64,000 nucleotides of DNA, taken from the NCBI RefSeq assembly GCF_002968285.2, contig NZ_CP134400.1, positions 4,030,001-4,094,000 on the forward strand, read 5' to 3'. The position numbers and the translations under genes are program-made. The notes beneath the pieces are model-generated. The model was not told the origin of the DNA. It was given only the letters and a program-made list of their open reading frames with translations, and made no database searches. This document shows positions 1 to 64,000 of the stretch, piece after piece. How positions within the stretch are numbered: position 1 is the first letter of the stretch; each line of letters starts with the position of its first letter. The DNA is from Mycobacterium sp. ITM-2016-00318 (GTDB lineage Bacteria; Actinomycetota; Actinomycetes; Mycobacteriales; Mycobacteriaceae).

Positions 1-117
1 CGCCCCCGCGACCGTCTCTTGCTCACAGCGGCACATCGCGTCCCCGGCGTGTTGCGCAAAGCAGGCCGCCCGCTGCTCTACCCCAAACGCCCGTGGACAC
101 GGTCGAAACTCAGCTGA
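1..117 (+). CDS. C-terminal end of an unidentified protein (partial)
   Basis: The first frame is open from the window edge to a TGA at 115-117 and encodes 38 residues ending in GRPLLYPKRPWTRSKLS. Third codon positions are mostly G or C, as in the genuine genes of this window. The other two forward frames are also open here, so the frame choice rests on codon bias and on the early stop. The tail is basic and proline-rich and matches no family I recognise. Bases 118-156, between this stop and the next gene, show nothing further. Confidence 0.35.
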   Translation, partial: RPRDRLLLTAAHRVPGVLRKAGRPLLYPKRPWTRSKLS

Positions 118-156
118 GCGCGCTCGTCCTACGTCGGCATCGAGCGCGTCGGCTGA

Positions 157-726
157 TCAGACCTGCGGGCCCTCCGACCTGAGGTCGTCGACATTGCGCA
201 TTGCGTCGCGGAGTTTCGTGAGCCACTCCTCGGTGTGCTCACCGACCAACTTGACCGACCACGCAAGCGCGTCCGACCGCGACCGAGCGACGCCGGCGTC
301 GACGAGGGTGTCGAGTACCTGACGCTCGGGTTGGCGCAGCCGTGTCATCACCGGAACGGCGATGTGGGTGAACAGGATTCGCTCCGTCGAATCGGCGCCG
401 GCGGCCCCGATTTCCACGCCCCACGACACCTTGCGGCCGTATTTGTCCTGCGCCTCGTCGGCGATCCGCATGCGCTCCTGTCTGGTCTCCTCCCGGAACC
501 GGGAGGCGCGGCCGGATGCCCGGGCCTCGCTCTCGCCTTCGGGGTCGGGCAGCCTTCCGATGACGGTGATCTCCTCGCGGTCGACCACGACTTCCGGGTC
601 GCCGTCGAACCAGTCGGGCAAGCGGCCGGCGAACCATTCGGCTGCGTCGCCTGCGTCGGGTTGATTGGCCTGCTGCCAGCCGCCTGGGCGGCCCGCGCGT
701 CGGCCGTGTGCGTGATGATATCTCAT
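157..726 (-). CDS. conserved hypothetical protein with RHH-like C-terminus
   Basis: This is a protein of 189 residues with no family I can name. I chose the ATG at 724-726 (MRYHHAHGRRAGR) because upstream in-frame codons run into an AT-rich promoter-like stretch. The N-terminus is basic and rich in His, Arg and Gly. The middle is charged and rich in Glu and Arg. The last 55 residues contain LDTLVDAGVARSRSDALAW, which resembles the ARSRSEAL helix of ribbon-helix-helix or antitoxin-like proteins. This suggests, without proving, a DNA- or protein-binding role. Two direct 8-bp repeats abut the start codon and could be an autoregulatory site. Confidence 0.6.
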   Translation of the reverse strand: MRYHHAHGRRAGRPGGWQQANQPDAGDAAEWFAGRLPDWFDGDPEVVVDREEITVIGRLPDPEGESEARASGRASRFREETRQERMRIADEAQDKYGRKVSWGVEIGAAGADSTERILFTHIAVPVMTRLRQPERQVLDTLVDAGVARSRSDALAWSVKLVGEHTEEWLTKLRDAMRNVDDLRSEGPQV

Positions 727-741
727 GATTACATAATTACA
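726..741 (-). promoter_or_regulatory. AT-rich direct repeat at start of the RHH-like gene
   Basis: Read on the minus strand, TGTAATTA (734-741) is followed at once by TGTAATCA (726-733), so two near-identical 8-bp units run into the ATG. The stretch is strikingly AT-rich for this genome. It could hold the -10 region, an operator, or both. No binding protein is known from the sequence; self-binding by the adjacent gene product is only a guess. Confidence 0.4.
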
Positions 742-906
742 CCGTTGCACGGCAGATGAGGCGGCGTTCTCCCACGGCGAACAGGTGAAGCCTTCTCGAA
801 GCGTCGAGCGAGATCTGCGCGTCGAGAATGCGCTGACGGTGACGCTTACTCGAACTTCTTCGCCACTACCGCAGTCTCAGCGGAGCCCGCGCACGGCCCG
901 GCGCTA

Positions 907-1107
907 TCAGCGTTTCATCAACACGGCGGCTCCCCCGCCGAGCACCATCCCGATCAGCAGGAGCGCGGCCCAGCCGACGCCGAAGAACCACCACACCCCA
1001 GCCAGCGCTATGACGGCGGGCGACACGGCGAACAGCACCATGCCGGGGTGCTGCCTGATGACCCAGAGGGCGCTCTGCGCACGCACTCGATCGATTTCCT
1101 TTGCCAT
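907..1107 (-). CDS. small two-helix membrane protein
   Basis: This gene encodes 66 residues. A short charged N-terminus (MAKEIDRVRAQSALW) is followed by two hydrophobic segments, about residues 23-42 and 44-62, with a tight Val-Gly-Trp turn between them and a KR end that favours a cytoplasmic C-terminus. The pattern is that of a real small membrane protein. A forward-strand frame covering the same bases has poor amino-acid composition and was left out. The function is unknown. It is divergent from the AIM24 gene. Confidence 0.55.
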   Translation of the reverse strand: MAKEIDRVRAQSALWVIRQHPGMVLFAVSPAVIALAGVWWFFGVGWAALLLIGMVLGGGAAVLMKR

Positions 1108-1178
1108 CTAATAAGCATGCCAGCGTCGCGCGAACCACGGCATAGTGTCTTCGAAAGCCCGACGCAGAGGAGCGAATC

Positions 1179-2087
1179 GTGACCGGACCTCAAGCCGGCA
1201 GTTGGCAACCAGATCCCGAGGGCCGCTACGAGTACCGCTGGTGGGATGGGCAACGCTGGACGGATCAGGTGTCGCAGCGGGGTCAGGTCAGCCGCGCGCC
1301 GATGGGCGGCGCACCCGCACCGGGCGGCGCGCCGAGCCCGCCAGGCGGACAGCCGCAGGCGCAGGTTCAGCAGGGCGGGCCGCCGCAGGGCGGCCATGCC
1401 CCGGCCGGCGACGGGTTCGCGGGCATCACCGGCGAGCTCGTCGACGGACGGTTCAGCGAGAAAGAAGCCAAGCCGATCGCGAACCAGAACTCGAAACTTC
1501 TGCGCGTGCGCCTCGGCGAACCGTTCATGGCGCGTCAGGGCGCCATGGTTGCCTATCAGGGCAACGTGGACTTCGCGTTCGAGGGCGGCGGCGCCGGGCG
1601 CTTCATCAAGAAGGCCCTGACCGGTGAGGGGCTGCCGCTGATGCGCTGCCAGGGTCAGGGCGATGTATTTCTGGCCGAGCGGGCCTACGACGTCCATCTG
1701 TTGAACATCAACGACTCCGGACTGTCGATCAGCGGCAAGAACGTGCTGGCCTTCTCGTCGAGCCTGGACTGGAACATCGAGCGGGTGAAGGGTGGCAGCA
1801 TCGCGACTGGCGGGCTGTTCAACACGACGTTGCGCGGCACCGGGTGGGTGGCGTTGACGACCGACGGCCCGCCGGTGGTGCTCAACGCCGCGGAGGCGCC
1901 GACGTTCGCGGACACCAACGCTGTGGTGGCGTGGTCGGCGAACCTGCAGACGCAGCTGAAGACGAGCTTCAAGGCGGGTGCGCTGATCGGGCGCGGGTCC
2001 GGCGAGGCGGTCCAGGTGTCGTTCCACGGGCAGGGCTTCGTCATCGTTCAGCCTTCGGAGGGCTTCCCGGTCACCCCGGCCGCATAA
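1179..2087 (+). CDS. DUF2510 and AIM24-family protein
   Basis: This gene encodes 302 residues. Residues 8-35 (GSWQPDPEGRYEYRWWDGQRWT) form the short Trp-rich DUF2510 module typical of actinobacterial membrane-associated proteins. A Gly/Pro/Gln-rich linker follows to about residue 75. The remainder is an AIM24 (TIM24-like) beta-sandwich with characteristic Gly-rich turns such as FEGGGAGRFIKK. AIM24 proteins were named from a yeast mitochondrial family; their bacterial role is unknown. The GTG start is chosen because AGAGGAG lies just upstream, and a TAGTGT box sits at about 1142-1147. The stop is one base from the convergent dtd stop. Confidence 0.8.
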   Translation: MTGPQAGSWQPDPEGRYEYRWWDGQRWTDQVSQRGQVSRAPMGGAPAPGGAPSPPGGQPQAQVQQGGPPQGGHAPAGDGFAGITGELVDGRFSEKEAKPIANQNSKLLRVRLGEPFMARQGAMVAYQGNVDFAFEGGGAGRFIKKALTGEGLPLMRCQGQGDVFLAERAYDVHLLNINDSGLSISGKNVLAFSSSLDWNIERVKGGSIATGGLFNTTLRGTGWVALTTDGPPVVLNAAEAPTFADTNAVVAWSANLQTQLKTSFKAGALIGRGSGEAVQVSFHGQGFVIVQPSEGFPVTPAA

Positions 2088-2088
2088 A

Positions 2089-2520
2089 TCAGAGCTCCAA
2101 CTGAACGGTCACCGGCCCGTCGTTGACGAGCGCGACCTGCATGTCGGCGCCGAATACGCCGGTTTCGACACTCGCCCCCAGCTGACGCAGGGCTTCGGCG
2201 AACGCCGTCACAAGCGGTTCCGCTACGGCGCCGGGTGCCGCGGCGCTCCACGTCGGACGCCTGCCCTTCACCGTGTTGGCGTACAACGTGAACTGGCTGA
2301 CGACGAGGATCGGGGCCCCGACATCGGCTGCCGACTTCTCGTCATCGAGAATTCGCAACTGCCATAGCTTTTCGGCCAACCGCTGCGCCTTGTTCTCGTC
2401 GTCGTCATGCGTGACGCCGACGAACGCGAGCAGACCCTGACCTTCCGGTGCGATGGCGCCGACGGTCTCACCGTCGACGGTCACCGACGCCGAGGCGACC
2501 CGCTGCACGAGGATGCGCAC
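2089..2520 (-). CDS. dtd: D-aminoacyl-tRNA deacylase
   Basis: This enzyme hydrolyses D-amino acids (and glycine mischarged on tRNA-Ala) from tRNA, protecting translation. It has 143 residues, the usual family length, and works as a cytosolic homodimer. The two signature motifs are present: SQFTLY at residues 75-80 and the NDGPVT form of the Gly-cisPro motif at 133-138. The N-terminus [13 protein letters not shown] is canonical. It lies 10 bases downstream of the DUF305 lipoprotein gene on the same strand and is probably co-transcribed, which would place a translation-quality gene behind a metal-responsive promoter. Confidence 0.95.
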
Positions 2521-2530
2521 GGCGATGAGG

Positions 2531-3175
2531 CTACAGCGTCTCGAGGATGCCCTTCATCGTGTCGATCTCTTCTTTTTGGGTCTTGACGATCGTGCGCGCC
2601 ATCTCGATTGCAGGCGCGAACGTGCCGTCCTCGATTTCGTTCTGCGCCATGTCGATTGCGCCTTCATGGTGGGTGATCATGCCCGTCAGGAAAAGCCTGT
2701 TCGCCTCGCTACCCTGAGCGTTCTTCAACGCCGTCATCTGCTCGTCGGACATCATTCCCATCGCGTCGCCGGACATGCCTTCCATGTCGTGACCGCCCTC
2801 GGTCGCATTCATGGGCGGCATCGGCGGGTTGCCCCACTGGTCGAGCCAGCCCTGCATCTGCTTGATCTCGGGACCCTGTGCGGCCTTGATCGCCTTGGCG
2901 AGCTCGGTGATTCGCGGGTCGACTCCTTGCTTCGCCAGCACGACGTCGCTCATCTCAACCGCCTGCCGGTGATGCGGGATCATGTGCTGCGCGAACATGA
3001 CATCTGCGTCGTTGCGATCGCCCGCGCTCGGCGCTGCGGTCGCCGACGTAGCCGAGGAGCCATGGGCTTCCGAGTGCCCACTGCTCGAATCGCTGCCGCT
3101 GTCGGTGCCACCGCATCCGGCGATCAGGAGCGCCGCGATGGCGCCTGCACTGACCAGAACCGCCCGTTTCAACAT
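2531..3175 (-). CDS. DUF305 lipoprotein, probable copper-responsive
   Basis: This is a lipoprotein of 214 residues with a lipobox ending at Cys21 (LLIAGC). A Ser/Gly/His-rich spacer precedes a DUF305 domain (ferritin-like four-helix fold). It carries the typical His/Met clusters HMIPHH (64-69) and MITHH (166-170), plus a Met-rich loop around residues 119-142. These residues could bind copper or silver at the cell surface. GGAGGG lies just before the ATG. It is divergent from the copper P-type ATPase across a perfect inverted repeat, which supports a role in copper handling. This role is inferred from context and composition and is not established for this protein. Confidence 0.88.
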
Positions 3176-3207
3176 CTCACCCTCCAGTTAGTTCGTCGTC
3201 ATCTTTA

Positions 3208-3230
3208 CCTATACCCCCTACGGGTATAGG
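3208..3230. promoter_or_regulatory. CsoR-like operator between the DUF305 gene and the Cu ATPase
   Basis: A perfect inverted repeat has 9-base arms, CCTATACCC (3208-3216) and GGGTATAGG (3222-3230), around a 5-base spacer CCTAC. This matches the ATACCC...GGGTAT pattern of copper-sensing CsoR-family operators. The right arm contains TATAGG, 8 bases before the ATPase ATG, and the left arm gives the same hexamer on the other strand for the lipoprotein gene. One bound repressor could therefore silence both directions. No csoR gene lies in the window. Confidence 0.7.
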
Positions 3231-3238
3231 ATGGCAAC

Positions 3239-5482
3239 ATGCCGTCCGCTCCCGACACCACCGACCGACGCGAGGTCGCCCTGACGATCGGCGGGATGTC
3301 GTGCGCGTCGTGTGCGGCGCGGATCGAGAAGAAGCTGAACCAGGTGGATGGCGTCATCGCAACCGTCAACTTCGCCACCGAGCAGGCTTTTGTCGACTTC
3401 CCGAACAGCATCTCCCCCGGTGAACTGGTCGCCGCGGTCGAGGAAACCGGTTACACCGCGACGCTACCCCGGTCGGCGGGGCAGTCCGCTTCTGAGTCCG
3501 GCCCCGATGAGACGGCTTCGTGGCGCCGCCGACTGTTGATCTCGGCGACGCTGAGCATTCCGGTGGTGCTGCTGTCGATGGTGCCCGCGCTGCAGTTCGA
3601 CTACTGGCAGTGGGTGGCGCTTGCCCTCGCCACGCCTGTCGCGGCGTGGGGTGCGTGGCCGTTCCATCGCGCGGCGCTCACCAACCTCCGCCACCGAGCG
3701 GCGACCATGGACACCCTCATCTCCGTGGGCGTCGCGGCGGCCTACCTGTGGTCGGTGTGGGCGCTGCTGTTCACCCACGCGGGCGAACCAGGTATGACGA
3801 TGAGACTCAGCCTCGTCGCCGGCAAGGACGGCGCACCGCATCTCTATCTCGAGGTCGCGGCGGCCGTCACGACCTTCATCCTCGCGGGACGCTATTTCGA
3901 ATCGCGCGCCAAGCGCAGTTCCGGCGCGGCGCTGCGGGCGCTGCTCGACATGGGCGCCAAGGACGTCGCCGTGTTGCGCGACGGATCGACCGAAACATGG
4001 CTCCCGATAGAGCAACTCGTCGTCGGCGACATTTTCGTCGCGCGCCCGGGCGAGAAGATCGCGACCGACGGCGTCGTGGTTTCCGGGACATCCGCGATCG
4101 ATGCATCGATGCTGACCGGCGAGCCCGTTCCCGTCGAAGTAGGGCCAGGCGACGACGTCGTTGGAGCGACTGTCAACGTCGGGGGACGGCTCGAAATCCG
4201 CGCCACCCGCGTGGGCTCAGACACCCAACTCGCCCAGATCGCCAGGCTGGTCGCCGATGCACAGAGCGGCAAGGCCGACGTGCAGCGGCTGGCCGACCGC
4301 ATATCGGCGGTCTTCGTGCCCATCGTCATCGGCCTTTCGCTTGCGACACTGGCGGTGTGGCTTGTCGTCGGCGCTTCCGCGACCGCCGCGTTCACCGCCG
4401 CGGTCGCGGTGCTCATCATCGCCTGTCCATGCGCGCTCGGGCTCGCGACCCCGACCGCCCTGCTGGTCGGAACCGGACGCGGCGCGCAGCTTGGCCTTCT
4501 GATCAAGGGGCCGCAGGTGCTGGAGTCCACTCGCCGGATCGACACCGTCGTGCTCGACAAGACCGGCACGATCACCACGGGAACGATGACGGTCATCTCC
4601 GTGCATGCGGCCGACGACGCCGATGACGCCGAAATGCTGCGGTTGTCAGGCGCACTCGAGCATGCCTCGGAGCATCCGATCGGCAGGGCCATCGCAGCGC
4701 GCGCCGCCGAAGGCGGCCCACTGCCGCAGGTGGCCGACTTCGAAAACCACGGCGGCAGAGGCGTCACCGGCACCGTGGAGGGCCTTTCGCTTGCCGCCGG
4801 ACGATACAGCTGGGTGCGCGAGGCCGGGGCACTGGACCCGCCCGCCGAGCTTCTTCAGGCGGCCGATGACGCCGAAGCCGGTGGCATGACCCCGATCTGG
4901 CTGGCCGTCGACGGTCGCCTCCGTGCGGTGGTCGTCGTCTCGGACACCATCAAGGAGACATCGCAGTCCGCGATCAACGACATGCGGGGCCTTGGCCTGA
5001 CGCCCGTGCTGGTCACCGGCGACAACCGGCGCGCGGCCGATGCCGTAGCGGCCCAGCTCGGCATCGACGAGGTGATCGCGGAGGTGCTGCCCGCCGGGAA
5101 GGTCGATGAGATCAAGCGGCTGCAGGATGAGGGCAAGGTCGTCGCGATGGTCGGCGACGGGGTGAACGACGCGGCCGCGCTCGCACAGGCCGACCTCGGG
5201 CTGGCGATGGGCACCGGCACCGACGTGGCCATCGCCGCCTCGGACCTCACCCTCGTGCGCGGCGATCTACGGGCGGCCCCCGATGCCATCCGGCTGTCCC
5301 GTGCCACCCTGCGAACGATCAAGGGCAATCTGTTCTGGGCCTTCGCCTACAACATCGCCGCCCTGCCCCTGGCCGCGATGGGGCTGCTGAACCCGCTGAT
5401 AGCTGGTGCCGCGATGGCTTTCAGCTCGGTGTTCGTCGTCACGAACAGCCTGCGGCTGCGCCGTTTCGCGCCGTCTCGATGA
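3239..5482 (+). CDS. copA: copper-translocating P-type ATPase
   Basis: This P1B-type ATPase has 747 residues and probably exports Cu(I) across the plasma membrane. A single N-terminal heavy-metal-associated domain holds GMSCASC (metal-binding Cys22 and Cys25). The intramembrane CPC site is at 396-398, the phosphorylated Asp440 lies in [11 protein letters not shown] is in the ATP domain and GDGVND is in the hinge. The Cys-Pro-Cys type and the CsoR-like operator point to copper rather than zinc or cobalt. M. tuberculosis relatives are the Ctp ATPases such as CtpV. The -10-like TATAGG only 8 bases before the ATG suggests a leaderless or nearly leaderless mRNA. Confidence 0.93.
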
Positions 5483-5488
5483 ACCGTC

Positions 5489-5650
5489 TCAGCTAGCCTG
5501 CGGCATCATCGGCTTGCAGTAGGCGCACAAGCCCATGCCAAGGGCCGGATATCCACACGCGGGGCAAATCGACGACAGGGTAAGCAGTTCCGACGCCGCA
5601 GTGATCGGTGAGCGGGGCTCCCGAGGTGCGGTGGTGCTTGATATGTCCAT
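5489..5650 (-). CDS. 53-residue zinc-ribbon protein
   Basis: This short frame encodes a protein starting MDISSTTAPRE. Its C-terminal half holds the pattern CPACGYPALGMGLCAYC, with Cys29, Cys32, Cys42 and Cys45 forming a CxxC-x9-CxxC zinc ribbon. The Cys spacing together with a purine-rich leader (AAAGGG) before the ATG supports a real gene. The first 25 residues look disordered. Such small single-knuckle proteins may bind nucleic acid or act as metal-dependent adaptors; no specific role is claimed. Its 3' end lies 6 bases after the convergent Cu ATPase stop. Confidence 0.65.
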   Translation of the reverse strand: MDISSTTAPREPRSPITAASELLTLSSICPACGYPALGMGLCAYCKPMMPQAS

Positions 5651-5694
5651 TTCCCGACCCTTTCCCCTGACCGCGATGGGCTACCCCGTGATCT

Positions 5695-5705
5695 TGTTAT
5701 TAACA
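5695..5705. promoter_or_regulatory. TGTTA-n-TAACA palindrome upstream of the zinc-ribbon gene
   Basis: The 11-bp sequence TGTTATTAACA is an inverted repeat (arms TGTTA/TAACA) about 45 bases before the start of the zinc-ribbon gene. It lies in a locally AT-rich patch. On the minus strand the same area reads GTGTT, 15 bases, then GGGTA (TACCC at 5682-5686), a weak match to a SigF-type promoter. The site may be an operator or part of a promoter. Confidence 0.35.
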
Positions 5706-5798
5706 CCCCTGTCACTAAGATTTTCTGCGTCGAGGCCCATAGTTGAGTCGGGAGTGACTCGAGTGATTTACGGGACGGCCCGGCGCCCTTCGGGCGTA

Positions 5799-6923
5799 CT
5801 ATTCGTCGTCCGCTGAGCGGGCACGAAACAGCTTCACTTCGCCCTTGATCCCCTTGATGTGCCGCCCCCCGGCGAACGACCAGCCGAACTCGTCGCCCTC
5901 ACCGATCGCGTCGCGTGCCGACTCGGCGACGAGCACGGTGCCCGGACGAGCCACCGACGTCACCCTGCTCGCCAGATTCACCGGGCTGCCGAACCAGTCG
6001 CCCGCCCGCTGGACCGCGCCGCCGGAGGCCAATCCGACGCGCAGTGGGGGCAGATCCTCTTTCTCAGCGGTGGCGAGCAACTGCAGAGCGGCCCGCAGAA
6101 GCGCCGCAGCATCGGTGGCGACGAACATCACCGCATCGCCGATCGTCTTGATGAAGTGCACGGGCGGCGCCGCGACGTCGCGCGCAAGGCCGGACAGCCG
6201 GTTCGCGAGGTTCTCCAGCTCCTCGGGTGGCACGCCCTCGCCGAGCCGGGTGAACCCGACGAGATCGGCGAAGCAGACCGTCACCTCGCGTGCGCCAGGC
6301 AACTTTCCGGCCGCGCGCTCGGCAGCGTTGATCGCCTCGGTCTCCATCCCGTGGCGCAGCTGCAGCCGCAGCACATCCTCGGCCAGCGGGCCCAACATCG
6401 GCGAAACCCGTTGCACCACTTCGCTGTAGGCCTTGGCGGTCTGCAGTTCGGTGGCCCCGGGCTTGATGACCCTTTCGAGCACGGCCTGTCGCATGACCTC
6501 GGCCGTCTGCGCCATCCCCTGACCGAGCACGCGCGCCACGGCGATGACTTGATCGCGGGTGAACCCCACGTCGAGGAACGCCTGCGCCCGCGCTGCCGCC
6601 TCGGCGTCTGCACGGAGATGCACCGGTGCGTCGGGATCGTCGATTCGAGGCAGTCCGAGGGCGCGCTGCATGGCCTCGAGGAGTTCCAGGTCGACACCGG
6701 TCGTCTCACAGATCTCGCGGGCTGACACGTGCACGCCGTCGTCGCCCATGATGCGACCCGCCTGCATCTGCATCGGTGCGATGTCAGTTCGGATGTGCTC
6801 GACGGTGAAGCCCTCGCCGAGCAGCCATTCGATCAGCTCGGCGCGCTCGGCCCGGGCCTGCCCCTCGAGGCCGTCGAGAAGCCCCGATGCCTCGATCGCT
6901 TCGGTACTCCTGTCGTCGGACAC
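5799..6923 (-). CDS. pH-sensing class III adenylate cyclase (Rv1264-like)
   Basis: This enzyme converts ATP to cAMP in the cytosol. About 374 residues are present: an N-terminal regulatory domain (to about residue 185) of the type that inhibits and pH-gates M. tuberculosis Rv1264, then a class III catalytic domain. Catalytic motifs seen are FADLVGFT (metal-binding Asp), [11 protein letters not shown] (the adenine-selecting Lys and an Asp) and NLASRV (Asn and Arg of the transition state). I prefer the GTG at 6921-6923, because a longer start at 6977 would run into the divergent glycosylase gene. A shared promoter lies in the 23-base gap. Synteny with amiB2 matches Rv1263-Rv1264. Confidence 0.9.
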
Positions 6924-6946
6924 CGCCTCAACGTATACCTGTAGTC
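6924..6946. promoter_or_regulatory. compact bidirectional promoter
   Basis: Only 23 bases separate the proposed cyclase and glycosylase start codons. At the centre is GTATAC, which supplies TATACC on the plus strand and TATACG on the minus strand, each about 8-9 bases before a GTG. This is the expected geometry for two leaderless transcripts sharing one palindromic -10 core. Any regulator binding here would control both genes. Confidence 0.5.
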
Positions 6947-7438
6947 GTGACGGGACCGCTGCTGGAGGGTTTGCCACCGATCGCCGACGACGACGCGCAG
7001 ATCCTCATCCTCGGCAACATGCCGAGCGTACTGTCGCTGGCGGCACAGCAGTACTACGGCAATCCGCGCAACGGTTTCTGGCGAATCACCGGCGACATCT
7101 TCGGTTTCGCCCCTGACTGCGACTACCGGCATCGCACCGCTGCCCTGCGCGGCTGCGGCGTCGCCGTCTGGGACGTGCTGCGACTGTGCCGACGCGAGGG
7201 CAGCCTCGACTCGGCGATCGAACCGGACAGCATGGTGGCCAACGACTTCGAATCGTTCTTCGACACGCACCCCGCAATCGACCGGGTGTTCTTCAACGGC
7301 GCCGCAGCCGAGAAGAACTACATCCGTCTGGCCCGTGTCGACCGCCCACTGCGCTACCGCAGACTGCCGTCCACGAGCCCGGCCCAGACGATGCGCTACG
7401 AGGACAAGTTGGCGGCGTGGCGGTCGGCGCTTCGTTAG
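6947..7438 (+). CDS. family-6 hypoxanthine (deoxyinosine) DNA glycosylase
   Basis: This protein has 163 residues. The N-terminus carries [17 protein letters not shown] followed by NPRNGFW, the signature of the family-6 (HDG) branch of the uracil-glycosylase superfamily, which removes hypoxanthine from deaminated adenine. FFNGAAAEK and LPSTSPAQ near the C-terminus are the expected later motifs. The GTG at 6947 is chosen because it gives the usual N-terminus ([16 protein letters not shown]) and is preceded by TATACC. A longer start at 6887 would overlap the cyclase. The stop overlaps the convergent amidase by 4 bases. Confidence 0.85.
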
Positions 7439-8826
7439 GAGATCGGCGGCCTGCGATGCGCCCACGGCCGCGCCTTCTCGATCTGCGCGGCCAGTGACAA
7501 CAGCGTGGCTTCGTCGAAAGGCCTGCCCACCATCTGGATCGATGTCGGCAGTCCGTCCGCGTCGACGTCCCACGGCACGACTGCCGCCGGCTGGCCGGTG
7601 CCGTTGAACATCGCCTGGAACGGCACACGCTGGGCGACGAGGGCTAGCGTCGCCACGGCGCCGCGTCGCTGGTAGGCCCCGATCCGCGATGGCCCGCCGG
7701 CGGTGCCCGGCGTGATCACGACGTCGACGTCGTCAAAGATCGACAGAACACGTTGCGACAGTTTGCTTTCCGCTCCCCGAATCGCGGCCATCCGCCGGTC
7801 GGAGATCAACCCGCCGAGCCGGGCGAAGGTGCGGGTGCGCTTCTCCAGACGGTCCTTGCGGGGAAGCGTCTGCACATCGTCGTAGACACCTCGGAAGTAC
7901 CGAGGCAGCAACTGACCGTAGACCGCGCGTGCCGGATAGTCGGGATCGCGGACCACCACCTCGTGGCCGAGTTCGCGCAGGAGCACCCCGGCCTCGTCGA
8001 CGGCCGCGCGCTGCGCCCGACCGACCCGCGCCGTCAGTGGCGGCGGCACCTTGGTGCTCAGCGCAATCCGCAATCGCCCCGGTTCGCGAGCTGCCGCGTC
8101 GACGAAACCGCCCGTGGCGGCGGGCGTTGTCGACGTCGCGTCCAAAAACAGTGCCGCATCCTCGACGGTCCGCGCCATCGGGCCGTTGACCGACAAGCCG
8201 TTCCACGCGCCGTCGTGCGGCGCCAATGGGACCCGGTCGCGCTGGGGTTTGATCCCGAACAGCCCGCACCACGTCGACGGAATCCGAATGGATCCCATCC
8301 CGTCGGAGCCCAGCGCCATCGCGGCCAGACCCGCGGCAACCGCAGCGCCACTGCCGCCGCTGCTGCCGCCAGGAGTTCGGTTGGTGTCCCACGGGTTTCG
8401 CGTCGCGCCGAACTGAAGGGTCTCGGTGAACGACCACAGCATCATCTCGGGCACCCTCGTCTTGCCCAGGATGACGGCGCCCGCCGCACGCAGCCTGCGC
8501 ACCACCTCCGCATCGTCGGCCTTGGCAGCTCCGTACGCATCGGTGCCGTAGGTCGTCACCTCCCCGGCGACGTCGACGTCGTCCTTGATCGCGATCGGTA
8601 CCCCGAGTAGCGGCAACCGCTCGCCGCCGTCGAGGCGCGCCTGCGCGGCGGCGGCCTCGGCGCGTGCCGCACGGCCGAGCACGACGCGGTAGGACCCGAG
8701 TGTCGGATCGAGCCGGGCGATGCGGTCGAGATACAGGTCAAGCAGCGCCGGTGCGGTGATGGCGCCCGCGGCAAGGAGCCGCGCCTGTTCCGCGGCGCCC
8801 GCGAAGGCGAGTTCGGTGGACTCCAC
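7435..8826 (-). CDS. amiB2: amidase, AmiB2-like
   Basis: This amidase-signature hydrolase has 463 residues and hydrolyses an unknown carboxamide. The Ser-cisSer-Lys triad is visible as Lys81 (AIKDD), Ser155 (GGSSGGSG) and Ser179 (GMGSIRIPS). The last forms the nucleophile motif. Length and context, next to the cyclase, match M. tuberculosis Rv1263 (amiB2). There is no signal peptide, so it is cytosolic. Convergent with the glycosylase and sharing 4 bases with it. The substrate cannot be read from the sequence, and a GatA role is unlikely because gatB and gatC are absent here. Confidence 0.9.
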   Translation of the reverse strand: MESTELAFAGAAEQARLLAAGAITAPALLDLYLDRIARLDPTLGSYRVVLGRAARAEAAAAQARLDGGERLPLLGVPIAIKDDVDVAGEVTTYGTDAYGAAKADDAEVVRRLRAAGAVILGKTRVPEMMLWSFTETLQFGATRNPWDTNRTPGGSSGGSGAAVAAGLAAMALGSDGMGSIRIPSTWCGLFGIKPQRDRVPLAPHDGAWNGLSVNGPMARTVEDAALFLDATSTTPAATGGFVDAAAREPGRLRIALSTKVPPPLTARVGRAQRAAVDEAGVLLRELGHEVVVRDPDYPARAVYGQLLPRYFRGVYDDVQTLPRKDRLEKRTRTFARLGGLISDRRMAAIRGAESKLSQRVLSIFDDVDVVITPGTAGGPSRIGAYQRRGAVATLALVAQRVPFQAMFNGTGQPAAVVPWDVDADGLPTSIQMVGRPFDEATLLSLAAQIEKARPWAHRRPPIS

Positions 8827-8843
8827 GCGCGGAGCGTATCCGC

Positions 8844-8972
8844 CTAGCCGCCGTGCGCGTCGGCGTATTCACCGGGCGTGACGCCCGGCATGGCGCGGAA
8901 GTCGTTGATGAAGTGCGCCTGGTCGTACCAGCCGAGTCGGACCGCGAGATCGGCGAAGTCGAGGTCGAACAT
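8844..8972 (-). pseudogene. remnant of an AraC-family regulator (C-terminal HTH only)
   Basis: About 42 residues, from FDLDFADLAVRLGWYDQAH through the RAMPGVTPGEY motif to a TGA, are the second helix-turn-helix and tail of an AraC/XylS regulator. The preceding effector domain and the first helix-turn-helix are absent. Upstream residues in the same frame (APVRGVVGRSASTSM) do not resemble the family. I therefore read this as a decayed 3' fragment and not a working short regulator. It sits 17 bases after the amidase start on the same strand. Confidence 0.65.
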
Positions 8973-9096
8973 CGACGTAGATGCGGAGCGGCCGACGACA
9001 CCGCGCACCGGGGCGGCCTGCGATTCGTCCTGGTGGGCGGCCACGCATTCAGGAAACCATGGCCCTAGCGGCCACCCTGACCTAATCTCTATCGCT

Positions 9097-9597
9097 ATGT
9101 CACGCGCATTCTTGGCGATCCCCGTGGTCGCCCTCGGATTTGTCCTGTCCCCCGCGGTCGCCAACGGAGCCGTCGATTGCCCTGCCGGCTGGGAGTTCGG
9201 GCCGTCGCTGAAACTGCTGCAGAGCGACGGTTGGAACGTCACGGTCGCAACGGCCGGCCGTACCGTCGGCGGAAACGCGGTCGCCGTGCCGCCCAACCAG
9301 GGCGCGCTGTGGCGCGGGACCGGTGAGGGCGGCAGCGACGGCATGACCGTTGCCTTCGGCGTCGGCTTCGACAACGGCACCGTGCTGCACTACACGGGCG
9401 TCATCGACCAGGCGACGGGCGCGGTGACCGGCGAGCGCCCCGACGGGGTCACCTGGAAAGCCACGGCCAACATGCGGTGCCCCGGCGCACCGGATGCCGC
9501 GGCCACCTCGCCGGACACGGTGAACGCCCCTCCTGGCGATTTGAACGCACCGGGGGCGCCAGGTACCCCGGGGGCGCCGGGGGCGCCGGGGCCCTAG
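9097..9597 (+). CDS. secreted protein with collagen-like Gly-Ala-Pro tail
   Basis: This protein has 166 residues. A Sec signal peptide (MSRAFLAIPVVALGFVLSP, cleavage near AVANGA) is followed by a small globular domain with two cysteines (in VDCPAGW and MRCPGAP) that could form a disulfide. The tail ends in GAPGTPGAPGAPGP, a short collagen-like run. TAATCT lies 8 bases before the ATG, which suggests a leaderless mRNA. I do not recognise the family. A strong hairpin follows 12 bases after the stop and is shared with the convergent small secreted peptide gene. Confidence 0.75.
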   Translation: MSRAFLAIPVVALGFVLSPAVANGAVDCPAGWEFGPSLKLLQSDGWNVTVATAGRTVGGNAVAVPPNQGALWRGTGEGGSDGMTVAFGVGFDNGTVLHYTGVIDQATGAVTGERPDGVTWKATANMRCPGAPDAAATSPDTVNAPPGDLNAPGAPGTPGAPGAPGP

Positions 9598-9609
9598 TGA
9601 CGACGAAAA

Positions 9610-9636
9610 GGAGGGCACTCGATCGAGGTGCCCTCC
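9610..9636. terminator. bidirectional terminator-like hairpin
   Basis: Perfect 9-base arms GGAGGGCAC (9610-9618) and GTGCCCTCC (9628-9636) enclose TCGATCGAG. It lies between two convergent stop codons (9597 and 9653). There is no long U tract, as is common for mycobacterial terminators. Its position and symmetry suggest it ends transcription from both sides. Confidence 0.7.
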
Positions 9637-9652
9637 CTTGGTCGTGCTGCGG

Positions 9653-9811
9653 TTAGCTCGCGGTCATGTCCACCTGCGGCACGTTCACCTGCTGCTGGAT
9701 TTCATGAACCCAGCGGTGGTGGATGATGTCGGCCTGGGCCGGGGCGGCGAAGCCGAGGATCGCGGCGGCTAGACCGGTTGCGGCGATGGATGCGAATCCG
9801 AACTTCTTCAT
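9653..9811 (-). CDS. 52-residue secreted peptide
   Basis: The frame encodes MKKFGFASIAATGLAAAILG followed by FAAPAQA, a textbook Sec signal peptide with an A-x-A cleavage site. The mature part is only about 25 residues (DIIHHRWVHEIQ, then QQVNVPQVDMTAS). It contains no cysteine and is His/Gln-rich. A purine-rich GAAGAAGG stretch precedes the ATG. The lysine start, hydrophobic core and cleavage site make this a convincing small secreted protein despite its size. The function is unknown; it resembles the many tiny exported mycobacterial peptides. Confidence 0.7.
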   Translation of the reverse strand: MKKFGFASIAATGLAAAILGFAAPAQADIIHHRWVHEIQQQVNVPQVDMTAS

Positions 9812-9850
9812 CTTGGTGCCTTCTTCGTTTGTCTGTGGGCTCTTCTTGTG

Positions 9851-9883
9851 CCCTCTGATCTTCTAAACACGGAGGTCAGAGGG
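9851..9883. promoter_or_regulatory. inverted repeat in a divergent promoter region
   Basis: Perfect 8-base arms CCCTCTGA (9851-9858) and TCAGAGGG (9876-9883) are separated by 17 bases. They lie between the start of the secreted peptide gene (9811) and the SRPBCC gene (9947). It may be an operator or a leader hairpin for the minus-strand peptide transcript. Confidence 0.4.
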
Positions 9884-9946
9884 TTAATTCCGCTGGCAGC
9901 AATTGGTCGGCGGTTGGCAGCAATCGCTACCCAATACGATTCGCAG

Positions 9947-10378
9947 ATGGCCAAACTGGAGCTTTCCCGCAGCCTCTCGATGACACCGGAAGACGCGTGG
10001 GCGCACGCGTCGAACTTTTCGACGCTCGGCGATTGGCTCGCCATGCACGAAGGCTGGCGGTCCGACCTACCCGACGAGCTCGAAGTCGGAACGACACTCG
10101 TCGGCGTCGCCGGCGTCAAGGGCATGCGCAATCGGGTCACCTGGACGGTGAAGGCGCTCGAGGCGCCGTCGCTGTTGGCGGTCACCGGCAAGGGGGTGGG
10201 CGGCACCAAGTACGGGCTCAAGATGACGGTCGAGCCGACAGCGTCAGGCTGCGACTTCACCGTCAAGATCGACCTCGGCGGTGCTCCGCTGTTCGGGCCC
10301 ATCGGCGCCACGGCAGCCCGCTTGGTCAAAGGCGACATCGAACGGTCGATCGAGCGGTTCGAGGAGCTCTACAGCTGA
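9947..10378 (+). CDS. SRPBCC-family (polyketide cyclase-like) protein
   Basis: This protein has 143 residues with the helix-grip layout of START/Bet v1-like proteins. The N-terminal strand (KLELSRSLSMTPEDAWAH) is followed by a mid-protein beta sheet and a long C-terminal helix (RLVKGDIERSIERFEEL). Such proteins bind hydrophobic ligands in a deep cavity; mycobacteria have many, such as the Rv0854-Rv0857 type. The ATG at 9947 fits the family start and has TACGAT 7 bases upstream, which suggests leaderless transcription. An upstream start at 9848 would extend into the regulatory inverted repeat. The ligand is unknown. Confidence 0.8.
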   Translation: MAKLELSRSLSMTPEDAWAHASNFSTLGDWLAMHEGWRSDLPDELEVGTTLVGVAGVKGMRNRVTWTVKALEAPSLLAVTGKGVGGTKYGLKMTVEPTASGCDFTVKIDLGGAPLFGPIGATAARLVKGDIERSIERFEELYS

Positions 10379-10446
10379 AGGACGTCGCGCTGCGGCTGGC
10401 GCGAATTTCCAATCCTCCCGCGGTGCAGACTCGCGAAGCTGGCGGT

Positions 10447-10914
10447 GTGAGTGTGCAACCGATTCCGGAGGGCTACACCAGCCTGACCCCGTTTCTGTGC
10501 ATCGACGGTGCTGCTGCCGCGATCGACTTCTACACCTCGGTTTTCGGCGCTGAGCTCGTCGACCGGATGGACGGGCCCGGCGGCACGGTCGCCCATGCCG
10601 AACTCGACTTCGGCAACGGGCGCCTGCAGCTGTCGGACCCGAACCCGGACTATCAGATCGCCGCGCCCGACCCGAAGGCATTCGCGACGCATTCAGTGGC
10701 GCTGTACTGCGCGGACACCGATGCCGTCGTCGCGCGCGCCGAGAAGGCCGGGGCGACGATCCGGGAACCGGCTCAGACCTTCGTGACCGGCGACCGGTTC
10801 GCGTCGATCCTCGACCCGTTCGGTCAGCGCTGGACGGTGATGACGCGCGTCGAGGACGTCTCAGGAGACGAGCGCGACCGCCGCTTGGCGGAGTGGGCCG
10901 AACAGAACTCCTGA
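10447..10914 (+). CDS. VOC/glyoxalase-family protein (PhnB-like)
   Basis: This protein has 155 residues and a single vicinal-oxygen-chelate domain of the PhnB-like type. It begins IPEGYTSLTPFLCIDGAAAA and contains the closing motif DRFASILDPFGQRW. Relatives include putative dioxygenases, glyoxalases and drug-binding proteins, so the reaction is open. The expected metal ligands are not all obvious. The GTG at 10447 is chosen because it is the first start in frame after the SRPBCC stop and matches the family N-terminus. It lies 68 bases downstream of the SRPBCC gene and may share its transcript. Confidence 0.8.
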   Translation: MSVQPIPEGYTSLTPFLCIDGAAAAIDFYTSVFGAELVDRMDGPGGTVAHAELDFGNGRLQLSDPNPDYQIAAPDPKAFATHSVALYCADTDAVVARAEKAGATIREPAQTFVTGDRFASILDPFGQRWTVMTRVEDVSGDERDRRLAEWAEQNS

Positions 10915-10933
10915 CCCACTGCCGCCGGCGCGC

Positions 10934-12378
10934 CTAGGTCTGCGCCAGGCCCAGCGTGACCTGCACGGTCTGCGAGGCGTGGGAGGCGTCGGTGTAGGTC
11001 AGCGTCACATCGTCGCCGGGTGCCTTGGAATGCACCGCGGCCACCAGCGCGTCGGCGTCCTCGATCGGCCGGTCGTCGACCTTGGTGATCACAACGCCAC
11101 TCGGCAGACCCGCGGCCGCAGCAGGGCCGCCTGCGACCACATCGGCGACCGCAGCCCCAGGAGCGCCCGCCTCCTGCGACAGCCGGACACCCAACGATGC
11201 GTGCGAGACGCTGCCGTGGGAGACCAGTTGGTCGGCGATGCGCTTGGCCTGATCCGACGGGATCGCGAAGCCGAGCCCGATCGAGCCGCTCTGCGCGCCT
11301 TGAGCGCCCGGTCCGCCGCCCATCGAGGCGATCGCCGAGTTCACGCCCACGAGTTCACCGTTCATGTTCACAAGCGCGCCGCCGGAGTTACCCGGGTTGA
11401 TCGCCGCGTCTGTCTGGATGGCGTTCATCACCGAGTGCTGGCCGGTGCTCTCGTCGCCGGTGCCGACGGGACGATCCAGCGCGCTGATGATGCCCGTCGT
11501 CACCGTGCCGTCGAGCCCGAGCGGCGAGCCGATCGCCACCACCTTCTGGCCGACCTTCAGGTCCTTCGACGATCCGATCGCTATCGGGGTGAGCCCGCTG
11601 ACTCCCTGCGCCTTGACGACCGCGAGATCGTCGGCCGGGTCGGTGCCGACGACGGTGAACGGCACTGTCCGACCGTCCGACAACGACACCGTGGCCTGCG
11701 CGTCCTGGCCCGTTGAGCCCCGACCGAAGGGTGACGGCTGACCACCGGGCATACCGAGGCCCGGCAGACCCGGGAAGTTCGGATCGTCCTGCCCGCCGAA
11801 CGGGTTCGCCGATGCCTGGTCGGTCGTAGGGCCGCCCACCGCGCGACCACGTGGTTGTTCGTCAGGATCAGTCCGTCAGAGCTCAGCACGACGCCAGACC
11901 CCTCCTCCTTGCCCTGACCCATGCTGATCTGCAGCTCCACCACACTGGGCAAAACCTTCGCGGCGACCTGCTCGACGGAGCTGTCCCGCGGAGCGGCGAG
12001 AGGCGGCTGCGGAGCCGGCGCGGCCGCAGTGGCTGCGGTGGCGGCGCTGTTGGCCGCCGAAGGGTCGGGCTGGTTGGCGAGCACCGCCGCACCGACGCCG
12101 CCGGACACCACGGCGACCGCCGCGGCGCCGACGACCGCGATCCGAGCCCGAGAGGGCTTACGCTGCAATCGAATTGGGGTAGCCGGCGTCGAATCAGTCT
12201 GCTGTGCAGCGGCGTACGCGTCATACGGCGGCTGCGGCTGTTGTGTGGAGTAACGCCAGTCGTGGGGCTGTTCATAGCCGCTATGCGGAGTGAATGCTGA
12301 ATTGTGTTGATCGGCAGGCACGCCGGGTGTCGAACCGGTGCGTTTTCGTCGCAGCGAGTATCGCGATTGCTTTTTCAT
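10934..12378 (-). pseudogene. PepD-like HtrA serine protease with a frameshift
   Basis: Two overlapping frames together make one HtrA protease of about 480 residues. The 5' part gives a cytoplasmic Pro/Gln/Tyr-rich region, one membrane anchor (IAVVGAAAVAVVSGGVGAAV) and the catalytic His in TNNHVVA. The frame then shifts at about 11842. The downstream frame (10934-11839) supplies the catalytic Asp (PADDLAVVK), the Ser (GNSGGA) and a PDZ domain. One missing G in a GCGGCG context restores a continuous protein. It resembles M. tuberculosis PepD (Rv0983), but no mprAB genes are near. The break could be a sequencing error or a recent mutation. Confidence 0.85.
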
Positions 12379-12438
12379 GAAGTGGGTCTTCCCTAACAGT
12401 GGGGAACGAAATGGTTAGCTTCACTGTGCAGCCGTTCA

Positions 12439-12455
12439 CTGAGACCGGGCTGAGA
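12439..12455 (-). promoter_or_regulatory. direct repeat upstream of the PepD-like gene
   Basis: On the minus strand TCTCAG occurs twice with an 11-base period (12450-12455 and 12439-12444), one DNA turn apart, the layout of a response-regulator dimer site. M. tuberculosis pepD is controlled by the MprA response regulator, which binds loosely conserved direct repeats. Assignment of this repeat to MprA is inference. TATAGA lies just upstream at about 12463-12468. Confidence 0.35.
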
Positions 12456-12529
12456 GAAGGATCTATACAGTCAAAGACATTGCCGACAAGCTAGCCTGGC
12501 GGCTTATGACCGGACGAAAGGAGGACGAT

Positions 12530-12976
12530 ATGGAGCAATGTGTGTTCTGCGCCATAGTCGCGGGCCAAGCCCCGGCGATCCGCATATATGAGGACGACGG
12601 CTACCTGGCGATCCTCGACATCCGGCCCTTCACTCGCGGTCACACGCTCGTCATCCCGAAGCGCCACACCGTCGACCTGACCGACACCCCTCCCGAAACC
12701 TGTGCCGATCTGGTTCGTATCGGGCAGCGAATCGCCAAGGCGGCACGACGATCCGGACTGCACGCCGACGGCAACAACGTCGTCATCAACGACGGCAAGG
12801 CGGCATTCCAGACCGTATTGCACATACACCTGCACGTGCTGCCCCGTCAGTCCGGCGACAAGCTGTCGTTCGCGAAGGGCATGTTGCTGCGTCGCGACCC
12901 CGATCGCGAGGAGACCGGCAGGATACTGCGCGACGCGCTGGCCGCGCTCGACGCTGCACCGCAGGAGGGGCCATGA
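12530..12976 (+). CDS. HIT-family nucleotide hydrolase or transferase
   Basis: This protein has 148 residues. The histidine triad HIHLHVLPR lies in the C-terminal half, and the N-terminal CVFCAIVAGQ carries a CxxC that may bind zinc. HIT proteins hydrolyse AMP or related groups from nucleotides and adenylated intermediates. The ATG at 12530 is chosen because AAAGGAGG sits 7 bases before it; the earlier ATG at 12506 lacks a ribosome site. The gene overlaps the next reading frame by 4 bases (ATGA). The pair and their order match M. tuberculosis Rv1262c-Rv1261c. Confidence 0.9.
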   Translation: MEQCVFCAIVAGQAPAIRIYEDDGYLAILDIRPFTRGHTLVIPKRHTVDLTDTPPETCADLVRIGQRIAKAARRSGLHADGNNVVINDGKAAFQTVLHIHLHVLPRQSGDKLSFAKGMLLRRDPDREETGRILRDALAALDAAPQEGP

Positions 12977-13407
12977 ACCTTCTCCAGAAGGCGTCCGTTC
13001 AGCTTTTCCAGTTGCACGACAAGGTCTATCGACACAGCAACGGGTGGATCGGCCACCGGCTACTGATACTGCCCAGCCTGCTACTGCACACAGTCGGCGC
13101 GAAAACCGGTATGCAACGCACCAATTCGCTGACCTACGCCCGCGATAGCGGCGACTATCTGATCGTCGCGTCCAACGGCGGTTCGCCGCGGTCGCCGGGT
13201 TGGTACCACAATCTGAAGGCTGACCCGAACGTTGAAATCAACGTCGGGCCAAGGCGCTTCGCCGTGACCGCCCAGCCGGTACTGCCCGGCGATCCCGACC
13301 GCGAGCGGCTGTGGAAGATCGTCACCAAGTACAACAAGGCGTACCCGGAGTACCAGAAGAAGACCAGCCGCCCGATCCCGATCGTCAGGCTGACCCCGAA
13401 AGCCTGA
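12973..13407 (+). CDS. deazaflavin (F420)-dependent nitroreductase-family protein
   Basis: This protein has 144 residues of the Ddn/DUF385 family, small split-barrel proteins that use reduced F420 to reduce quinones or nitro compounds. Typical features are the stretch HTVGAKTGMQRTNSLTY and the segment GGSPRSPGWYHNL. The start overlaps the HIT stop as ATGA and has GGAGGGG just upstream, so translation is coupled. It corresponds to Rv1261c. The physiological substrate is unknown. It is convergent with the LLM oxidoreductase, the two stop codons meeting as TGATCA. Confidence 0.9.
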   Translation: MNLLQKASVQLFQLHDKVYRHSNGWIGHRLLILPSLLLHTVGAKTGMQRTNSLTYARDSGDYLIVASNGGSPRSPGWYHNLKADPNVEINVGPRRFAVTAQPVLPGDPDRERLWKIVTKYNKAYPEYQKKTSRPIPIVRLTPKA

Positions 13408-14445
13408 TCAGAACAGCTCTTTCGCGAGCAGCTCCAGCGTCTTGATGCGCGCGGGCGAGGTCGACGGATCGGTATCATGCCGCGCGGAGGCCACCGGGTG
13501 CACCATCACCTCGTCGACGTCGAATTCCCGGGCCAGCGCGCGGACCTGGTCGGCGGCCTCGGTCGGATCGCCGACGACGGCTCGACGCAACCCCGAGTCG
13601 ACGACAGCCTTCTCCTGCGGAGTCAGCGGCTTACGCTCGGCATCCTCCACCAGGTCGACCGGGCCGAGCGGTTGTCCCGTGCGCAGCCGCGCCATCATCT
13701 GCAGGTTCGGCAGCAGCAATGCCATTGCCTCGTCGCGTGTTTCGGCGACCACCGCGTTGACTGTCAGGAACGTCACGGGTTCAGCGGCGACCTCGCTTGG
13801 CCGGAACTCCGAACGGTAGGCGGCCAGCGCCTCGGCGGTGCCCTGCCCGGAGAAGTGGTGGGCGAACACATACGGCAACCCCTTGGCGGCGGCCAGATGC
13901 GCGGAGTAAATCGACGAGCCGAGCAACCACATCCGCGGCTCGCTCGTCGCCGACGGCGTCGCCTTGAGGATGTAGTCCTGCTGCGGGATCGAGACGCGGA
14001 CCCCGTCGGCGCTCATCATCGCGACGACGTGGTCGAGGTATTCGGGAAACTTGTCGATGTCCTTGTCGTCGCGTCCGGCCGCGTTTCGCAACAGATACGA
14101 CGTCAGGGGGTCTGAGCCGGGCGCCCGCCCGATGCCGAGATCGATGCGGCCGGGGTGGGCTGCCTCGAGTAGCGCGAACTGTTCGGCCACCGCCAGGGGC
14201 GCGTGGTTGGGCAGCATGACGCCGCCGGAGCCGACCCGGATCTGGCTGGTGTTCGCGGCAAGGTGGGCGATCAGCACCGACGGGCTGGTGGCCGCCACCG
14301 ACGGCATGTTGTGGTGTTCGGCGAGCCAGTAGCGGGTGTAACCCAGCCGGTCGGCGGTCTGCGCGAGCTGCGTGGACGCCGCAAGCGCATCGGACGTCGA
14401 CTGATCGGTGCGGACCGGGACGAGGTCGAGTACGGAGAGTCGCAT
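13408..14445 (-). CDS. LLM-class flavin-dependent oxidoreductase
   Basis: This protein has 345 residues from the ATG at 14445 (MRLSVLDLVPVRTDQS); an alternative start at 14469 adds eight. It is a bacterial luciferase-like TIM barrel of the MsnO8-like subgroup, shown by YWLAEHHNMP near residue 40, RVGSGGVMLPNH and HPGRIDLGIGRAPGSD. It would use FMN or F420 as cofactor; the substrate is unknown. No strong ribosome site separates the two starts. It lies directly downstream of udgB on the same strand, with a hairpin repeat in between. Confidence 0.85.
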   Translation of the reverse strand: MRLSVLDLVPVRTDQSTSDALAASTQLAQTADRLGYTRYWLAEHHNMPSVAATSPSVLIAHLAANTSQIRVGSGGVMLPNHAPLAVAEQFALLEAAHPGRIDLGIGRAPGSDPLTSYLLRNAAGRDDKDIDKFPEYLDHVVAMMSADGVRVSIPQQDYILKATPSATSEPRMWLLGSSIYSAHLAAAKGLPYVFAHHFSGQGTAEALAAYRSEFRPSEVAAEPVTFLTVNAVVAETRDEAMALLLPNLQMMARLRTGQPLGPVDLVEDAERKPLTPQEKAVVDSGLRRAVVGDPTEAADQVRALAREFDVDEVMVHPVASARHDTDPSTSPARIKTLELLAKELF

Positions 14446-14483
14446 ACGAGGGTCAACGCCAGCCATCAACCGCTCGTTCCCGC

Positions 14484-14532
14484 GATTTCGGCGCGGTAAC
14501 CGACGCTGAGCGCACGCCAGCGCGCCGAAATC
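14484..14532 (-). repeat. inverted repeat at the 3' end of udgB
   Basis: Perfect 12-base arms GATTTCGGCGCG (14484-14495) and CGCGCCGAAATC (14521-14532) flank 25 bases. The second arm overlaps the udgB stop codon (14531-14533). A hairpin in this position could end or protect the udgB transcript. It is built like the other gene-end hairpins of the window but has a different sequence and a longer loop. Confidence 0.6.
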
Positions 14533-15367
14533 ACTGGAGGCCGGCCAGTTCAGCGGCCCGGCCGAAGACGTCGTCGAGCATCGGCGGGGTGAGCTTGCCG
14601 GTGAACGTGTTCTGCTGGCTCGGGTGGTAGACGCCCATCAACGTCACCTCGCCGTGCGGCGTCTGCAGCGTGGCCGTCGCCCCGTGCCCGAACTTGGGCA
14701 CCGGGCGGGCATGCGAACCCCCTGCGACGCGCACCATGTCCAGCACCGCGCGCCACGCGAAACCGCCGAGCGCGATGATCACCCGCACATCTGCGCCTGC
14801 GAGCCGCCATTCGGCGTCAAGCCACGGCGCGCACGTCGCACGTTCCGCCGGTGTCGGCGCGTTCGCCGGGGGTGCGCACCGCACGGCCGGGATGATGCGA
14901 AGGCCGTTGAGCGCCAAGCCATCTGCGGCGTCCACACACAGCTCCTGGTTGGCCAGTCCAGCGCGGTGCAGAGCGGCGAAAAGGAAGTCACCTGACCGGT
15001 CGCCGGTGAACACCCGGCCGGTCCGGTTGGCGCCGTGCGCGGCAGGCGCCAGCCCGATCACCATGACCCGCGGCCGTGCCGACCCGAAGCCCGTCGAGGG
15101 CCTACCCCAGTACGGCTCGCTCGCGAAGGACTTCCGCTTCTCGACCGCTACCCGTTCCCGCCACTCGACCAGCCGCGGACAGGCCCGGCATACCGACACC
15201 TCGGCGTCGATCTGTTCGACCGACTGCGCCGCCTCGGCCATGGACGTCACCTCCGCCGCCGTCTGCGCCACTGCCGTGGCCCGCGTCGCAGGATCGCCCG
15301 GCCAACCCGAGCCCGCGGGCACCGGTGAGTCGAACTTCTTGCCGGTGCGAGGATGGGCGAGCTTCAC
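14531..15367 (-). CDS. udgB: uracil-DNA glycosylase, family 5 (UdgB)
   Basis: This enzyme removes uracil, and other deaminated bases, from double-stranded DNA. About 278 residues follow from the GTG at 15367 ([15 protein letters not shown]), chosen because longer starts run into the divergent tap promoter. Four cysteines (C60, C63, C164 and C179) fit the 4Fe-4S cluster of families 4 and 5. Motif 1 is [13 protein letters not shown], with Ala where other UDGs have an acidic catalytic residue, as expected for family 5. Motif 2 is [12 protein letters not shown]. Position matches Rv1259. Confidence 0.92.
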
Positions 15368-15443
15368 CGTTCCACTGTGCCTGCGCACGCAAATCCATCG
15401 CCGTCCGGGCCCGGCCGCTGTTAGATTCCGCTGGAGATAACCC

Positions 15444-16679
15444 ATGACCAACAGCAAGCGCGGACCGCTCTTCGTCATCCTGTTCGCCGCGCTGATGGCC
15501 GGCGCGGGCAACGGCATCTCGATCGTCGCATTCCCGTGGCTGGTGCTGCAGCGCACCGGATCCGCCCTCGACGCGTCGATCGTCGCGATGGCGGGCACCA
15601 TTCCCCTTCTCGTGGCGACGTTGATCGCCGGTGCGGCGGTGGATTACCTCGGACGCAAACGGGTTTCGATGATCTCCGATGCGCTGTCGGCGCTGTCGGT
15701 GGCCGCGGTTCCGGTGCTCGCGCTGACGTTCGGCGTGCATTCCGTCAACGTCGCCGTGCTAGCCGGGCTCGCCGCGCTCGGCGCCCTGTTCGACCCCGCA
15801 GGTATGACCGCGCGCGAGACGATGTTGCCCGAGGCGTCGCAACGCGCCGGTTGGACGCTGGATCGCGCCAACAGCGTGTACGAGGCGGTGTTCAACCTGT
15901 CCTACATCGTCGGGCCAGGTGTCGGCGGCCTGCTGATCGCCACACTCGGCGGCGTGAACACCATGTGGGTGACGGCCTGCGCGTTCGTGTTGTCCATTCT
16001 GGCCATCGCGACGCTGCGACTGGAGGGGGCGGGCACTCCGGACCGCGCTGCACTGCCGGAGGGGGTCTGGGCAGGCGTCGTCGAGGGCCTGTCATTCGTG
16101 TGGCACAACAAGGTGCTGCGCACCCTTGCGATCGTCGACCTCGCCGCGACCGGCCTCTATGTGCCCATGGAGTCGGTTCTCTTCCCCAAGTACTTCACCG
16201 ATCGCAACGAGCCGGCTCAGTTGGGCTGGGTCTTGATGGCACTGAGTGTCGGCGGGCTCGTCGGCGCGCTCGGTTATGCGGTGCTGTCGAAGTATTCGCG
16301 CCGACGCACGATCATGCTCACCGCGGTGCTGACGCTCGGCGTCGCGATGACGATCATCGCGTTCCTGCCCCCGCTGCCGCTGATCCTGGTGCTGTGCGCC
16401 ATCGTCGGGTTCGTCTACGGCCCCATCGCGCCCATCTACAACTACGCCATGCAGACCCGTGCGCCCCAGCACCTTCGCGGGCGCGTCGTCGGCGTGATGG
16501 GCTCGCTCGCCTACGCCGCGGGACCGCTCGGTCTGGTGCTGGCGGGTCCCCTGGCCGACGCTGCCGGCTTGCACGCGACGTTCCTGGCATTGTCCCTGCC
16601 GATGCTGCTGCTCGGCGTCGCCTCCGTTTTTCTGCCTGCGCTCCGCGAACTGGACAGCGAGCCAACGCATACCCCGTAG
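15444..16679 (+). CDS. tap: MFS multidrug efflux pump, Tap-like
   Basis: This is a major-facilitator protein of 411 residues with about 12 membrane helices. The loop motif [10 protein letters not shown] after helix 2 is the MFS signature. By order (next to udgB) and length it is the counterpart of M. tuberculosis Rv1258c (Tap), a proton-driven exporter of tetracycline, aminoglycosides and other drugs. GGAGA precedes the ATG. The 76-base gap to the divergent udgB does not show a clear WhiB7-type element, so I make no claim of WhiB7 control. Confidence 0.88.
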
Positions 16680-16754
16680 AACCGGTCATTTAAGGGCCGT
16701 TGATCTTGGGTACACCTGTGACGCAAAACCACAATTCGACCATCGGGTTCGCTC

Positions 16755-17607
16755 GTGTACCAGCAAGTGCTCGATCCGGTTGCCCAATCCCTCGCCTTGA
16801 GTTCGCTTGTCGCGGCGATACCCCTGCTGCTGTTGTTCGTTCTCCTCGGTGTCCTCAGAGTCACCGCGTGGGTGGCGTCGCTGATCTCCCTCGCGGTCGC
16901 CATCGCAATCGCCGTCCTGGTGTACGGGATGCCGATCGGCCAGACGATTCTCGCCGGTACTGAGGGCGCCGCCTTCGGGTTCTTCCCCATTCTGTGGATC
17001 GTCATCAACGCGATCTGGGTCTATCAGCAGACGGTCGAGACAGGGCACTTCGATGTGCTGCGGCGGTCCTTCAGCCGGGTAAGCGACGATCAGCGCATCG
17101 AGGCCGTGCTCATCGCGTTCTCGTTCGGCGCGCTGCTCGAGGCGCTCGCCGGCTTCGGCACGCCGGTGGCGGTGACATCGGTGATGTTGATGGCGCTGGG
17201 GTTCAAGCCGATGAAGGCAGCGGTGCTCGCGCACACTCGGCACCTGGATGGCCGCCGCGGGCGAAGCCTTTGCGCTGTTGTCGCCGATCCTCGGCTGGCT
17301 CGGTGTCGCGGTGACCGGCTCGGACAAATCGGCCAACTCGCTGTTCGGCGCGTTGCAGGTGACCGCGGCCAACCAGGCCGGCCTGTCCGATGTGCTGATG
17401 GCGGCGTCGAACAGCTCGGGCGGCGTGCTCGGCAAGATGATCTCGCCGCAGAATCTCGCGACCGTGGCGGACGCCGTCGGCATGGACGGCAAGGAGGGGG
17501 ACATATTCCGCCGGGTCGTGGGGTGGAGCCTGCTGTTCCTGTTGCTGATGTGCATCCTGTCCGCGCTGCAGGCCTCGCCGGTGTTGTCCTGGATGGTGGC
17601 TCAGTGA
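16755..17607 (+). pseudogene. L-lactate permease (LldP) with an internal deletion
   Basis: The first part, from GTG 16755 to about 17230, encodes an intact LldP N-terminus (YQQVLDPVAQSLALSSLVAA, the FSFGALLEALAGFGTPVA signature, then GFKPMKAA). The second part (about 17240-17607, shifted one frame) encodes the LldP C-terminus (GTWMAAAGEAFALLSPILGW, VTGSDKSANSLFGALQ). Normal LldP has about 550 residues; only about 280 remain, so roughly 0.8 kb of middle helices is missing and the frame is broken. The junction lies near 17229-17240. The lactate/glycolate-type dehydrogenase gene follows 46 bases later. Confidence 0.88.
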
Positions 17608-17653
17608 TGTTCGTGCTCCTCGCGTCCGCAGCGACGACTCGTAACATCGAATC

Positions 17654-19015
17654 GTGAGCGTTCTCGAGAGCCTGGTCGCCGATCTGCCCGAGGGCATGGT
17701 CGTCACCGACCCGGCCATCACCGAGGGTTATCGGCAGGACCGTGCGCTCGACCCGTCGGCGGGTAAACCGCTGGCGGTTTTGCGGCCACTGACCACCGAA
17801 CACGTGCAGATCGTCATGCGATGGGCCAATGCTCATCGCATTGCCGTGGTGCCGCGAGGGGCGGGCAGCGGGCTGTCCGGCGGTGCCACCGCGCTCGACG
17901 ACGGCATCGTGCTGTCGACGGAGAAGATGCGCGACATCACCGTCGACCCTGTCACCCGCACCGCGGTCTGTCAGCCGGGCTTGTTCAATGCCGAGGTCAA
18001 AAGGGCTGTTGCGCAACACGATCTGTGGTATCCGCCGGACCCGTCGTCGTTCGAGATCTGTAGCATCGGCGGCAACATCGCAACCAACGCGGGCGGGCTG
18101 TGCTGCGTCAAATACGGAGTCACCACCGACTACGTGATGGGACTGCAGGTGGTGCTGGCTGACGGCACGGCGGTGCGCGTCGGCGGCCCGAGGGTGAAAG
18201 ATGTTGCGGGGTTGAGTCTTACGAAGCTCTTCGTCGGCAGCGAGGGCACCCTCGGTATCGTCACCGAGATCACGCTGCGGCTACTGCCCAAACAAAACCG
18301 GTCTTCCACCGTCGTCGCCAACTTCGCCACAGTTTCGGCCGCCACCGACGCCGTACTCGGGGTGGCCTGCCAGATGCGGCCGTCGATGCTCGAGTTCATG
18401 GACGCCGTGGCCATCAACGCCGTCGAGGACAAGCTGAAGATGGGATTGGATCGCGATGCCGCCGCGCTGCTGCTGGCCGGGTCCGACGAACGCGGCCGGT
18501 CGGCGGCCGAGGACGCTGAGCGAATCGCCGCCGTCTTCGAGGAGAACGGCGCGTCGGACGTCTTTTCGACCGACGACCCCGAGGAGGGCGAGGCGTTCGT
18601 CGCCGCCAGGCGGTTCGCGATCCCCGCGGTAGAAGCCAGGGGCACGCTGCTGCTCGAGGATGTCGGCGTGCCGCTGCCCCGGATCGGCGATCTGGTGAGC
18701 GGTGTAGCGCGGATCGCCACCGAACGTGACGTGATGATCTCGGTGATCGCCCACGCCGGCGACGGCAACACCCATCCCCTGATCGTGTATGACCCCGCCG
18801 ACGACGCGATGGCACAGCGGGCCGAGCGCGCCTTCGGCGAGATCATGGACCTGGCTATCGGGCTCGGCGGCACGATCACCGGCGAGCACGGCGTCGGCAG
18901 GCTGAAACGGCCTTGGCTGGAAGACCAGGTAGGGCCCGAGGTGATGGAGCTCAACCGTCGCATCAAGGCAGCGCTCGATCCGGAGAACATCCTGAACCCC
19001 GGCGCCGCCATTTGA
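17654..19015 (+). CDS. FAD-linked oxidase, glycolate oxidase GlcD or D-lactate dehydrogenase type
   Basis: This protein has 453 residues of the FAD-binding type-4 family. The FAD motif PRGAGSGLSGGATALDDG is followed by GGNIATNAGG and FVGSEGTLGIVTE. The C-terminal domain ends with GEHGVGRLKRPWL and the tail DPENILNPG. It should oxidise a D-2-hydroxyacid such as D-lactate or glycolate and pass electrons to the respiratory chain. Its place directly after lactate permease remnants supports lactate. TAACAT lies 6 bases before the GTG, suggesting its own leaderless promoter. It corresponds to Rv1257c. Confidence 0.9.
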   Translation: MSVLESLVADLPEGMVVTDPAITEGYRQDRALDPSAGKPLAVLRPLTTEHVQIVMRWANAHRIAVVPRGAGSGLSGGATALDDGIVLSTEKMRDITVDPVTRTAVCQPGLFNAEVKRAVAQHDLWYPPDPSSFEICSIGGNIATNAGGLCCVKYGVTTDYVMGLQVVLADGTAVRVGGPRVKDVAGLSLTKLFVGSEGTLGIVTEITLRLLPKQNRSSTVVANFATVSAATDAVLGVACQMRPSMLEFMDAVAINAVEDKLKMGLDRDAAALLLAGSDERGRSAAEDAERIAAVFEENGASDVFSTDDPEEGEAFVAARRFAIPAVEARGTLLLEDVGVPLPRIGDLVSGVARIATERDVMISVIAHAGDGNTHPLIVYDPADDAMAQRAERAFGEIMDLAIGLGGTITGEHGVGRLKRPWLEDQVGPEVMELNRRIKAALDPENILNPGAAI

Positions 19016-19071
19016 TGACGATCGGCTGTGTCCTGTTGACACGGTATGCGGTTGTGTCGTACCCATAAGAC

Positions 19072-20313
19072 ATGACCGCCGCAGTGTCTCACCGCACGCC
19101 TGCCCGTTTCGAGCTCGCCACGGCCGACACCTGGGCCAACCCATGGCCGATGTACCAGGCGCTGCGCGACAAGGATCCTGTTCACCACGTCGTGCCCGAG
19201 TCTCGGCCCGACCACGACTACTGGGTGCTGTCGCGGCACGCCGACGTCTGGAACGCCGCCCGCGACAACGCGACGTTCTCGTCGGCCAAGGGCCTCACCG
19301 TCAACTACGGCGAGCTCGAGATGATCGGCCTGGCCGACAACCCCCCGTTCGTCATGCAGGATCCGCCGACGCACACCGAGTTCCGCAAGCTCGTGGCACG
19401 AGGGTTCACGCCACGACAGGTCGAGGCCGTGGAACCCGCCGTGCGGCAGTTCGTCATCGACCGCATCGAACGACTGCGCGCGGCGGGTGGCGGCGACATC
19501 GTCGCCGAACTGTTCAAGCCGCTGCCCTCGATGGTCGTCGCGCACTACCTCGGTGTGCCCGAAGAGGACCGCGCCCAATTCGACGGCTGGACCGATGCGA
19601 TCGTCGCCGCCCAGACGCAGGAAGGCGGAATCGTCGCCGCGGGCGAGTCCGCGGGTGAGGCGGTCGCATCGATGATGGCGTATTTCACCGGGCTCATCGA
19701 GCGGCGCCGCCACCAGCCCGAGGACGACACGGTGTCGCACCTCGTCGCTGCGGGTATCGGCGCTGACGGCGACATGGCCGGAATGCTGTCGATTCTGGCG
19801 TTCACCTTCACGATGGTCACGGGCGGCAACGACACCACCACGGGCATGCTGGGCGGCGCGGTCCAACTGCTGCACCAGCGGCCCGATCAGCGCAAGCTGC
19901 TGATCAACCATCCCGAGCTGATCACCGACGCGGTCGACGAGCTCCTACGGCTCACGTCGCCCGTCCAGGGCCTCGCCCGCACCACGACCCAGGATGTGCG
20001 GGTGGGCAACACGACGATTCCCGCCGGCCGCAAGGTGCTGTTGCTCTACGGGTCGGCCAACCGCGACGAACGCGAATACGGTGCCGATGCAGGCGAACTC
20101 GAAGTGCGCAGGCGTCCGCGCAACATCATGACCTTCAGCCACGGCGCACACTTCTGCCTCGGCGCCGCCGCGGCGCGGATGCAGTCACGCATCGCGCTCA
20201 CCGAACTGCTGGCGCGATGCCCGCACTTCGAGGTCGATCTGTCCGCAGTCGAGTGGGCCGGCGGAAGCTATGTGCGCAGACCCCTCTCGGTTCCGTTCCG
20301 GGTGACCGGCTGA
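19072..20313 (+). CDS. cyp130: cytochrome P450 CYP130
   Basis: This P450 has 413 residues. The haem-ligand loop FSHGAHFCLG places the axial cysteine at Cys362. The I-helix oxygen motif GGNDTT and the K-helix ExxR (in DELLRLTSPVQ) are present. Sequence order and neighbours (TetR, then acyltransferase) match M. tuberculosis Rv1256c, CYP130, an azole-binding P450 whose enzyme can demethylate arylamines. No ferredoxin gene is adjacent. The stop overlaps the TetR start by one base (TGATG), so the two are translationally coupled. Confidence 0.92.
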   Translation: MTAAVSHRTPARFELATADTWANPWPMYQALRDKDPVHHVVPESRPDHDYWVLSRHADVWNAARDNATFSSAKGLTVNYGELEMIGLADNPPFVMQDPPTHTEFRKLVARGFTPRQVEAVEPAVRQFVIDRIERLRAAGGGDIVAELFKPLPSMVVAHYLGVPEEDRAQFDGWTDAIVAAQTQEGGIVAAGESAGEAVASMMAYFTGLIERRRHQPEDDTVSHLVAAGIGADGDMAGMLSILAFTFTMVTGGNDTTTGMLGGAVQLLHQRPDQRKLLINHPELITDAVDELLRLTSPVQGLARTTTQDVRVGNTTIPAGRKVLLLYGSANRDEREYGADAGELEVRRRPRNIMTFSHGAHFCLGAAAARMQSRIALTELLARCPHFEVDLSAVEWAGGSYVRRPLSVPFRVTG

Positions 20314-20897
20314 TGGCGGGCAACGATTGGCTCGGCGACCGCCGCACCGAGGTGGCGGCTGACCGCATCCTCGACGCTGCGGACGCGCTGTTCGCCCAGC
20401 AGGACGCCGCGACCGTCGGGATGCACGAAATCGCCAGGGCCGCAGGGTGTTCCCGTGCGACCCTGTACCGGTACTTCGAAAACCGCGAAGCGCTTTACAC
20501 CGCGTACGTGCACCGCGAAAGCTATCGGCTGTTTCACCGGATGACCGACCAGCTGACCGGTGTCGAGGAACCGCGTGAGCGACTGATCGAGGGCATGGTG
20601 TCCTCATTGCGCAACGTCAGGCAGAGCCCGGCGCTGTCCTCGTGGTTCGCCACGGCACAGCGGCCGATCGGCGCCGAGATCGCCGAGCAGTCGCAGGTCA
20701 TCAAGGCGCTGACCGAGGCGTTCCTGATCTCGATGGCGCCCGACGAACCCGAGGTCGTCGAACGCAAGGCGCGCTGGCTGGTGCGGGTGATGACGTCGCT
20801 GCTGATCTTTCCCGGTCACGACGAAGCCGACGAACGGGCGATGATCGAGCAGTTCGTCGTCCCGATGGTGGTGCCGACGACGTCCGACGCGGGTTAG
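20313..20897 (+). CDS. TetR-family regulator coupled to cyp130
   Basis: This regulator has 194 residues. The N-terminal helix-turn-helix is clear: ILDAADALFAQQDAATVGMH, then GCSRATLYRYFENREALY. The C-terminal ligand-binding half has no recognisable specificity. The ATG shares one base with the P450 stop, a tight arrangement that implies control of, or feedback on, the P450 it follows. It corresponds to Rv1255c. Its 3' end lies 7 bases from the convergent sulfatase stop. Confidence 0.9.
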   Translation: MAGNDWLGDRRTEVAADRILDAADALFAQQDAATVGMHEIARAAGCSRATLYRYFENREALYTAYVHRESYRLFHRMTDQLTGVEEPRERLIEGMVSSLRNVRQSPALSSWFATAQRPIGAEIAEQSQVIKALTEAFLISMAPDEPEVVERKARWLVRVMTSLLIFPGHDEADERAMIEQFVVPMVVPTTSDAG

Positions 20898-20904
20898 CGG
20901 TCGG

Positions 20905-23310
20905 CTACTGCCGGGCCATTGCGATCCGGAAACGTTCGTCCGGCTCGATGTAGTGGTCGGCCTCCGTCGCGTCGTCTCCGAGATCGATGCGAATCCAGTC
21001 GATCGTGCCGCTGAACTTGCTGGTGTGCGCGGTGTAGTCCGGACTGACCGTAGTGCCGGATTCGTAGCCGATGTCGGTGGTCTCGTCCGCCGAGAAAATG
21101 AATCCCTGCGTTTGATCGACCCGACCCGCGCCGACCTCCTTACCGTCGTAATAGAGAGTGACATCTCCGCCCTTACCCATGCCGCCGCCGTCATAGGCGA
21201 ACTCCATCCGCACCTGGGTCGTGCCGGCTGAGATGGGTTCGGTGGCCTCCACGTTGAACGACTTGATGCCCAGCACGTTGTAGTGGAACTTGGCCCGACC
21301 GTCCTTCGCGTACAGGGTCCAGCCGCCGAATCGACCGCCCTGCGCGATGATCACACCCTCGGCTCCATCGGGCGGCACCTCGACCTCTGACGTGACAGCG
21401 AACGACTTGTTCTTGATGTCGACCACACTGTTTTCCGACAGCCGGCCCATCCCCGGGAACAACAACTGACTGCTGCCCTTGATCAGTGACGGCCGGCCCG
21501 CCGAGGTTGGGTTGATCCGCTCGATCTGACGATCATCGAGCGGAAGCACGTTGTACTTCACCGCCTCGATCAGCCAAAGCCGCTGCAGCTCATGCAATTT
21601 CTCCGGATTCTCCTTCGAAAGATCCCTGGACTGCGTCCAGTCGGTATTGCCGTCGTACAGTTCCCAGACGTCATCGTCGAAGGCAGGCATGACTGCTCCG
21701 CCCATCTCCCACGGCGTGCGGTGCTTGGTCACCGCGCTCCAACCCTTGTGGTAAATGCCGCGGTTGCAGAACATTTCGAAGTACTGGGTTTCGTGGCGCT
21801 CCGGCGCGTCGGCGTCGTTGAAGCTGTACAGCAGGCTGGCGCCCTCGTACGGGCTCTGCATCACCCCGTTGACCGTCGTCGGCGCCTGAATGCCCGCGGC
21901 CTCCAGAACTGTGGGAGCCAGGTCGATGACATGGGTGAACTGGTTACGCACGCCGCCTTTGTCAGCAATACCCTTAGGCCAGTGCACAATCGTGCCGTTA
22001 CGAGTACCGCCCCAGTGCGACGCCACCTGCTTGGTCCACTGGTAGGGCGTATCCATCGCCCACGCCCAACCGACCGCATAGTGGCCGTAGGAGCCTTCGC
22101 CCCCGAACTCGTCGAGCTTGGATGCCAGGAATTCCGGCGTCTCGAGATCGGCCATGCCGTTGAAGTTGGCCAACTCGTTGAACGCGCCCTGCAGCGTGCC
22201 CTCTGCTGATGCGCCGTTGTCGCCGATGATGACGTAAACCAGGGTGTCGTCCAGGATCGGACCCATCGCCTCGATCAACCGGCCGACGTGATGATCCGTG
22301 TGCTCCAAAAAGGCGGCATACACCTCCATCTCGCGCTCCAGCGCCGGCTTGAGCGCGGGATCCATCTCGTCCCAGGCCGGGATCTCCGCGTGCCGAGGCG
22401 TCAGCACCGCGTCGGATCCGATGACGCCCAGTTCCTTCTGCCGCTCGAAAGTGAGCTCGCGCTGGCGGTCCCAGCCGTGCGCGAACTTGCCCTTGTATTT
22501 GTCGATCCACTCCTTGGGCACGTGGTGGGGGGCGTGGGTGGCACCAGGCGCGAAGTACATGAAGAAGGGTTTGTCGGGCAGCAGCGCCTTCTGCTGGCGT
22601 ACCCAGTTGATCGCCTTATCGGCCAGATCTTCGGTCAGGTGGTAACCCTCGGCCGGTGTCTTCGGCGGCTCGATCGGGGTTGTGCCCTCGTACAGGGCCG
22701 GATCCCACTGGTTGTTCTCGCCGCCGATGAAGCCGTAGAAGTACTCGAAACCACCGCCGCCCGTCGGCCATGCGGTAAAGGGGCCCGCCGGACTGGTCTG
22801 CCATACCGGAACCTCGTGGCACTTGCCGAACTGTGCGGTCGAGTACCCGTTCAGCTTCAACGTCAACGCAAGCGGTGCCTTGGTGTTCGGCAACACCGAG
22901 GTGTAGCCCGGCGCCGCCGTAGCGGTCTCGGTGATGTTTCCCATCCCGACCGAGTGGTGATTGCGGCCGGTGAGCAGCGCCTGACGCGTCGGCGAGCACA
23001 ACGCGGTGGTGTGCAGGCGCGTGTACTTCAAGCCCCTCGAGGCCAGCTTCTCGAAATTCGGCGTCTGGCACGGCCCGCCGAATGCGCTACTAGCGCCGAA
23101 GCCGACATCGTCGATCAGGATGACGAGCACGTTGGGCGCGCTCGCCGGCGGGCGGACATCCTTGATCGGCGGATAGCTGGTGTCGGGATCCTTTGCGTCG
23201 TATGTGGTGAGTCCAATGTGCGCGACGTCGGGGATAGGAAGGATGTCCCGTCGAACGTCACGCCCCGCGTCGTCCCTCTGGCCGTTGTTGCGCGCTGACG
23301 AGCTGGGCAT
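20905..23310 (-). CDS. arylsulfatase (AtsD-like)
   Basis: This large type I sulfatase has 801 residues. The active-site motif CSPTRQALLTGR puts the cysteine converted to formylglycine at Cys105. PNVLVILIDDVG supplies the metal-binding Asp pair. A C-terminal beta-rich domain of over 200 residues follows the sulfatase core, as in mycobacterial AtsB/AtsD proteins. GAGAGGAA precedes the ATG at 23310, so the longer start at 23364 is not needed. There is no clear signal peptide. Activity needs a formylglycine-generating enzyme, not seen here. Compared with M. tuberculosis this gene and the next are an insertion between the TetR and acyltransferase genes. Confidence 0.9.
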   Translation of the reverse strand: MPSSSARNNGQRDDAGRDVRRDILPIPDVAHIGLTTYDAKDPDTSYPPIKDVRPPASAPNVLVILIDDVGFGASSAFGGPCQTPNFEKLASRGLKYTRLHTTALCSPTRQALLTGRNHHSVGMGNITETATAAPGYTSVLPNTKAPLALTLKLNGYSTAQFGKCHEVPVWQTSPAGPFTAWPTGGGGFEYFYGFIGGENNQWDPALYEGTTPIEPPKTPAEGYHLTEDLADKAINWVRQQKALLPDKPFFMYFAPGATHAPHHVPKEWIDKYKGKFAHGWDRQRELTFERQKELGVIGSDAVLTPRHAEIPAWDEMDPALKPALEREMEVYAAFLEHTDHHVGRLIEAMGPILDDTLVYVIIGDNGASAEGTLQGAFNELANFNGMADLETPEFLASKLDEFGGEGSYGHYAVGWAWAMDTPYQWTKQVASHWGGTRNGTIVHWPKGIADKGGVRNQFTHVIDLAPTVLEAAGIQAPTTVNGVMQSPYEGASLLYSFNDADAPERHETQYFEMFCNRGIYHKGWSAVTKHRTPWEMGGAVMPAFDDDVWELYDGNTDWTQSRDLSKENPEKLHELQRLWLIEAVKYNVLPLDDRQIERINPTSAGRPSLIKGSSQLLFPGMGRLSENSVVDIKNKSFAVTSEVEVPPDGAEGVIIAQGGRFGGWTLYAKDGRAKFHYNVLGIKSFNVEATEPISAGTTQVRMEFAYDGGGMGKGGDVTLYYDGKEVGAGRVDQTQGFIFSADETTDIGYESGTTVSPDYTAHTSKFSGTIDWIRIDLGDDATEADHYIEPDERFRIAMARQ

Positions 23311-23427
23311 GAGGTTCCTCTCGGCGTTCTCGGGCCACACTTCTTGGGTCCGAAACCGCCACACTATGCGGCCGAGTAGACCAGCGGAGTGTTTTGACGC
23401 GCGCGGCCTAAACGCTTCATCGACCGG

Positions 23428-24144
23428 TCATGAGACCCAATATGCCTGTGCCTTAATGGACTTGCGCGGGATCCTGTAGTCCTCGCGGAGGATCTTCGAC
23501 ACCGCACGCGTCGTGCGGTTGTCGCAGGCGACCCAGCCGAAATGGTCCGGGGCGTCGAACGCCGACGAGCTGACGGCCTCCACCAACGCCTCGCCGGCGT
23601 TCTTGCGGTCCACCCACACCACGTCGGTGTCGCGCACGATGGGAATGTCGCGGTCGTCGTCGTGCGCCGATTCGACGAACACCCGTGCGGGCGCGTCACC
23701 GATCGCGTCGAGCAGCGAGTTGATCGCGGGCAGCGATGCGGAGTCGCCGACGATGACGTAGCCCGCCGGCGCAGGCTCGGGAAGCGAGAAGTTGCTGCCG
23801 AGCACGGTGACCTCGAGGACGTCGCCGGGCTCGGCCTGCTGCGCCCACCGGGTCGCGAGGCCGTCGTGCATGGCGAAGTCGATCGACACCGTGCCCGTCA
23901 TCGGGTCGGGGTCGACCAGCGTGTAGCCGCGCATGTGCGACTTCTGCCCGTCGGGAAACCAGCCGCGGATCCACATCGTCGGATGCAGCTCGCGGTCGGA
24001 GAGCATGTCCTTCGCCTCGAAGTGCAGACGGAGGTAGTTCGGGGTGATTTGGGTGCGTCCGGTAACGGTGATCGCATAGTCCCCGCCGCGCCACAGTTTG
24101 CAGAGCACTCCCTCGAAGCCCCGCGACGTCTTCTGGTCAGCCAT
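23428..24144 (-). CDS. siderophore-interacting FAD protein (iron release)
   Basis: This protein has 238 residues of the SIP/ViuB family, flavin reductases that free iron from imported ferric siderophores. The FAD-binding motif lies in HMRGYTLVDPDPMTGTV and the NAD(P)H-binding half starts at GYVIVGDSASLPAINS. The ATG at 24144 is favoured because the longer start at 24249 would cover an IdeR-like box and a repeat element. The box touching the start codon implies iron repression, as for M. tuberculosis Rv2895c (viuB). It lies 117 bases from the arylsulfatase start on the same strand. Confidence 0.9.
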   Translation of the reverse strand: MADQKTSRGFEGVLCKLWRGGDYAITVTGRTQITPNYLRLHFEAKDMLSDRELHPTMWIRGWFPDGQKSHMRGYTLVDPDPMTGTVSIDFAMHDGLATRWAQQAEPGDVLEVTVLGSNFSLPEPAPAGYVIVGDSASLPAINSLLDAIGDAPARVFVESAHDDDRDIPIVRDTDVVWVDRKNAGEALVEAVSSSAFDAPDHFGWVACDNRTTRAVSKILREDYRIPRKSIKAQAYWVS

Positions 24145-24162
24145 TAGGGAAGGGTAACCTAA
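24144..24162 (-). promoter_or_regulatory. IdeR-like iron box
   Basis: On the minus strand TTAGGTTACCCTTCCCTAA matches the 19-bp IdeR consensus at 15 positions, with both outer arms TTAGG/CCTAA perfect. It abuts the ATG of the siderophore-interacting gene. Iron-loaded IdeR binding here would block transcription start. The gene's function makes this site credible. Confidence 0.7.
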
Positions 24163-24195
24163 CCATTGGCGCGCCGTGGACCCTCCACGACCTTC

Positions 24196-24256
24196 CGCGA
24201 AATGGCATTCCGGCAGCGAAACTGCGAGTGGCGACCTGCCGGAACGCAATATCGCG
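24196..24256 (-). repeat. 61-bp gene-end hairpin element, copy 1
   Basis: Two 21-base arms (24196-24216 and 24236-24256, 18 of 21 pairing) flank a 19-base loop. Read on the minus strand it begins CGCGATATTGCGTTCC and ends CCGGAATGCCATTTCGCG. It starts 5 bases after the stop of the minus-strand acyltransferase gene. Two further copies with the same geometry are at 48702 and 61383. Confidence 0.75.
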
Positions 24257-24261
24257 AAAGG

Positions 24262-25413
24262 TTAGGAGGGGCGGACGCGGGTGAAGCGGTGCAGCAGCCA
24301 GGCCAACGGCACCGTCACGATCAACGTCACCACGAAGAGCATCGGCATGGATCCGGTGTAGATGTGGAAGTGCAGGATCTCGACCATCACGAGTTCCATC
24401 GTCAGCAGATGAATCAGGAAGATCTCGTAGGAGATTTCGCCGAGGAAGACCATCGGACGGCTGGCCAACCCACGCGCGTACCAGCCTCGGTCACCCAGCG
24501 CGAGCGGCGCGACGACAAGCGTCGCGATCACGGCGTAGAACACCGCCTTCCAGATCGCAGGGGCCAAGGCATAGGGCGACGTGGTCGGCTCCCCCGCGAT
24601 CGGTGTCGAGGCGATGAAGTAACTCGCCACCGCAACGGGCAGCACTGCGAACGCATAACAGCGCACACCAATCACGGACAGCGCCGCGAGCAGCATGCCC
24701 CCGACGAACCAGATCAGGTATGTCGGCAGCCACAAGCGCGCCCCGTCGGGCAACCCGTTGACGGTGTGGACGAAGATCAACCACGCCGGTGTCACCGCGG
24801 TCAAGAGCGCGAGACCGACAAGCAACAGCAGCGGGCGCCACCGGCGCCGACACAGAACCGTCAGCAACAGCCAGGCCAACAGCGGCAGCACCGCATAGAA
24901 CGCGACTTCGACCGCCAGACTCCACATCTGGGTCAGCGCCTGGTGCAGATAGGAGTACATGTACTGGTCGGTGTAGATCTGCGTCAGCGTGAGATTGCGA
25001 AACAGTCCGATCCACGTGTGGCCGGGATTGGGCCCCGCCGTGCGGAAGTGATACACGAGATAGGCCGCAAGCACGGTGACGACGTAGGCAGGCATGATGC
25101 GCCGCACCCGGTGCCAGGCGTAGCGACGCGCCGACGGCCAATCACCCTCGCCCGCAGCCGCTTTCACCCATGGCCGGAAGAGCAGATAACCGGACAGGAC
25201 GAAGAAGATCGGTACCCCGATCTCCATGCGCGCATAAACCAGGCCGGCGTATCCGTGCGTGTACTTGCCGGTGGTGTACGCGGCGTGCGTGGCCAGCACC
25301 AGAATAGCTGCGACGGCGCGGATTCCGGTGAGCGATGCCACCCGCTCAGGGGCCGCGACGGACTCGAGACCGCCCTGCGCCTCCGAGCCGGCGACACCCT
25401 TGGAGGCGGTCAT
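24262..25413 (-). CDS. membrane acyltransferase, acyltransferase-3 family
   Basis: This protein has 383 residues and about ten membrane helices. The N-terminal motif SLTGIRAVAAILVLATHAAY contains the family's conserved His, and the VPIFFVLSGYLLFRPW segment follows. Such OafA-like enzymes transfer acyl groups to surface sugars or glycolipids at the membrane. It corresponds to Rv1254. The start overlaps the deaD stop by 4 bases, so translation is coupled. A gene-end hairpin element lies 5 bases beyond its stop. Substrate unknown. Confidence 0.88.
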   Translation of the reverse strand: MTASKGVAGSEAQGGLESVAAPERVASLTGIRAVAAILVLATHAAYTTGKYTHGYAGLVYARMEIGVPIFFVLSGYLLFRPWVKAAAGEGDWPSARRYAWHRVRRIMPAYVVTVLAAYLVYHFRTAGPNPGHTWIGLFRNLTLTQIYTDQYMYSYLHQALTQMWSLAVEVAFYAVLPLLAWLLLTVLCRRRWRPLLLLVGLALLTAVTPAWLIFVHTVNGLPDGARLWLPTYLIWFVGGMLLAALSVIGVRCYAFAVLPVAVASYFIASTPIAGEPTTSPYALAPAIWKAVFYAVIATLVVAPLALGDRGWYARGLASRPMVFLGEISYEIFLIHLLTMELVMVEILHFHIYTGSMPMLFVVTLIVTVPLAWLLHRFTRVRPS

Positions 25414-27092
25414 TTGGCTTTGCGGTGCGGCTTCTTCGGACCCCGATCGGGTTGCAGGTCGATCGGCTGACCCTGAATCCGGGTCTTGGCAAGGGCTTTC
25501 ATCGTCTGCTTGGACAGCTTGGCGGGCAGTTCGACCAACGAGTAGTCCTGCCGGATGCTGATATGCCCGAAATCGCTGCGGTGCAGGCCCCCCTCGTTCG
25601 CGATCGCGCCGACGATCGCGCCGGGCATCACCTTGTGCCGCTTGCCGACGGCGATGCGATAGGTCGTCAGGTCGTCGCGGACCTCACGCCGTTTACGCGG
25701 CGCCCCGTCGTCGCGTGAGCCGCGGTCGGGACGCTCACGGCGCTTCTCCGGAGGGGGTTCCGTCATCAGGAACTCCTCCCCGTCGCGGCTCTGCAGCGCC
25801 AAGGCGGCGGCGATGTCGGCCATCGGCACATCGTGGTCGCGCTCGTACCCCTCGATCAGCCTGCGGAACAGGTCGATCCCAGGGGATGCCAACGCGTTGG
25901 TGATCGAGCCGCGGAACTTCTCCACCCGCTGCGCGTTGACGTCGTCCACAGACGGCAGCTCGGATTCGACGAGCTTCTGCCGGGTCACCCGCTCGATCGA
26001 CTTGAGCAGATGACGTTCGCGGGGCGTGACGAACAACAGCGCGGTTCCCGACCGTCCGGCCCGGCCAGTGCGACCGATCCGGTGCACATAGGACTCCGGG
26101 TCGTGCGGAATGTCGTAGTTGAGTACGTGGGAGATGCGCTCGACGTCCAAGCCGCGTGCGGCGACGTCCGTTGCGACAAGGACGTCGATGGTGCCGTCCT
26201 TGAGCGCCGCGATGGTGCGCTCGCGCACTGCCTGCGGGATGTCGCCGTTGATGGCGGCCGCGGCGAACCCGCGCGCCTTCAACCGTTCGGCGACTTCCTC
26301 GGTGGCCTGCTTCGTGCGGACGAACACGATCATCCCGTCGCCCTGCTCGACCTCGAGCAGCCGGGTGAGCGCATCCATCTTCCGTGGGCCGTGCACCTGG
26401 ATATAGCGCTGTGTGATGTTCTCCGCGGTCTGCGTCTTCGACTTGACGGTCACCTCGACGGGGTCGTGCAGGTACTTGCTGGTGATCTTGCGGATCGCGG
26501 GCGGCATGGTCGCCGAGAAGAGCGCAACCTGCTTGTACTCGGGAGTGTCGGCGAGGATGCGTTCGACGTCCTCGGCGAAGCCCATCTGAAGCATCTCGTC
26601 GGCCTCGTCGAGCACGAGGTAGTCGAGGTGTGTGAGGTCGAGGCTGCCCTTCTCCAGGTGGTCGATGACCCGGCCCGGCGTGCCGACGACGACTTGCGCA
26701 CCGCGTTTGAGCCCGCCCAGCTGAGGCCCGTAGGCGGCGCCGCCGTAGATCGGCAGCACGTTCACGGGCAGGTGTGCGCCGTAGCGGCTGAACGCCTCGG
26801 CGACCTGCAGGGCGAGTTCCCGCGTCGGCGCAAGCACCAATGCCTGGGTGATACGGCTCGACGTGTCGATCTTCGACAGAATCGGGATGGCGAAGGCGGC
26901 GGTCTTCCCGGTGCCGGTCTGCGCGAGCCCGACGACATCGGTCCCGGCCATCATCGGCGGAATGGTCGCCGCCTGGATCGCCGAGGGCGTCTCGTAGCCG
27001 ACGTCGGACACGGCCTGCAGCACCGCGGGGTGAATCTGCAGGTCGGCGAAGGTTGGCTGCGCAGAAGGCGCGTCCGGATCAGGCGTCGTCAT
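25410..27092 (-). CDS. deaD: ATP-dependent DEAD-box RNA helicase (DeaD/CsdA)
   Basis: This protein has 560 residues. The Q-motif region (PSAIQAATIPPMM) is followed by Walker A AQTGTGKT, motif II VLDEADEM, motif III SATMP and motif VI HRIGRTGRAGR. The C-terminal part from about residue 470 is the DbpA-type RNA-binding fold (YRIAVGKRHKVMPGAIVGAI) and a basic tail. It unwinds RNA during ribosome assembly and RNA decay, especially in the cold. It corresponds to Rv1253. TAGACT lies 9 bases before the ATG, compatible with a leaderless start. Confidence 0.95.
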   Translation of the reverse strand: MTTPDPDAPSAQPTFADLQIHPAVLQAVSDVGYETPSAIQAATIPPMMAGTDVVGLAQTGTGKTAAFAIPILSKIDTSSRITQALVLAPTRELALQVAEAFSRYGAHLPVNVLPIYGGAAYGPQLGGLKRGAQVVVGTPGRVIDHLEKGSLDLTHLDYLVLDEADEMLQMGFAEDVERILADTPEYKQVALFSATMPPAIRKITSKYLHDPVEVTVKSKTQTAENITQRYIQVHGPRKMDALTRLLEVEQGDGMIVFVRTKQATEEVAERLKARGFAAAAINGDIPQAVRERTIAALKDGTIDVLVATDVAARGLDVERISHVLNYDIPHDPESYVHRIGRTGRAGRSGTALLFVTPRERHLLKSIERVTRQKLVESELPSVDDVNAQRVEKFRGSITNALASPGIDLFRRLIEGYERDHDVPMADIAAALALQSRDGEEFLMTEPPPEKRRERPDRGSRDDGAPRKRREVRDDLTTYRIAVGKRHKVMPGAIVGAIANEGGLHRSDFGHISIRQDYSLVELPAKLSKQTMKALAKTRIQGQPIDLQPDRGPKKPHRKAK

Positions 27093-27180
27093 GGGGTTGC
27101 CAGTCTAGTGGTCGAGCCCCTTCCGACCCGCCGTGCCGCCTGCCGGGTCGTCGAGGAGCTAGGCGGTAGGTTGCGCAACT

Positions 27181-27768
27181 GTGCATCGGGTCACCAAGCT
27201 GCTCGGCCCGCGACATCCCGCGATCGCCGCTGCCGCGGTCGGCGTCGCCCTGCTGGCGGGTTGCGGCTCGAGCGACTCGACCGTGTCGAAGACCCCGGAG
27301 GCGGCGACAACCACCGCAGCCACCGCCGCGCAGGCACCGGCGACCGTGCTGCCACCACGTCCCCCCGCTCCGAGCGCCCCGGCGCCCGACCCCTGCGCGG
27401 TGAATCTGGCGGCCCCCGAGATCGCCAAGACCGTCTCCGAGTTGCCCCGCGACCCCCGCAGCGGGCAGGCGTGGAGTTCCGAACCGCTGGCGGGCACCTA
27501 CAACGAGTGCGCCCAGCTGTCGGCGATCATCGTCAAGGCCAACACCAACGCCGAAAACCCCAACACCCGCGCAGTGCTGTTCCACCTCGGCAAGTACATC
27601 CCGACCGGGGTGCCGGACACCTACGGCTTCAACGGCATCGAACCGACGGAAAGCACCGGTGACACCGTCGCGCTGGTGTACTCCAGCGGCACGTCGGGGT
27701 TGGAGAGCGTGGTGAAGTTCCGCTGGAACGGTGCGGGCGTCGAGTTGATCGGCAACACGCCCGGCTGA
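27181..27768 (+). CDS. lprE: lipoprotein LprE
   Basis: This lipoprotein has 195 residues; a signal peptide ends in the lipobox LLAGC with the lipidated residue at Cys28. A Thr/Ala/Pro-rich spacer follows, then a compact domain of the LppP/LprE family with two further cysteines (DPCAVNL and NECAQL) likely to form a disulfide. It is exported and anchored to the outer face of the plasma membrane. It corresponds to Rv1252c. TAGGTT lies 8 bases before the GTG, consistent with leaderless transcription divergent from deaD. Molecular role not established. Confidence 0.88.
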   Translation: MHRVTKLLGPRHPAIAAAAVGVALLAGCGSSDSTVSKTPEAATTTAATAAQAPATVLPPRPPAPSAPAPDPCAVNLAAPEIAKTVSELPRDPRSGQAWSSEPLAGTYNECAQLSAIIVKANTNAENPNTRAVLFHLGKYIPTGVPDTYGFNGIEPTESTGDTVALVYSSGTSGLESVVKFRWNGAGVELIGNTPG

Positions 27769-27784
27769 CGTCTCGATCGCCGCC

Positions 27785-27822
27785 GTTTAATCCACCCCCC
27801 AACGGGTATGACGCCAGCGTCA
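27785..27822 (+). promoter_or_regulatory. SigF-type promoter with an adjoining palindrome
   Basis: GTTT (27785-27788), a 15-base spacer and GGGTAT (27804-27809) match the mycobacterial SigF consensus GTTT-N15-17-GGGTA. Immediately downstream TGACGC-CA-GCGTCA (27809-27822) is a perfect inverted repeat that could be an operator covering the start site. Transcription would begin near 27816-27819, upstream of the GTG at 27862. Confidence 0.6.
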
Positions 27823-27861
27823 ATGCCAAGCGGCTACTGCCGTCACCGAGGAAGTGGGACT

Positions 27862-28680
27862 GTGGAAGATGCCTTGAGGGACATGTGGCGCTCGATCGCC
27901 ACCTTCGCCCCTAAACTCGTTGTATTCGTTTTGATCTTGGTGATCGGCTGGATCGTCGCACGTGTCGTCGCGAAGGTGATCGACAAAGTACTCGAGCGGG
28001 TCGGATTCGACCGGGCCGTCGAACGTGGAGGCATTCGAAGGGCCTTGCAGAACAGCAGATACGACGCATCGACGATCGTGAGCAAGATCGTCTACTACGC
28101 GCTCCTGCTGTTCGTCTTGCAGCTTGCGTTCGGCGTATTCGGCCCGAATCCGGTCAGCGCACTGCTGAGCGGCGTCATCGCGTTCCTGCCGAAACTGCTC
28201 GTGGCTCTGGTGATCATCGTTGTCGCAGCGGCGATCGCGGCGGCCGTGCGCGATATCGTGTCCAACGCGCTCAGCGGTCTCTCGTACGGCAGGCCCCTGG
28301 CCACCGCCGCCAGTGTCGCGATCCTCGCGCTCGGCATCATTGCGGCCCTCAACCAGGTGGGTATCGCGCTTACCGTGACACTGCCTGTCCTCATCGCCGT
28401 GCTCGGCACGGTGGGCGGCATACTCATCGTCGGCGTAGGCGGAGGCCTGATCAAGCCGATGCAGCAGCGGTGGGATGACTACCTCTCCCGGGCCGAGCGC
28501 GAAGGACGCGAGTTCCGCGACCGCAGGGCCGGGCGACCCGCAGACACAACGGTCGTCCCCGCAGGTGCCGTGCCCTCATCCGAGCCGTCGAGTCGCGCTA
28601 TGGCCGGGCCGAACCCGTCCACGCCAATCGCGGGTTCCACTGCGCAGACGTCGCGTCCGGAGGGCCGGCCGCTGAGCTGA
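27862..28680 (+). CDS. MscS-like TM-helix-repeat membrane protein
   Basis: This protein has 272 residues. Several long hydrophobic segments include LVVFVLILVIGWIVARVV followed by an amphipathic stretch (DKVLERVGFD), the conserved TM-helix repeat found in proteins related to small mechanosensitive channels. The C-terminal 80 residues are charged then Pro/Ser-rich and probably cytoplasmic. The GTG at 27862 (VEDALRDMWRS) is chosen because AGGAAG precedes it and the SigF-type promoter start lies upstream of it, whereas an earlier start at 27808 would lie within the promoter. Whether it gates ions is not shown. Confidence 0.8.
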   Translation: MEDALRDMWRSIATFAPKLVVFVLILVIGWIVARVVAKVIDKVLERVGFDRAVERGGIRRALQNSRYDASTIVSKIVYYALLLFVLQLAFGVFGPNPVSALLSGVIAFLPKLLVALVIIVVAAAIAAAVRDIVSNALSGLSYGRPLATAASVAILALGIIAALNQVGIALTVTLPVLIAVLGTVGGILIVGVGGGLIKPMQQRWDDYLSRAEREGREFRDRRAGRPADTTVVPAGAVPSSEPSSRAMAGPNPSTPIAGSTAQTSRPEGRPLS

Positions 28681-28685
28681 CCTCT

Positions 28686-28748
28686 CGCCGAAACGGACAA
28701 TTGGGCGACGACACGCCGCGACATCGCGCCCAATTGTCCGTTTCGGCG
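28686..28748 (+). repeat. perfect 22-19-22 gene-end hairpin
   Basis: Arms at 28686-28707 and 28727-28748 are perfectly complementary over 22 bases (CGCCGAAACGGACAATTGGG and two more), separated by 19 bases. It starts 5 bases after the stop of the MscS-like gene and ends 47 bases before the nuclease-helicase start. The geometry is nearly that of the 61-bp elements, but the sequence differs. Confidence 0.8.
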
Positions 28749-28795
28749 TAGTTCGATGGCCATTTGTGTCCGGGGGCGGGCATACAGTTGGGCAC

Positions 28796-31700
28796 GTGTT
28801 CGTCGTCGACGATCGAGTGATCTACAGCGCCTCCGACCTCGCAGCCGCGGCTCGCTGCGAGTACGCGCTGCTGCGCTCTTTCGACGCACGCCTCGACTGG
28901 GGGCCGCCGGTCGCCGTCGAGGACGAATTGCTCGCGCGCACCGCAGAACTCGGCGGTGACCACGAGCAGCGGCACCTCGGGGAGCTCCGCCTGCTGTCGC
29001 CGGACAACGTCGCGATCATCGGGCGGCCCGGCTATACCGTCGGTGGCCTCACCGCCGCCGCACAGGCGACCATGGACGCGGTCGAGCGGCGCGCGCCGCT
29101 CATCTATCAGGCGGCGATGTTCGACGGCCGTTTCGTGGGGTTCGCCGACTTTCTCCTGCTCCACGGGCAGCGCTACCGGCTGCGCGATACGAAGCTCGCG
29201 CGCTCGGTGAAGGTGGAGGCCCTGCTGCAGCTCGCCGCCTACGCCGACACGCTGTCGAAGGCGGGCGTTCCGGTGGCGCCGGAGGTCGAGCTGGTGCTCG
29301 GCGACGGCGTCACCGCCAGCTACCGCGTCGACGAACTGCTGCCGGTGTACGGACCACGCCGCGCCGCCCTGCAGCAGCTGCTCGACGATCACCTGGCCTG
29401 CGGCAAGCCGGTGACTTGGGAGGACGAAGATGTCCGTGCGTGCTTCCGGTGTCCGGAGTGCGCGATTCAGGTTCGCGAACACGATGACCTGCTTCTGGTC
29501 GCAGGTATGCGCGCCAGCCAGCGCGCTCGCCTGATCGACGCGGGCATCACCACCATCAGCGGGCTGGCCGAGCACGACGGCTCTGTGCCCGAGCTGTCGG
29601 ACCGCACCGTCACATCGCTGTCGGCGCAGGCCCGGCTGCAGCTCGCGCCACGCGTCGACGGCAAGCCGCCCTATGAAGTCGCCGACGCGCAACCCCTGAT
29701 GGTGCTGCCCGAGCCCGACAAGGGCGACCTGTTCTTCGATTTCGAGGGCGACCCGCTGTGGACGGCCGACGGTCGCGAGTGGGGATTGGAGTATCTGTTC
29801 GGCGTGCTCGACATCGCCGATGAGTTCCGGCCGCTGTGGGCGCACGACCGTGCCGACGAGCGAAAAGCGCTGCGCGACTTCCTGACGATGGTGCGCAAAC
29901 GCCGCAAGCGGTATCCGAGCATGCACATCTATCACTACGCGCCGTACGAGAAGACGGCGCTGCTGCGGCTCGCCGGACGCTACGGAGTCGGCGAGGACGA
30001 GGTGGACGATCTGCTGCGTAACGGCGTACTCGTCGACCTCTATCCGCTGGTGCGCAAGAGCATCAGGGTCGGCACCGAGAACTACAGCCTGAAGTCGCTC
30101 GAACCGCTGTACATGGGCGGTCAGCTGCGCACCGGCGACGTGACGACGGCGACCGATTCGATCACCCAGTACGCGAAATACTGCGAGCTGCGCGCCACCG
30201 GACGCGACGACGAGGCGGCGGTCATGTTGAAGGAGATCGAGGAATACAACCGGTACGACTGCACGTCGACGCGCAAGCTGCGGGACTGGCTGATCTGCCG
30301 GGCTATCGACTCCGCGGTGCCGCCCGTCGGCGCGCTGGCCGTCCAGGATGGCGTGGCCATCGAAGACGACGACGAGCTGGCCCGCAGACTGGCGAAGTTC
30401 GTCGGCGACGACCCGGCCGGTCGCCGGCCGGAACAGACTGCGGTGGCGATGCTTTCGGCTGCACGCGGTTATCACCGCCGCGAGGACAAGCCGTTCTGGT
30501 GGGGCCACTTCGACCGGCTGAACAATCCGGTCGACGAATGGGGGGACTGCACCGACGTCTTCATCGCCGAGCACGCCGAGGTCGACACCGAATGGAACAT
30601 GCCGCCGAAGGCGCGCAAGCTGCAACGTCGGGTGCGCCTCGCCGGAACCATCGCAGCGGGTGAGCTGAGCAGGTCGATGTATGCGCTCTACGAGCCACCC
30701 TCCCCCGCGGGATTGACCGATGACACCGAACGAAGGGCGTTCGGGGCGGTCTCCGTCGTCGACTGCGACGACCCCGCCGCGCCGACCGAGGTCACCGTCG
30801 TCGAACGGGAACCCAAGAACGGCGGACCCTTTCATCAACTGCCCTTCGCGCTGACACCGGGACCGCCGATTCCGACCGGTCCCCTGCGCGATGCCATCGA
30901 GGCGACGGCAACCGACATCGCAGCGGGTCTGCCGCATCTGCCGCCGAGCCCGGTCATCGACATTCTGCTGCGCCACCCACCGCGCATCCGCAGCGGCCGA
31001 CCGCTGCCACGTGGTGCCGATGTCGCCGAGTCGATCACGGCGGCGCTGCTCGATCTCGACTCGTCCTACCTTGCCGTGCACGGCCCGCCCGGCACTGGTA
31101 AGACCTTCACCGCGGCCGCCGTCATCCATCGGCTCGTCACCGAAAGCCGTTGGCGCATCGGCGTCGTCGCCCAGTCCCACGCCGTCGTCGAAAATCTGTT
31201 CCGCGACGTGATCGGTGCAGGAGTCGATCCGTCGCTGGTGGCCAAGAAGAAGCACGGCGCCGGGGCGAATTGGCAGGAGATCGACGAGAAGGAGTATCCG
31301 GGGTTCATCGCAGACCATGACGGCTGCGTCGTCGGCGGCACCTCGTGGGACTTCGCCAACGCCGGCCGGGTGCCGCGCGGCAGCCTGGACCTCCTCGTCG
31401 TCGAAGAGGCCGGCCAGTTCTGCCTGGCGAACACCATCGCGGTGGCGTCGGCCGCGACGAACCTTCTCCTGCTCGGTGATCCCCAACAGCTGCCGCAGGT
31501 TAGCCAGGGCACCCATCCGGAACCGGTTGATACGTCTGCGCTGGGCTGGTTGATCGACGGCAGGCACACGCTGCCGCCCGAACTCGGATACTTCCTCGAC
31601 CTGTCCTATCGCATGCACCCCGATCTATGCGCGGCGGTGTCGCGACTGTCCTACGACGACCGGCTGCGCTCCGTCGACGAGGTCACCGCGGCGCGCAGGC

Positions 31701-32206
31701 TCGACGGGCACCAGCCGGGGGTGCGGGTGCTGACCGTAGAACATGACGGCAACTCGACCGACAGTCCTGAAGAGGCGGACGCCATCGTCACCGAGATCGG
31801 CGGGCTGATCGGCGCGTCGTGGACAGACGAGCACGGCACTCGGACACTGACACAGGACGACGTTTTGATCGTCACCCCGTACAACGCTCAGGTTGTGTTG
31901 CTGCGCGAACGACTCGTCGCGGCCGGACTCCACTCCGTCCGCGCCGGCACCGTGGACAAGTTCCAGGGCCAGCAGGCGCCGGTGGTCTTCGTGTCGATGA
32001 CCGCGTCGTCCATCGATGACGTCCCACGTGGAATCGCGTTCCTGCTCAACCGCAATCGGCTCAACGTCGCCGTGAGCCGGGCAAAGTACCTGTGCGTCAT
32101 CGTACGCTCGCCGCTGCTGACCGAGTACCTGCCCGCCACACCGGATCGGCTGATCGAATTGGGTGCGTTCCTGTCGCTCGCGTCGTGTGGTCACCCTCTC
32201 CGATGA
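28796..32206 (+). CDS. TM0106-type RecB-like nuclease fused to an SF1 helicase
   Basis: This protein has 1136 residues. The N-terminal part is a Cas4/AddB-like PD-(D/E)xK nuclease with an Fe-S-type cysteine set: Cys21 (in AARCEY) and the distal cluster CFRCPEC. The middle has an RNase H-like exonuclease signature (LFFDFEGDPLW). The C-terminal half is a UPF1/DNA2-like helicase with Walker A GPPGTGKT, motif II VVEEAGQF, QLPQV and the final NVAVSRAKY. It probably processes DNA ends or flaps. It corresponds to Rv1251c. TACAGT lies 8 bases before the GTG (28796). It overlaps the next gene by 4 bases. Confidence 0.88.
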   Translation: MFVVDDRVIYSASDLAAAARCEYALLRSFDARLDWGPPVAVEDELLARTAELGGDHEQRHLGELRLLSPDNVAIIGRPGYTVGGLTAAAQATMDAVERRAPLIYQAAMFDGRFVGFADFLLLHGQRYRLRDTKLARSVKVEALLQLAAYADTLSKAGVPVAPEVELVLGDGVTASYRVDELLPVYGPRRAALQQLLDDHLACGKPVTWEDEDVRACFRCPECAIQVREHDDLLLVAGMRASQRARLIDAGITTISGLAEHDGSVPELSDRTVTSLSAQARLQLAPRVDGKPPYEVADAQPLMVLPEPDKGDLFFDFEGDPLWTADGREWGLEYLFGVLDIADEFRPLWAHDRADERKALRDFLTMVRKRRKRYPSMHIYHYAPYEKTALLRLAGRYGVGEDEVDDLLRNGVLVDLYPLVRKSIRVGTENYSLKSLEPLYMGGQLRTGDVTTATDSITQYAKYCELRATGRDDEAAVMLKEIEEYNRYDCTSTRKLRDWLICRAIDSAVPPVGALAVQDGVAIEDDDELARRLAKFVGDDPAGRRPEQTAVAMLSAARGYHRREDKPFWWGHFDRLNNPVDEWGDCTDVFIAEHAEVDTEWNMPPKARKLQRRVRLAGTIAAGELSRSMYALYEPPSPAGLTDDTERRAFGAVSVVDCDDPAAPTEVTVVEREPKNGGPFHQLPFALTPGPPIPTGPLRDAIEATATDIAAGLPHLPPSPVIDILLRHPPRIRSGRPLPRGADVAESITAALLDLDSSYLAVHGPPGTGKTFTAAAVIHRLVTESRWRIGVVAQSHAVVENLFRDVIGAGVDPSLVAKKKHGAGANWQEIDEKEYPGFIADHDGCVVGGTSWDFANAGRVPRGSLDLLVVEEAGQFCLANTIAVASAATNLLLLGDPQQLPQVSQGTHPEPVDTSALGWLIDGRHTLPPELGYFLDLSYRMHPDLCAAVSRLSYDDRLRSVDEVTAARRLDGHQPGVRVLTVEHDGNSTDSPEEADAIVTEIGGLIGASWTDEHGTRTLTQDDVLIVTPYNAQVVLLRERLVAAGLHSVRAGTVDKFQGQQAPVVFVSMTASSIDDVPRGIAFLLNRNRLNVAVSRAKYLCVIVRSPLLTEYLPATPDRLIELGAFLSLASCGHPLR

Positions 32207-33561
32207 CCGAACCGCTGAGCGACCGCCTCGCTGAGATCGTCGGCGCGACGCACGTGAGCGCCGATCCCGATGTGCTCGACAGTCGCATCGTCGACCACAC
32301 CGGCCGGTACCGCGGGCAGGCCAGCGTTCTCGTCAGACCCGGCAGCGCCGAAGAGATCGCCGCTGTACTCGGCGTCTGCCGGACGGCTGGTGTGCACGTC
32401 ACCGTGCAAGGCGGCCGCACCTCCTTGGTCGCGGGAACGGTTCCCGAACACGACGACGTACTGCTGTCCACCGAGCGGCTGACCGATATAGGTGAGGTCG
32501 ACGCGGTCGAACGGCGCATTCAAGTGGGCGCGGGCGTCACCCTGGCGGCAGTCCAGCGGGCAGCGATCAAGGCCGGCCTGGTGTTCGGCGTCGACATCGC
32601 CGCGCGCGACTCCGCCACCGTCGGCGGCATGGCGTCGACCAACGCCGGCGGACTGCGCACCGTGCGTTACGGCAACATGGGCGAGCAGGTGATCGGCCTC
32701 GATGTGGTGCTTCCCGACGGATCGATCGTGGCGCGGCACAGCCACGTTCGGCAGGACAACACCGGCTACGACCTCGCATCGCTGTTCGTCGGCGCCGAAG
32801 GCACGCTCGGCGTGATCACCGGATTGGATCTGCGCCTGCACCCGACCCCGACGAACAGGGTGACCGCGGTCTGCGGTTTCGCCGACCTCGACGATCTCGT
32901 CGCCGCAGGCCGTGAGTTCCGCGATATGGACGGCATCGCCGCTCTGGAGTTGATCGACTCCCGCGCAAGCGATCTGACCGCCGAGCACTTGGGTGTCGCC
33001 GCGCCGGTCGAAGGTGCCTGGCAGTTGTTGATCGAACTCGCCGCGGACACCGACCAGACCGAGCAGTTGGCCGATGCGCTGGAACATGCGCGGCTCACCG
33101 GGGAGCCCGCGGTGGGCGTCGACGTCAACTCCCAGCAGCGCCTGTGGCAGGTGCGCGAATCCGTCGCAGAGGTTCTCGGCCTCTACGGGCCGCCGCTGAA
33201 ATTCGATGTGTCGTTGCCGTTGTCGGCCATCGCGACGTTCGCGCGCGAGTCCGGTGAGCTGATCGCCGAACACGCACCCGATGCCATCCCTGTGCTGTTC
33301 GGCCACATCGGCGAGGGCAACCTACACCTCAATGTGCTGCGTTGCGCCCTCGACGGCGATCGTGAGGCCGCGCTGTATTCCGCGATGATGACGCTGATCG
33401 CCCGGCGCGGCGGCAACGTCAGCTCCGAACACGGCGTCGGCAGCCGCAAACGCAATTACATGAGTATGTCGCGCACGGACGCCGACATCGCGGCGATGCG
33501 CGCGGTCAAGAAAGCGTTCGACCCCGCCGGATATCTCAACCCCGCCGTACTGTTCGACTAG
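32203..33561 (+). CDS. FAD-linked D-2-hydroxyacid dehydrogenase
   Basis: This protein has 452 residues of the FAD-binding type-4 family. The FAD motif is [14 protein letters not shown], followed by [10 protein letters not shown] and [12 protein letters not shown]. The C-terminal metal and substrate region has [14 protein letters not shown] and [14 protein letters not shown]. The GHIGEGNLH segment is typical of D-2-hydroxyglutarate and D-lactate dehydrogenases. It is a second, distinct member beside the one at 17.7 kb. The ATG overlaps the helicase stop as ATGA, so it is translated from the same mRNA, an odd pairing of DNA repair and redox metabolism. Confidence 0.88.
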
Positions 33562-35825
33562 TCACCGGGGCGCCAGTGCCGCCCGCGCCGTCCGTAGCTC
33601 GGCGCGTCGTCGGCCTCTGCGCGCGAATGCCTGCCGTTGGACGTGGTCTCGTCGTCGACGAAAGCGTGCCGCGACGGCGGCTCGAATTCGGAACCAGCCT
33701 CGTCGGGGCTTTCGAAGTGGGCGTGGCTGCCGATGTCCAACGGGTAGTCGGGGCTGAGGATGTCCGGCTCGGGGCCCGCCGCCCGCGGTTCCTCCTCGCG
33801 CGGAGTGAAACGGCTGAGCGGCTGGAAGCGCTCCTCCTGGTCGGTGTGAAAGCCGTTGTGAGCGAAGCCGATCGGTTCCAACGATGGCGACGGCGGAGGC
33901 ACATCGGAGAGAAATTCGTGCAGACTGCGCACCGGCTCGCGTCGATGATCGGGCGGTGGCAGCGGATCGGACACGGGTGTCGTCGACTCGGCTGGAGCGG
34001 GTTCGGGCTCGACGGGTGACGCGCCGTCCGTTGCCCGCGCGGGCTCGACGCCGTCGGGCGCCAGCAGCGAGTGCCACCGCTCGACCGGTTCGTCACGCCA
34101 GGTGTCGGCAGGCGGCGTCAGAACGGGCTCGCGTCGCGCCGCCATCGGCTCCGTGTCGCTGTCATCCTCGACCGGCACGACGACGGGATCGGCCACGATC
34201 GGAGCGAACGACGCCGGTGTGCGCGTCGGCGTCTCGGCAGCCGAAACCTCGGCGGGCTCGTCGTGCACCACAGTGAACTCGACATAGTGGTCGTCGTCGA
34301 TGTCCTCGTCGTCGTCCCAGTATTCGTCGGTCTGCTCGGCCTGCGGGGTCGCGGGGGCGGGGGAACTGGCGAAGCCGAGCAGGAACATCGCGGCCACCAC
34401 ACCGAACAGCGCGATGAACGCGGACAACAGCAGCGACTGCGACATCGCTGCGGCGAACGGCTCGTGCAGGAAGCCGGGCAGTTGGGTGACCGATCCCTCC
34501 CCGCTCGGCCCGTCGGCGGCGAGCGGCATCTCGGCGCTGATCCGTGTCGTCATGAACGCCGCCATGCTGGCGCTGCCCAGCACCGACCCGACCTGCCTTG
34601 TGGCGTTGTACACACCCGAGCCTGCGCCCGCCACGGTTGGTGCCAGGTTGCGCGTCGCCGTCGCGGCCAGCGGCGACCAGATGAACGCCATGCCGACGCC
34701 GGTTGCCGTCAGCGGCAACACGATTCGCCAGATCGGGGTGGTCGAGGTCATCTCGACCGACAACCAGGTCAGTGCGACGGCCAACAGCGAGAAGCCGAAA
34801 CCGATGATCGGCCGGGGGTGGTGGCGATCGACGATCTTGCCGACCCACGGCGCGAGCACACCGGTCGCGATCGCCATCGGCGCGGTGAGAAGCGCTGAGC
34901 GCGTCGGTGAAAGGCCGCACACCGCCTGGGCGTAGAACATCACCGGCAAGAACATCCCGGTGACGACGAAACCGATCGTGGCGACGCCCAGGGTGGACAG
35001 GCTGAAGTCGCGGTCGCGGAAGATGGCGAGCGGGATCAACGGCTCGCCGCGGTTGGCCTGCTGCCAGAACACGAAGGCCGCCATCACGCCGAGGCCGCCC
35101 GCGAGCGTGCCCCATATCCACGGCGCCCAATGGTGCGCCTGCCCCTCCTGCAGGGCGAAGACGACCATGAACATGCCGACGCCCGACAAGACGACACCGA
35201 TCAGGTCGAAGCCGCGCTTCTCGGTCGGCAGGTTCGGCACCAGCCAGAAGGCCAGCCCCAGCCCGATGATCCCGATCGGCACGTTGACGAAGAAGATCCA
35301 CTGCCAGCCGAGCTGGTCGACGAGGACGCCGCCGGCCAGCGGACCCACCAGTGTGGCGACGCCTGCGGTGGTGCCCCAGACGCTCATCGCGACGCCGCGC
35401 CGCTCCGCGGGGAAGATGCGGGTGATAGTCGACAGTGTCTGAGGGGTGAGCAGCGCTGCGCCGACGCCCTGGACCACGCGAGCGGCGATCAGCATGCCGA
35501 TGGTGCCGGACAGCCCGCACCACAGCGATGCGCCGGTGAAGACGAGCAGGCCGAGCAGGTAGAGGTTCTTCGGCCCGTAGCGATCGCCGAGCCGGCCTGC
35601 CAGCAGCAGCGGCACCGCGAAACCGAGGAGATAGGCACTGGTCACCCAGATGACGGCGTCGTAGCCGGTGCCCAGCTGCTCCATGATCGACGGGTTGGCG
35701 ACCGACACGATCGTCGCGTCGACGAGGATCATGAAGAAGCCGACCATCATGGCCCACAGGGCATGCCACGGGTCGGCGACCGACGCGGCTCCCGCCGCGG
35801 GTCGGCGTCGCAGCGCCGTGGTCAT
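33558..35825 (-). CDS. DHA2-family MFS exporter with a long acidic tail
   Basis: This protein has 755 residues. The first 500 form a 14-helix EmrB/QacA-type drug/H+ antiporter, with [11 protein letters not shown] after helix 2 and the motif-C region [20 protein letters not shown]. The last 250 residues are a hydrophilic, Asp/Glu/Pro-rich cytoplasmic tail starting about [18 protein letters not shown], unusual for the family (about 500 residues) and probably disordered. It corresponds to Rv1250. GAGGTGGGG precedes the ATG. The stop overlaps the convergent dehydrogenase stop by 4 bases. Substrates unknown. Confidence 0.88.
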
Positions 35826-36022
35826 ATCCCCACCTCGTCTCGGGTTCTATCGATGGTGTCGGCTTACCGTGCCCGTCGCCACCGCATTCGGCCTGTTCTT
35901 AGGGACTTCGCAGTCACCAGGCCCGCGTTGCCGCAGGCCGACGAAGAACAGCCCTACCGCCGACTACCCCAGTTCGTGAAGTGATTCGCCCCGACGCTAC
36001 GGGCCGTTAACAAGCGCGACAA

Positions 36023-37276
36023 CTACGCCGGCTCGGCCAGCGCCTCCTGGGAGACCGCTTCAAGGGCGTCGACGCTGGTCGAAACCCCGACAGCTAAAAG
36101 TGCAAGCAGTGCCACCAGCGCACTGACGGCCATCACCGCGGCCAGCGCCAGCTCGTTGTTGCCGAGCACGCCGACCAGTGGGGCCACCGCGGCACCAAGG
36201 CCGAACTGCGCGGCGCCGAGCAGCGCGGCAGCGGTTCCTGCGGCCTCGGGGTGGCGGGACAACGCGATTGCCGGCGCATTCGGGATGACAAGGCCCATCG
36301 CGGCGAGGATCGCCCACACCGGTGCCACGAACCCGGCCAGACCGCCGACGCCAGCCACGGCAAGACCGACGAAGACGCCGCCGGCGAGCAGTGCCGCGGC
36401 GAGGGCCCACAAGGTGATGGCCTGCGGCGAGAACCGCTTGAGCAGCACCACGTTGAACTGGGTCGCGCCGATCAACGCGACGGCGCCCGCACCGAACACC
36501 AGCGCGAAAGCCTGCTGGTCGAGCCCATAGGTGCCCTGCAGCACGAACGAAGCCCCCGCGATGTAGGCGAACAATCCCGACATGCCGAGCGCGGCGACCA
36601 GCACCAGGATGACGAACCTCCTGTCGCGCAGCAGCTCTGCGTAGGTCGCAGCGATACCGCCGATTCGCAGTGGCCTGCGGTGCGAGGGCGGCAATGTCTC
36701 GGGCAGCGCGAAAACCGCCACCAGGAGCAGGGCGCCCGCCATGACCACCAGCGCGGTGAAGACCCAGTGCCATGAGCCGTGCAGCAACACGGCCGCGCCG
36801 AGCGACGGCGCGACGACCGGCGCGACACCCAGCACCAGCATCAGCCGCGACAGCACCGTCGCGGCGGCGCTGTCGGAGAAGAGGTCACCGACGACGGCGA
36901 TCGCCACCACCATGCCCGCCGCCGCCCCGACGCCCTGGAGGACGCGGGCCAGGCCGAGCACGACGAGGTTCGGCGCGAGCATGCAGATGACCGACGCCAC
37001 CATGTGCAACACGATCCCGGCCATCAGCGGGCGCCGCCTGCCCAGCGAGTCCGACAGCGGGCCGACGATCAACTGTCCGAGCGCCAACCCGGCCAGCGTT
37101 CCCGTCAGGGTCAGCTGGACGACCGACGACGACACCGAGAGATCGTCGGCGATCTTGGGAAGCGCGGGCAGATACATGTCGATGGTCAGCGGACCGAGAG
37201 CGACCATGACACCCAGCACGACGATCATGCGCCAGCGGGAAGGTGTCTTGACGTCCACAGTGGGCGATGTTGCCAT
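36023..37276 (-). CDS. Bcr/CflA-family MFS drug exporter
   Basis: This 12-helix exporter has 417 residues. The Bcr/CflA signature is seen in LGPLTIDMYLPALPKIADDL and QLIVGPLSDSLGRRRPLM. It should extrude drugs such as bicyclomycin-like compounds or dipeptides by proton antiport. The start at 37276 (MATSPTVDVK) is used; five extra residues are possible from 37291. A TTAGC-AC-GCTAA palindrome lies 8 bases upstream of the start and suggests control by a MarR- or TetR-type repressor not present in the window. Confidence 0.88.
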   Translation of the reverse strand: MATSPTVDVKTPSRWRMIVVLGVMVALGPLTIDMYLPALPKIADDLSVSSSVVQLTLTGTLAGLALGQLIVGPLSDSLGRRRPLMAGIVLHMVASVICMLAPNLVVLGLARVLQGVGAAAGMVVAIAVVGDLFSDSAAATVLSRLMLVLGVAPVVAPSLGAAVLLHGSWHWVFTALVVMAGALLLVAVFALPETLPPSHRRPLRIGGIAATYAELLRDRRFVILVLVAALGMSGLFAYIAGASFVLQGTYGLDQQAFALVFGAGAVALIGATQFNVVLLKRFSPQAITLWALAAALLAGGVFVGLAVAGVGGLAGFVAPVWAILAAMGLVIPNAPAIALSRHPEAAGTAAALLGAAQFGLGAAVAPLVGVLGNNELALAAVMAVSALVALLALLAVGVSTSVDALEAVSQEALAEPA

Positions 37277-37284
37277 GCAAGTGG

Positions 37285-37296
37285 TTAGCACGCTAA
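37285..37296. promoter_or_regulatory. palindromic operator upstream of the Bcr/CflA exporter
   Basis: TTAGCACGCTAA is an inverted repeat with arms TTAGC/GCTAA and a 2-base centre. It lies 8 bases upstream of the exporter start, where a bound repressor would block transcription or translation. TTGC/TTAGC-type palindromes of this size are typical of MarR-family sites. Confidence 0.5.
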
Positions 37297-37434
37297 ATCA
37301 ATAATTTCTTCCCCGGTCAATCGGTGATGGTCGTCACCGCTGCTGACGCCAGCACCGGAAACCACGGGCACCGGCCGTTCGTTTGACCAACCGTTAGCCT
37401 GAAGGAACGGTTACGTCCACACCAGGAGGCCGCT

Positions 37435-38199
37435 ATGAGGGCTCGGTCCAAGGCCAAGAGCCAGGTGCCGGCAACGGTCGACGAAAATCCCGGTGCCGCC
37501 GCGCGTGTGCTGTCGGAGATCATCGAGCGCGGCGCACGCGTGCAGGGCCCCGCGGTGAGGGCATACGTCCAGCGGCTTCGCGACGGCAGCCCGGATGCCA
37601 CGCCCGCCGAGATCGTCACCAAGTTGGAGAAGCAGTATCTGGCGGCGGTGATGGCCAGCGGCGCTGCCGTCGGCTCCGCGGCGGCAGTTCCCGGCATCGG
37701 CACGCTCGCGGCGCTCTCCGCGGTGGCGGGCGAAACCGTGGTGTTCCTCGAGGCGACGGCGGTGTTCTCCCTCGCCGTTGCCGAGGTGCACGGCATACCG
37801 GCCGAGCATCGAGAACGCAGGCGCGCACTTGTTCTCGCGGTGCTCGTCGGCGAGGACAGCAAGCATGCCGTCGCCGATCTCCTCGGTCCCGGGCGGACCA
37901 AGGGCGCGTGGCTCAGCGAGGGCGCTGCGACATTGCCGCTGCCCGCGGTGTCTCAGCTCAATTCGCGGCTGCTGCGCTACTTCGTCAAGCGCTATGCCCT
38001 CAGACGCGGAGCGATCGCGTTCGGCAAGCTGCTGCCCGTGGGCGTCGGGGCGGTCGTCGGCGGCGTCGGCAACCGCATGATGGGTAAACGGATCATCGAG
38101 AACGCGCGAATGGCGTACGGCGCTCCGCCGCCACGCTGGCCGTCGAAAATCCATGTGCTGCCCGCGCCTCCTGGCACGAAAACGTCACCTGCGGATTAG
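37435..38199 (+). CDS. conserved membrane-associated protein (Rv1249c-like)
   Basis: This protein has 254 residues. A charged N-terminus is followed by an Ala/Gly-rich segment that may insert in membrane (MASGAAVGSAAAVPGIGTLA, then TVVFLEATAVFSLAVAEV). A second Gly-rich stretch lies near residue 205 (GVGAVVGGVGNRMMG). AGGAGG precedes the ATG. Family length and place next to kgd match M. tuberculosis Rv1249c, which has no assigned function. The Gly-rich segments could be pore- or interface-forming, but this is only a guess. Confidence 0.8.
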   Translation: MRARSKAKSQVPATVDENPGAAARVLSEIIERGARVQGPAVRAYVQRLRDGSPDATPAEIVTKLEKQYLAAVMASGAAVGSAAAVPGIGTLAALSAVAGETVVFLEATAVFSLAVAEVHGIPAEHRERRRALVLAVLVGEDSKHAVADLLGPGRTKGAWLSEGAATLPLPAVSQLNSRLLRYFVKRYALRRGAIAFGKLLPVGVGAVVGGVGNRMMGKRIIENARMAYGAPPPRWPSKIHVLPAPPGTKTSPAD

Positions 38200-38343
38200 C
38201 ACTCTTGTGGCGTGCGCTTCTGCGCGTAAGCGCTAGCCTTTAGGCGGCGTAGATGCGGGGTAACCGCAGTCTGGAACGAAAGCAGACGGGCAGGCGTCCG
38301 TTCGGACTTCTGCCGAAAGAAGGAATCGAGGCGAGTAGCTGCC

Positions 38344-41300
38344 GTGAGCAGTTCAACTTCACCATTCGGTCAGAACGAGTGGCTGGTCGAGGAGATGTAC
38401 CGCAAGTTCCGCGAGGATCCTTCCTCCGTGGATTCGAGCTGGCACGAGTTCCTCGTCGACTACTCCCCCGAATCGTCGGCAGCCACCTCGACCGGGTCCG
38501 GCAACGGCCCCGCGTCCACGTCGGCCCCGACCGCGCCCCGCGAGCCAGGTCCCGCCCCCGCACCGAAACCCGCCACGCAGGGCAACGGCGCCCCGACCGC
38601 CAAGGCCGAGCCGGCACCCGCCAAGGCCGAGCCCGAGCCGGCACCCGCGAAAGCCGAGCCCGAGCCGGCACCCGCGAAAGCCGAGGCGGCCCCGGCGAAG
38701 AAGGAAGCGCCGCCCGCCGTCACCCCGCCGCCGGCAGCCAAGACCGATGTCGCTTCTGCCAAGCCCAAGGCCGACTCGAAGCCCGACGAGAAATCCGCGC
38801 CGACCGCCGACGGGGACGAGGCCCAGGTGCTCCGCGGCGCGGCCGCCGCGGTCGTGAAGAACATGTCCGCGTCGCTGGACGTGCCGACTGCCACCAGCGT
38901 CCGTGCCATTCCCGCCAAGCTGATGATCGACAACCGCATCGTCATCAACAACCACCTCAAGCGGACCCGCGGCGGCAAGATCTCCTTCACCCACCTGATC
39001 GGGTACGCGATCGTGGCCGCGGTCAAGAAGTTCCCGAACATGAATCGCCACTTCAGCGAGGTGGACGGTAAGCCCAACGCGATCACACCGGCGCACACCA
39101 ACCTCGGATTGGCGATCGACCTGCAGGGCAAGGGCGGCTCCCGCCAGCTGGTGGTCGCCGCCATCAAAGGTGCCGAGGCCATGCGGTTCGGCCAGTTCAT
39201 CGCCGCCTACGAGGACATCGTGCGGCGCGCCCGCGACGGCAAGCTGACCGCAGAAGACTTCTCGGGGGTGACGATTTCGCTGACCAACCCCGGCACCATC
39301 GGCACCGTGCACTCCGTGCCGAGGCTGATGCGCGGCCAGGGCGCGATCATCGGCGTCGGTGCGATGGAGTACCCGGCCGAGTTCCAGGGCGCCAGCGAAG
39401 AACGCATCGCCGACCTGGGAATCGGCAAGCTGATCACGCTCACTTCGACCTACGACCACCGCATCATCCAGGGTGCGGAGTCCGGTGACTTCCTGCGCAC
39501 CGTGCACGAGCTGCTGCTCTCCGACGACTTCTTCGACGACATCTTCCGCGAGCTCGGCATCCCCTACGAGCCGGTGCGCTGGCGCACCGACAACCCCGAT
39601 TCGATCGAGGACAAGAACGCGCGCGTCATCGAGCTGATCGCGGCCTACCGCAACCGCGGGCACCTGATGGCCGACATCGATCCGCTGCGACTTGACAAGA
39701 GTCGGTTCCGCAACCACCCCGACCTGGACGTCACCACCCATGGGCTGACGCTGTGGGACCTGGACCGCGTCTTCAAGGTCAACGGCTTCGCCGGTGGCGA
39801 GCAGAGGAAGCTCCGCGACGTGCTCGGCCTGCTGCGCGACTCCTACTGTCGGCACGTCGGCGTCGAGTACACCCACATCCTCGAACCCGACCAGCAGAAG
39901 TGGCTCGAGGATCGCGTCGAGGTCAAGCACGAGAAGCCGACCGTCGCACAGCAGAAGTACATCCTGTCCAAGCTGAACGCCGCCGAAGCGTTCGAGACCT
40001 TCCTGCAGACCAAATACGTCGGCCAGAAGCGGTTCTCGCTCGAGGGCGCGGAGACCGTCATCCCGATGATGGACGCTGTCATCGACCAGGCCGCTGAGCA
40101 CGCGCTCGACGAGGTCGTCATCGGAATGCCGCACCGCGGCAGGCTCAACGTGCTCGCCAACATCGTCGGCAAGCCGTATTCGCAGATCTTCAGCGAGTTC
40201 GAGGGCAACCTGAACCCGTCACAGGCCCATGGCTCCGGCGACGTCAAGTACCACCTCGGCGCCAACGGCACGTACATACAGATGTTCGGCGACAACGACA
40301 TTGCGGTTTCGCTTGTGGCCAACCCGTCTCACCTCGAGGCGGTCGATCCCGTTCTCGAGGGCATCGTGCGCGCCAAGCAGGACCTGCTGGACAAGGGCGA
40401 CGGGCCTGACGGCTTCACCGTCGTGCCGCTGATGCTGCACGGCGATGCGGCGTTCGCCGGCCAGGGCGTGGTCGCCGAGACGCTGAACCTGGCACTGCTG
40501 CGCGGCTACCGGACCGGCGGCACGATCCACATCATCGTCAACAACCAGATCGGTTTCACCACTTCGCCCGCCGACGCCAAGTCGTCGGAGTACTGCACCG
40601 ACGTCGCCAAGATGATCGGCGCGCCGATCTTCCACGTCAACGGCGACGACCCGGAAGCGGCGGTGTGGGTGGCGAAACTGGCGATGGACTTCCGGCAGAA
40701 GTTCAAGAAGGACGTCGTCATCGACATGCTGTGCTACCGCCGACGCGGGCACAACGAGGGCGACGACCCGTCGATGACCCAGCCGTCGATGTACGACGCG
40801 ATCGACACCAAGCGTGGCGCCCGTAAGACCTACACCGAGGCGTTGATCGGCCGCGGCGACATCTCGATGAAGGAAGCCGAGGACGCCCTGCGCGATTATC
40901 AGGGCCAGTTGGAGCAGGTCTTCAACGAGGTCCGTGAACTCGAGAAGCATGAGATCGAGCCCAGCGAGTCGGTGGAGAGCGACCAGATGCTCCCGGCGGG
41001 CATGGACACCGCCGTCGACAAGTCTCTGCTCGCGCAGATCGGCGACGCGCATCTCGCGGCGCCGGACGGCTTCACCGTGCACTCCAGGGTCAAGCCCGTG
41101 CTGGAGAAGCGCCGCGAGATGGCCTACGAGGGCAAGGTCGACTGGGCCTTCGCCGAACTGCTGGCGCTCGGCTCACTGATCGCCGAGGGCAAGCTGATCC
41201 GGTTCTCCGGCCAGGACACCAGGCGTGGCACGTTCACGCAGCGGCACTCGGTGATCATCGACCGCAAGACCGGTGCAGAGTTCACCCCATTGCAACTGCT

Positions 41301-42198
41301 GGCCACCAACGGCGACGGACAACCGACCGGCGGCAAGCTGATGATCTACGACTCGGCGCTGTCCGAATACGCCGCGGTGGGCTTCGAGTACGGATATTCG
41401 GTGGGCAACCCAGAAGCGGTTGTGCTGTGGGAGGCGCAGTTCGGTGACTTCGTCAACGGTGCGCAGTCGATCATCGACGAGTTCATCAGCTCGGGCGAGG
41501 CCAAATGGGGTCAGCTCTCCGACGTTGTCCTGTTGTTGCCGCACGGCCACGAAGGCCAGGGTCCCGACCACACATCGGGCCGCATCGAACGGTTCTTGCT
41601 GCTGTGGGCCGAAGGCTCGATGACGATCGCGATGCCGTCGACGCCGGCGAACTACTTTCACCTGTTGCGGCGCCACGCGCTGGACGGCATTCACCGGCCG
41701 CTCATCGTGTTCACGCCGAAGTCGATGCTGCGAAACAAGGCGGCCGTCAGCGACATTCGCGATTTCACCGAACAGAAGTTCCGTTCGGTGATGGAGGAGC
41801 CGGCCTACACCGACGGCGACGGCGACCGCGGCAAGGTGAAGCGGATCCTGATGACCAGCGGCAAGATCTACTACGAGCTGGTGGCGCGCAAGGCCAAGGA
41901 GAAGCGCGATGACGTCGCGATCGTGCGCATCGAACAGCTCGCGCCGCTGCCGAGGCGGCGACTCAACGAGACACTCGACAGCTATCCCAGCGCCGAGCAG
42001 TTCTTCTGGGTGCAGGAAGAGCCTGCGAACCAGGGTGCGTGGCCCACGTTCGGCCTGACGCTGCCCGAGCTGCTGCCCGAAAAGCTGACGGGGCTCAAGC
42101 GGATCTCGCGACGGGCGATGTCGGCGCCGTCGTCGGGTTCGTCGAAGGTTCATGCCGTCGAGCAGCAGGAGATCATCGACGAGGCGTTCGCCGAGTAA
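38344..42198 (+). CDS. kgd: multifunctional 2-oxoglutarate metabolism enzyme Kgd (E1-E2 fusion)
   Basis: This enzyme has 1284 residues. It decarboxylates 2-oxoglutarate with thiamine diphosphate, serving in the TCA cycle as part of the hybrid PDH/ODH complex and as succinic-semialdehyde synthase or HOAS synthase. The order is: short N-terminal helix, Ala/Pro/Lys-rich linker (about 45-160), an E2-like acyltransferase domain with TYDHRIIQG (catalytic-type His372), then the E1 thiamine domain ([34 protein letters not shown]). It corresponds to Rv1248c, which GarA regulates. GTG start. An exact 27-bp tandem repeat lies in the linker. Confidence 0.96.
38626..38679 (+). repeat. tandem 27-bp repeat in the kgd linker
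   Basis: Two exact in-frame copies of a 27-base unit encode [19 protein letters not shown] shorter variant of the unit precedes them (38605-38625). Length variation here would change only the flexible linker of Kgd, not its frame. Confidence 0.8.
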
Positions 42199-42242
42199 CA
42201 CATTCGCGGAGTTCGCGGGCCGATTCAATCATCGCGCATTGC

Positions 42243-42256
42243 AGTAGTCGACTACT
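42243..42256. promoter_or_regulatory. 14-bp perfect palindrome before the ketoreductase-like gene
   Basis: AGTAGTCGACTACT is a perfect palindrome 60 bases before the LLM oxidoreductase start, followed by TACCCT that could be a -10. It is a plausible dimeric repressor site of TetR or similar type. No regulator gene is adjacent. Confidence 0.45.
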
Positions 42257-42315
42257 TACCCTGGCCCCGGCCCCGCCGTCGCACAATCATGTTCGACGAG
42301 CGAAGGCGGTGAGCT

Positions 42316-43461
42316 ATGGCGAGACTCGACATCGGTGTCGTAGAAATGCTGGTCAACAGCCGGTTGGGGCCCACTCCCATGGTGCGGAACAGCCTGATGA
42401 CAGCTCAGGCGGCACAGGCCGATTCGCTATGGGTGATCGATCATCTGAATTCGTTGTTCCCCCGTTCGATCATGAAGAAGCCGTATCTGGGTGCGGCAGC
42501 GATGTTGCCGACACCCGATGCATGCCTCGAGCCGTGGACAATGCTCGGACACATTGCCGCCAGAAATCGATTCCGACGGTTGAAGCTGGGAACGGCCGTG
42601 ACAGACACAGGCCGACGGAACCCCGCGGTGACCGCTCAGGCGGCGGCGACGCTGCACCTGCTGACGAAGGGGCGGGCAATACTCGGCATCGGAACCGGCG
42701 AGCGAGAGGGCAACGAGCCCTACGGGGTGGATTGGTCCAAACCCGTGGGCCGCTTCATCGAGGCGATGGCGACGATCCGGGCGCTATGGGATTCCAAGGG
42801 TGCCCCCATCACGCGCGACTCGGAGTTCTTCCCGTTGCACAACGCCACCTTCGACCTTCCTCCGTATAAGGGAACGTGGCCGGAGATCTGGATCGCCTCA
42901 CACGGCCCGCGCATGCTCCGCGCCACCGGGCGGTACGCCGACGGGTGGTTTCCCGGCGCGATATTCAATCGCCCGGATTACAAGGCCTCCCTCGACGTGG
43001 TTCGCACCGCCGCTTCGGACGCTGGACGGAATCCGGCGTCGATCCGCGCCGCGAAGTTCTGCTTCGTCGTTCCCGGCCGAAGCCGCGACGAGGTGGACGC
43101 AGCGCTCGAATCGGTCGCGATGAAAACCTTCGGGCTTCTGATCCCAGCCGCGGACTGGCAGCGGCACGGCCAGCGCCACCCGATGGGCGACGACTTCAAC
43201 GGGTTCCAGGACATCGTTCCGCAGATACTCGACGAGCAGACGGTGCTCTCCTATACCGCAGACGTCCCCGTATCTCTGCTCAGGGACTGCATGCTCACCG
43301 GCACACCCGACGAGATAGTCGATCAGGTGGCCGAGTGGCGGGGCTTCGGCCTCGAGTACGGAGTCTTCGCCAACGCCGGCTTCATGCAACCCAGTCTGAA
43401 GAACAGTCTGGCTTCGGGGCCCTCATTCATACAGGTCCTCCGGCGGCTCAGGAAGCTGTAG
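42316..43461 (+). CDS. F420-type LLM oxidoreductase resembling phthiodiolone ketoreductase
   Basis: This protein has 381 residues, the same length as M. tuberculosis Rv2951c, and follows that sequence closely as I recall it: DSLWVIDHLNSLFPRSI, TDTGRRNPAVTAQAAATLHL, GIGTGEREGNEPYGVDW and HGPRMLRATGRYADGW. Rv2951c reduces phthiodiolone dimycocerosates using F420H2. No other PDIM-type lipid genes are in this window, and rapid growers usually lack PDIM, so the true substrate is probably a different keto-lipid or secondary metabolite. It stands alone between kgd and an SDR gene and has a possible operator upstream. Confidence 0.85.
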   Translation: MARLDIGVVEMLVNSRLGPTPMVRNSLMTAQAAQADSLWVIDHLNSLFPRSIMKKPYLGAAAMLPTPDACLEPWTMLGHIAARNRFRRLKLGTAVTDTGRRNPAVTAQAAATLHLLTKGRAILGIGTGEREGNEPYGVDWSKPVGRFIEAMATIRALWDSKGAPITRDSEFFPLHNATFDLPPYKGTWPEIWIASHGPRMLRATGRYADGWFPGAIFNRPDYKASLDVVRTAASDAGRNPASIRAAKFCFVVPGRSRDEVDAALESVAMKTFGLLIPAADWQRHGQRHPMGDDFNGFQDIVPQILDEQTVLSYTADVPVSLLRDCMLTGTPDEIVDQVAEWRGFGLEYGVFANAGFMQPSLKNSLASGPSFIQVLRRLRKL

Positions 43462-43531
43462 CCCGCTGTACTCGCTACCGGCGGTACCGACTAGCCTCTT
43501 TGCGAGTCAGTCCAATCCTGGGGGTGCGTAC

Positions 43532-44368
43532 ATGAAGGGCTTCGACGGGAAAGTCGCCGTCGTCACCGGCGCGGGGTCGGGCATCGGTCAGGCGCTGGCG
43601 ATCGAACTCGGCCGCGCCGGCGCCAAGCTGGCCATCAGCGACATCGACACCGATGGTCTCGCGTCGACCGAGGAGCGGCTGAACGCCATCGGCGCGCCGC
43701 TGAAGACCGATCGGCTCGACGTCACCGAGCGCGAGGCGTTCGAGCTGTACGCCGATGAAGTCAAGGGCCACTTCGGCACCGTCAACCAGATTTACAACAA
43801 CGCAGGCATCACGTTCCTGGGCAGCATCGAGGCCAGCCAGTTCAAGGACATCGAACGGGTCATGGACGTCGACTACTGGGGCGTGGTGAACGGCACCAAA
43901 GTGTTTCTGCCGCATCTGATCGCGTCGGGTGACGGACATGTCATCAACGTGTCGAGTGTCTTCGGACTGCTTGCGGTGCCGGGGCAGGGTGCCTACAACG
44001 CAGCCAAGTTCGCCGTGCGCGGGTTCACCGAGGCGCTGCGCCAGGAGATGATCGTCGCGGGCCATCCGGTGAAGGTGACCTGTGTGCATCCCGGCGGCAT
44101 CAAGACGGCGATCGCCCGCAACTCCGCGGCCGCCGAGGGTATCGACCAGCAAGAGCTCGCGAAGTTCTTCGACAAGAAGCTCGCCACCACGTCCGCCCAG
44201 AAAGCGGCGCGGGTCATCCTCGACGGTGTCCGCAGAAACAAGGCCCGCGTGCTCGTCGGCAACGACGCCAAGGGTCTTGATCTGCTCGCGCGGGTCACCG
44301 GTTCGGGTTATCAACGGGTGGTCGCCGCGGTGACCTCGCGGCAGGGACCCACCAGCACGCTCGCCTGA
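43532..44368 (+). CDS. short-chain dehydrogenase/reductase
   Basis: This classical SDR has 278 residues: cofactor motif TGAGSGIG at about residues 12-19, NNAG near 90, catalytic Ser in NVSSVFG and YNAAK for Tyr/Lys. The acidic residue after the second strand (ISDIDTDG) suggests NAD(H) preference. It matches Rv1245c in place and type. A G-rich stretch (GGGGGT) precedes the ATG. The substrate is unknown. It ends 18 bases from the convergent lpqZ stop. Confidence 0.92.
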   Translation: MKGFDGKVAVVTGAGSGIGQALAIELGRAGAKLAISDIDTDGLASTEERLNAIGAPLKTDRLDVTEREAFELYADEVKGHFGTVNQIYNNAGITFLGSIEASQFKDIERVMDVDYWGVVNGTKVFLPHLIASGDGHVINVSSVFGLLAVPGQGAYNAAKFAVRGFTEALRQEMIVAGHPVKVTCVHPGGIKTAIARNSAAAEGIDQQELAKFFDKKLATTSAQKAARVILDGVRRNKARVLVGNDAKGLDLLARVTGSGYQRVVAAVTSRQGPTSTLA

Positions 44369-44386
44369 CCGCGCTGTCGAGTACCC

Positions 44387-45232
44387 CTAGCGGCTGGTTG
44401 CGCCGAGCGGGTGTTCGGCGAAGAATTCGTCGGCGACGTGTGCAGGATCGCTTCCCGCCTCGACCTGACGGCGCATCTGCACCAGTCCCGCCGTGTCCAG
44501 CACCCCCGCCACTTCGTTGAGCGCGAGCACCTGCATCTCGGACAGCTCGTTGCGACGGTACAACGGCACGACGTTCTCGGCGCGAATCAACGCCGTGCGG
44601 TCCGTCAGGACTATCGTGTCGGCCGGGATGTCCGGATCGGCCGTCGACGTCCACGCCGCGTTGATCCGCCCGATCCGCAACGCCTCGAAAAGCTCTGCCG
44701 CCCTGGGATAGTCATTCGCTTTGACCGTGCAGGTGCCGACGGTGGTCTGCGGCGGAGCGTCGGCGACGTGCCCGACCTCGAGCTTGTCGCAGTTGCGCAC
44801 CGCCGCCGTCACGTCCCGTCCACGCCATGCTTCGGCGGTGGCTTCGGTGACGGCGAGCGCGGGTTTGTCCTCCGCGGCCTCGGCGAAGTCACCCGCGGCC
44901 ACGCCCTCGGGAAGCGCCGAGACCATGTCGCGGTACACCTGAGTCGCGGCCCGTGCTTTGGCGCCTGGCGCGAAGGTGTTGAGCAGCCTGCCGGTGAAGC
45001 CCGCCACGACGGTGACGTCGCCCGAGTCCAGTCCCGTAAACGGGTCGGGCAGGACCTCGACGTGCGCGGGCGTTCCGTAGCTGCGCAGAGCCGCGGCGTA
45101 CAGCGACGCCAGCAGTCTCGACTGGGCGTCTTTGCGGGCGCCGACGGCCATTGACGGGCCGGTCGTCGTTGCCGCGCAGCCGGCAACCAGAAGCGCAGCG
45201 AGCACCGCGACGACGAGTCTTCGTGCCGCCAT
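44387..45232 (-). CDS. lpqZ: lipoprotein LpqZ, OpuAC-type solute-binding protein
   Basis: This lipoprotein has 281 residues from MAARRLVVAVLAALLVAGC, the lipobox giving a lipidated Cys19. The mature protein is a periplasmic binding fold of the glycine-betaine/OpuAC type (for instance AAWTSTADPDIPADTIVLTD, an extended substrate-site region). No transporter partners are adjacent, so it may serve another permease or have a signalling role. It corresponds to Rv1244. The shorter start at 45232 places it 8 bases after the malic-enzyme stop, so both are probably on one transcript. Confidence 0.88.
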   Translation of the reverse strand: MAARRLVVAVLAALLVAGCAATTTGPSMAVGARKDAQSRLLASLYAAALRSYGTPAHVEVLPDPFTGLDSGDVTVVAGFTGRLLNTFAPGAKARAATQVYRDMVSALPEGVAAGDFAEAAEDKPALAVTEATAEAWRGRDVTAAVRNCDKLEVGHVADAPPQTTVGTCTVKANDYPRAAELFEALRIGRINAAWTSTADPDIPADTIVLTDRTALIRAENVVPLYRRNELSEMQVLALNEVAGVLDTAGLVQMRRQVEAGSDPAHVADEFFAEHPLGATSR

Positions 45233-45240
45233 CGCTGCGG

Positions 45241-46416
45241 TCAGTCCGTCCAATCTGAGGCGGCCGCGACCGCCGCGGCCACGGCAGGCCCGACACGCGG
45301 GTCCAGCGGGCTCGGAACGATGAAATCGGGCGCCAGGTCGCCGCCCACCACGCTGAAGATCGCCTCGGCGGCGGCGACCTTCATCTTCTCGGTGATGCGG
45401 CGCGCACCTGCGTCCAGCGCCCCACGGAACACTCCGGGGAATGCCAGCACGTTGTTGATCTGGTTGAAGAAGTCACTGCGCCCCGTCGCCACCACGGCGG
45501 CGTACTTCGCGGCCACCTCGGGGTGGACTTCGGGGTCGGGGTTGGACAGTGCGAACACGATGCCGTTGGGCGCCATCGTCGCAATCAACTCCTCGGGCAC
45601 GACACCGCCCGAGAGTCCCAGGAACATGTCGGCGCCCTTGAGCGCCTCGATCATGCCGCCGGACCGGCCATCGGGGTTGGTGCGCTTGGCCAGATCGGCC
45701 TTGACCGGGGTCAGGTCTTCGCGCTGGCTGTGCAGGATGCCGCGCGAGTCCAGCAGCGTCATTTCCGAAATACCCGCGGCGAGAAGGATGTTCGCGCACG
45801 CCACACCCGCCGCGCCGACGCCGGAGATCACCACCCGCAGCGACGACAGGTCACGGTCGAGCACCTTCGTCGCGCCCAACATCGCCGCGAGCACGACAAT
45901 CGCGGTGCCGTGCTGATCGTCGTGCATCACCGGGCAGTCCAGAGCCTCGATGAGGCGACTTTCGATGTCGAAGCAGCGCGGCGCCGAGATGTCTTCGAGG
46001 TTCACCGCACCGTACGTCGGCCGCAGCCGGATCAGGGTCTCGACGATCTCGTCGGGATCCTTCGTGTCCAGGACGATCGGGATGGCGTCCAGGTCGCCGT
46101 ACGCCTTGAACAGCCCGCATTTGCCTTCCATCACCGGCAGCGACGCGGCCGGTCCGATGTCGCCGAGGCCAAGTACCGCGCTGCCGTCGCTGACCACGGC
46201 GACCAGCCGGTTGGCCCAGGTGTAGCGGGCGGCCAACGTGTGGTCGGCGGCGATCGCCCGACTCACCTGCGCCACACCCGGGGTGTAGGCGATCGACAGG
46301 GCGCGCTGAGTATCCAAGGGCGCCTTCAACTCCACCGAGAGCTTGCCTGCTACGTGCGCCTCGAAGATCTCCTCGTCAGTGACGATGAGCTGCGGGTTTT
46401 CCGGTTGATCAGGCAC
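45241..46416 (-). CDS. short-form malic enzyme
   Basis: This enzyme has about 391 residues and oxidatively decarboxylates malate to pyruvate. The short bacterial form has the malic N-domain (AYTPGVAQVSRAIA, the YTP motif), the metal site (FDIESRLIEALDCPVMHDDQHGT) and a Rossmann domain with VISGVGAAGVACA. The GTG at 46414-46416 is preferred; a TTG two codons earlier is possible. The paralogue of M. tuberculosis (mez, Rv2332) is elsewhere. Here it sits between mdh (37 bases from its stop) and lpqZ, forming a malate-handling cluster near kgd. Confidence 0.9.
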   Translation of the reverse strand: MPDQPENPQLIVTDEEIFEAHVAGKLSVELKAPLDTQRALSIAYTPGVAQVSRAIAADHTLAARYTWANRLVAVVSDGSAVLGLGDIGPAASLPVMEGKCGLFKAYGDLDAIPIVLDTKDPDEIVETLIRLRPTYGAVNLEDISAPRCFDIESRLIEALDCPVMHDDQHGTAIVVLAAMLGATKVLDRDLSSLRVVISGVGAAGVACANILLAAGISEMTLLDSRGILHSQREDLTPVKADLAKRTNPDGRSGGMIEALKGADMFLGLSGGVVPEELIATMAPNGIVFALSNPDPEVHPEVAAKYAAVVATGRSDFFNQINNVLAFPGVFRGALDAGARRITEKMKVAAAEAIFSVVGGDLAPDFIVPSPLDPRVGPAVAAAVAAASDWTD

Positions 46417-46459
46417 AACCAAAAAGGGTAACGACGAACTGGTAGGTAACCTAATCGCC

Positions 46460-47449
46460 TCAGATGAGGCCGAGTTCCTTGACGGTGTTGCGCTCGTCGG
46501 CCAGTTCGGCCGTCGACTTGTCGATCTTGCCGCGGGAGAAGTCGTCGATCTCCAGCCCCTCGACGATCGACCAGTTGCCGTCCTTGGTCGTCACTGGGAA
46601 CGACGAGATCAGACCCTCGGGAACGTCGTAGCTGCCGTCGGAGACCACTGCCATCGAGACCCAATTGTCCTTCGGGCTGCCGAGCAGCCAGTCGCGGGCG
46701 GCGTCGACGGTGGCCGACGCGGCCGAGGCCGCCGACGAGGCGCCGCGCGCATCGATGATCGCCGCGCCGCGCTTGGCGACGGTCGGGATGAAGTCGTTCT
46801 CGATCCAGTCCTGGTCTTTGACGACCTCGGCGGCGTTCTTGCCGCCGACCTCGGCGTGGAACACGTCGGGGTACTGGGTGGCGGAGTGATTGCCCCAGAT
46901 CGTCATCTTCTTGATGTCGGTGACCTTCGCGCCGGTCTTGCGGGCCAGTTGCGAGATCGCCCGGTTGTGGTCAAGGCGGGTCAGCGCGGAGAACCGCTCC
47001 TGCGGAATGTCGGGCGCGTTGGCCATCGCGATCAACGCGTTGGTGTTGGCGGGGTTACCGGTCACCCCGATACGGACGTCATCGGCGGCCACCGAGTTGA
47101 GCGCCTTGCCCTGCGCCGTGAAGATCGCGCCGTTGGCCTCGAGGAGATCGCCGCGCTCCATGCCGGGGCCGCGCGGCCGTGCGCCGACCAGCAGGGCGAG
47201 GTTCACGCCGTCGAAGATTTTGTTGGCGTCCGCGCCGATCTCGACGCCGGACAGCAGCGGGAACGCGCAGTCGTCGAGCTCCATCACGACACCCTCTAGC
47301 GCCTTCAGTGCAGGCTCGATCTCGAGCAGACGCAGCTCGACCGGGCGGTCAGGCCCGAGCAACGAGCCGCTCGCCAAGCGGAACAGCAGGCTGTAGCAGA
47401 TCTGGCCGGCGGCTCCGGTGACCGCGACCTTGAGGGGAGATGTGCTCAC
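46460..47449 (-). CDS. mdh: malate dehydrogenase
   Basis: This NAD-dependent TCA enzyme has 329 residues. The Gly-rich cofactor motif is TGAAGQICY, and [15 protein letters not shown] and [12 protein letters not shown] follow. The catalytic Asp-His pair is in LDHNRA (Asp) and [13 protein letters not shown] (His). The length and sequence are typical of the mycobacterial enzyme Rv1240. It is transcribed toward the malic-enzyme gene and is divergent from corA. Confidence 0.96.
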
Positions 47450-47594
47450 GTCTTCAGGCTCCTTGGGCAGAGAGGTTTTCCGTGGTCGAAACTAGCGCAC
47501 CGGCGAGTTCCCGAATCGGGCGGTCCGCAACCGTCCGCGCGTAGCATTGTCCGGGGCCGAATCGGGCCTGCGCTGCGACAGGAGGTCACCGGAG

Positions 47595-48695
47595 ATGCCT
47601 TCGTTCCGCGGCGCTCTGCCTCCCGCCCTTCGGCCTGCGCGAAGCAGGCACAGCCACGACGCGAAGTCCACCCACGTGCCGGTCGCACGGGCGATGGTCG
47701 ACTGCGCCATCTACGTCGACGGTAAGCGGCTACCCGGCAAGTACACCCATGCCGCGGCGCTGAACAAGGTCCACGAGTTGGGATCCGAGGGCAGGAACGC
47801 ATTCGTGTGGATCGGCCTGCACGAACCCGACGAACACCAGATGCAGGCCGTCGGGGACGTGTTCGGGTTGCACGAACTGGCCGTCGAGGATGCGGTGCAC
47901 GCACACCAGCGGCCGAAGCTGGAGCGCTACGACAAGACCCTGTTCATGGTTCTCAAGACGGTGAACTACATCGAGCACGAATCGGTGGCCAAGGCCAGGG
48001 AGATCGTCGAGACCGGCGAGATCATGGTGTTCGTCGGCGCCGACTTCGTGGTGACGGTCCGCCACGGCGAACACGGCGAACTCGCCGGGGTGCGACGCAA
48101 CCTCGAAGCCTCACCCGCTCTGCTCAAGCTGGGGCCCTACGCGATCATGCACGCGATCTCCGACCATGTGGTGGACGGCTATCTCGACGTCACCGATCTG
48201 ATCGAGACGGACATCGACACGATGGAAGAGGACATCTTCTCGCCCGTCACCCACACCAACATCGAGTGCATCTACCTGCTCAAGCGGGAAGTCGTCGAAC
48301 TGCGCAGGGCCGTCAACCCGTTGACCCTGGCGCTGCAGCGACTCCACACCGACCACAACGACCTCATCTCGGTCGAGGTGCGGCGCTATATGCGCGACGT
48401 GCTCGACCACAACATCCAGGCCTCCGACCGCATCACGAGCTACGACGAAATGCTCAGCTCGCTGGTGCAGGCCGCCCTCGGCAAGGTCGCCATGCAACAG
48501 AACGTCGACATGCGCAAGATCTCGGCGTGGGTGGCGATCGCGGCTGTGCCCACGGCGCTGGCGGGCATCTACGGGATGAACTTCGAGCACATGCCCGAGC
48601 TGCAATGGACCTGGGGCTACCCGGCCGTGCTCACGGTGATGTTCTGTGTGTGCTTCCTGCTGTATCGCACCTTCCGGCACAGCCACTGGCTCTAG
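47595..48695 (+). CDS. corA: magnesium/cobalt transporter CorA
   Basis: This homologue of the CorA Mg2+ channel has 366 residues, the length I recall for Rv1239c. A large cytoplasmic N-domain (FVWIGLHEPDEHQMQAV) leads to two C-terminal membrane helices, the first ending in the invariant selectivity motif YGMNFEHMPE. The ATG at 47595 is chosen because AGGAGG lies 12-13 bases before it; a start at 47547 would lack this. A 61-bp gene-end hairpin follows 6 bases after the stop. Divergent from mdh. Confidence 0.95.
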   Translation: MPSFRGALPPALRPARSRHSHDAKSTHVPVARAMVDCAIYVDGKRLPGKYTHAAALNKVHELGSEGRNAFVWIGLHEPDEHQMQAVGDVFGLHELAVEDAVHAHQRPKLERYDKTLFMVLKTVNYIEHESVAKAREIVETGEIMVFVGADFVVTVRHGEHGELAGVRRNLEASPALLKLGPYAIMHAISDHVVDGYLDVTDLIETDIDTMEEDIFSPVTHTNIECIYLLKREVVELRRAVNPLTLALQRLHTDHNDLISVEVRRYMRDVLDHNIQASDRITSYDEMLSSLVQAALGKVAMQQNVDMRKISAWVAIAAVPTALAGIYGMNFEHMPELQWTWGYPAVLTVMFCVCFLLYRTFRHSHWL

Positions 48696-48701
48696 ATCAA
48701 C

Positions 48702-48762
48702 CGCGAATTTGCGTTCCTGCAGGCCCTCTCTCGCACTTCCTCTGCCGGAATGCAATTTCGCG
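48702..48762 (+). repeat. 61-bp gene-end hairpin element, copy 2
   Basis: Arms 48702-48722 and 48742-48762 (18 of 21 pairing) with a 19-base loop. It begins CGCGAATTTGCGTTCCTGCAG and ends CCGGAATGCAATTTCGCG. It starts 6 bases after the corA stop and ends 5 bases before the convergent SUFU stop at 48768, so it could serve both genes. Confidence 0.78.
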
Positions 48763-48767
48763 AGAAT

Positions 48768-49349
48768 CTAACTGGGCGCTGAGGCCTTGCGGTTCGGGTC
48801 GAGCACGTCGACGCCGTCGCTGCGCCACGCCTCGCGCATGGCCTCGGCCCCTTTGAGCCGCACCCACGCTGCCTCCGTCGGCGTGATCGGAATGGCCGAA
48901 AGCACGACCACCGGATCGTGGGGGGCGGGCAGCTCGACATCGCCGATGTCGCTGCGGCCCAACAGGAATGCGGTGAAGGCAGCACCATCCCACAGCGCAG
49001 ACCCGAGGTCGACCAGCGCATCGGGAGCCAGCACCAACCCCTCGACGGCGGGTGCGGCCGCCAGCACCGCCACGCTGCGCGCCAGGCCCGTCGGCGTCGG
49101 GACGCGCAATGCGACGGCCACCTCCGCGCGGGGTCCGCGCACCGTTCTTCCGGCGGTGGCGAACTCGGCGGGATCGGTCATCGGCTCGCGCGAACAGCCC
49201 AGCGAGACATAGTGGATGACGCCGTCGGCATCGGGTCCGAACCGCAGCACGTCGAACGACTGCGTGCCCAGAAACGTCACGGTCGCGGTGTCGGGCTCGG
49301 AAGCGAAGTGTGCGAGCAGGCGAGCGCGAACATCCGCAAGGACTGTCAC
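48768..49349 (-). CDS. suppressor-of-fused (SUFU) domain protein
   Basis: This protein has 193 residues and a bacterial SUFU-like domain (PF05076 type): [43 protein letters not shown] and the late [18 protein letters not shown]. Bacterial SUFU proteins have no settled role; some act as immunity proteins against toxins, others as adaptors. The start overlaps the sugC stop by 4 bases, so it is translated with the trehalose importer. M. tuberculosis has no counterpart between sugC and corA. Confidence 0.82.
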
Positions 49350-50617
49350 CCGGTCGGCGGCGACGTCTGCTCGTCGGGCGTGAAGGTCCGCTCCTCCTGC
49401 GGCGCGGGCGGCGACGCAGGTGGCGACGACGCGGCGTGCTCGCGCGCTCCCGGCGGCGGGATGGAGAGGTTGGCTCCGGTGTCGGCGTCGAAGATGAGCA
49501 GCTTGGTGGTGTCGAAGGCGAGTTCCACCGTGCCTCCCGCCGTCACCTTCGACTCGGTCGAAACCCGTGCCACGAACTCGTTCTCGCCAACGCCCGACTC
49601 TGCGGCGAGCTCTGCCAGCTGTGCGGCCCGCGCACCGGCACCCTCGGATCTGAAGTGCACGTACTTGTCCGCACCGAGCGATTCGACGAACTCGACCGTC
49701 ACCTCTGCGGTCAACGCCCGGATCCGCGCGTACGTGTCGATCAGCGAGGCGTCCTCGATGTGTTCGGGCCGGATCCCGACGATCGCGTTGTTGGGCCTCT
49801 TGTGCTGGGCAAGCACGTCGTGCACCTCCTGGGTGAGCGTCACCTCGCCGAACGGCAGCCTCACCCCGACATCGGTCAACGTCGCCGGGAAGAAGTTCAT
49901 CGCGGGCGATCCGATGAAACCGGCGACGAACAGGTTCGCCGGCCTCGAGTAGAGCTCCTCGGGTGTGCCGATCTGCTGAGCGATCCCCGCGCGCATGACG
50001 ACGACGCGGTCGCCGAGCGTCATCGCCTCAGTCTGGTCGTGGGTCACGTAAACCGTTGTGGTGCCGAGCCGGTTCTGCAGCCGGGCGATCTCCGAACGCA
50101 TCTGCACGCGCAACTTGGCGTCGAGGTTGGACAGCGGCTCGTCCATCAGGAACGCCTTCGGGTTGCGCACGATCGCACGTCCCATCGCCACCCGCTGGCG
50201 CTGGCCACCCGACAGCTGTGCCGGCTTGCGATCCAGAAGCGCCGTCAGGTCGAGGATTTTCGCCGTCTCTTCGACCTTGGTGGCTATATCGGCCTTTTTC
50301 ACCTTCGCCAACGTCAGCGGAAAAGCGATGTTCTGGCGCACGGTCATGTGCGGGTAGAGCGCATAGGACTGAAAGACCATCGCGATATCGCGGTCCTTGG
50401 GCGCCTTGTCGTTCACCCGCTCGCCGCCGATGCGCATCTCGCCCGACGAGATCTCCTCCAGGCCAGCGATCATGTTGAGCGTGGTGGACTTTCCGCAGCC
50501 GGACGGGCCGACGAGGATGATGAACTCGCCGTCGGCGATCGTGACCGAGAGATCCTTCACGGCCGTGGCGCCGTCGGGGTAACTCTTGGTCACCCGATCC
50601 AACACAATCTCGGCCAT
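49346..50617 (-). CDS. sugC: trehalose ABC importer ATPase SugC
   Basis: This ABC ATPase has 423 residues and drives trehalose recycling with LpqY, SugA and SugB. Walker [10 protein letters not shown] is at 37-45, the signature is LSGGQRQR, Walker B is [13 protein letters not shown] and the switch His is in [10 protein letters not shown]. The C-terminal OB-fold regulatory domain is of the MalK type and is followed by a Pro-rich tail that makes it longer than Rv1238. It starts 4 bases after the sugB stop (50622) and overlaps the SUFU gene by 4 bases. Confidence 0.95.
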
Positions 50618-50621
50618 CGAA

Positions 50622-51458
50622 CTACCCCTTCACCGCACCGGACGTCAATCCAGCGACGATCCGTCGTTGGAAGATGAGAACAAAGATGATGATCGGAACC
50701 GTGATCACCATTGCGCCCGCGGCAATGGATCCCGTCGGCTCCTCGAATTGCGAACTGCCCGTGAAGTTCGCGATCGCCACCGGCGCGGTGATCGCGCGTT
50801 CGGTGGCCGTCAACGACAGCGCGAGCAGTAGGTCGTTCCACGCGAAGATGAACACCAGGATCGCCGCGGTGACGATGCCGGGCGCCGCCAGCGGCGCGAT
50901 CACCTTACGGAACGCCTGCGACGGTGTGGCGCCGTCCATCTTGGCAGCCTTCTCCAGATCCCAGGGGATCTCCCGGAAGAACGCCGACAGCGTGTAGATC
51001 GCCAACGGCAGCGCGAACGTGATGTACGGGATGATCAGGCCGGGCCACGTGTCGAAAAGCCCGATGCTGCGCCACATGTTGAAAATCGGTGTCACCAAGG
51101 AGATCTGCGGGAACATCGCGATCAGCAGTGCGACGCCGACCAGCAGACGCTTACCCGGAAAGGACAGCCGCGCCACCGCGTAGGCCGCCATACCGCCGAC
51201 GACGACGGCGATCACCGTGGTGATAAGCCCGATACCGATCGAGTTGATCAGCGCCGAGCTGAACGCATTCCCGGAGAAGATGCCCTTGTAGTTGTCGAAG
51301 GTGATCTCGCTGGGAATCAGCTTGCCGTCCTTCACCGTTGAGGTCGGCTTCAAAGACAGCGAAAGGATCCACAGCACCGGGAACAGCGCGTAGATCACCA
51401 CGAGGATGTTGACAACGGTCCATCCCGTTGCCCGGCCCGCGCCGACACGCTCAGCCAC
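50622..51458 (-). CDS. sugB: trehalose importer permease SugB
   Basis: This permease has 278 residues with about six membrane helices of the MalG type. The EAA loop that contacts the ATPase is visible as [18 protein letters not shown] (EAAMDGA-type). The C-terminus ends in [10 protein letters not shown], typical of MalG-like subunits. It pairs with SugA in the plasma membrane to form the trehalose pore and corresponds to Rv1237. It is packed between sugA (1 base apart) and sugC. Confidence 0.94.
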
Positions 51459-51459
51459 G

Positions 51460-53954
<2,495 letters not shown>

Positions 53955-53960
53955 TCAGGC

Positions 53961-54488
53961 TCAGATGGCCAAGCGCGCCAGCAGTTCCCGGCCCTTCTCG
54001 GCGTTCTGCGGGTCGCAGAGCACGTCATAGCGGCCCGCAACGAGCTGCATCGTGGAACTGAAATCTCTTGTGCCGCGAGCCATCGCGTACGGGATCGCCG
54101 ACGTGATCAGGCCGAAGAAGACACCCGCGACCAGGCCGGTGATCAGCGACGCCCACGGGTTCTCGCTGAAGAAGCCGAGAATCAGCCCGATGAACAGGCC
54201 GAGCCATGCGCCCGTGAGCACGCCGCCGCCGAGGACCTTGGGCCAGGTCAGCCGGCCGGTGACCCGTTCGACCTGCATCAGGTCGACGCCGACGATCGTC
54301 ACCTGCTGGACAGGGAACTCCGCATCGGACAGATGGTCCACCGCGCGCTGCGCCTCGGCGTAGGTCGGATACGAACCGATCGGCCAGCCCTTCGGCGGCG
54401 TCGGCAAGGCGGCAGGTCCGCGGGCCGGAGTCGTCGGCGCTCCCGGTGTCGTGCCGGGGGTTTGCCCGGGCTGGAAGGGGCTGGTCAT
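53961..54488 (-). CDS. YflT/GSP17M-like membrane stress protein
   Basis: This protein has 175 residues. A Pro/Thr-rich N-terminus is followed by the conserved start of the family (WPIGSYPTYAEAQRAVDHLS, then FPVQQVTIVGVDL), and two close membrane helices (VLGGGVLTGAWLGLFIGLIL and ASLITGLVAGVFFGLITSA). It belongs to the general stress protein 17M/YflT type and corresponds to Rv1234. GAGGATCC precedes the ATG. Function not established. It is upstream of the lpqY operon on the same strand but 165 bases away. Confidence 0.83.
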   Translation of the reverse strand: MTSPFQPGQTPGTTPGAPTTPARGPAALPTPPKGWPIGSYPTYAEAQRAVDHLSDAEFPVQQVTIVGVDLMQVERVTGRLTWPKVLGGGVLTGAWLGLFIGLILGFFSENPWASLITGLVAGVFFGLITSAIPYAMARGTRDFSSTMQLVAGRYDVLCDPQNAEKGRELLARLAI

Positions 54489-54605
54489 GGATCCTCATTC
54501 TCCCTTATTCGAACCGAGAATTCTCGACGCCGTCAAAGCTCAACGTTCGGCGGCGGGCGTTGGTGCCCCACCTCGGGTACCAGCGCATACGCTAGGTTGA
54601 ACAGC

Positions 54606-55409
54606 ATGACAAATCCGGGTGGGGACTCCTCCGAAACGCCAACATCCGACACCGGTTCAAGCTCGTCGGAGCCGACATCGGGCGCGTACGAAGCGCCGTC
54701 GATCGAGCAGTCGCAGCAGCGGGACGACGAGTCGGCGCCGCAGCCCGCCACCGAACACTTCACCCCGCCTGCCGAGCAGCACGTCCCGCCTGCGCAGCCG
54801 GCAGGCGAACAGTCCACTCCGGGACACGCCGCGTCGTCGGCTTTCGACACACCGCCGACCGGTTATCCGCCTGCTCCGGATCCCGGCCAGGGCGGTTACC
54901 CGCCGCCCTACCCGCAGGCACCGCCCTACCCGCAATCACCGCCCTACCCGCCGTCACCGGCCTACCCGCCGCCTCCGCCCGGTTTCCCGCAAGCCGGTGC
55001 ACAGCAGCCGGGCTATCCGCCGCCTTACCCCGACCCGTCGGGGTTCGGTGGGCAGCCCGGATACGGCGCACAGTCCTACCCGCCGCCCCCGTACGGCGCC
55101 GCACCGACCGGCTATCCGCCGCCGCCCTCGTCGTATCCGGCACAGGGGTATGCCGGCGGGTACGGCGGTGGCTACGGGCAGCCGCAGCCGGAAACCAACC
55201 AGCTGGCGATCTGGTCGCTGGTGGCCTCGCTGATCGGGATCCTCTGCACCCTTGGCTCGCTCGTCGGGATCGGCCTCGGGTTCGTCGCGCTGAACCAGAT
55301 CAAGGAGAACCGTCAGGGCGGCCACGGGTTGGCGATCGCCGGCATCGCCGTCGGCATCGCGACGTTGATCATCAGCATCATCTGGACCGTGTTCGCGCTC
55401 AGCGCCTGA
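54606..55409 (+). CDS. Pro-rich DUF4190 membrane protein, first of a tandem pair
   Basis: This protein has 267 residues. About 190 residues of disordered Pro/Tyr/Ser/Gln sequence with repeated PPYPQ- and GYPPP-like units precede a small DUF4190 domain of two membrane helices (IWSLVASLIGILCTLGSLVG and ISIIWTVFALSA) joined by the family loop LNQIKENRQGGHGLAIAGI. It corresponds to Rv1233c. TAGGTT lies 8 bases before the ATG, suggesting a leaderless mRNA. The proline-rich arm may act as a membrane-bound scaffold; this is an inference. Confidence 0.83.
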   Translation: MTNPGGDSSETPTSDTGSSSSEPTSGAYEAPSIEQSQQRDDESAPQPATEHFTPPAEQHVPPAQPAGEQSTPGHAASSAFDTPPTGYPPAPDPGQGGYPPPYPQAPPYPQSPPYPPSPAYPPPPPGFPQAGAQQPGYPPPYPDPSGFGGQPGYGAQSYPPPPYGAAPTGYPPPPSSYPAQGYAGGYGGGYGQPQPETNQLAIWSLVASLIGILCTLGSLVGIGLGFVALNQIKENRQGGHGLAIAGIAVGIATLIISIIWTVFALSA

Positions 55410-55410
55410 C

Positions 55411-55863
55411 ATGAGCAGTCCGCACGAGCCGTACCGCGGCGGCGAGTACCCGCCGTTGGAACAGTCTGCGCCGCAACAGGACCCGTACGCCGCTGTGGAT
55501 TACCCGACCGGGTATCCGCAGCTGCCACCGCCCGTCTACCCGCAGGGCGGCGGGTATCCGCCCCCGTATCCGGGCTATCCGCCGTACGACCCCTACCAAC
55601 AGGGCAGGCCGCTCGGCACCAACGGCAAGGCGATCGCGTCGCTGGTCGCCGCATTGGCCGGACTGGTGTTCTGTGGCCTGCCGTCAATCGCCGGCCTCAT
55701 CCTCGGCATCATCGCGATGCGGGAATGCAAGCGCACCGGCCAGGACGGCTACGGTCTCGCGCTCGCCGGAACCATCGTCGGTGCACTCGTCACCGCGCTG
55801 GTCGTGCTCTACTTCGTCTTCGTCATCGGCATCGCAGCGAGCGGATGGCAATGGGCGCCATGA
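55411..55863 (+). CDS. Pro-rich DUF4190 membrane protein, second of a tandem pair
   Basis: This 150-residue protein is a shorter paralogue of its upstream neighbour, starting one base after that gene's stop. An N-terminal 65-residue Pro/Tyr-rich segment (YPPPYPGYPPYDPYQQ) leads to two membrane helices around MRECKRTGQDGYGLALAGT, which matches the loop of the first gene. The arrangement indicates gene duplication. The two may form one heteromeric membrane scaffold; no direct evidence. Confidence 0.82.
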   Translation: MSSPHEPYRGGEYPPLEQSAPQQDPYAAVDYPTGYPQLPPPVYPQGGGYPPPYPGYPPYDPYQQGRPLGTNGKAIASLVAALAGLVFCGLPSIAGLILGIIAMRECKRTGQDGYGLALAGTIVGALVTALVVLYFVFVIGIAASGWQWAP

Positions 55864-55873
55864 GGTTTGACGG

Positions 55874-56836
55874 CTAGCTCGGCGGCTGGAACGGTTCGGC
55901 CTCGCGCATCATGCCTGCCGCGCGACCCTTGCCGGCGATCACCAGAGCCATCTTGCGGCTGGCCTCGTCGATCATCTCGTCGCCGAGCATCACCGCACCG
56001 CGCGCGCCCCCGGCCTGCGAAGTGTGCCATTCGTAGGCCTCGAGGATCCGCTCTGCGTGGTCGTAGTCGGTTTGTCGTGGGCTGAAAAGCTCGTTGCCTG
56101 CCGCGATCTGGTCCGGATGCAGCACCCACTTGCCGTCGTAACCCAGCGCTGCCGACCGACCCGCAACGCGGCGGAACGCATCGACATCGCGCACCTTCAG
56201 ATACGGGCCGTCGATCGCGAGCACGCCGTGGGTCCGCGCGGCGATCAGGATGCGCATCAGCACGTGGTGGTGGGCGTCGCCGATGTCGTAGCCCTCTGGC
56301 TGCTCACCGACCTCGAGCGTGCGCATATTGAGGCTGGCCGCCATATCGGCCGGGCCCAGCACCAGCGCCTGCACCCGCGGCCCCGCCGCGATCGCGTCGA
56401 TGTTGGTCAGCCCGTTGGCGTTCTCGATCTGCGCCTCGACGCCGATCCGGCCGACGGGTAGGCCGTGGGTGGTCTCCAACTGGGTCAGCAGCAGATCGAG
56501 CGCGGTGATGTGGGAGACGTCGGTCACCTTGGGCAGCACGATGACGTCCAGCGACGCGCCCGCGGTGGACACCACTTCGATGGTGTCGGCATACGTCCAC
56601 GGAGTGGTCCAGTCGTTGACGCGCACGCCGCGCAGCTGTCCCGCCCAGCCCGATTCGGCCAGCGCCGTCGCGACCTGCGTACGGGCCTCGGTCTTGGCGT
56701 CCGGCGCGACCGCGTCCTCCAGATCTAGGAACACCTCGTCGGCGGGCAGAGTCTTGGCCTTTTCGATCATCTTGGCGCTGCTGCCCGGGACGGAAAGGAT
56801 CGTCCGACGGGGTCGATACCGGTTTTCCACAACCAC
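55874..56836 (-). CDS. CitE-like HpcH/HpaI aldolase/lyase
   Basis: This protein has about 320 residues and a TIM barrel of the CitE-like type: RTILSVPGSSAKMIEKA, DEVFLDLEDAVAPDAK (metal-site region), VRVNDWTTPW and IGVEAQIENANGLTNI (conserved Glu). It should cleave or form a CoA-linked or free beta-hydroxy acid. Adjacent lyase subunits (CitD/F) are absent, so it works alone like the mycobacterial CitE-like proteins. The GTG at 56836 is preferred because a start at 56857 would overlap the divergent CBS-protein start codon. Confidence 0.85.
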   Translation of the reverse strand: MVVENRYRPRRTILSVPGSSAKMIEKAKTLPADEVFLDLEDAVAPDAKTEARTQVATALAESGWAGQLRGVRVNDWTTPWTYADTIEVVSTAGASLDVIVLPKVTDVSHITALDLLLTQLETTHGLPVGRIGVEAQIENANGLTNIDAIAAGPRVQALVLGPADMAASLNMRTLEVGEQPEGYDIGDAHHHVLMRILIAARTHGVLAIDGPYLKVRDVDAFRRVAGRSAALGYDGKWVLHPDQIAAGNELFSPRQTDYDHAERILEAYEWHTSQAGGARGAVMLGDEMIDEASRKMALVIAGKGRAAGMMREAEPFQPPS

Positions 56837-56855
56837 ACTCTCTACCCTTTGAGTC

Positions 56856-58145
56856 ATGGCGGCGGTGAACAGGGTCTATGCGGCCCGACTCGCGGGAATG
56901 GTGGTCTTGGGCCCCGACGGCGAGTCCATCGGCCGTGTCCGCGACGTGGTGATCAGCATCAGCATCGTCCGCCACCAACCACGGGTGCTCGGCCTGGTCG
57001 TCGAACTGCTCACCCGACGACGCATCTTCGTGCCGATCGGCCGGGTAACGGCGATCGACCCCAGCGCCGTCACGCTGACCACCGCCAACGTCTCGCTGCG
57101 GAAGTTCTCGCAGCGGCCGGGCGAGGTGCTGGTCCTCGGTCAGGTGATCGAGACCCGCGTGCGCGTCGATGATCCCGAACTGCCCGAGCTCGCCGGGGTG
57201 GACGTCGTCGTCATCGATCTCGGCGTCGAGCAGAGCAGGACCCGTGACTGGCTGGTCACCAAGGTCGCCGTGCGGCCCCTCGGGCGCCGGCTCGGCCGCC
57301 GCCGCAACATCGACATCGTCGACTGGCAGCGCGTGCATGGACTGACGCCGTCGGGCCTTGCCATGCCCGGTCAGGGCGTCGCGCAGCTACTCGAGCAGTT
57401 CTCGGGGCAGCGCCCGATCGAGGTCGCCGAGGCGATCCGCGAGCTGCCCGAGAAGCGCCGCTTCGAAGTGGTGAGGGCGCTGGACGACGAACGACTCGCC
57501 GACGTGCTTCAGGAGCTGCCGGAAGACGAACAGGCCAACGTGTTGCGCCAGTTGGAGCCTGAACGCGCGGCCGACGTGCTGGAGGCGATGGATCCCGACG
57601 ACGCCGCCGACCTTCTCGGCACCATGACCCCTGCCGACGCTGAGCTGTTCCTGCGCCGGATGGACCCCGAGGACTCCGAGGACGTGCGCCGCCTGCTGGC
57701 GCACTCGCCGGACACCGCGGGCGGGTTGATGACGTCGGAACCGGTGGCGATCGCACCCGACACCACGGTCGCCGAGGCGCTGGCCCGCGTTCGCGACCCG
57801 GACCTGACCCCCGCGCTGGCGTCGCTGGTGTTCGTGGTGCGCCCGCCGACCTCCACTCCGACCGGCCGATATCTGGGGTGCGCGCACCTGCAGCGGCTGC
57901 TGCGGGAGCCGCCTGCGTCGCTCGTCGGCGGCATCCTCGACACCGACCTGCCGAGTCTGCGGCCCGAGGATCCGCTGACGGCCGTCACCCGATATTTCGC
58001 TGCCTACAATCTGGTCTGCGGTCCGGTTGTCGACGAAGAAGGCCACCTGCTCGGCGCGGTGTCCGTCGATGACGTTCTCGACCATCTGCTGCCCGACGAC
58101 TGGCGCGAGCGCGAGGAACCGGAACTGGCCGAGGGGGTGACATGA
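56856..58145 (+). CDS. MgtE N-domain and CBS protein without a channel (Rv1232c-like)
   Basis: This soluble protein has 429 residues. Residues 10-90 and about 100-165 resemble PRC-barrel modules, followed by the helical MgtE N-domain (ALDDERLADVLQELPEDEQA) repeated as Asp-Asp-helix units, then two CBS motifs (GGLMTSEPVAIAPDTTVAEA near residue 290; DPLTAVTRYFAAYNLVCGPV). No membrane helices are seen, so it is not a complete Mg2+ channel but could sense Mg2+ or nucleotides and regulate a transporter such as CorA. It corresponds to Rv1232c. Its stop overlaps the next start. Confidence 0.87.
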   Translation: MAAVNRVYAARLAGMVVLGPDGESIGRVRDVVISISIVRHQPRVLGLVVELLTRRRIFVPIGRVTAIDPSAVTLTTANVSLRKFSQRPGEVLVLGQVIETRVRVDDPELPELAGVDVVVIDLGVEQSRTRDWLVTKVAVRPLGRRLGRRRNIDIVDWQRVHGLTPSGLAMPGQGVAQLLEQFSGQRPIEVAEAIRELPEKRRFEVVRALDDERLADVLQELPEDEQANVLRQLEPERAADVLEAMDPDDAADLLGTMTPADAELFLRRMDPEDSEDVRRLLAHSPDTAGGLMTSEPVAIAPDTTVAEALARVRDPDLTPALASLVFVVRPPTSTPTGRYLGCAHLQRLLREPPASLVGGILDTDLPSLRPEDPLTAVTRYFAAYNLVCGPVVDEEGHLLGAVSVDDVLDHLLPDDWREREEPELAEGVT

Positions 58146-58696
58146 GCGATCTGACGGCGCGTCAGCGGCTCGATACCCCCGGCACCTCACGGCGTCGATT
58201 TTCCTTCACCGTCGACGCGGAGACGGTAGGACAATTCAGCGAGTCGATCGCCCGGTTCCTCGGCACCGGCCGCTTCCTCATGTGGCAGACGATCCTCGTC
58301 GCCGTCTGGATCGCCCTGAACCTGTTCGCGGTCAAGCTGCGCTGGGATCCGTACCCGTTCATCCTGCTCAACCTGGCTTTTTCGACGCAGGCCGCCTATG
58401 CGGCACCGTTGATCCTGCTGGCTCAGAACCGCCAGGAGAACCGCGACCGGGTCTCGCTCGAAGAGGACCGCCGCCGCGCCGAACAGACCAAGGCCGACAC
58501 CGAGTACCTGGCCCGCGAGCTCGCCGCGTTGCGACTGGCCGTCGGCGAGGTCGCCACCCGCGACTACCTGCGCCGCGAGCTCGACGAGCTGCGGGACATG
58601 TTGCACGACATGCGGCCTTCGCAGTCCTCCGACGGCAGCAAGGATGGGCCGGGCAAAACCCATAGCGGCGAGCGTCGATCCAAAAAGTCGAATTGA
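58142..58696 (+). CDS. DUF1003 membrane protein
   Basis: This protein has 184 residues. A soluble N-terminal stretch is followed by two membrane helices (TILVAVWIALNLFAV and PFILLNLAFSTQAAYAAPLILL) and a long charged coiled-coil-like C-terminus (RRRAEQTKADTEYLARELAA). This is the DUF1003 family, Rv1231c type. The ATG overlaps the CBS-protein stop by 4 bases, so the two are co-translated and likely act together. The cytoplasmic coiled coil may contact the MgtE-like partner. Function not established. Confidence 0.87.
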   Translation: MSDLTARQRLDTPGTSRRRFSFTVDAETVGQFSESIARFLGTGRFLMWQTILVAVWIALNLFAVKLRWDPYPFILLNLAFSTQAAYAAPLILLAQNRQENRDRVSLEEDRRRAEQTKADTEYLARELAALRLAVGEVATRDYLRRELDELRDMLHDMRPSQSSDGSKDGPGKTHSGERRSKKSN

Positions 58697-58784
58697 ACCA
58701 GGTCAGGCATTGTTGTCACGCGGCCCGCGATGACTAGGTATGGTGACTTGGTTCACAAGGCAGGCGCAAACTTAGGACGGTCGA

Positions 58785-60179
58785 GTGCACATAGGGGGAG
58801 GAGCCGCGCTGGAAGCAGTGCGGAATTGCGCAGCGCGGGCCATGCGCTCACCCGTTTTGGGCATTGCGGCCATCACCCCGATCGTCTTCGCAGGCGCAGT
58901 CGCGGCCTCGCCCGGCACGATCTCGCCCATCCGCGATTCCGCTGTCACACCGCTTGCGGCCGTCGCCCCATCGCCCATCAACCCTGACGGCGCCTCTGTC
59001 GTCGCAGCCACCAAGACGCCGACCCCGTTCCATATCGCCTCGGCCGCAGGGATCTCCGGCCCGCCGCCCTCGGCAGTGGTGAGTTCGCCTGGCACACTTC
59101 GCATTCCGATGATCGCGCTGAACGCCTACCAAAACGCCGAACGGATGATGGCGGCGTCCTTCCCGGGCTGCGGCATCAGCTGGAACCTGCTCGCCGGCAT
59201 CGGGCGCATCGAGTCGATGCATGCCAACGGCGGCGCCACCGACGTATCCGGGTCAGCCGCCCGGCCCATCTACGGCCCCTCGTTGGACGGCACCCTGCCC
59301 GGCAACGAAGTCATCGAATTGAGCCGCAACGCCAACCGGGTGACCTATGCCCGCGCGCTTGGTCCGATGCAGTTCCTGCCCGGCACCTGGTCGCGTTACG
59401 CGTCGGACGGCAACGGAGACGGCAAAGCCGATGTGCAGAACGTGTTCGACGCCAGCCTGGCCGCGGCCCGCTATCTGTGCAGCGGCGGGCTGAACCTGCG
59501 CGATCAGTCGCAGGTGATCACGGCCATCCTCCGCTACAACAACTCGATGGCCTACGCCCAGAACGTGCTCGGCTGGGCGGCCGCGTACGCCACGGGCGTG
59601 GTGCCGATCGATCTGCCGCCGATCACCGGGCCGATCCCGCCGATCGCCGACACGCACCTGGATAAGTACCAGGGCCTTGGCCCCGGGTCGCCGCTGAACG
59701 TTCTCGGTCTGCCCGCCAACGACCCGCTGGCGATGGTCCCGCTGATGGATCAGACCCGCACCGACGTGGCCAGTCAGCTCAACGGCCAATTCGGTCCGCT
59801 GCCCGGACCTGCGCAGGAGGGCGCGCCGATGATGGCGCAGCCCGGTCCCGCGCAAAACGTTCCGTCGTGGATGCCGCCGTGGATGCAGGCCGCTCAGCAA
59901 CAGCAGCAAGTGCCCCAGCAGCAAGTGCCCCAGCAGCCGCCGCAGCAGAACTGTGCGGTGTTCTGCATCGGCACGAACGCACCCGCGCCGGTGCAGCCGC
60001 AGCTGCCGCCGGAAGCGCTGCCCCCAGGCGTCGCACCGGCCGCCGCGCCGCTCGACATCGCGCCTCCCCCGATGGCCGGACCGCCACCCCCGGCCCCTGG
60101 CGAAGCGCCACCACCTGCACCTGGGCCGACCGCCGAGCCGCCGATTGTCGGACCGGCGCCGGGCCCGCCACCGGCCTGA
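58785..60179 (+). CDS. lytic transglycosylase-like secreted protein
   Basis: This protein has 464 residues. A signal-anchor-type N-terminus (VLGIAAITPIVFAGAVAAS) is followed by a lytic-transglycosylase fold: catalytic-type Glu in AGIGRIESMH, GPMQFLPGTWSRYA, AAARYLCSGG, LRYNNSMAYAQNVLGWAAAY. It cleaves peptidoglycan glycan chains at the cell wall. The C-terminal 130 residues are Pro/Gln/Ala-rich, including PQQQVPQQPPQQN. It corresponds to Rv1230c. GTG start after a GGTCGAGTG run. Confidence 0.88.
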   Translation: MHIGGGAALEAVRNCAARAMRSPVLGIAAITPIVFAGAVAASPGTISPIRDSAVTPLAAVAPSPINPDGASVVAATKTPTPFHIASAAGISGPPPSAVVSSPGTLRIPMIALNAYQNAERMMAASFPGCGISWNLLAGIGRIESMHANGGATDVSGSAARPIYGPSLDGTLPGNEVIELSRNANRVTYARALGPMQFLPGTWSRYASDGNGDGKADVQNVFDASLAAARYLCSGGLNLRDQSQVITAILRYNNSMAYAQNVLGWAAAYATGVVPIDLPPITGPIPPIADTHLDKYQGLGPGSPLNVLGLPANDPLAMVPLMDQTRTDVASQLNGQFGPLPGPAQEGAPMMAQPGPAQNVPSWMPPWMQAAQQQQQVPQQQVPQQPPQQNCAVFCIGTNAPAPVQPQLPPEALPPGVAPAAAPLDIAPPPMAGPPPPAPGEAPPPAPGPTAEPPIVGPAPGPPPA

Positions 60180-60230
60180 CCGAGCCCGGGCGCGGATCCG
60201 CCCGATCGGCTCCGCCTACACTCGGCGGTG

Positions 60231-61373
60231 ATGTCAGAACGCCGTACTGAGCTGGAATCCGCGATCCGCACCGGCCTCGCCAAGGTGATCGACCCCGAGT
60301 TACGCAGGCCGATCACCGAGCTCGGCATGGTCAAGAGCGTCGATGTGGAAGCCGACCGCGGCGTGCACGTCGGGATCTACCTGACCACCGAGGCGTGCCC
60401 GAAGAAGGCCGAGATCTCCGAGCGGGTGGCCGCAGCGGTCGCCGATGTGCCCGGCACCGGCGCGGTGAAGGTCAGCCTCGATGTCATGAACGACGAGCAG
60501 CGCACCGAGCTGCGTAAGCAATTGCGTGGCGACGCCCGCGAACCCGTGATCCCGTTCGCCCAGCCCGGTTCGCTGACGCGGGTGTATGCGATCGCATCCG
60601 GCAAGGGCGGAGTCGGCAAGTCCAGCATCACGGTCAACCTCGCCGCGGCGATGGCGACCCGCGGGCTGACGGTCGGCGTGCTCGACGCGGACATCTACGG
60701 GCATTCGGTTCCGCGGATGATGGGCACCACCGATCGGCCCACCCAGGTGGAGTCGATGATCCTTCCGCCGATCGCCCACGACGTGCGGGTGATTTCGATA
60801 GCGCAGTTCACCCAGGGCAATACGCCGGTGGTGTGGCGCGGCCCCATGCTGCACCGCGCGCTTCAGCAGTTCCTCGCCGACGTGTACTGGGGCGATCTGG
60901 ACGTGCTGCTGCTCGACCTTCCGCCGGGCACCGGCGACGTCGCGATATCGGTGGCGCAGTTGATCCCCGGTGCCGAGATCCTGGTGGTGACAACGCCGCA
61001 ACTGGCCGCAGCCGAGGTCGCCGAACGCGCTGGTGCGATTGCGCTGCAGACCCGTCAGCGCATCGTCGGGGTGGTCGAGAACATGTCCGGGCTCGTACTG
61101 CCCGACGGCACCACGATGGCTGTGTTCGGCGAAGGCGGCGGCCGTCAGGTCGCTGAGAGGCTGACGACCGCGGTCGGCGCGGATGTTCCGCTGCTCGGAC
61201 AGGTGCCGCTGGATCCCGCGCTCGTTTCCGCGGGCGACTCCGGCGTGCCGCTGGTGCTCAGCGCGCCGGATTCGGCCGCGGGCAAGGAGTTACGCGGCAT
61301 CGCCGACGCGCTGTCGTCCCGCAAGCGCGGGCTTGCGGGGATGTCGCTGGGCCTCGACCCCAGCGGCCGCTAG
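60231..61373 (+). CDS. mrp: iron-sulfur carrier ATPase Mrp/ApbC
   Basis: This P-loop ATPase has 380 residues and loads Fe-S clusters onto client proteins. An N-terminal MIP18/DUF59-like domain (residues 1-90, ITELGMVKSVDVEADRGVHV) precedes the deviant Walker A SGKGGVGKSS and DADIYGHSVPRMMG. The CxxC often seen in other family members is replaced by other residues. It corresponds to Rv1229c. TACACT lies 9 bases before the ATG, so a leaderless mRNA is likely. A 61-bp gene-end hairpin starts 9 bases beyond the stop. Confidence 0.92.
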   Translation: MSERRTELESAIRTGLAKVIDPELRRPITELGMVKSVDVEADRGVHVGIYLTTEACPKKAEISERVAAAVADVPGTGAVKVSLDVMNDEQRTELRKQLRGDAREPVIPFAQPGSLTRVYAIASGKGGVGKSSITVNLAAAMATRGLTVGVLDADIYGHSVPRMMGTTDRPTQVESMILPPIAHDVRVISIAQFTQGNTPVVWRGPMLHRALQQFLADVYWGDLDVLLLDLPPGTGDVAISVAQLIPGAEILVVTTPQLAAAEVAERAGAIALQTRQRIVGVVENMSGLVLPDGTTMAVFGEGGGRQVAERLTTAVGADVPLLGQVPLDPALVSAGDSGVPLVLSAPDSAAGKELRGIADALSSRKRGLAGMSLGLDPSGR

Positions 61374-61382
61374 GTACTTCGC

Positions 61383-61443
61383 CGCGAGACTGCCCTCCTG
61401 CAGGCCTCTACTCGAAGTTTTCCTGCCGGAATGCCGTTTCGCG
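61383..61443 (+). repeat. 61-bp gene-end hairpin element, copy 3
   Basis: Arms 61383-61403 and 61423-61443 (16 of 21 pairing) with a 19-base loop. It begins CGCGAGACTGCCCTCCTGCAG and ends CTGCCGGAATGCCGTTTCGCG. It starts 9 bases after the mrp stop. The loop (about CTCTACTCGAAGTTTTC) also resembles those of the other copies, so the whole 61 bases are conserved, not just the arms. Confidence 0.75.
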
Positions 61444-61459
61444 GCCACACTGAGGCTCG

Positions 61460-62311
61460 ATGGACTCCGAACAGATCATCCGCATCGCGCTGACGGTCAT
61501 CACCCCGATCCTGACGGCGGGCATCGGCATCGCCGCGCTGGTGATCGGCGACTGGCGCGAGCGCCGAACCAAGCACGGGCTTCGCAAGCTCTCTTTCGAG
61601 GACGCCAGCAGGCAGGTGGAATTCGCCGCCGGCTGGTTCAAGGCCAGTAAGGAGATCGCACCCGGGCAGGAACAGCAGGCGGCCGCGCGAGCGCAGGCGT
61701 GGCTCGACGAGGCCTCGGGCTTGGTCGCCGATACCAAACCGCCGCCGCCCGACGAAGAGAAGCAGTCGGTCACCGCACGCCGACTGCTACTCGCCTATCC
61801 GATGCACCGCCGAGGCGCGCGGGTTCTTCGCGGCTTCTACTACTTCTTCCTCGGCGTGGCCGCTCTTCAGGTTTCCGGGGCGCTGGCGTCGGCCTTTGGC
61901 AGAACGGACACCCTTGGTGTGCCCAACTATTTCTCCAGCGGTCTGATCTACGCCGACCTAATTGGGATATCTCTGTACACCGTGGTCGCGATGGGGTTCC
62001 GCCTGTGGGCAGTGCGCGTCGAGCACGCGCAGCACACCGACGCGCCGCAGCGGCGACTGACGATGCGCAACGCGTTTCTGCTGTACCGGTTCACCGGTAT
62101 TCGCGCGCGCATGGTGCGAGTCGTGTACTGGCTCTGGCTGGCTTTCCTCGCGCTGGTCATCGTTGTCATCGCAGTCAGCGCCTTCGAAGACCCACGAGTG
62201 CTGCCGTCGAACGTCGTTGCGCTCGTCGCGTGGGTGGGGTGGGGAGTCGGCCTGCGCTACTGGGCCGAATCGCACAATGACCGGGCCGTGCGCGCGCGGG
62301 CCGCAGCCTAG
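61460..62311 (+). CDS. conserved membrane protein of unknown function
   Basis: This protein has 283 residues. One N-terminal membrane helix ([20 protein letters not shown]), a charged cytoplasmic segment of about 90 residues, then four hydrophobic stretches ([70 protein letters not shown]). I do not recognise the family. It follows mrp with the hairpin element in between and is convergent with tatB, overlapping its stop by 4 bases. Confidence 0.78.
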
Positions 62312-62699
62312 GTGGCGTCGCTGTCGAACGGGGTCACACCGGGTTGCCGGGTTGTCGGCGTCGACGGTGTCGTCGGGTCCACGGTGGGCTGCACCGCAGG
62401 GTTGTCGTCGAACTTGCCGGTGAAGATCGAATCGTCGCCGTCCAGAAGGTGTTTCGTCAGCGCGGCGCGCGGCGTCATCCCGCGCAGCTTCTGCAGCTCG
62501 CTCAGGGGCTCGCGTAGATCGTCGAACTCGGGCCCGAGGTCGTCGCGCAGCTGCTTGGTCGCACCGCTGACGTAGTCGCGGGCCTGGCGCAGTGCATCCG
62601 ACGTCCATCGGATGGCGCCGGGCAGCCGCTCCGGCCCGAGAATCACCAGCCCGGCGATCACCAGGAGCAGCATCTCGCCCCAGCCGACGTTGGCGAACA

Positions 62700-62700
<1 letters not shown>
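62308..62700 (-). CDS. tatB: twin-arginine translocase subunit TatB
   Basis: This protein has 130 residues. The N-terminal membrane helix with [22 protein letters not shown] carries the family's conserved Glu and the ILGPERLP hinge. An amphipathic helix ([13 protein letters not shown]) and an acidic tail follow. With TatA and TatC, not in this window, it recognises folded Tat substrates and delivers them to the channel. It corresponds to Rv1224. The start and the htrA stop share one base, so the two are in one operon. Confidence 0.92.

Positions 62701-64000
<1,300 letters not shown>

What the first reader, a model, noticed from the sequence alone, without database searches (positions are those of the whole stretch)
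61383..61443. A 61-bp hairpin element recurs at gene ends with fixed 21-19-21 geometry
Three copies (24196-24256 minus, 48702-48762 plus, 61383-61443 plus) share arm and loop sequence. All start 5-9 bases after a stop codon and are oriented with the upstream gene. Conservation covers the 19-base loop as well as the arms, so it is more than a random terminator. It could be a dispersed family acting as a transcript end, RNA-stability stem or protein/RNA target.
Basis: seen in the sequence. Interest (0 to 1): 0.72.

Follow-up and report, generated by a model that had tools for sequence, protein, structure and literature searches.

The report
Nuclease-linked mobile hairpins in mycobacteria
A short DNA hairpin that sits just behind stop codons in a mycobacterial genome belongs to a scattered repeat family whose copies also bracket a gene for a homing-endonuclease-like protein, which points to a partnership between a nuclease and its own private repeat.

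Summary
In detail: three 61-bp, 21-19-21 palindromes lie 5, 6 and 9 bases behind stop codons. The interpretation falls short. Genome-wide there are 36 distinct places, and 21 of the 24 best lie 3-14 bp from a stop codon. Some hairpin pairs about 1 kb apart bracket one gene. Its protein joins an AbiEi-like part to a Vsr/EDxHD homing-endonuclease-like domain. Among 80 mycobacterial loci chosen by protein alone, 75 carry the hairpin within 150 bp of the gene, 52 on both sides (E <= 0.1). A second nuclease subfamily carries a different hairpin: flank similarity in 25 of 29 loci against 0 of 58 controls, and model R1 finds no flank hairpin there. High-scoring copies from 21 other genomes covary strongly (16 of 21 pairs changed on both sides, 0/500 shuffles); 20 copies in this genome do not. 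Best reading: a REP/RAYT-like two-part selfish system driven by a nuclease instead of a Y1 transposase, which this genome lacks. The pairing is shown; binding, cutting and mobilisation are inferred. Caveats: hairpin-rich G112 and G121 lack a close nuclease; no clean insertion junction was found.

The parts
61383..61443 (+). hairpin copy 1 (R1 family): arms 61383-61403 and 61423-61443, loop 61404-61422; 9 bp behind the stop of the upstream gene; left arm partly decayed
   Evidence: at the same gene end an R1-type hairpin is seen in G047, G148, G013 and G078, other hairpins or none in the other loci examined (30 loci)
48702..48762 (+). hairpin copy 2 (R1 family) between convergent genes, 6 bp and 5 bp from their stop codons
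   Evidence: intact in G047, decayed remnant in G148
24196..24256 (-). hairpin copy 3 (R1 family), 5 bp behind the stop of the minus-strand gene
   Evidence: intact in the syntenic place of G047
60228..61373 (+). gene upstream of copy 1: ParA/Mrp-type P-loop NTPase with FeS-assembly domain (host gene, not part of the element)
47547..48695 (+). gene upstream of copy 2: CorA-like Mg2+ transporter (host gene)
48768..49349 (-). convergent gene behind copy 2: SUFU domain (host gene)
24262..25413 (-). gene upstream of copy 3: acyltransferase (host gene)
28686..28748 (.). hairpin of another family with the same architecture: perfect 22-bp arms, 19-nt loop, 5 bases between it and the stop of 27808..28680 (+)
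14484..14532 (.). hairpin of a further family (arms GATTTCGGCGCG), overlapping the stop codon of 14531..15601 (-) by two bases; similar hairpins behind the copy-1 gene in G056, G154 and G159

Best explanation
The 61-bp palindrome is the dispersed, non-autonomous half of a two-part selfish system. The other half is a chromosomal gene of about 0.9 kb, bracketed by the same palindrome, for a protein that joins an AbiEi-like DNA-binding part to a Vsr/EDxHD (homing-endonuclease-type) nuclease domain. Proposed mechanism: two protein molecules bind the two arms of their cognate palindrome, as AbiEi-fold proteins bind paired 23-bp inverted repeats; the nuclease domains cut in or near the spacer; repair or recombination at the break copies either the bare hairpin (solo element) or the whole hairpin-gene-hairpin unit into new sites. 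Insertions survive mainly just behind stop codons, where they do no harm and may serve as terminators. Each nuclease subfamily has its own hairpin sequence. SHOWN: family, gene bracketing, subfamily specificity in two subfamilies, palindromy kept through paired changes across species, variation of occupied sites between species, units in different genomic contexts. INFERRED: binding, cutting, nuclease-driven copying, and the order of events between solo hairpin and unit.
Against: G112 and G121 reach the match cap (36) but have no close nuclease, and the flanks of their best homologue show other palindromes; 11 genomes with 20 or more matches have a best homologue weaker than 1e-104, though three of them (G042, G051, G134) were among those whose unit flanks I looked at. 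Same-genome match between solo hairpins and unit flanks is weak (permutation p 0.02, own genome best in 0 of 7). No target duplication seen by eye and no clean before/after junction: the place behind the CorA gene in G148 is a decayed remnant. Two of the seven hairpin pairs first fetched bracket other genes. Five of 80 loci lack the R1 hairpin. The genus-wide correlation is not corrected for phylogeny. Covarying copies were picked by a structure-aware model and fitted to it, and the shuffle control does not keep relatedness. Arms of units fit direct duplication better than nested insertion overall. No relative on phage records or viral contigs, and one distant plasmid-collection hit, so movement between cells is not shown. 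No activity has been measured.
Confidence: 0.64

Rival explanations
1. Host-selected transcript end or RNA-stability stem: the hairpin acts in mRNA as terminator or 3'-end protector, and the nuclease genes merely have the same 3' element.
For: 21 of 24 own-genome copies within 3-14 bp of a stop codon, 0 of 24 inside genes, 9 of 24 between convergent stops; strong folding.
Against: No covariation among 20 own-genome copies; no T-run behind the window copies; 70 of 80 nuclease loci also carry the hairpin UPSTREAM of the gene; two nuclease subfamilies carry different hairpins; the same gene end holds different hairpin families or none in different species.
Confidence: 0.17
2. Operator sites: the AbiEi-like protein is an autorepressor that binds the palindrome next to its own gene, and dispersed copies are a regulon or decoys; the nuclease domain serves defence.
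For: AbiEi and Rv2827c bind inverted repeats in their promoters (PMC7319586, passages); the upstream hairpin ends a median 31 bp before the matched gene start.
Against: Dispersed copies sit behind stop codons (21 of 24), where promoters are not expected; the downstream hairpin is unexplained (57 of 80 loci); match counts and occupied sites vary widely between species.
Confidence: 0.08
3. Passenger model: hairpins are moved by another enzyme (Y1 RAYT or an IS transposase) and the nuclease gene is cargo.
For: Hairpin-rich genomes without a close nuclease exist (G112, G121). Two hairpin-rich genomes, G013 and G051, do have Y1 matches (1 and 2). Transposases other than Y1 were not searched.
Against: Y1_Tnp (PF01797) is absent from this genome and found in only 20 of 146 genomes; the two genomes with 8 Y1 matches each (G002, G094) have no R1 match. 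The nuclease gene fills the space between the hairpins in the typical unit, and subfamily and hairpin sequence go together.
Confidence: 0.11

Closest known systems
REP/REPIN elements with RAYT (Y1 HUH) transposases
   Same: Short, extragenic, palindromic, dispersed repeats; an enzyme gene with the same repeats beside it; each enzyme with its own repeat family (PMC3116915, passages read)
   Different: The enzyme is an AbiEi-like plus Vsr/EDxHD nuclease, not a Y1 transposase, and this genome has no Y1 match; one 61-bp palindrome with a conserved 19-nt loop
EDxHD homing endonucleases (I-Bth0305I) and Vsr
   Different: AbiEi-like DNA-binding part, chromosomal, linked to dispersed palindromes; introns and inteins were not searched for
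AbiEi / Rv2827c antitoxins
   Different: Carries a nuclease domain; space between the hairpins is filled by the one gene
MITEs / Correia-type elements (recalled)
   Same: Terminal inverted repeats, non-autonomous look, dispersed
   Different: No target duplication seen; no transposase partner identified
Stem-loop family Myt-1 of M. tuberculosis (72 bp, 75 members)
   Same: Dispersed stem-loop family in a mycobacterium (PMC2267715, passages read)
   Different: Sequence not compared here; no gene partner in the passages read

Membership tests
REP/REPIN-RAYT | repetitive, extragenic, palindromic element | tested here: met
   36 places, 0 of 24 examined inside genes, palindrome
REP/REPIN-RAYT | associated Y1 (HUH) transposase flanked by the repeats | tested here: not met
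   PF01797 absent from own genome, in 20 of 146 of the genus sample; the flanked gene is AbiEi-REase
REP/REPIN-RAYT | one enzyme lineage, one repeat family | tested here: met
   two subfamilies with different hairpins; other own paralogues suggestive
EDxHD homing endonuclease | Vsr/EDxHD catalytic fold | tested here: met
EDxHD homing endonuclease | conserved E, D, H, D residues | tested here: met
   D229 and H246 invariant, E196 and D256 at 90% or more in 54 sequences; equivalence judged by order and fold, not superposed residue by residue
EDxHD homing endonuclease | site-specific cleavage that drives spread of its own gene | not testable with these tools
   needs biochemistry
AbiEi antitoxin (AbiE type IV TA) | AbiEi fold | tested here: met
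AbiEi antitoxin (AbiE type IV TA) | cognate nucleotidyltransferase toxin in the operon | tested here: inconclusive
   space between paired hairpins is filled by one gene; neighbours outside were not screened
intrinsic terminator | hairpin close behind a stop codon | tested here: met
   21 of 24 within 14 bp
intrinsic terminator | run of T behind the hairpin | tested here: not met
   none behind the three window copies
MITE | target-site duplication | tested here: inconclusive
   none seen by eye in the flanks of 20 copies; no clean empty site
Rfam families | match at gathering score | tested here: not met
   0 matches in the window

The most novel reading that the evidence does not exclude
Mycobacteria carry a separate class of mobile DNA in which a homing-type nuclease fused to an antitoxin-like DNA-binding part, not a transposase, recognises a private palindrome, splits it with its own gene and scatters bare copies behind stop codons. 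In several units the outer arms of the two flanking hairpins are near-perfect complements while the inner arms are diverged (the outer pair is the single best of six arm pairs in 15 of 60 units, although direct-copy pairings sum best overall), as expected if the gene was inserted into the loop of a solo hairpin. Many unexplained mycobacterial intergenic hairpin families would be the tracks of such nucleases.
Probability: 0.4. Interest if true: 0.92.

Novelty: new variant of a known kind. Interest (0 to 1): 0.8.

Why it matters
It would give a large mycobacterial protein family, whose listed members are named hypothetical proteins and which has 14 matches in this genome, a function, explain where a class of intergenic hairpins comes from, and show that REP-like partnerships between an enzyme and a private palindrome arose a second time with a nuclease in place of a transposase. 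It also warns against reading such hairpins as ordinary terminators. The core claim can be tested directly with purified protein and short DNA.

Full report
OBSERVATION. Each folds far better than shuffles. The right-arm pattern has 5 matches in the window against 0.07 expected and 43 in the whole genome against none for the reversed pattern. Twenty copies align over 61 columns without gaps, with invariant C29-G32 in the loop. Rfam has nothing in the window.

FAMILY AND PLACEMENT. A covariance model from the 20 copies (R1) gives 36 distinct places at E <= 0.01 in the 5.46-Mb genome (strands collapsed by me; 150 of 1978 first-look candidates scored). In the 24 best, read with 1.5 kb of flank, 21 lie 3-14 bp from a predicted stop codon, 0 lie inside a gene, and 9 fill the gap between two convergent stops (gene prediction by a simple codon-usage script trained on the window). 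Four of these 24 are the hairpins of the two own units described below. R1 matches occur in 23 of 41 genomes of a mixed sample, all 23 of the same genus and none among 16 from other genera, and in 127 of 148 genomes of the genus sample. Counts are capped at 36 scored candidates per genome and include both strands, so they are an index, not copy numbers.

HOW TIGHT IS THE LINK. Eighty loci were fetched by protein similarity alone (the best 80 of 105; one from a record named only Actinomycetes, the rest mycobacterial names). R1 at E <= 0.1 finds a hairpin within 150 bp upstream in 70, downstream in 57, on both sides in 52, on at least one side in 75; 11 hits lie elsewhere. Those 300 bases per locus are 5% of the sequence searched. 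Without any model, similarity between the 220 bases before and behind the gene reaches 25 in 55 of 78 loci (two skipped for short flanks) against 0 of 145 distal pairs of the same loci. A smaller earlier set gave 26 of 43 at 18 or more against 1 of 43 (one contig-end locus there, L128, was misplaced). The own downstream flank is the best match of the own upstream flank among 102 loci in 32 cases, and in the top five in 57.

ONE NUCLEASE, ONE HAIRPIN. The own genome has 14 matches to the protein. Several paralogues carry inverted repeats in their flanks, with sequences of their own. The decisive test was a second subfamily, seeded with own paralogue L094 (46% identical to P0001): 64 of 146 genomes have it at E <= 1e-80. 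Of 30 loci, one was truncated; 25 of 29 share flank sequence at score 20 or more against 0 of 58 controls. Their arms (CGAGTTCTGCACCAGGGTCGT type, varying) differ from R1, and R1 finds nothing in their flanks: its one weak hit, in L094 itself, is inside the gene.

PALINDROMY AND VARIATION OF SITES. Among 55 high-scoring copies (54 distinct) from 21 other genomes, 98% of pairs are standard, 16 of 21 pairs have changes on both sides, and no shuffle of 500 reaches this. Two of the 55 flank a nuclease unit (L108). The species variants differ as pairs, such as CGAAATGG/CCATTTCG, CGAAATTG/CAATTTCG, CGAAACGG/CCGTTTCG. Within this genome 20 copies show no covariation. I read this as selection on active copies in the element's own life cycle, followed by decay at the insertion site. 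Caveats: the 55 were picked and fitted by a structure-aware model, and the shuffles do not keep relatedness. At the gene end of hairpin 61383, by eye in 30 loci, relatives have the same family (G047, G148, G013, G078), other families (G056, G154, G159; G087), an unassigned palindrome (G107) or none. At the place of the own unit (G000:C1:1901580-1902606), by eye in 30 loci, relatives show closely spaced convergent genes (10 loci, 2-28 bp; one, G148, with bases like a hairpin end), a solo R1 hairpin (G047, G130, G042), other families, or longer unrelated sequence. G148 has a decayed remnant at the 48702 site. The 102 loci fall in 35 flank-context groups (linked by upstream or downstream homology), and proteins 75-85% identical lie in different groups in 10 of 78 pairs; of the 8 printed, three are within one genome (L139/L140, L159/L162, L090/L091).

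ARCHITECTURE OF UNITS. In 60 units with both hairpins (chosen as told under Tried and rejected) the single best-matching arm pair is the two outer arms in 15, direct copies in 13 and 12, inner arms in 5, arms of one hairpin in 5 and 2, and ties in 8. Summed, direct copies fit best (29 of 60). In a handful (for example L091, L130, L192, L179) the outer arms score 22-23 of 26 and the other pairs far less. That is expected if the gene entered the loop of a solo hairpin, or leaves a hairpin when lost. In G047 the solo hairpin at the place of the own unit resembles the outer arms of that unit, but only a few bases decide.

CO-OCCURRENCE AND ITS LIMITS. The match count correlates with closeness of the best homologue (Spearman 0.51, n=147 of 148; mean 22.5 in the 24 genomes with E exponent 104 or more, 5.4 in the 27 without a match at 1e-80). 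Phylogeny is not corrected. G112 and G121 are rich in hairpins without a close nuclease; either the gene was lost or the model is incomplete. Same-genome matching of solo and unit hairpins is weak. Y1 transposases cannot be the general mover: absent here, present in 20 of 146 genomes (G013 and G051 among them), and the two genomes with eight Y1 matches each have no R1 match.

MECHANISM. AbiEi and Rv2827c bind pairs of 23-bp inverted repeats (PMC7319586, passages read), and I-Bth0305I appears to dimerise on a target of nearly 60 bp (PMC3943268, passages). A protein that joins such parts and is bracketed by 61-bp palindromes with 21-23-bp arms fits dimer binding to the arms and cutting near the spacer. 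Spread by break repair, and the stop-codon placement as harmless landing place, are inferred. The closest working analogue is REPIN/RAYT (PMC3116915, passages); membership fails on the enzyme. My odds: association about 0.95; the nuclease acting on its palindrome about 0.75; nuclease-driven dispersal about 0.64.

Noticed in passing
window 28686-28748: Perfect 22-bp palindrome with 19-nt loop of a different family, close behind the stop of a mechanosensitive-channel-like gene; gene and hairpin are missing from the syntenic stretch of G047.
   Followed up: partly
window 14484-14532: Hairpin with arms GATTTCGGCGCG overlapping the stop codon of a uracil-DNA-glycosylase-family gene; similar hairpins occur behind another gene in G056, G154 and G159.
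   Followed up: partly
L261, L268, L270, L271 (behind an oxidoreductase-like gene, named by recall): A larger palindromic insert (ends GCGAGCGTGCGTGT and its complement) occupies the place where other genomes have R1 or other hairpins: the gene end is a hotspot.
   Followed up: no
L103, behind a partial paralogue (G000:C1:3608065-3608526): Hairpin with 23-bp arms (GCGAGCAGACGCAAAAGTACCCC, one mismatch) and 14-nt loop behind a diverged paralogue.
   Followed up: no
G020 (L089) and G021 (L088): A metallo-beta-lactamase-fold-like gene (named from its sequence by recall) is also bracketed by R1 hairpins; in G021 the nuclease unit sits directly beside it.
   Followed up: partly
G002 and G094: Genomes with 8 Y1 transposase matches each and no R1 hairpin match.
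   Followed up: no
L094 downstream flank: In L094 the reading frame appears to run into the 3' hairpin, so that the hairpin arm would encode the last residues and the stop (read by eye).
   Followed up: no
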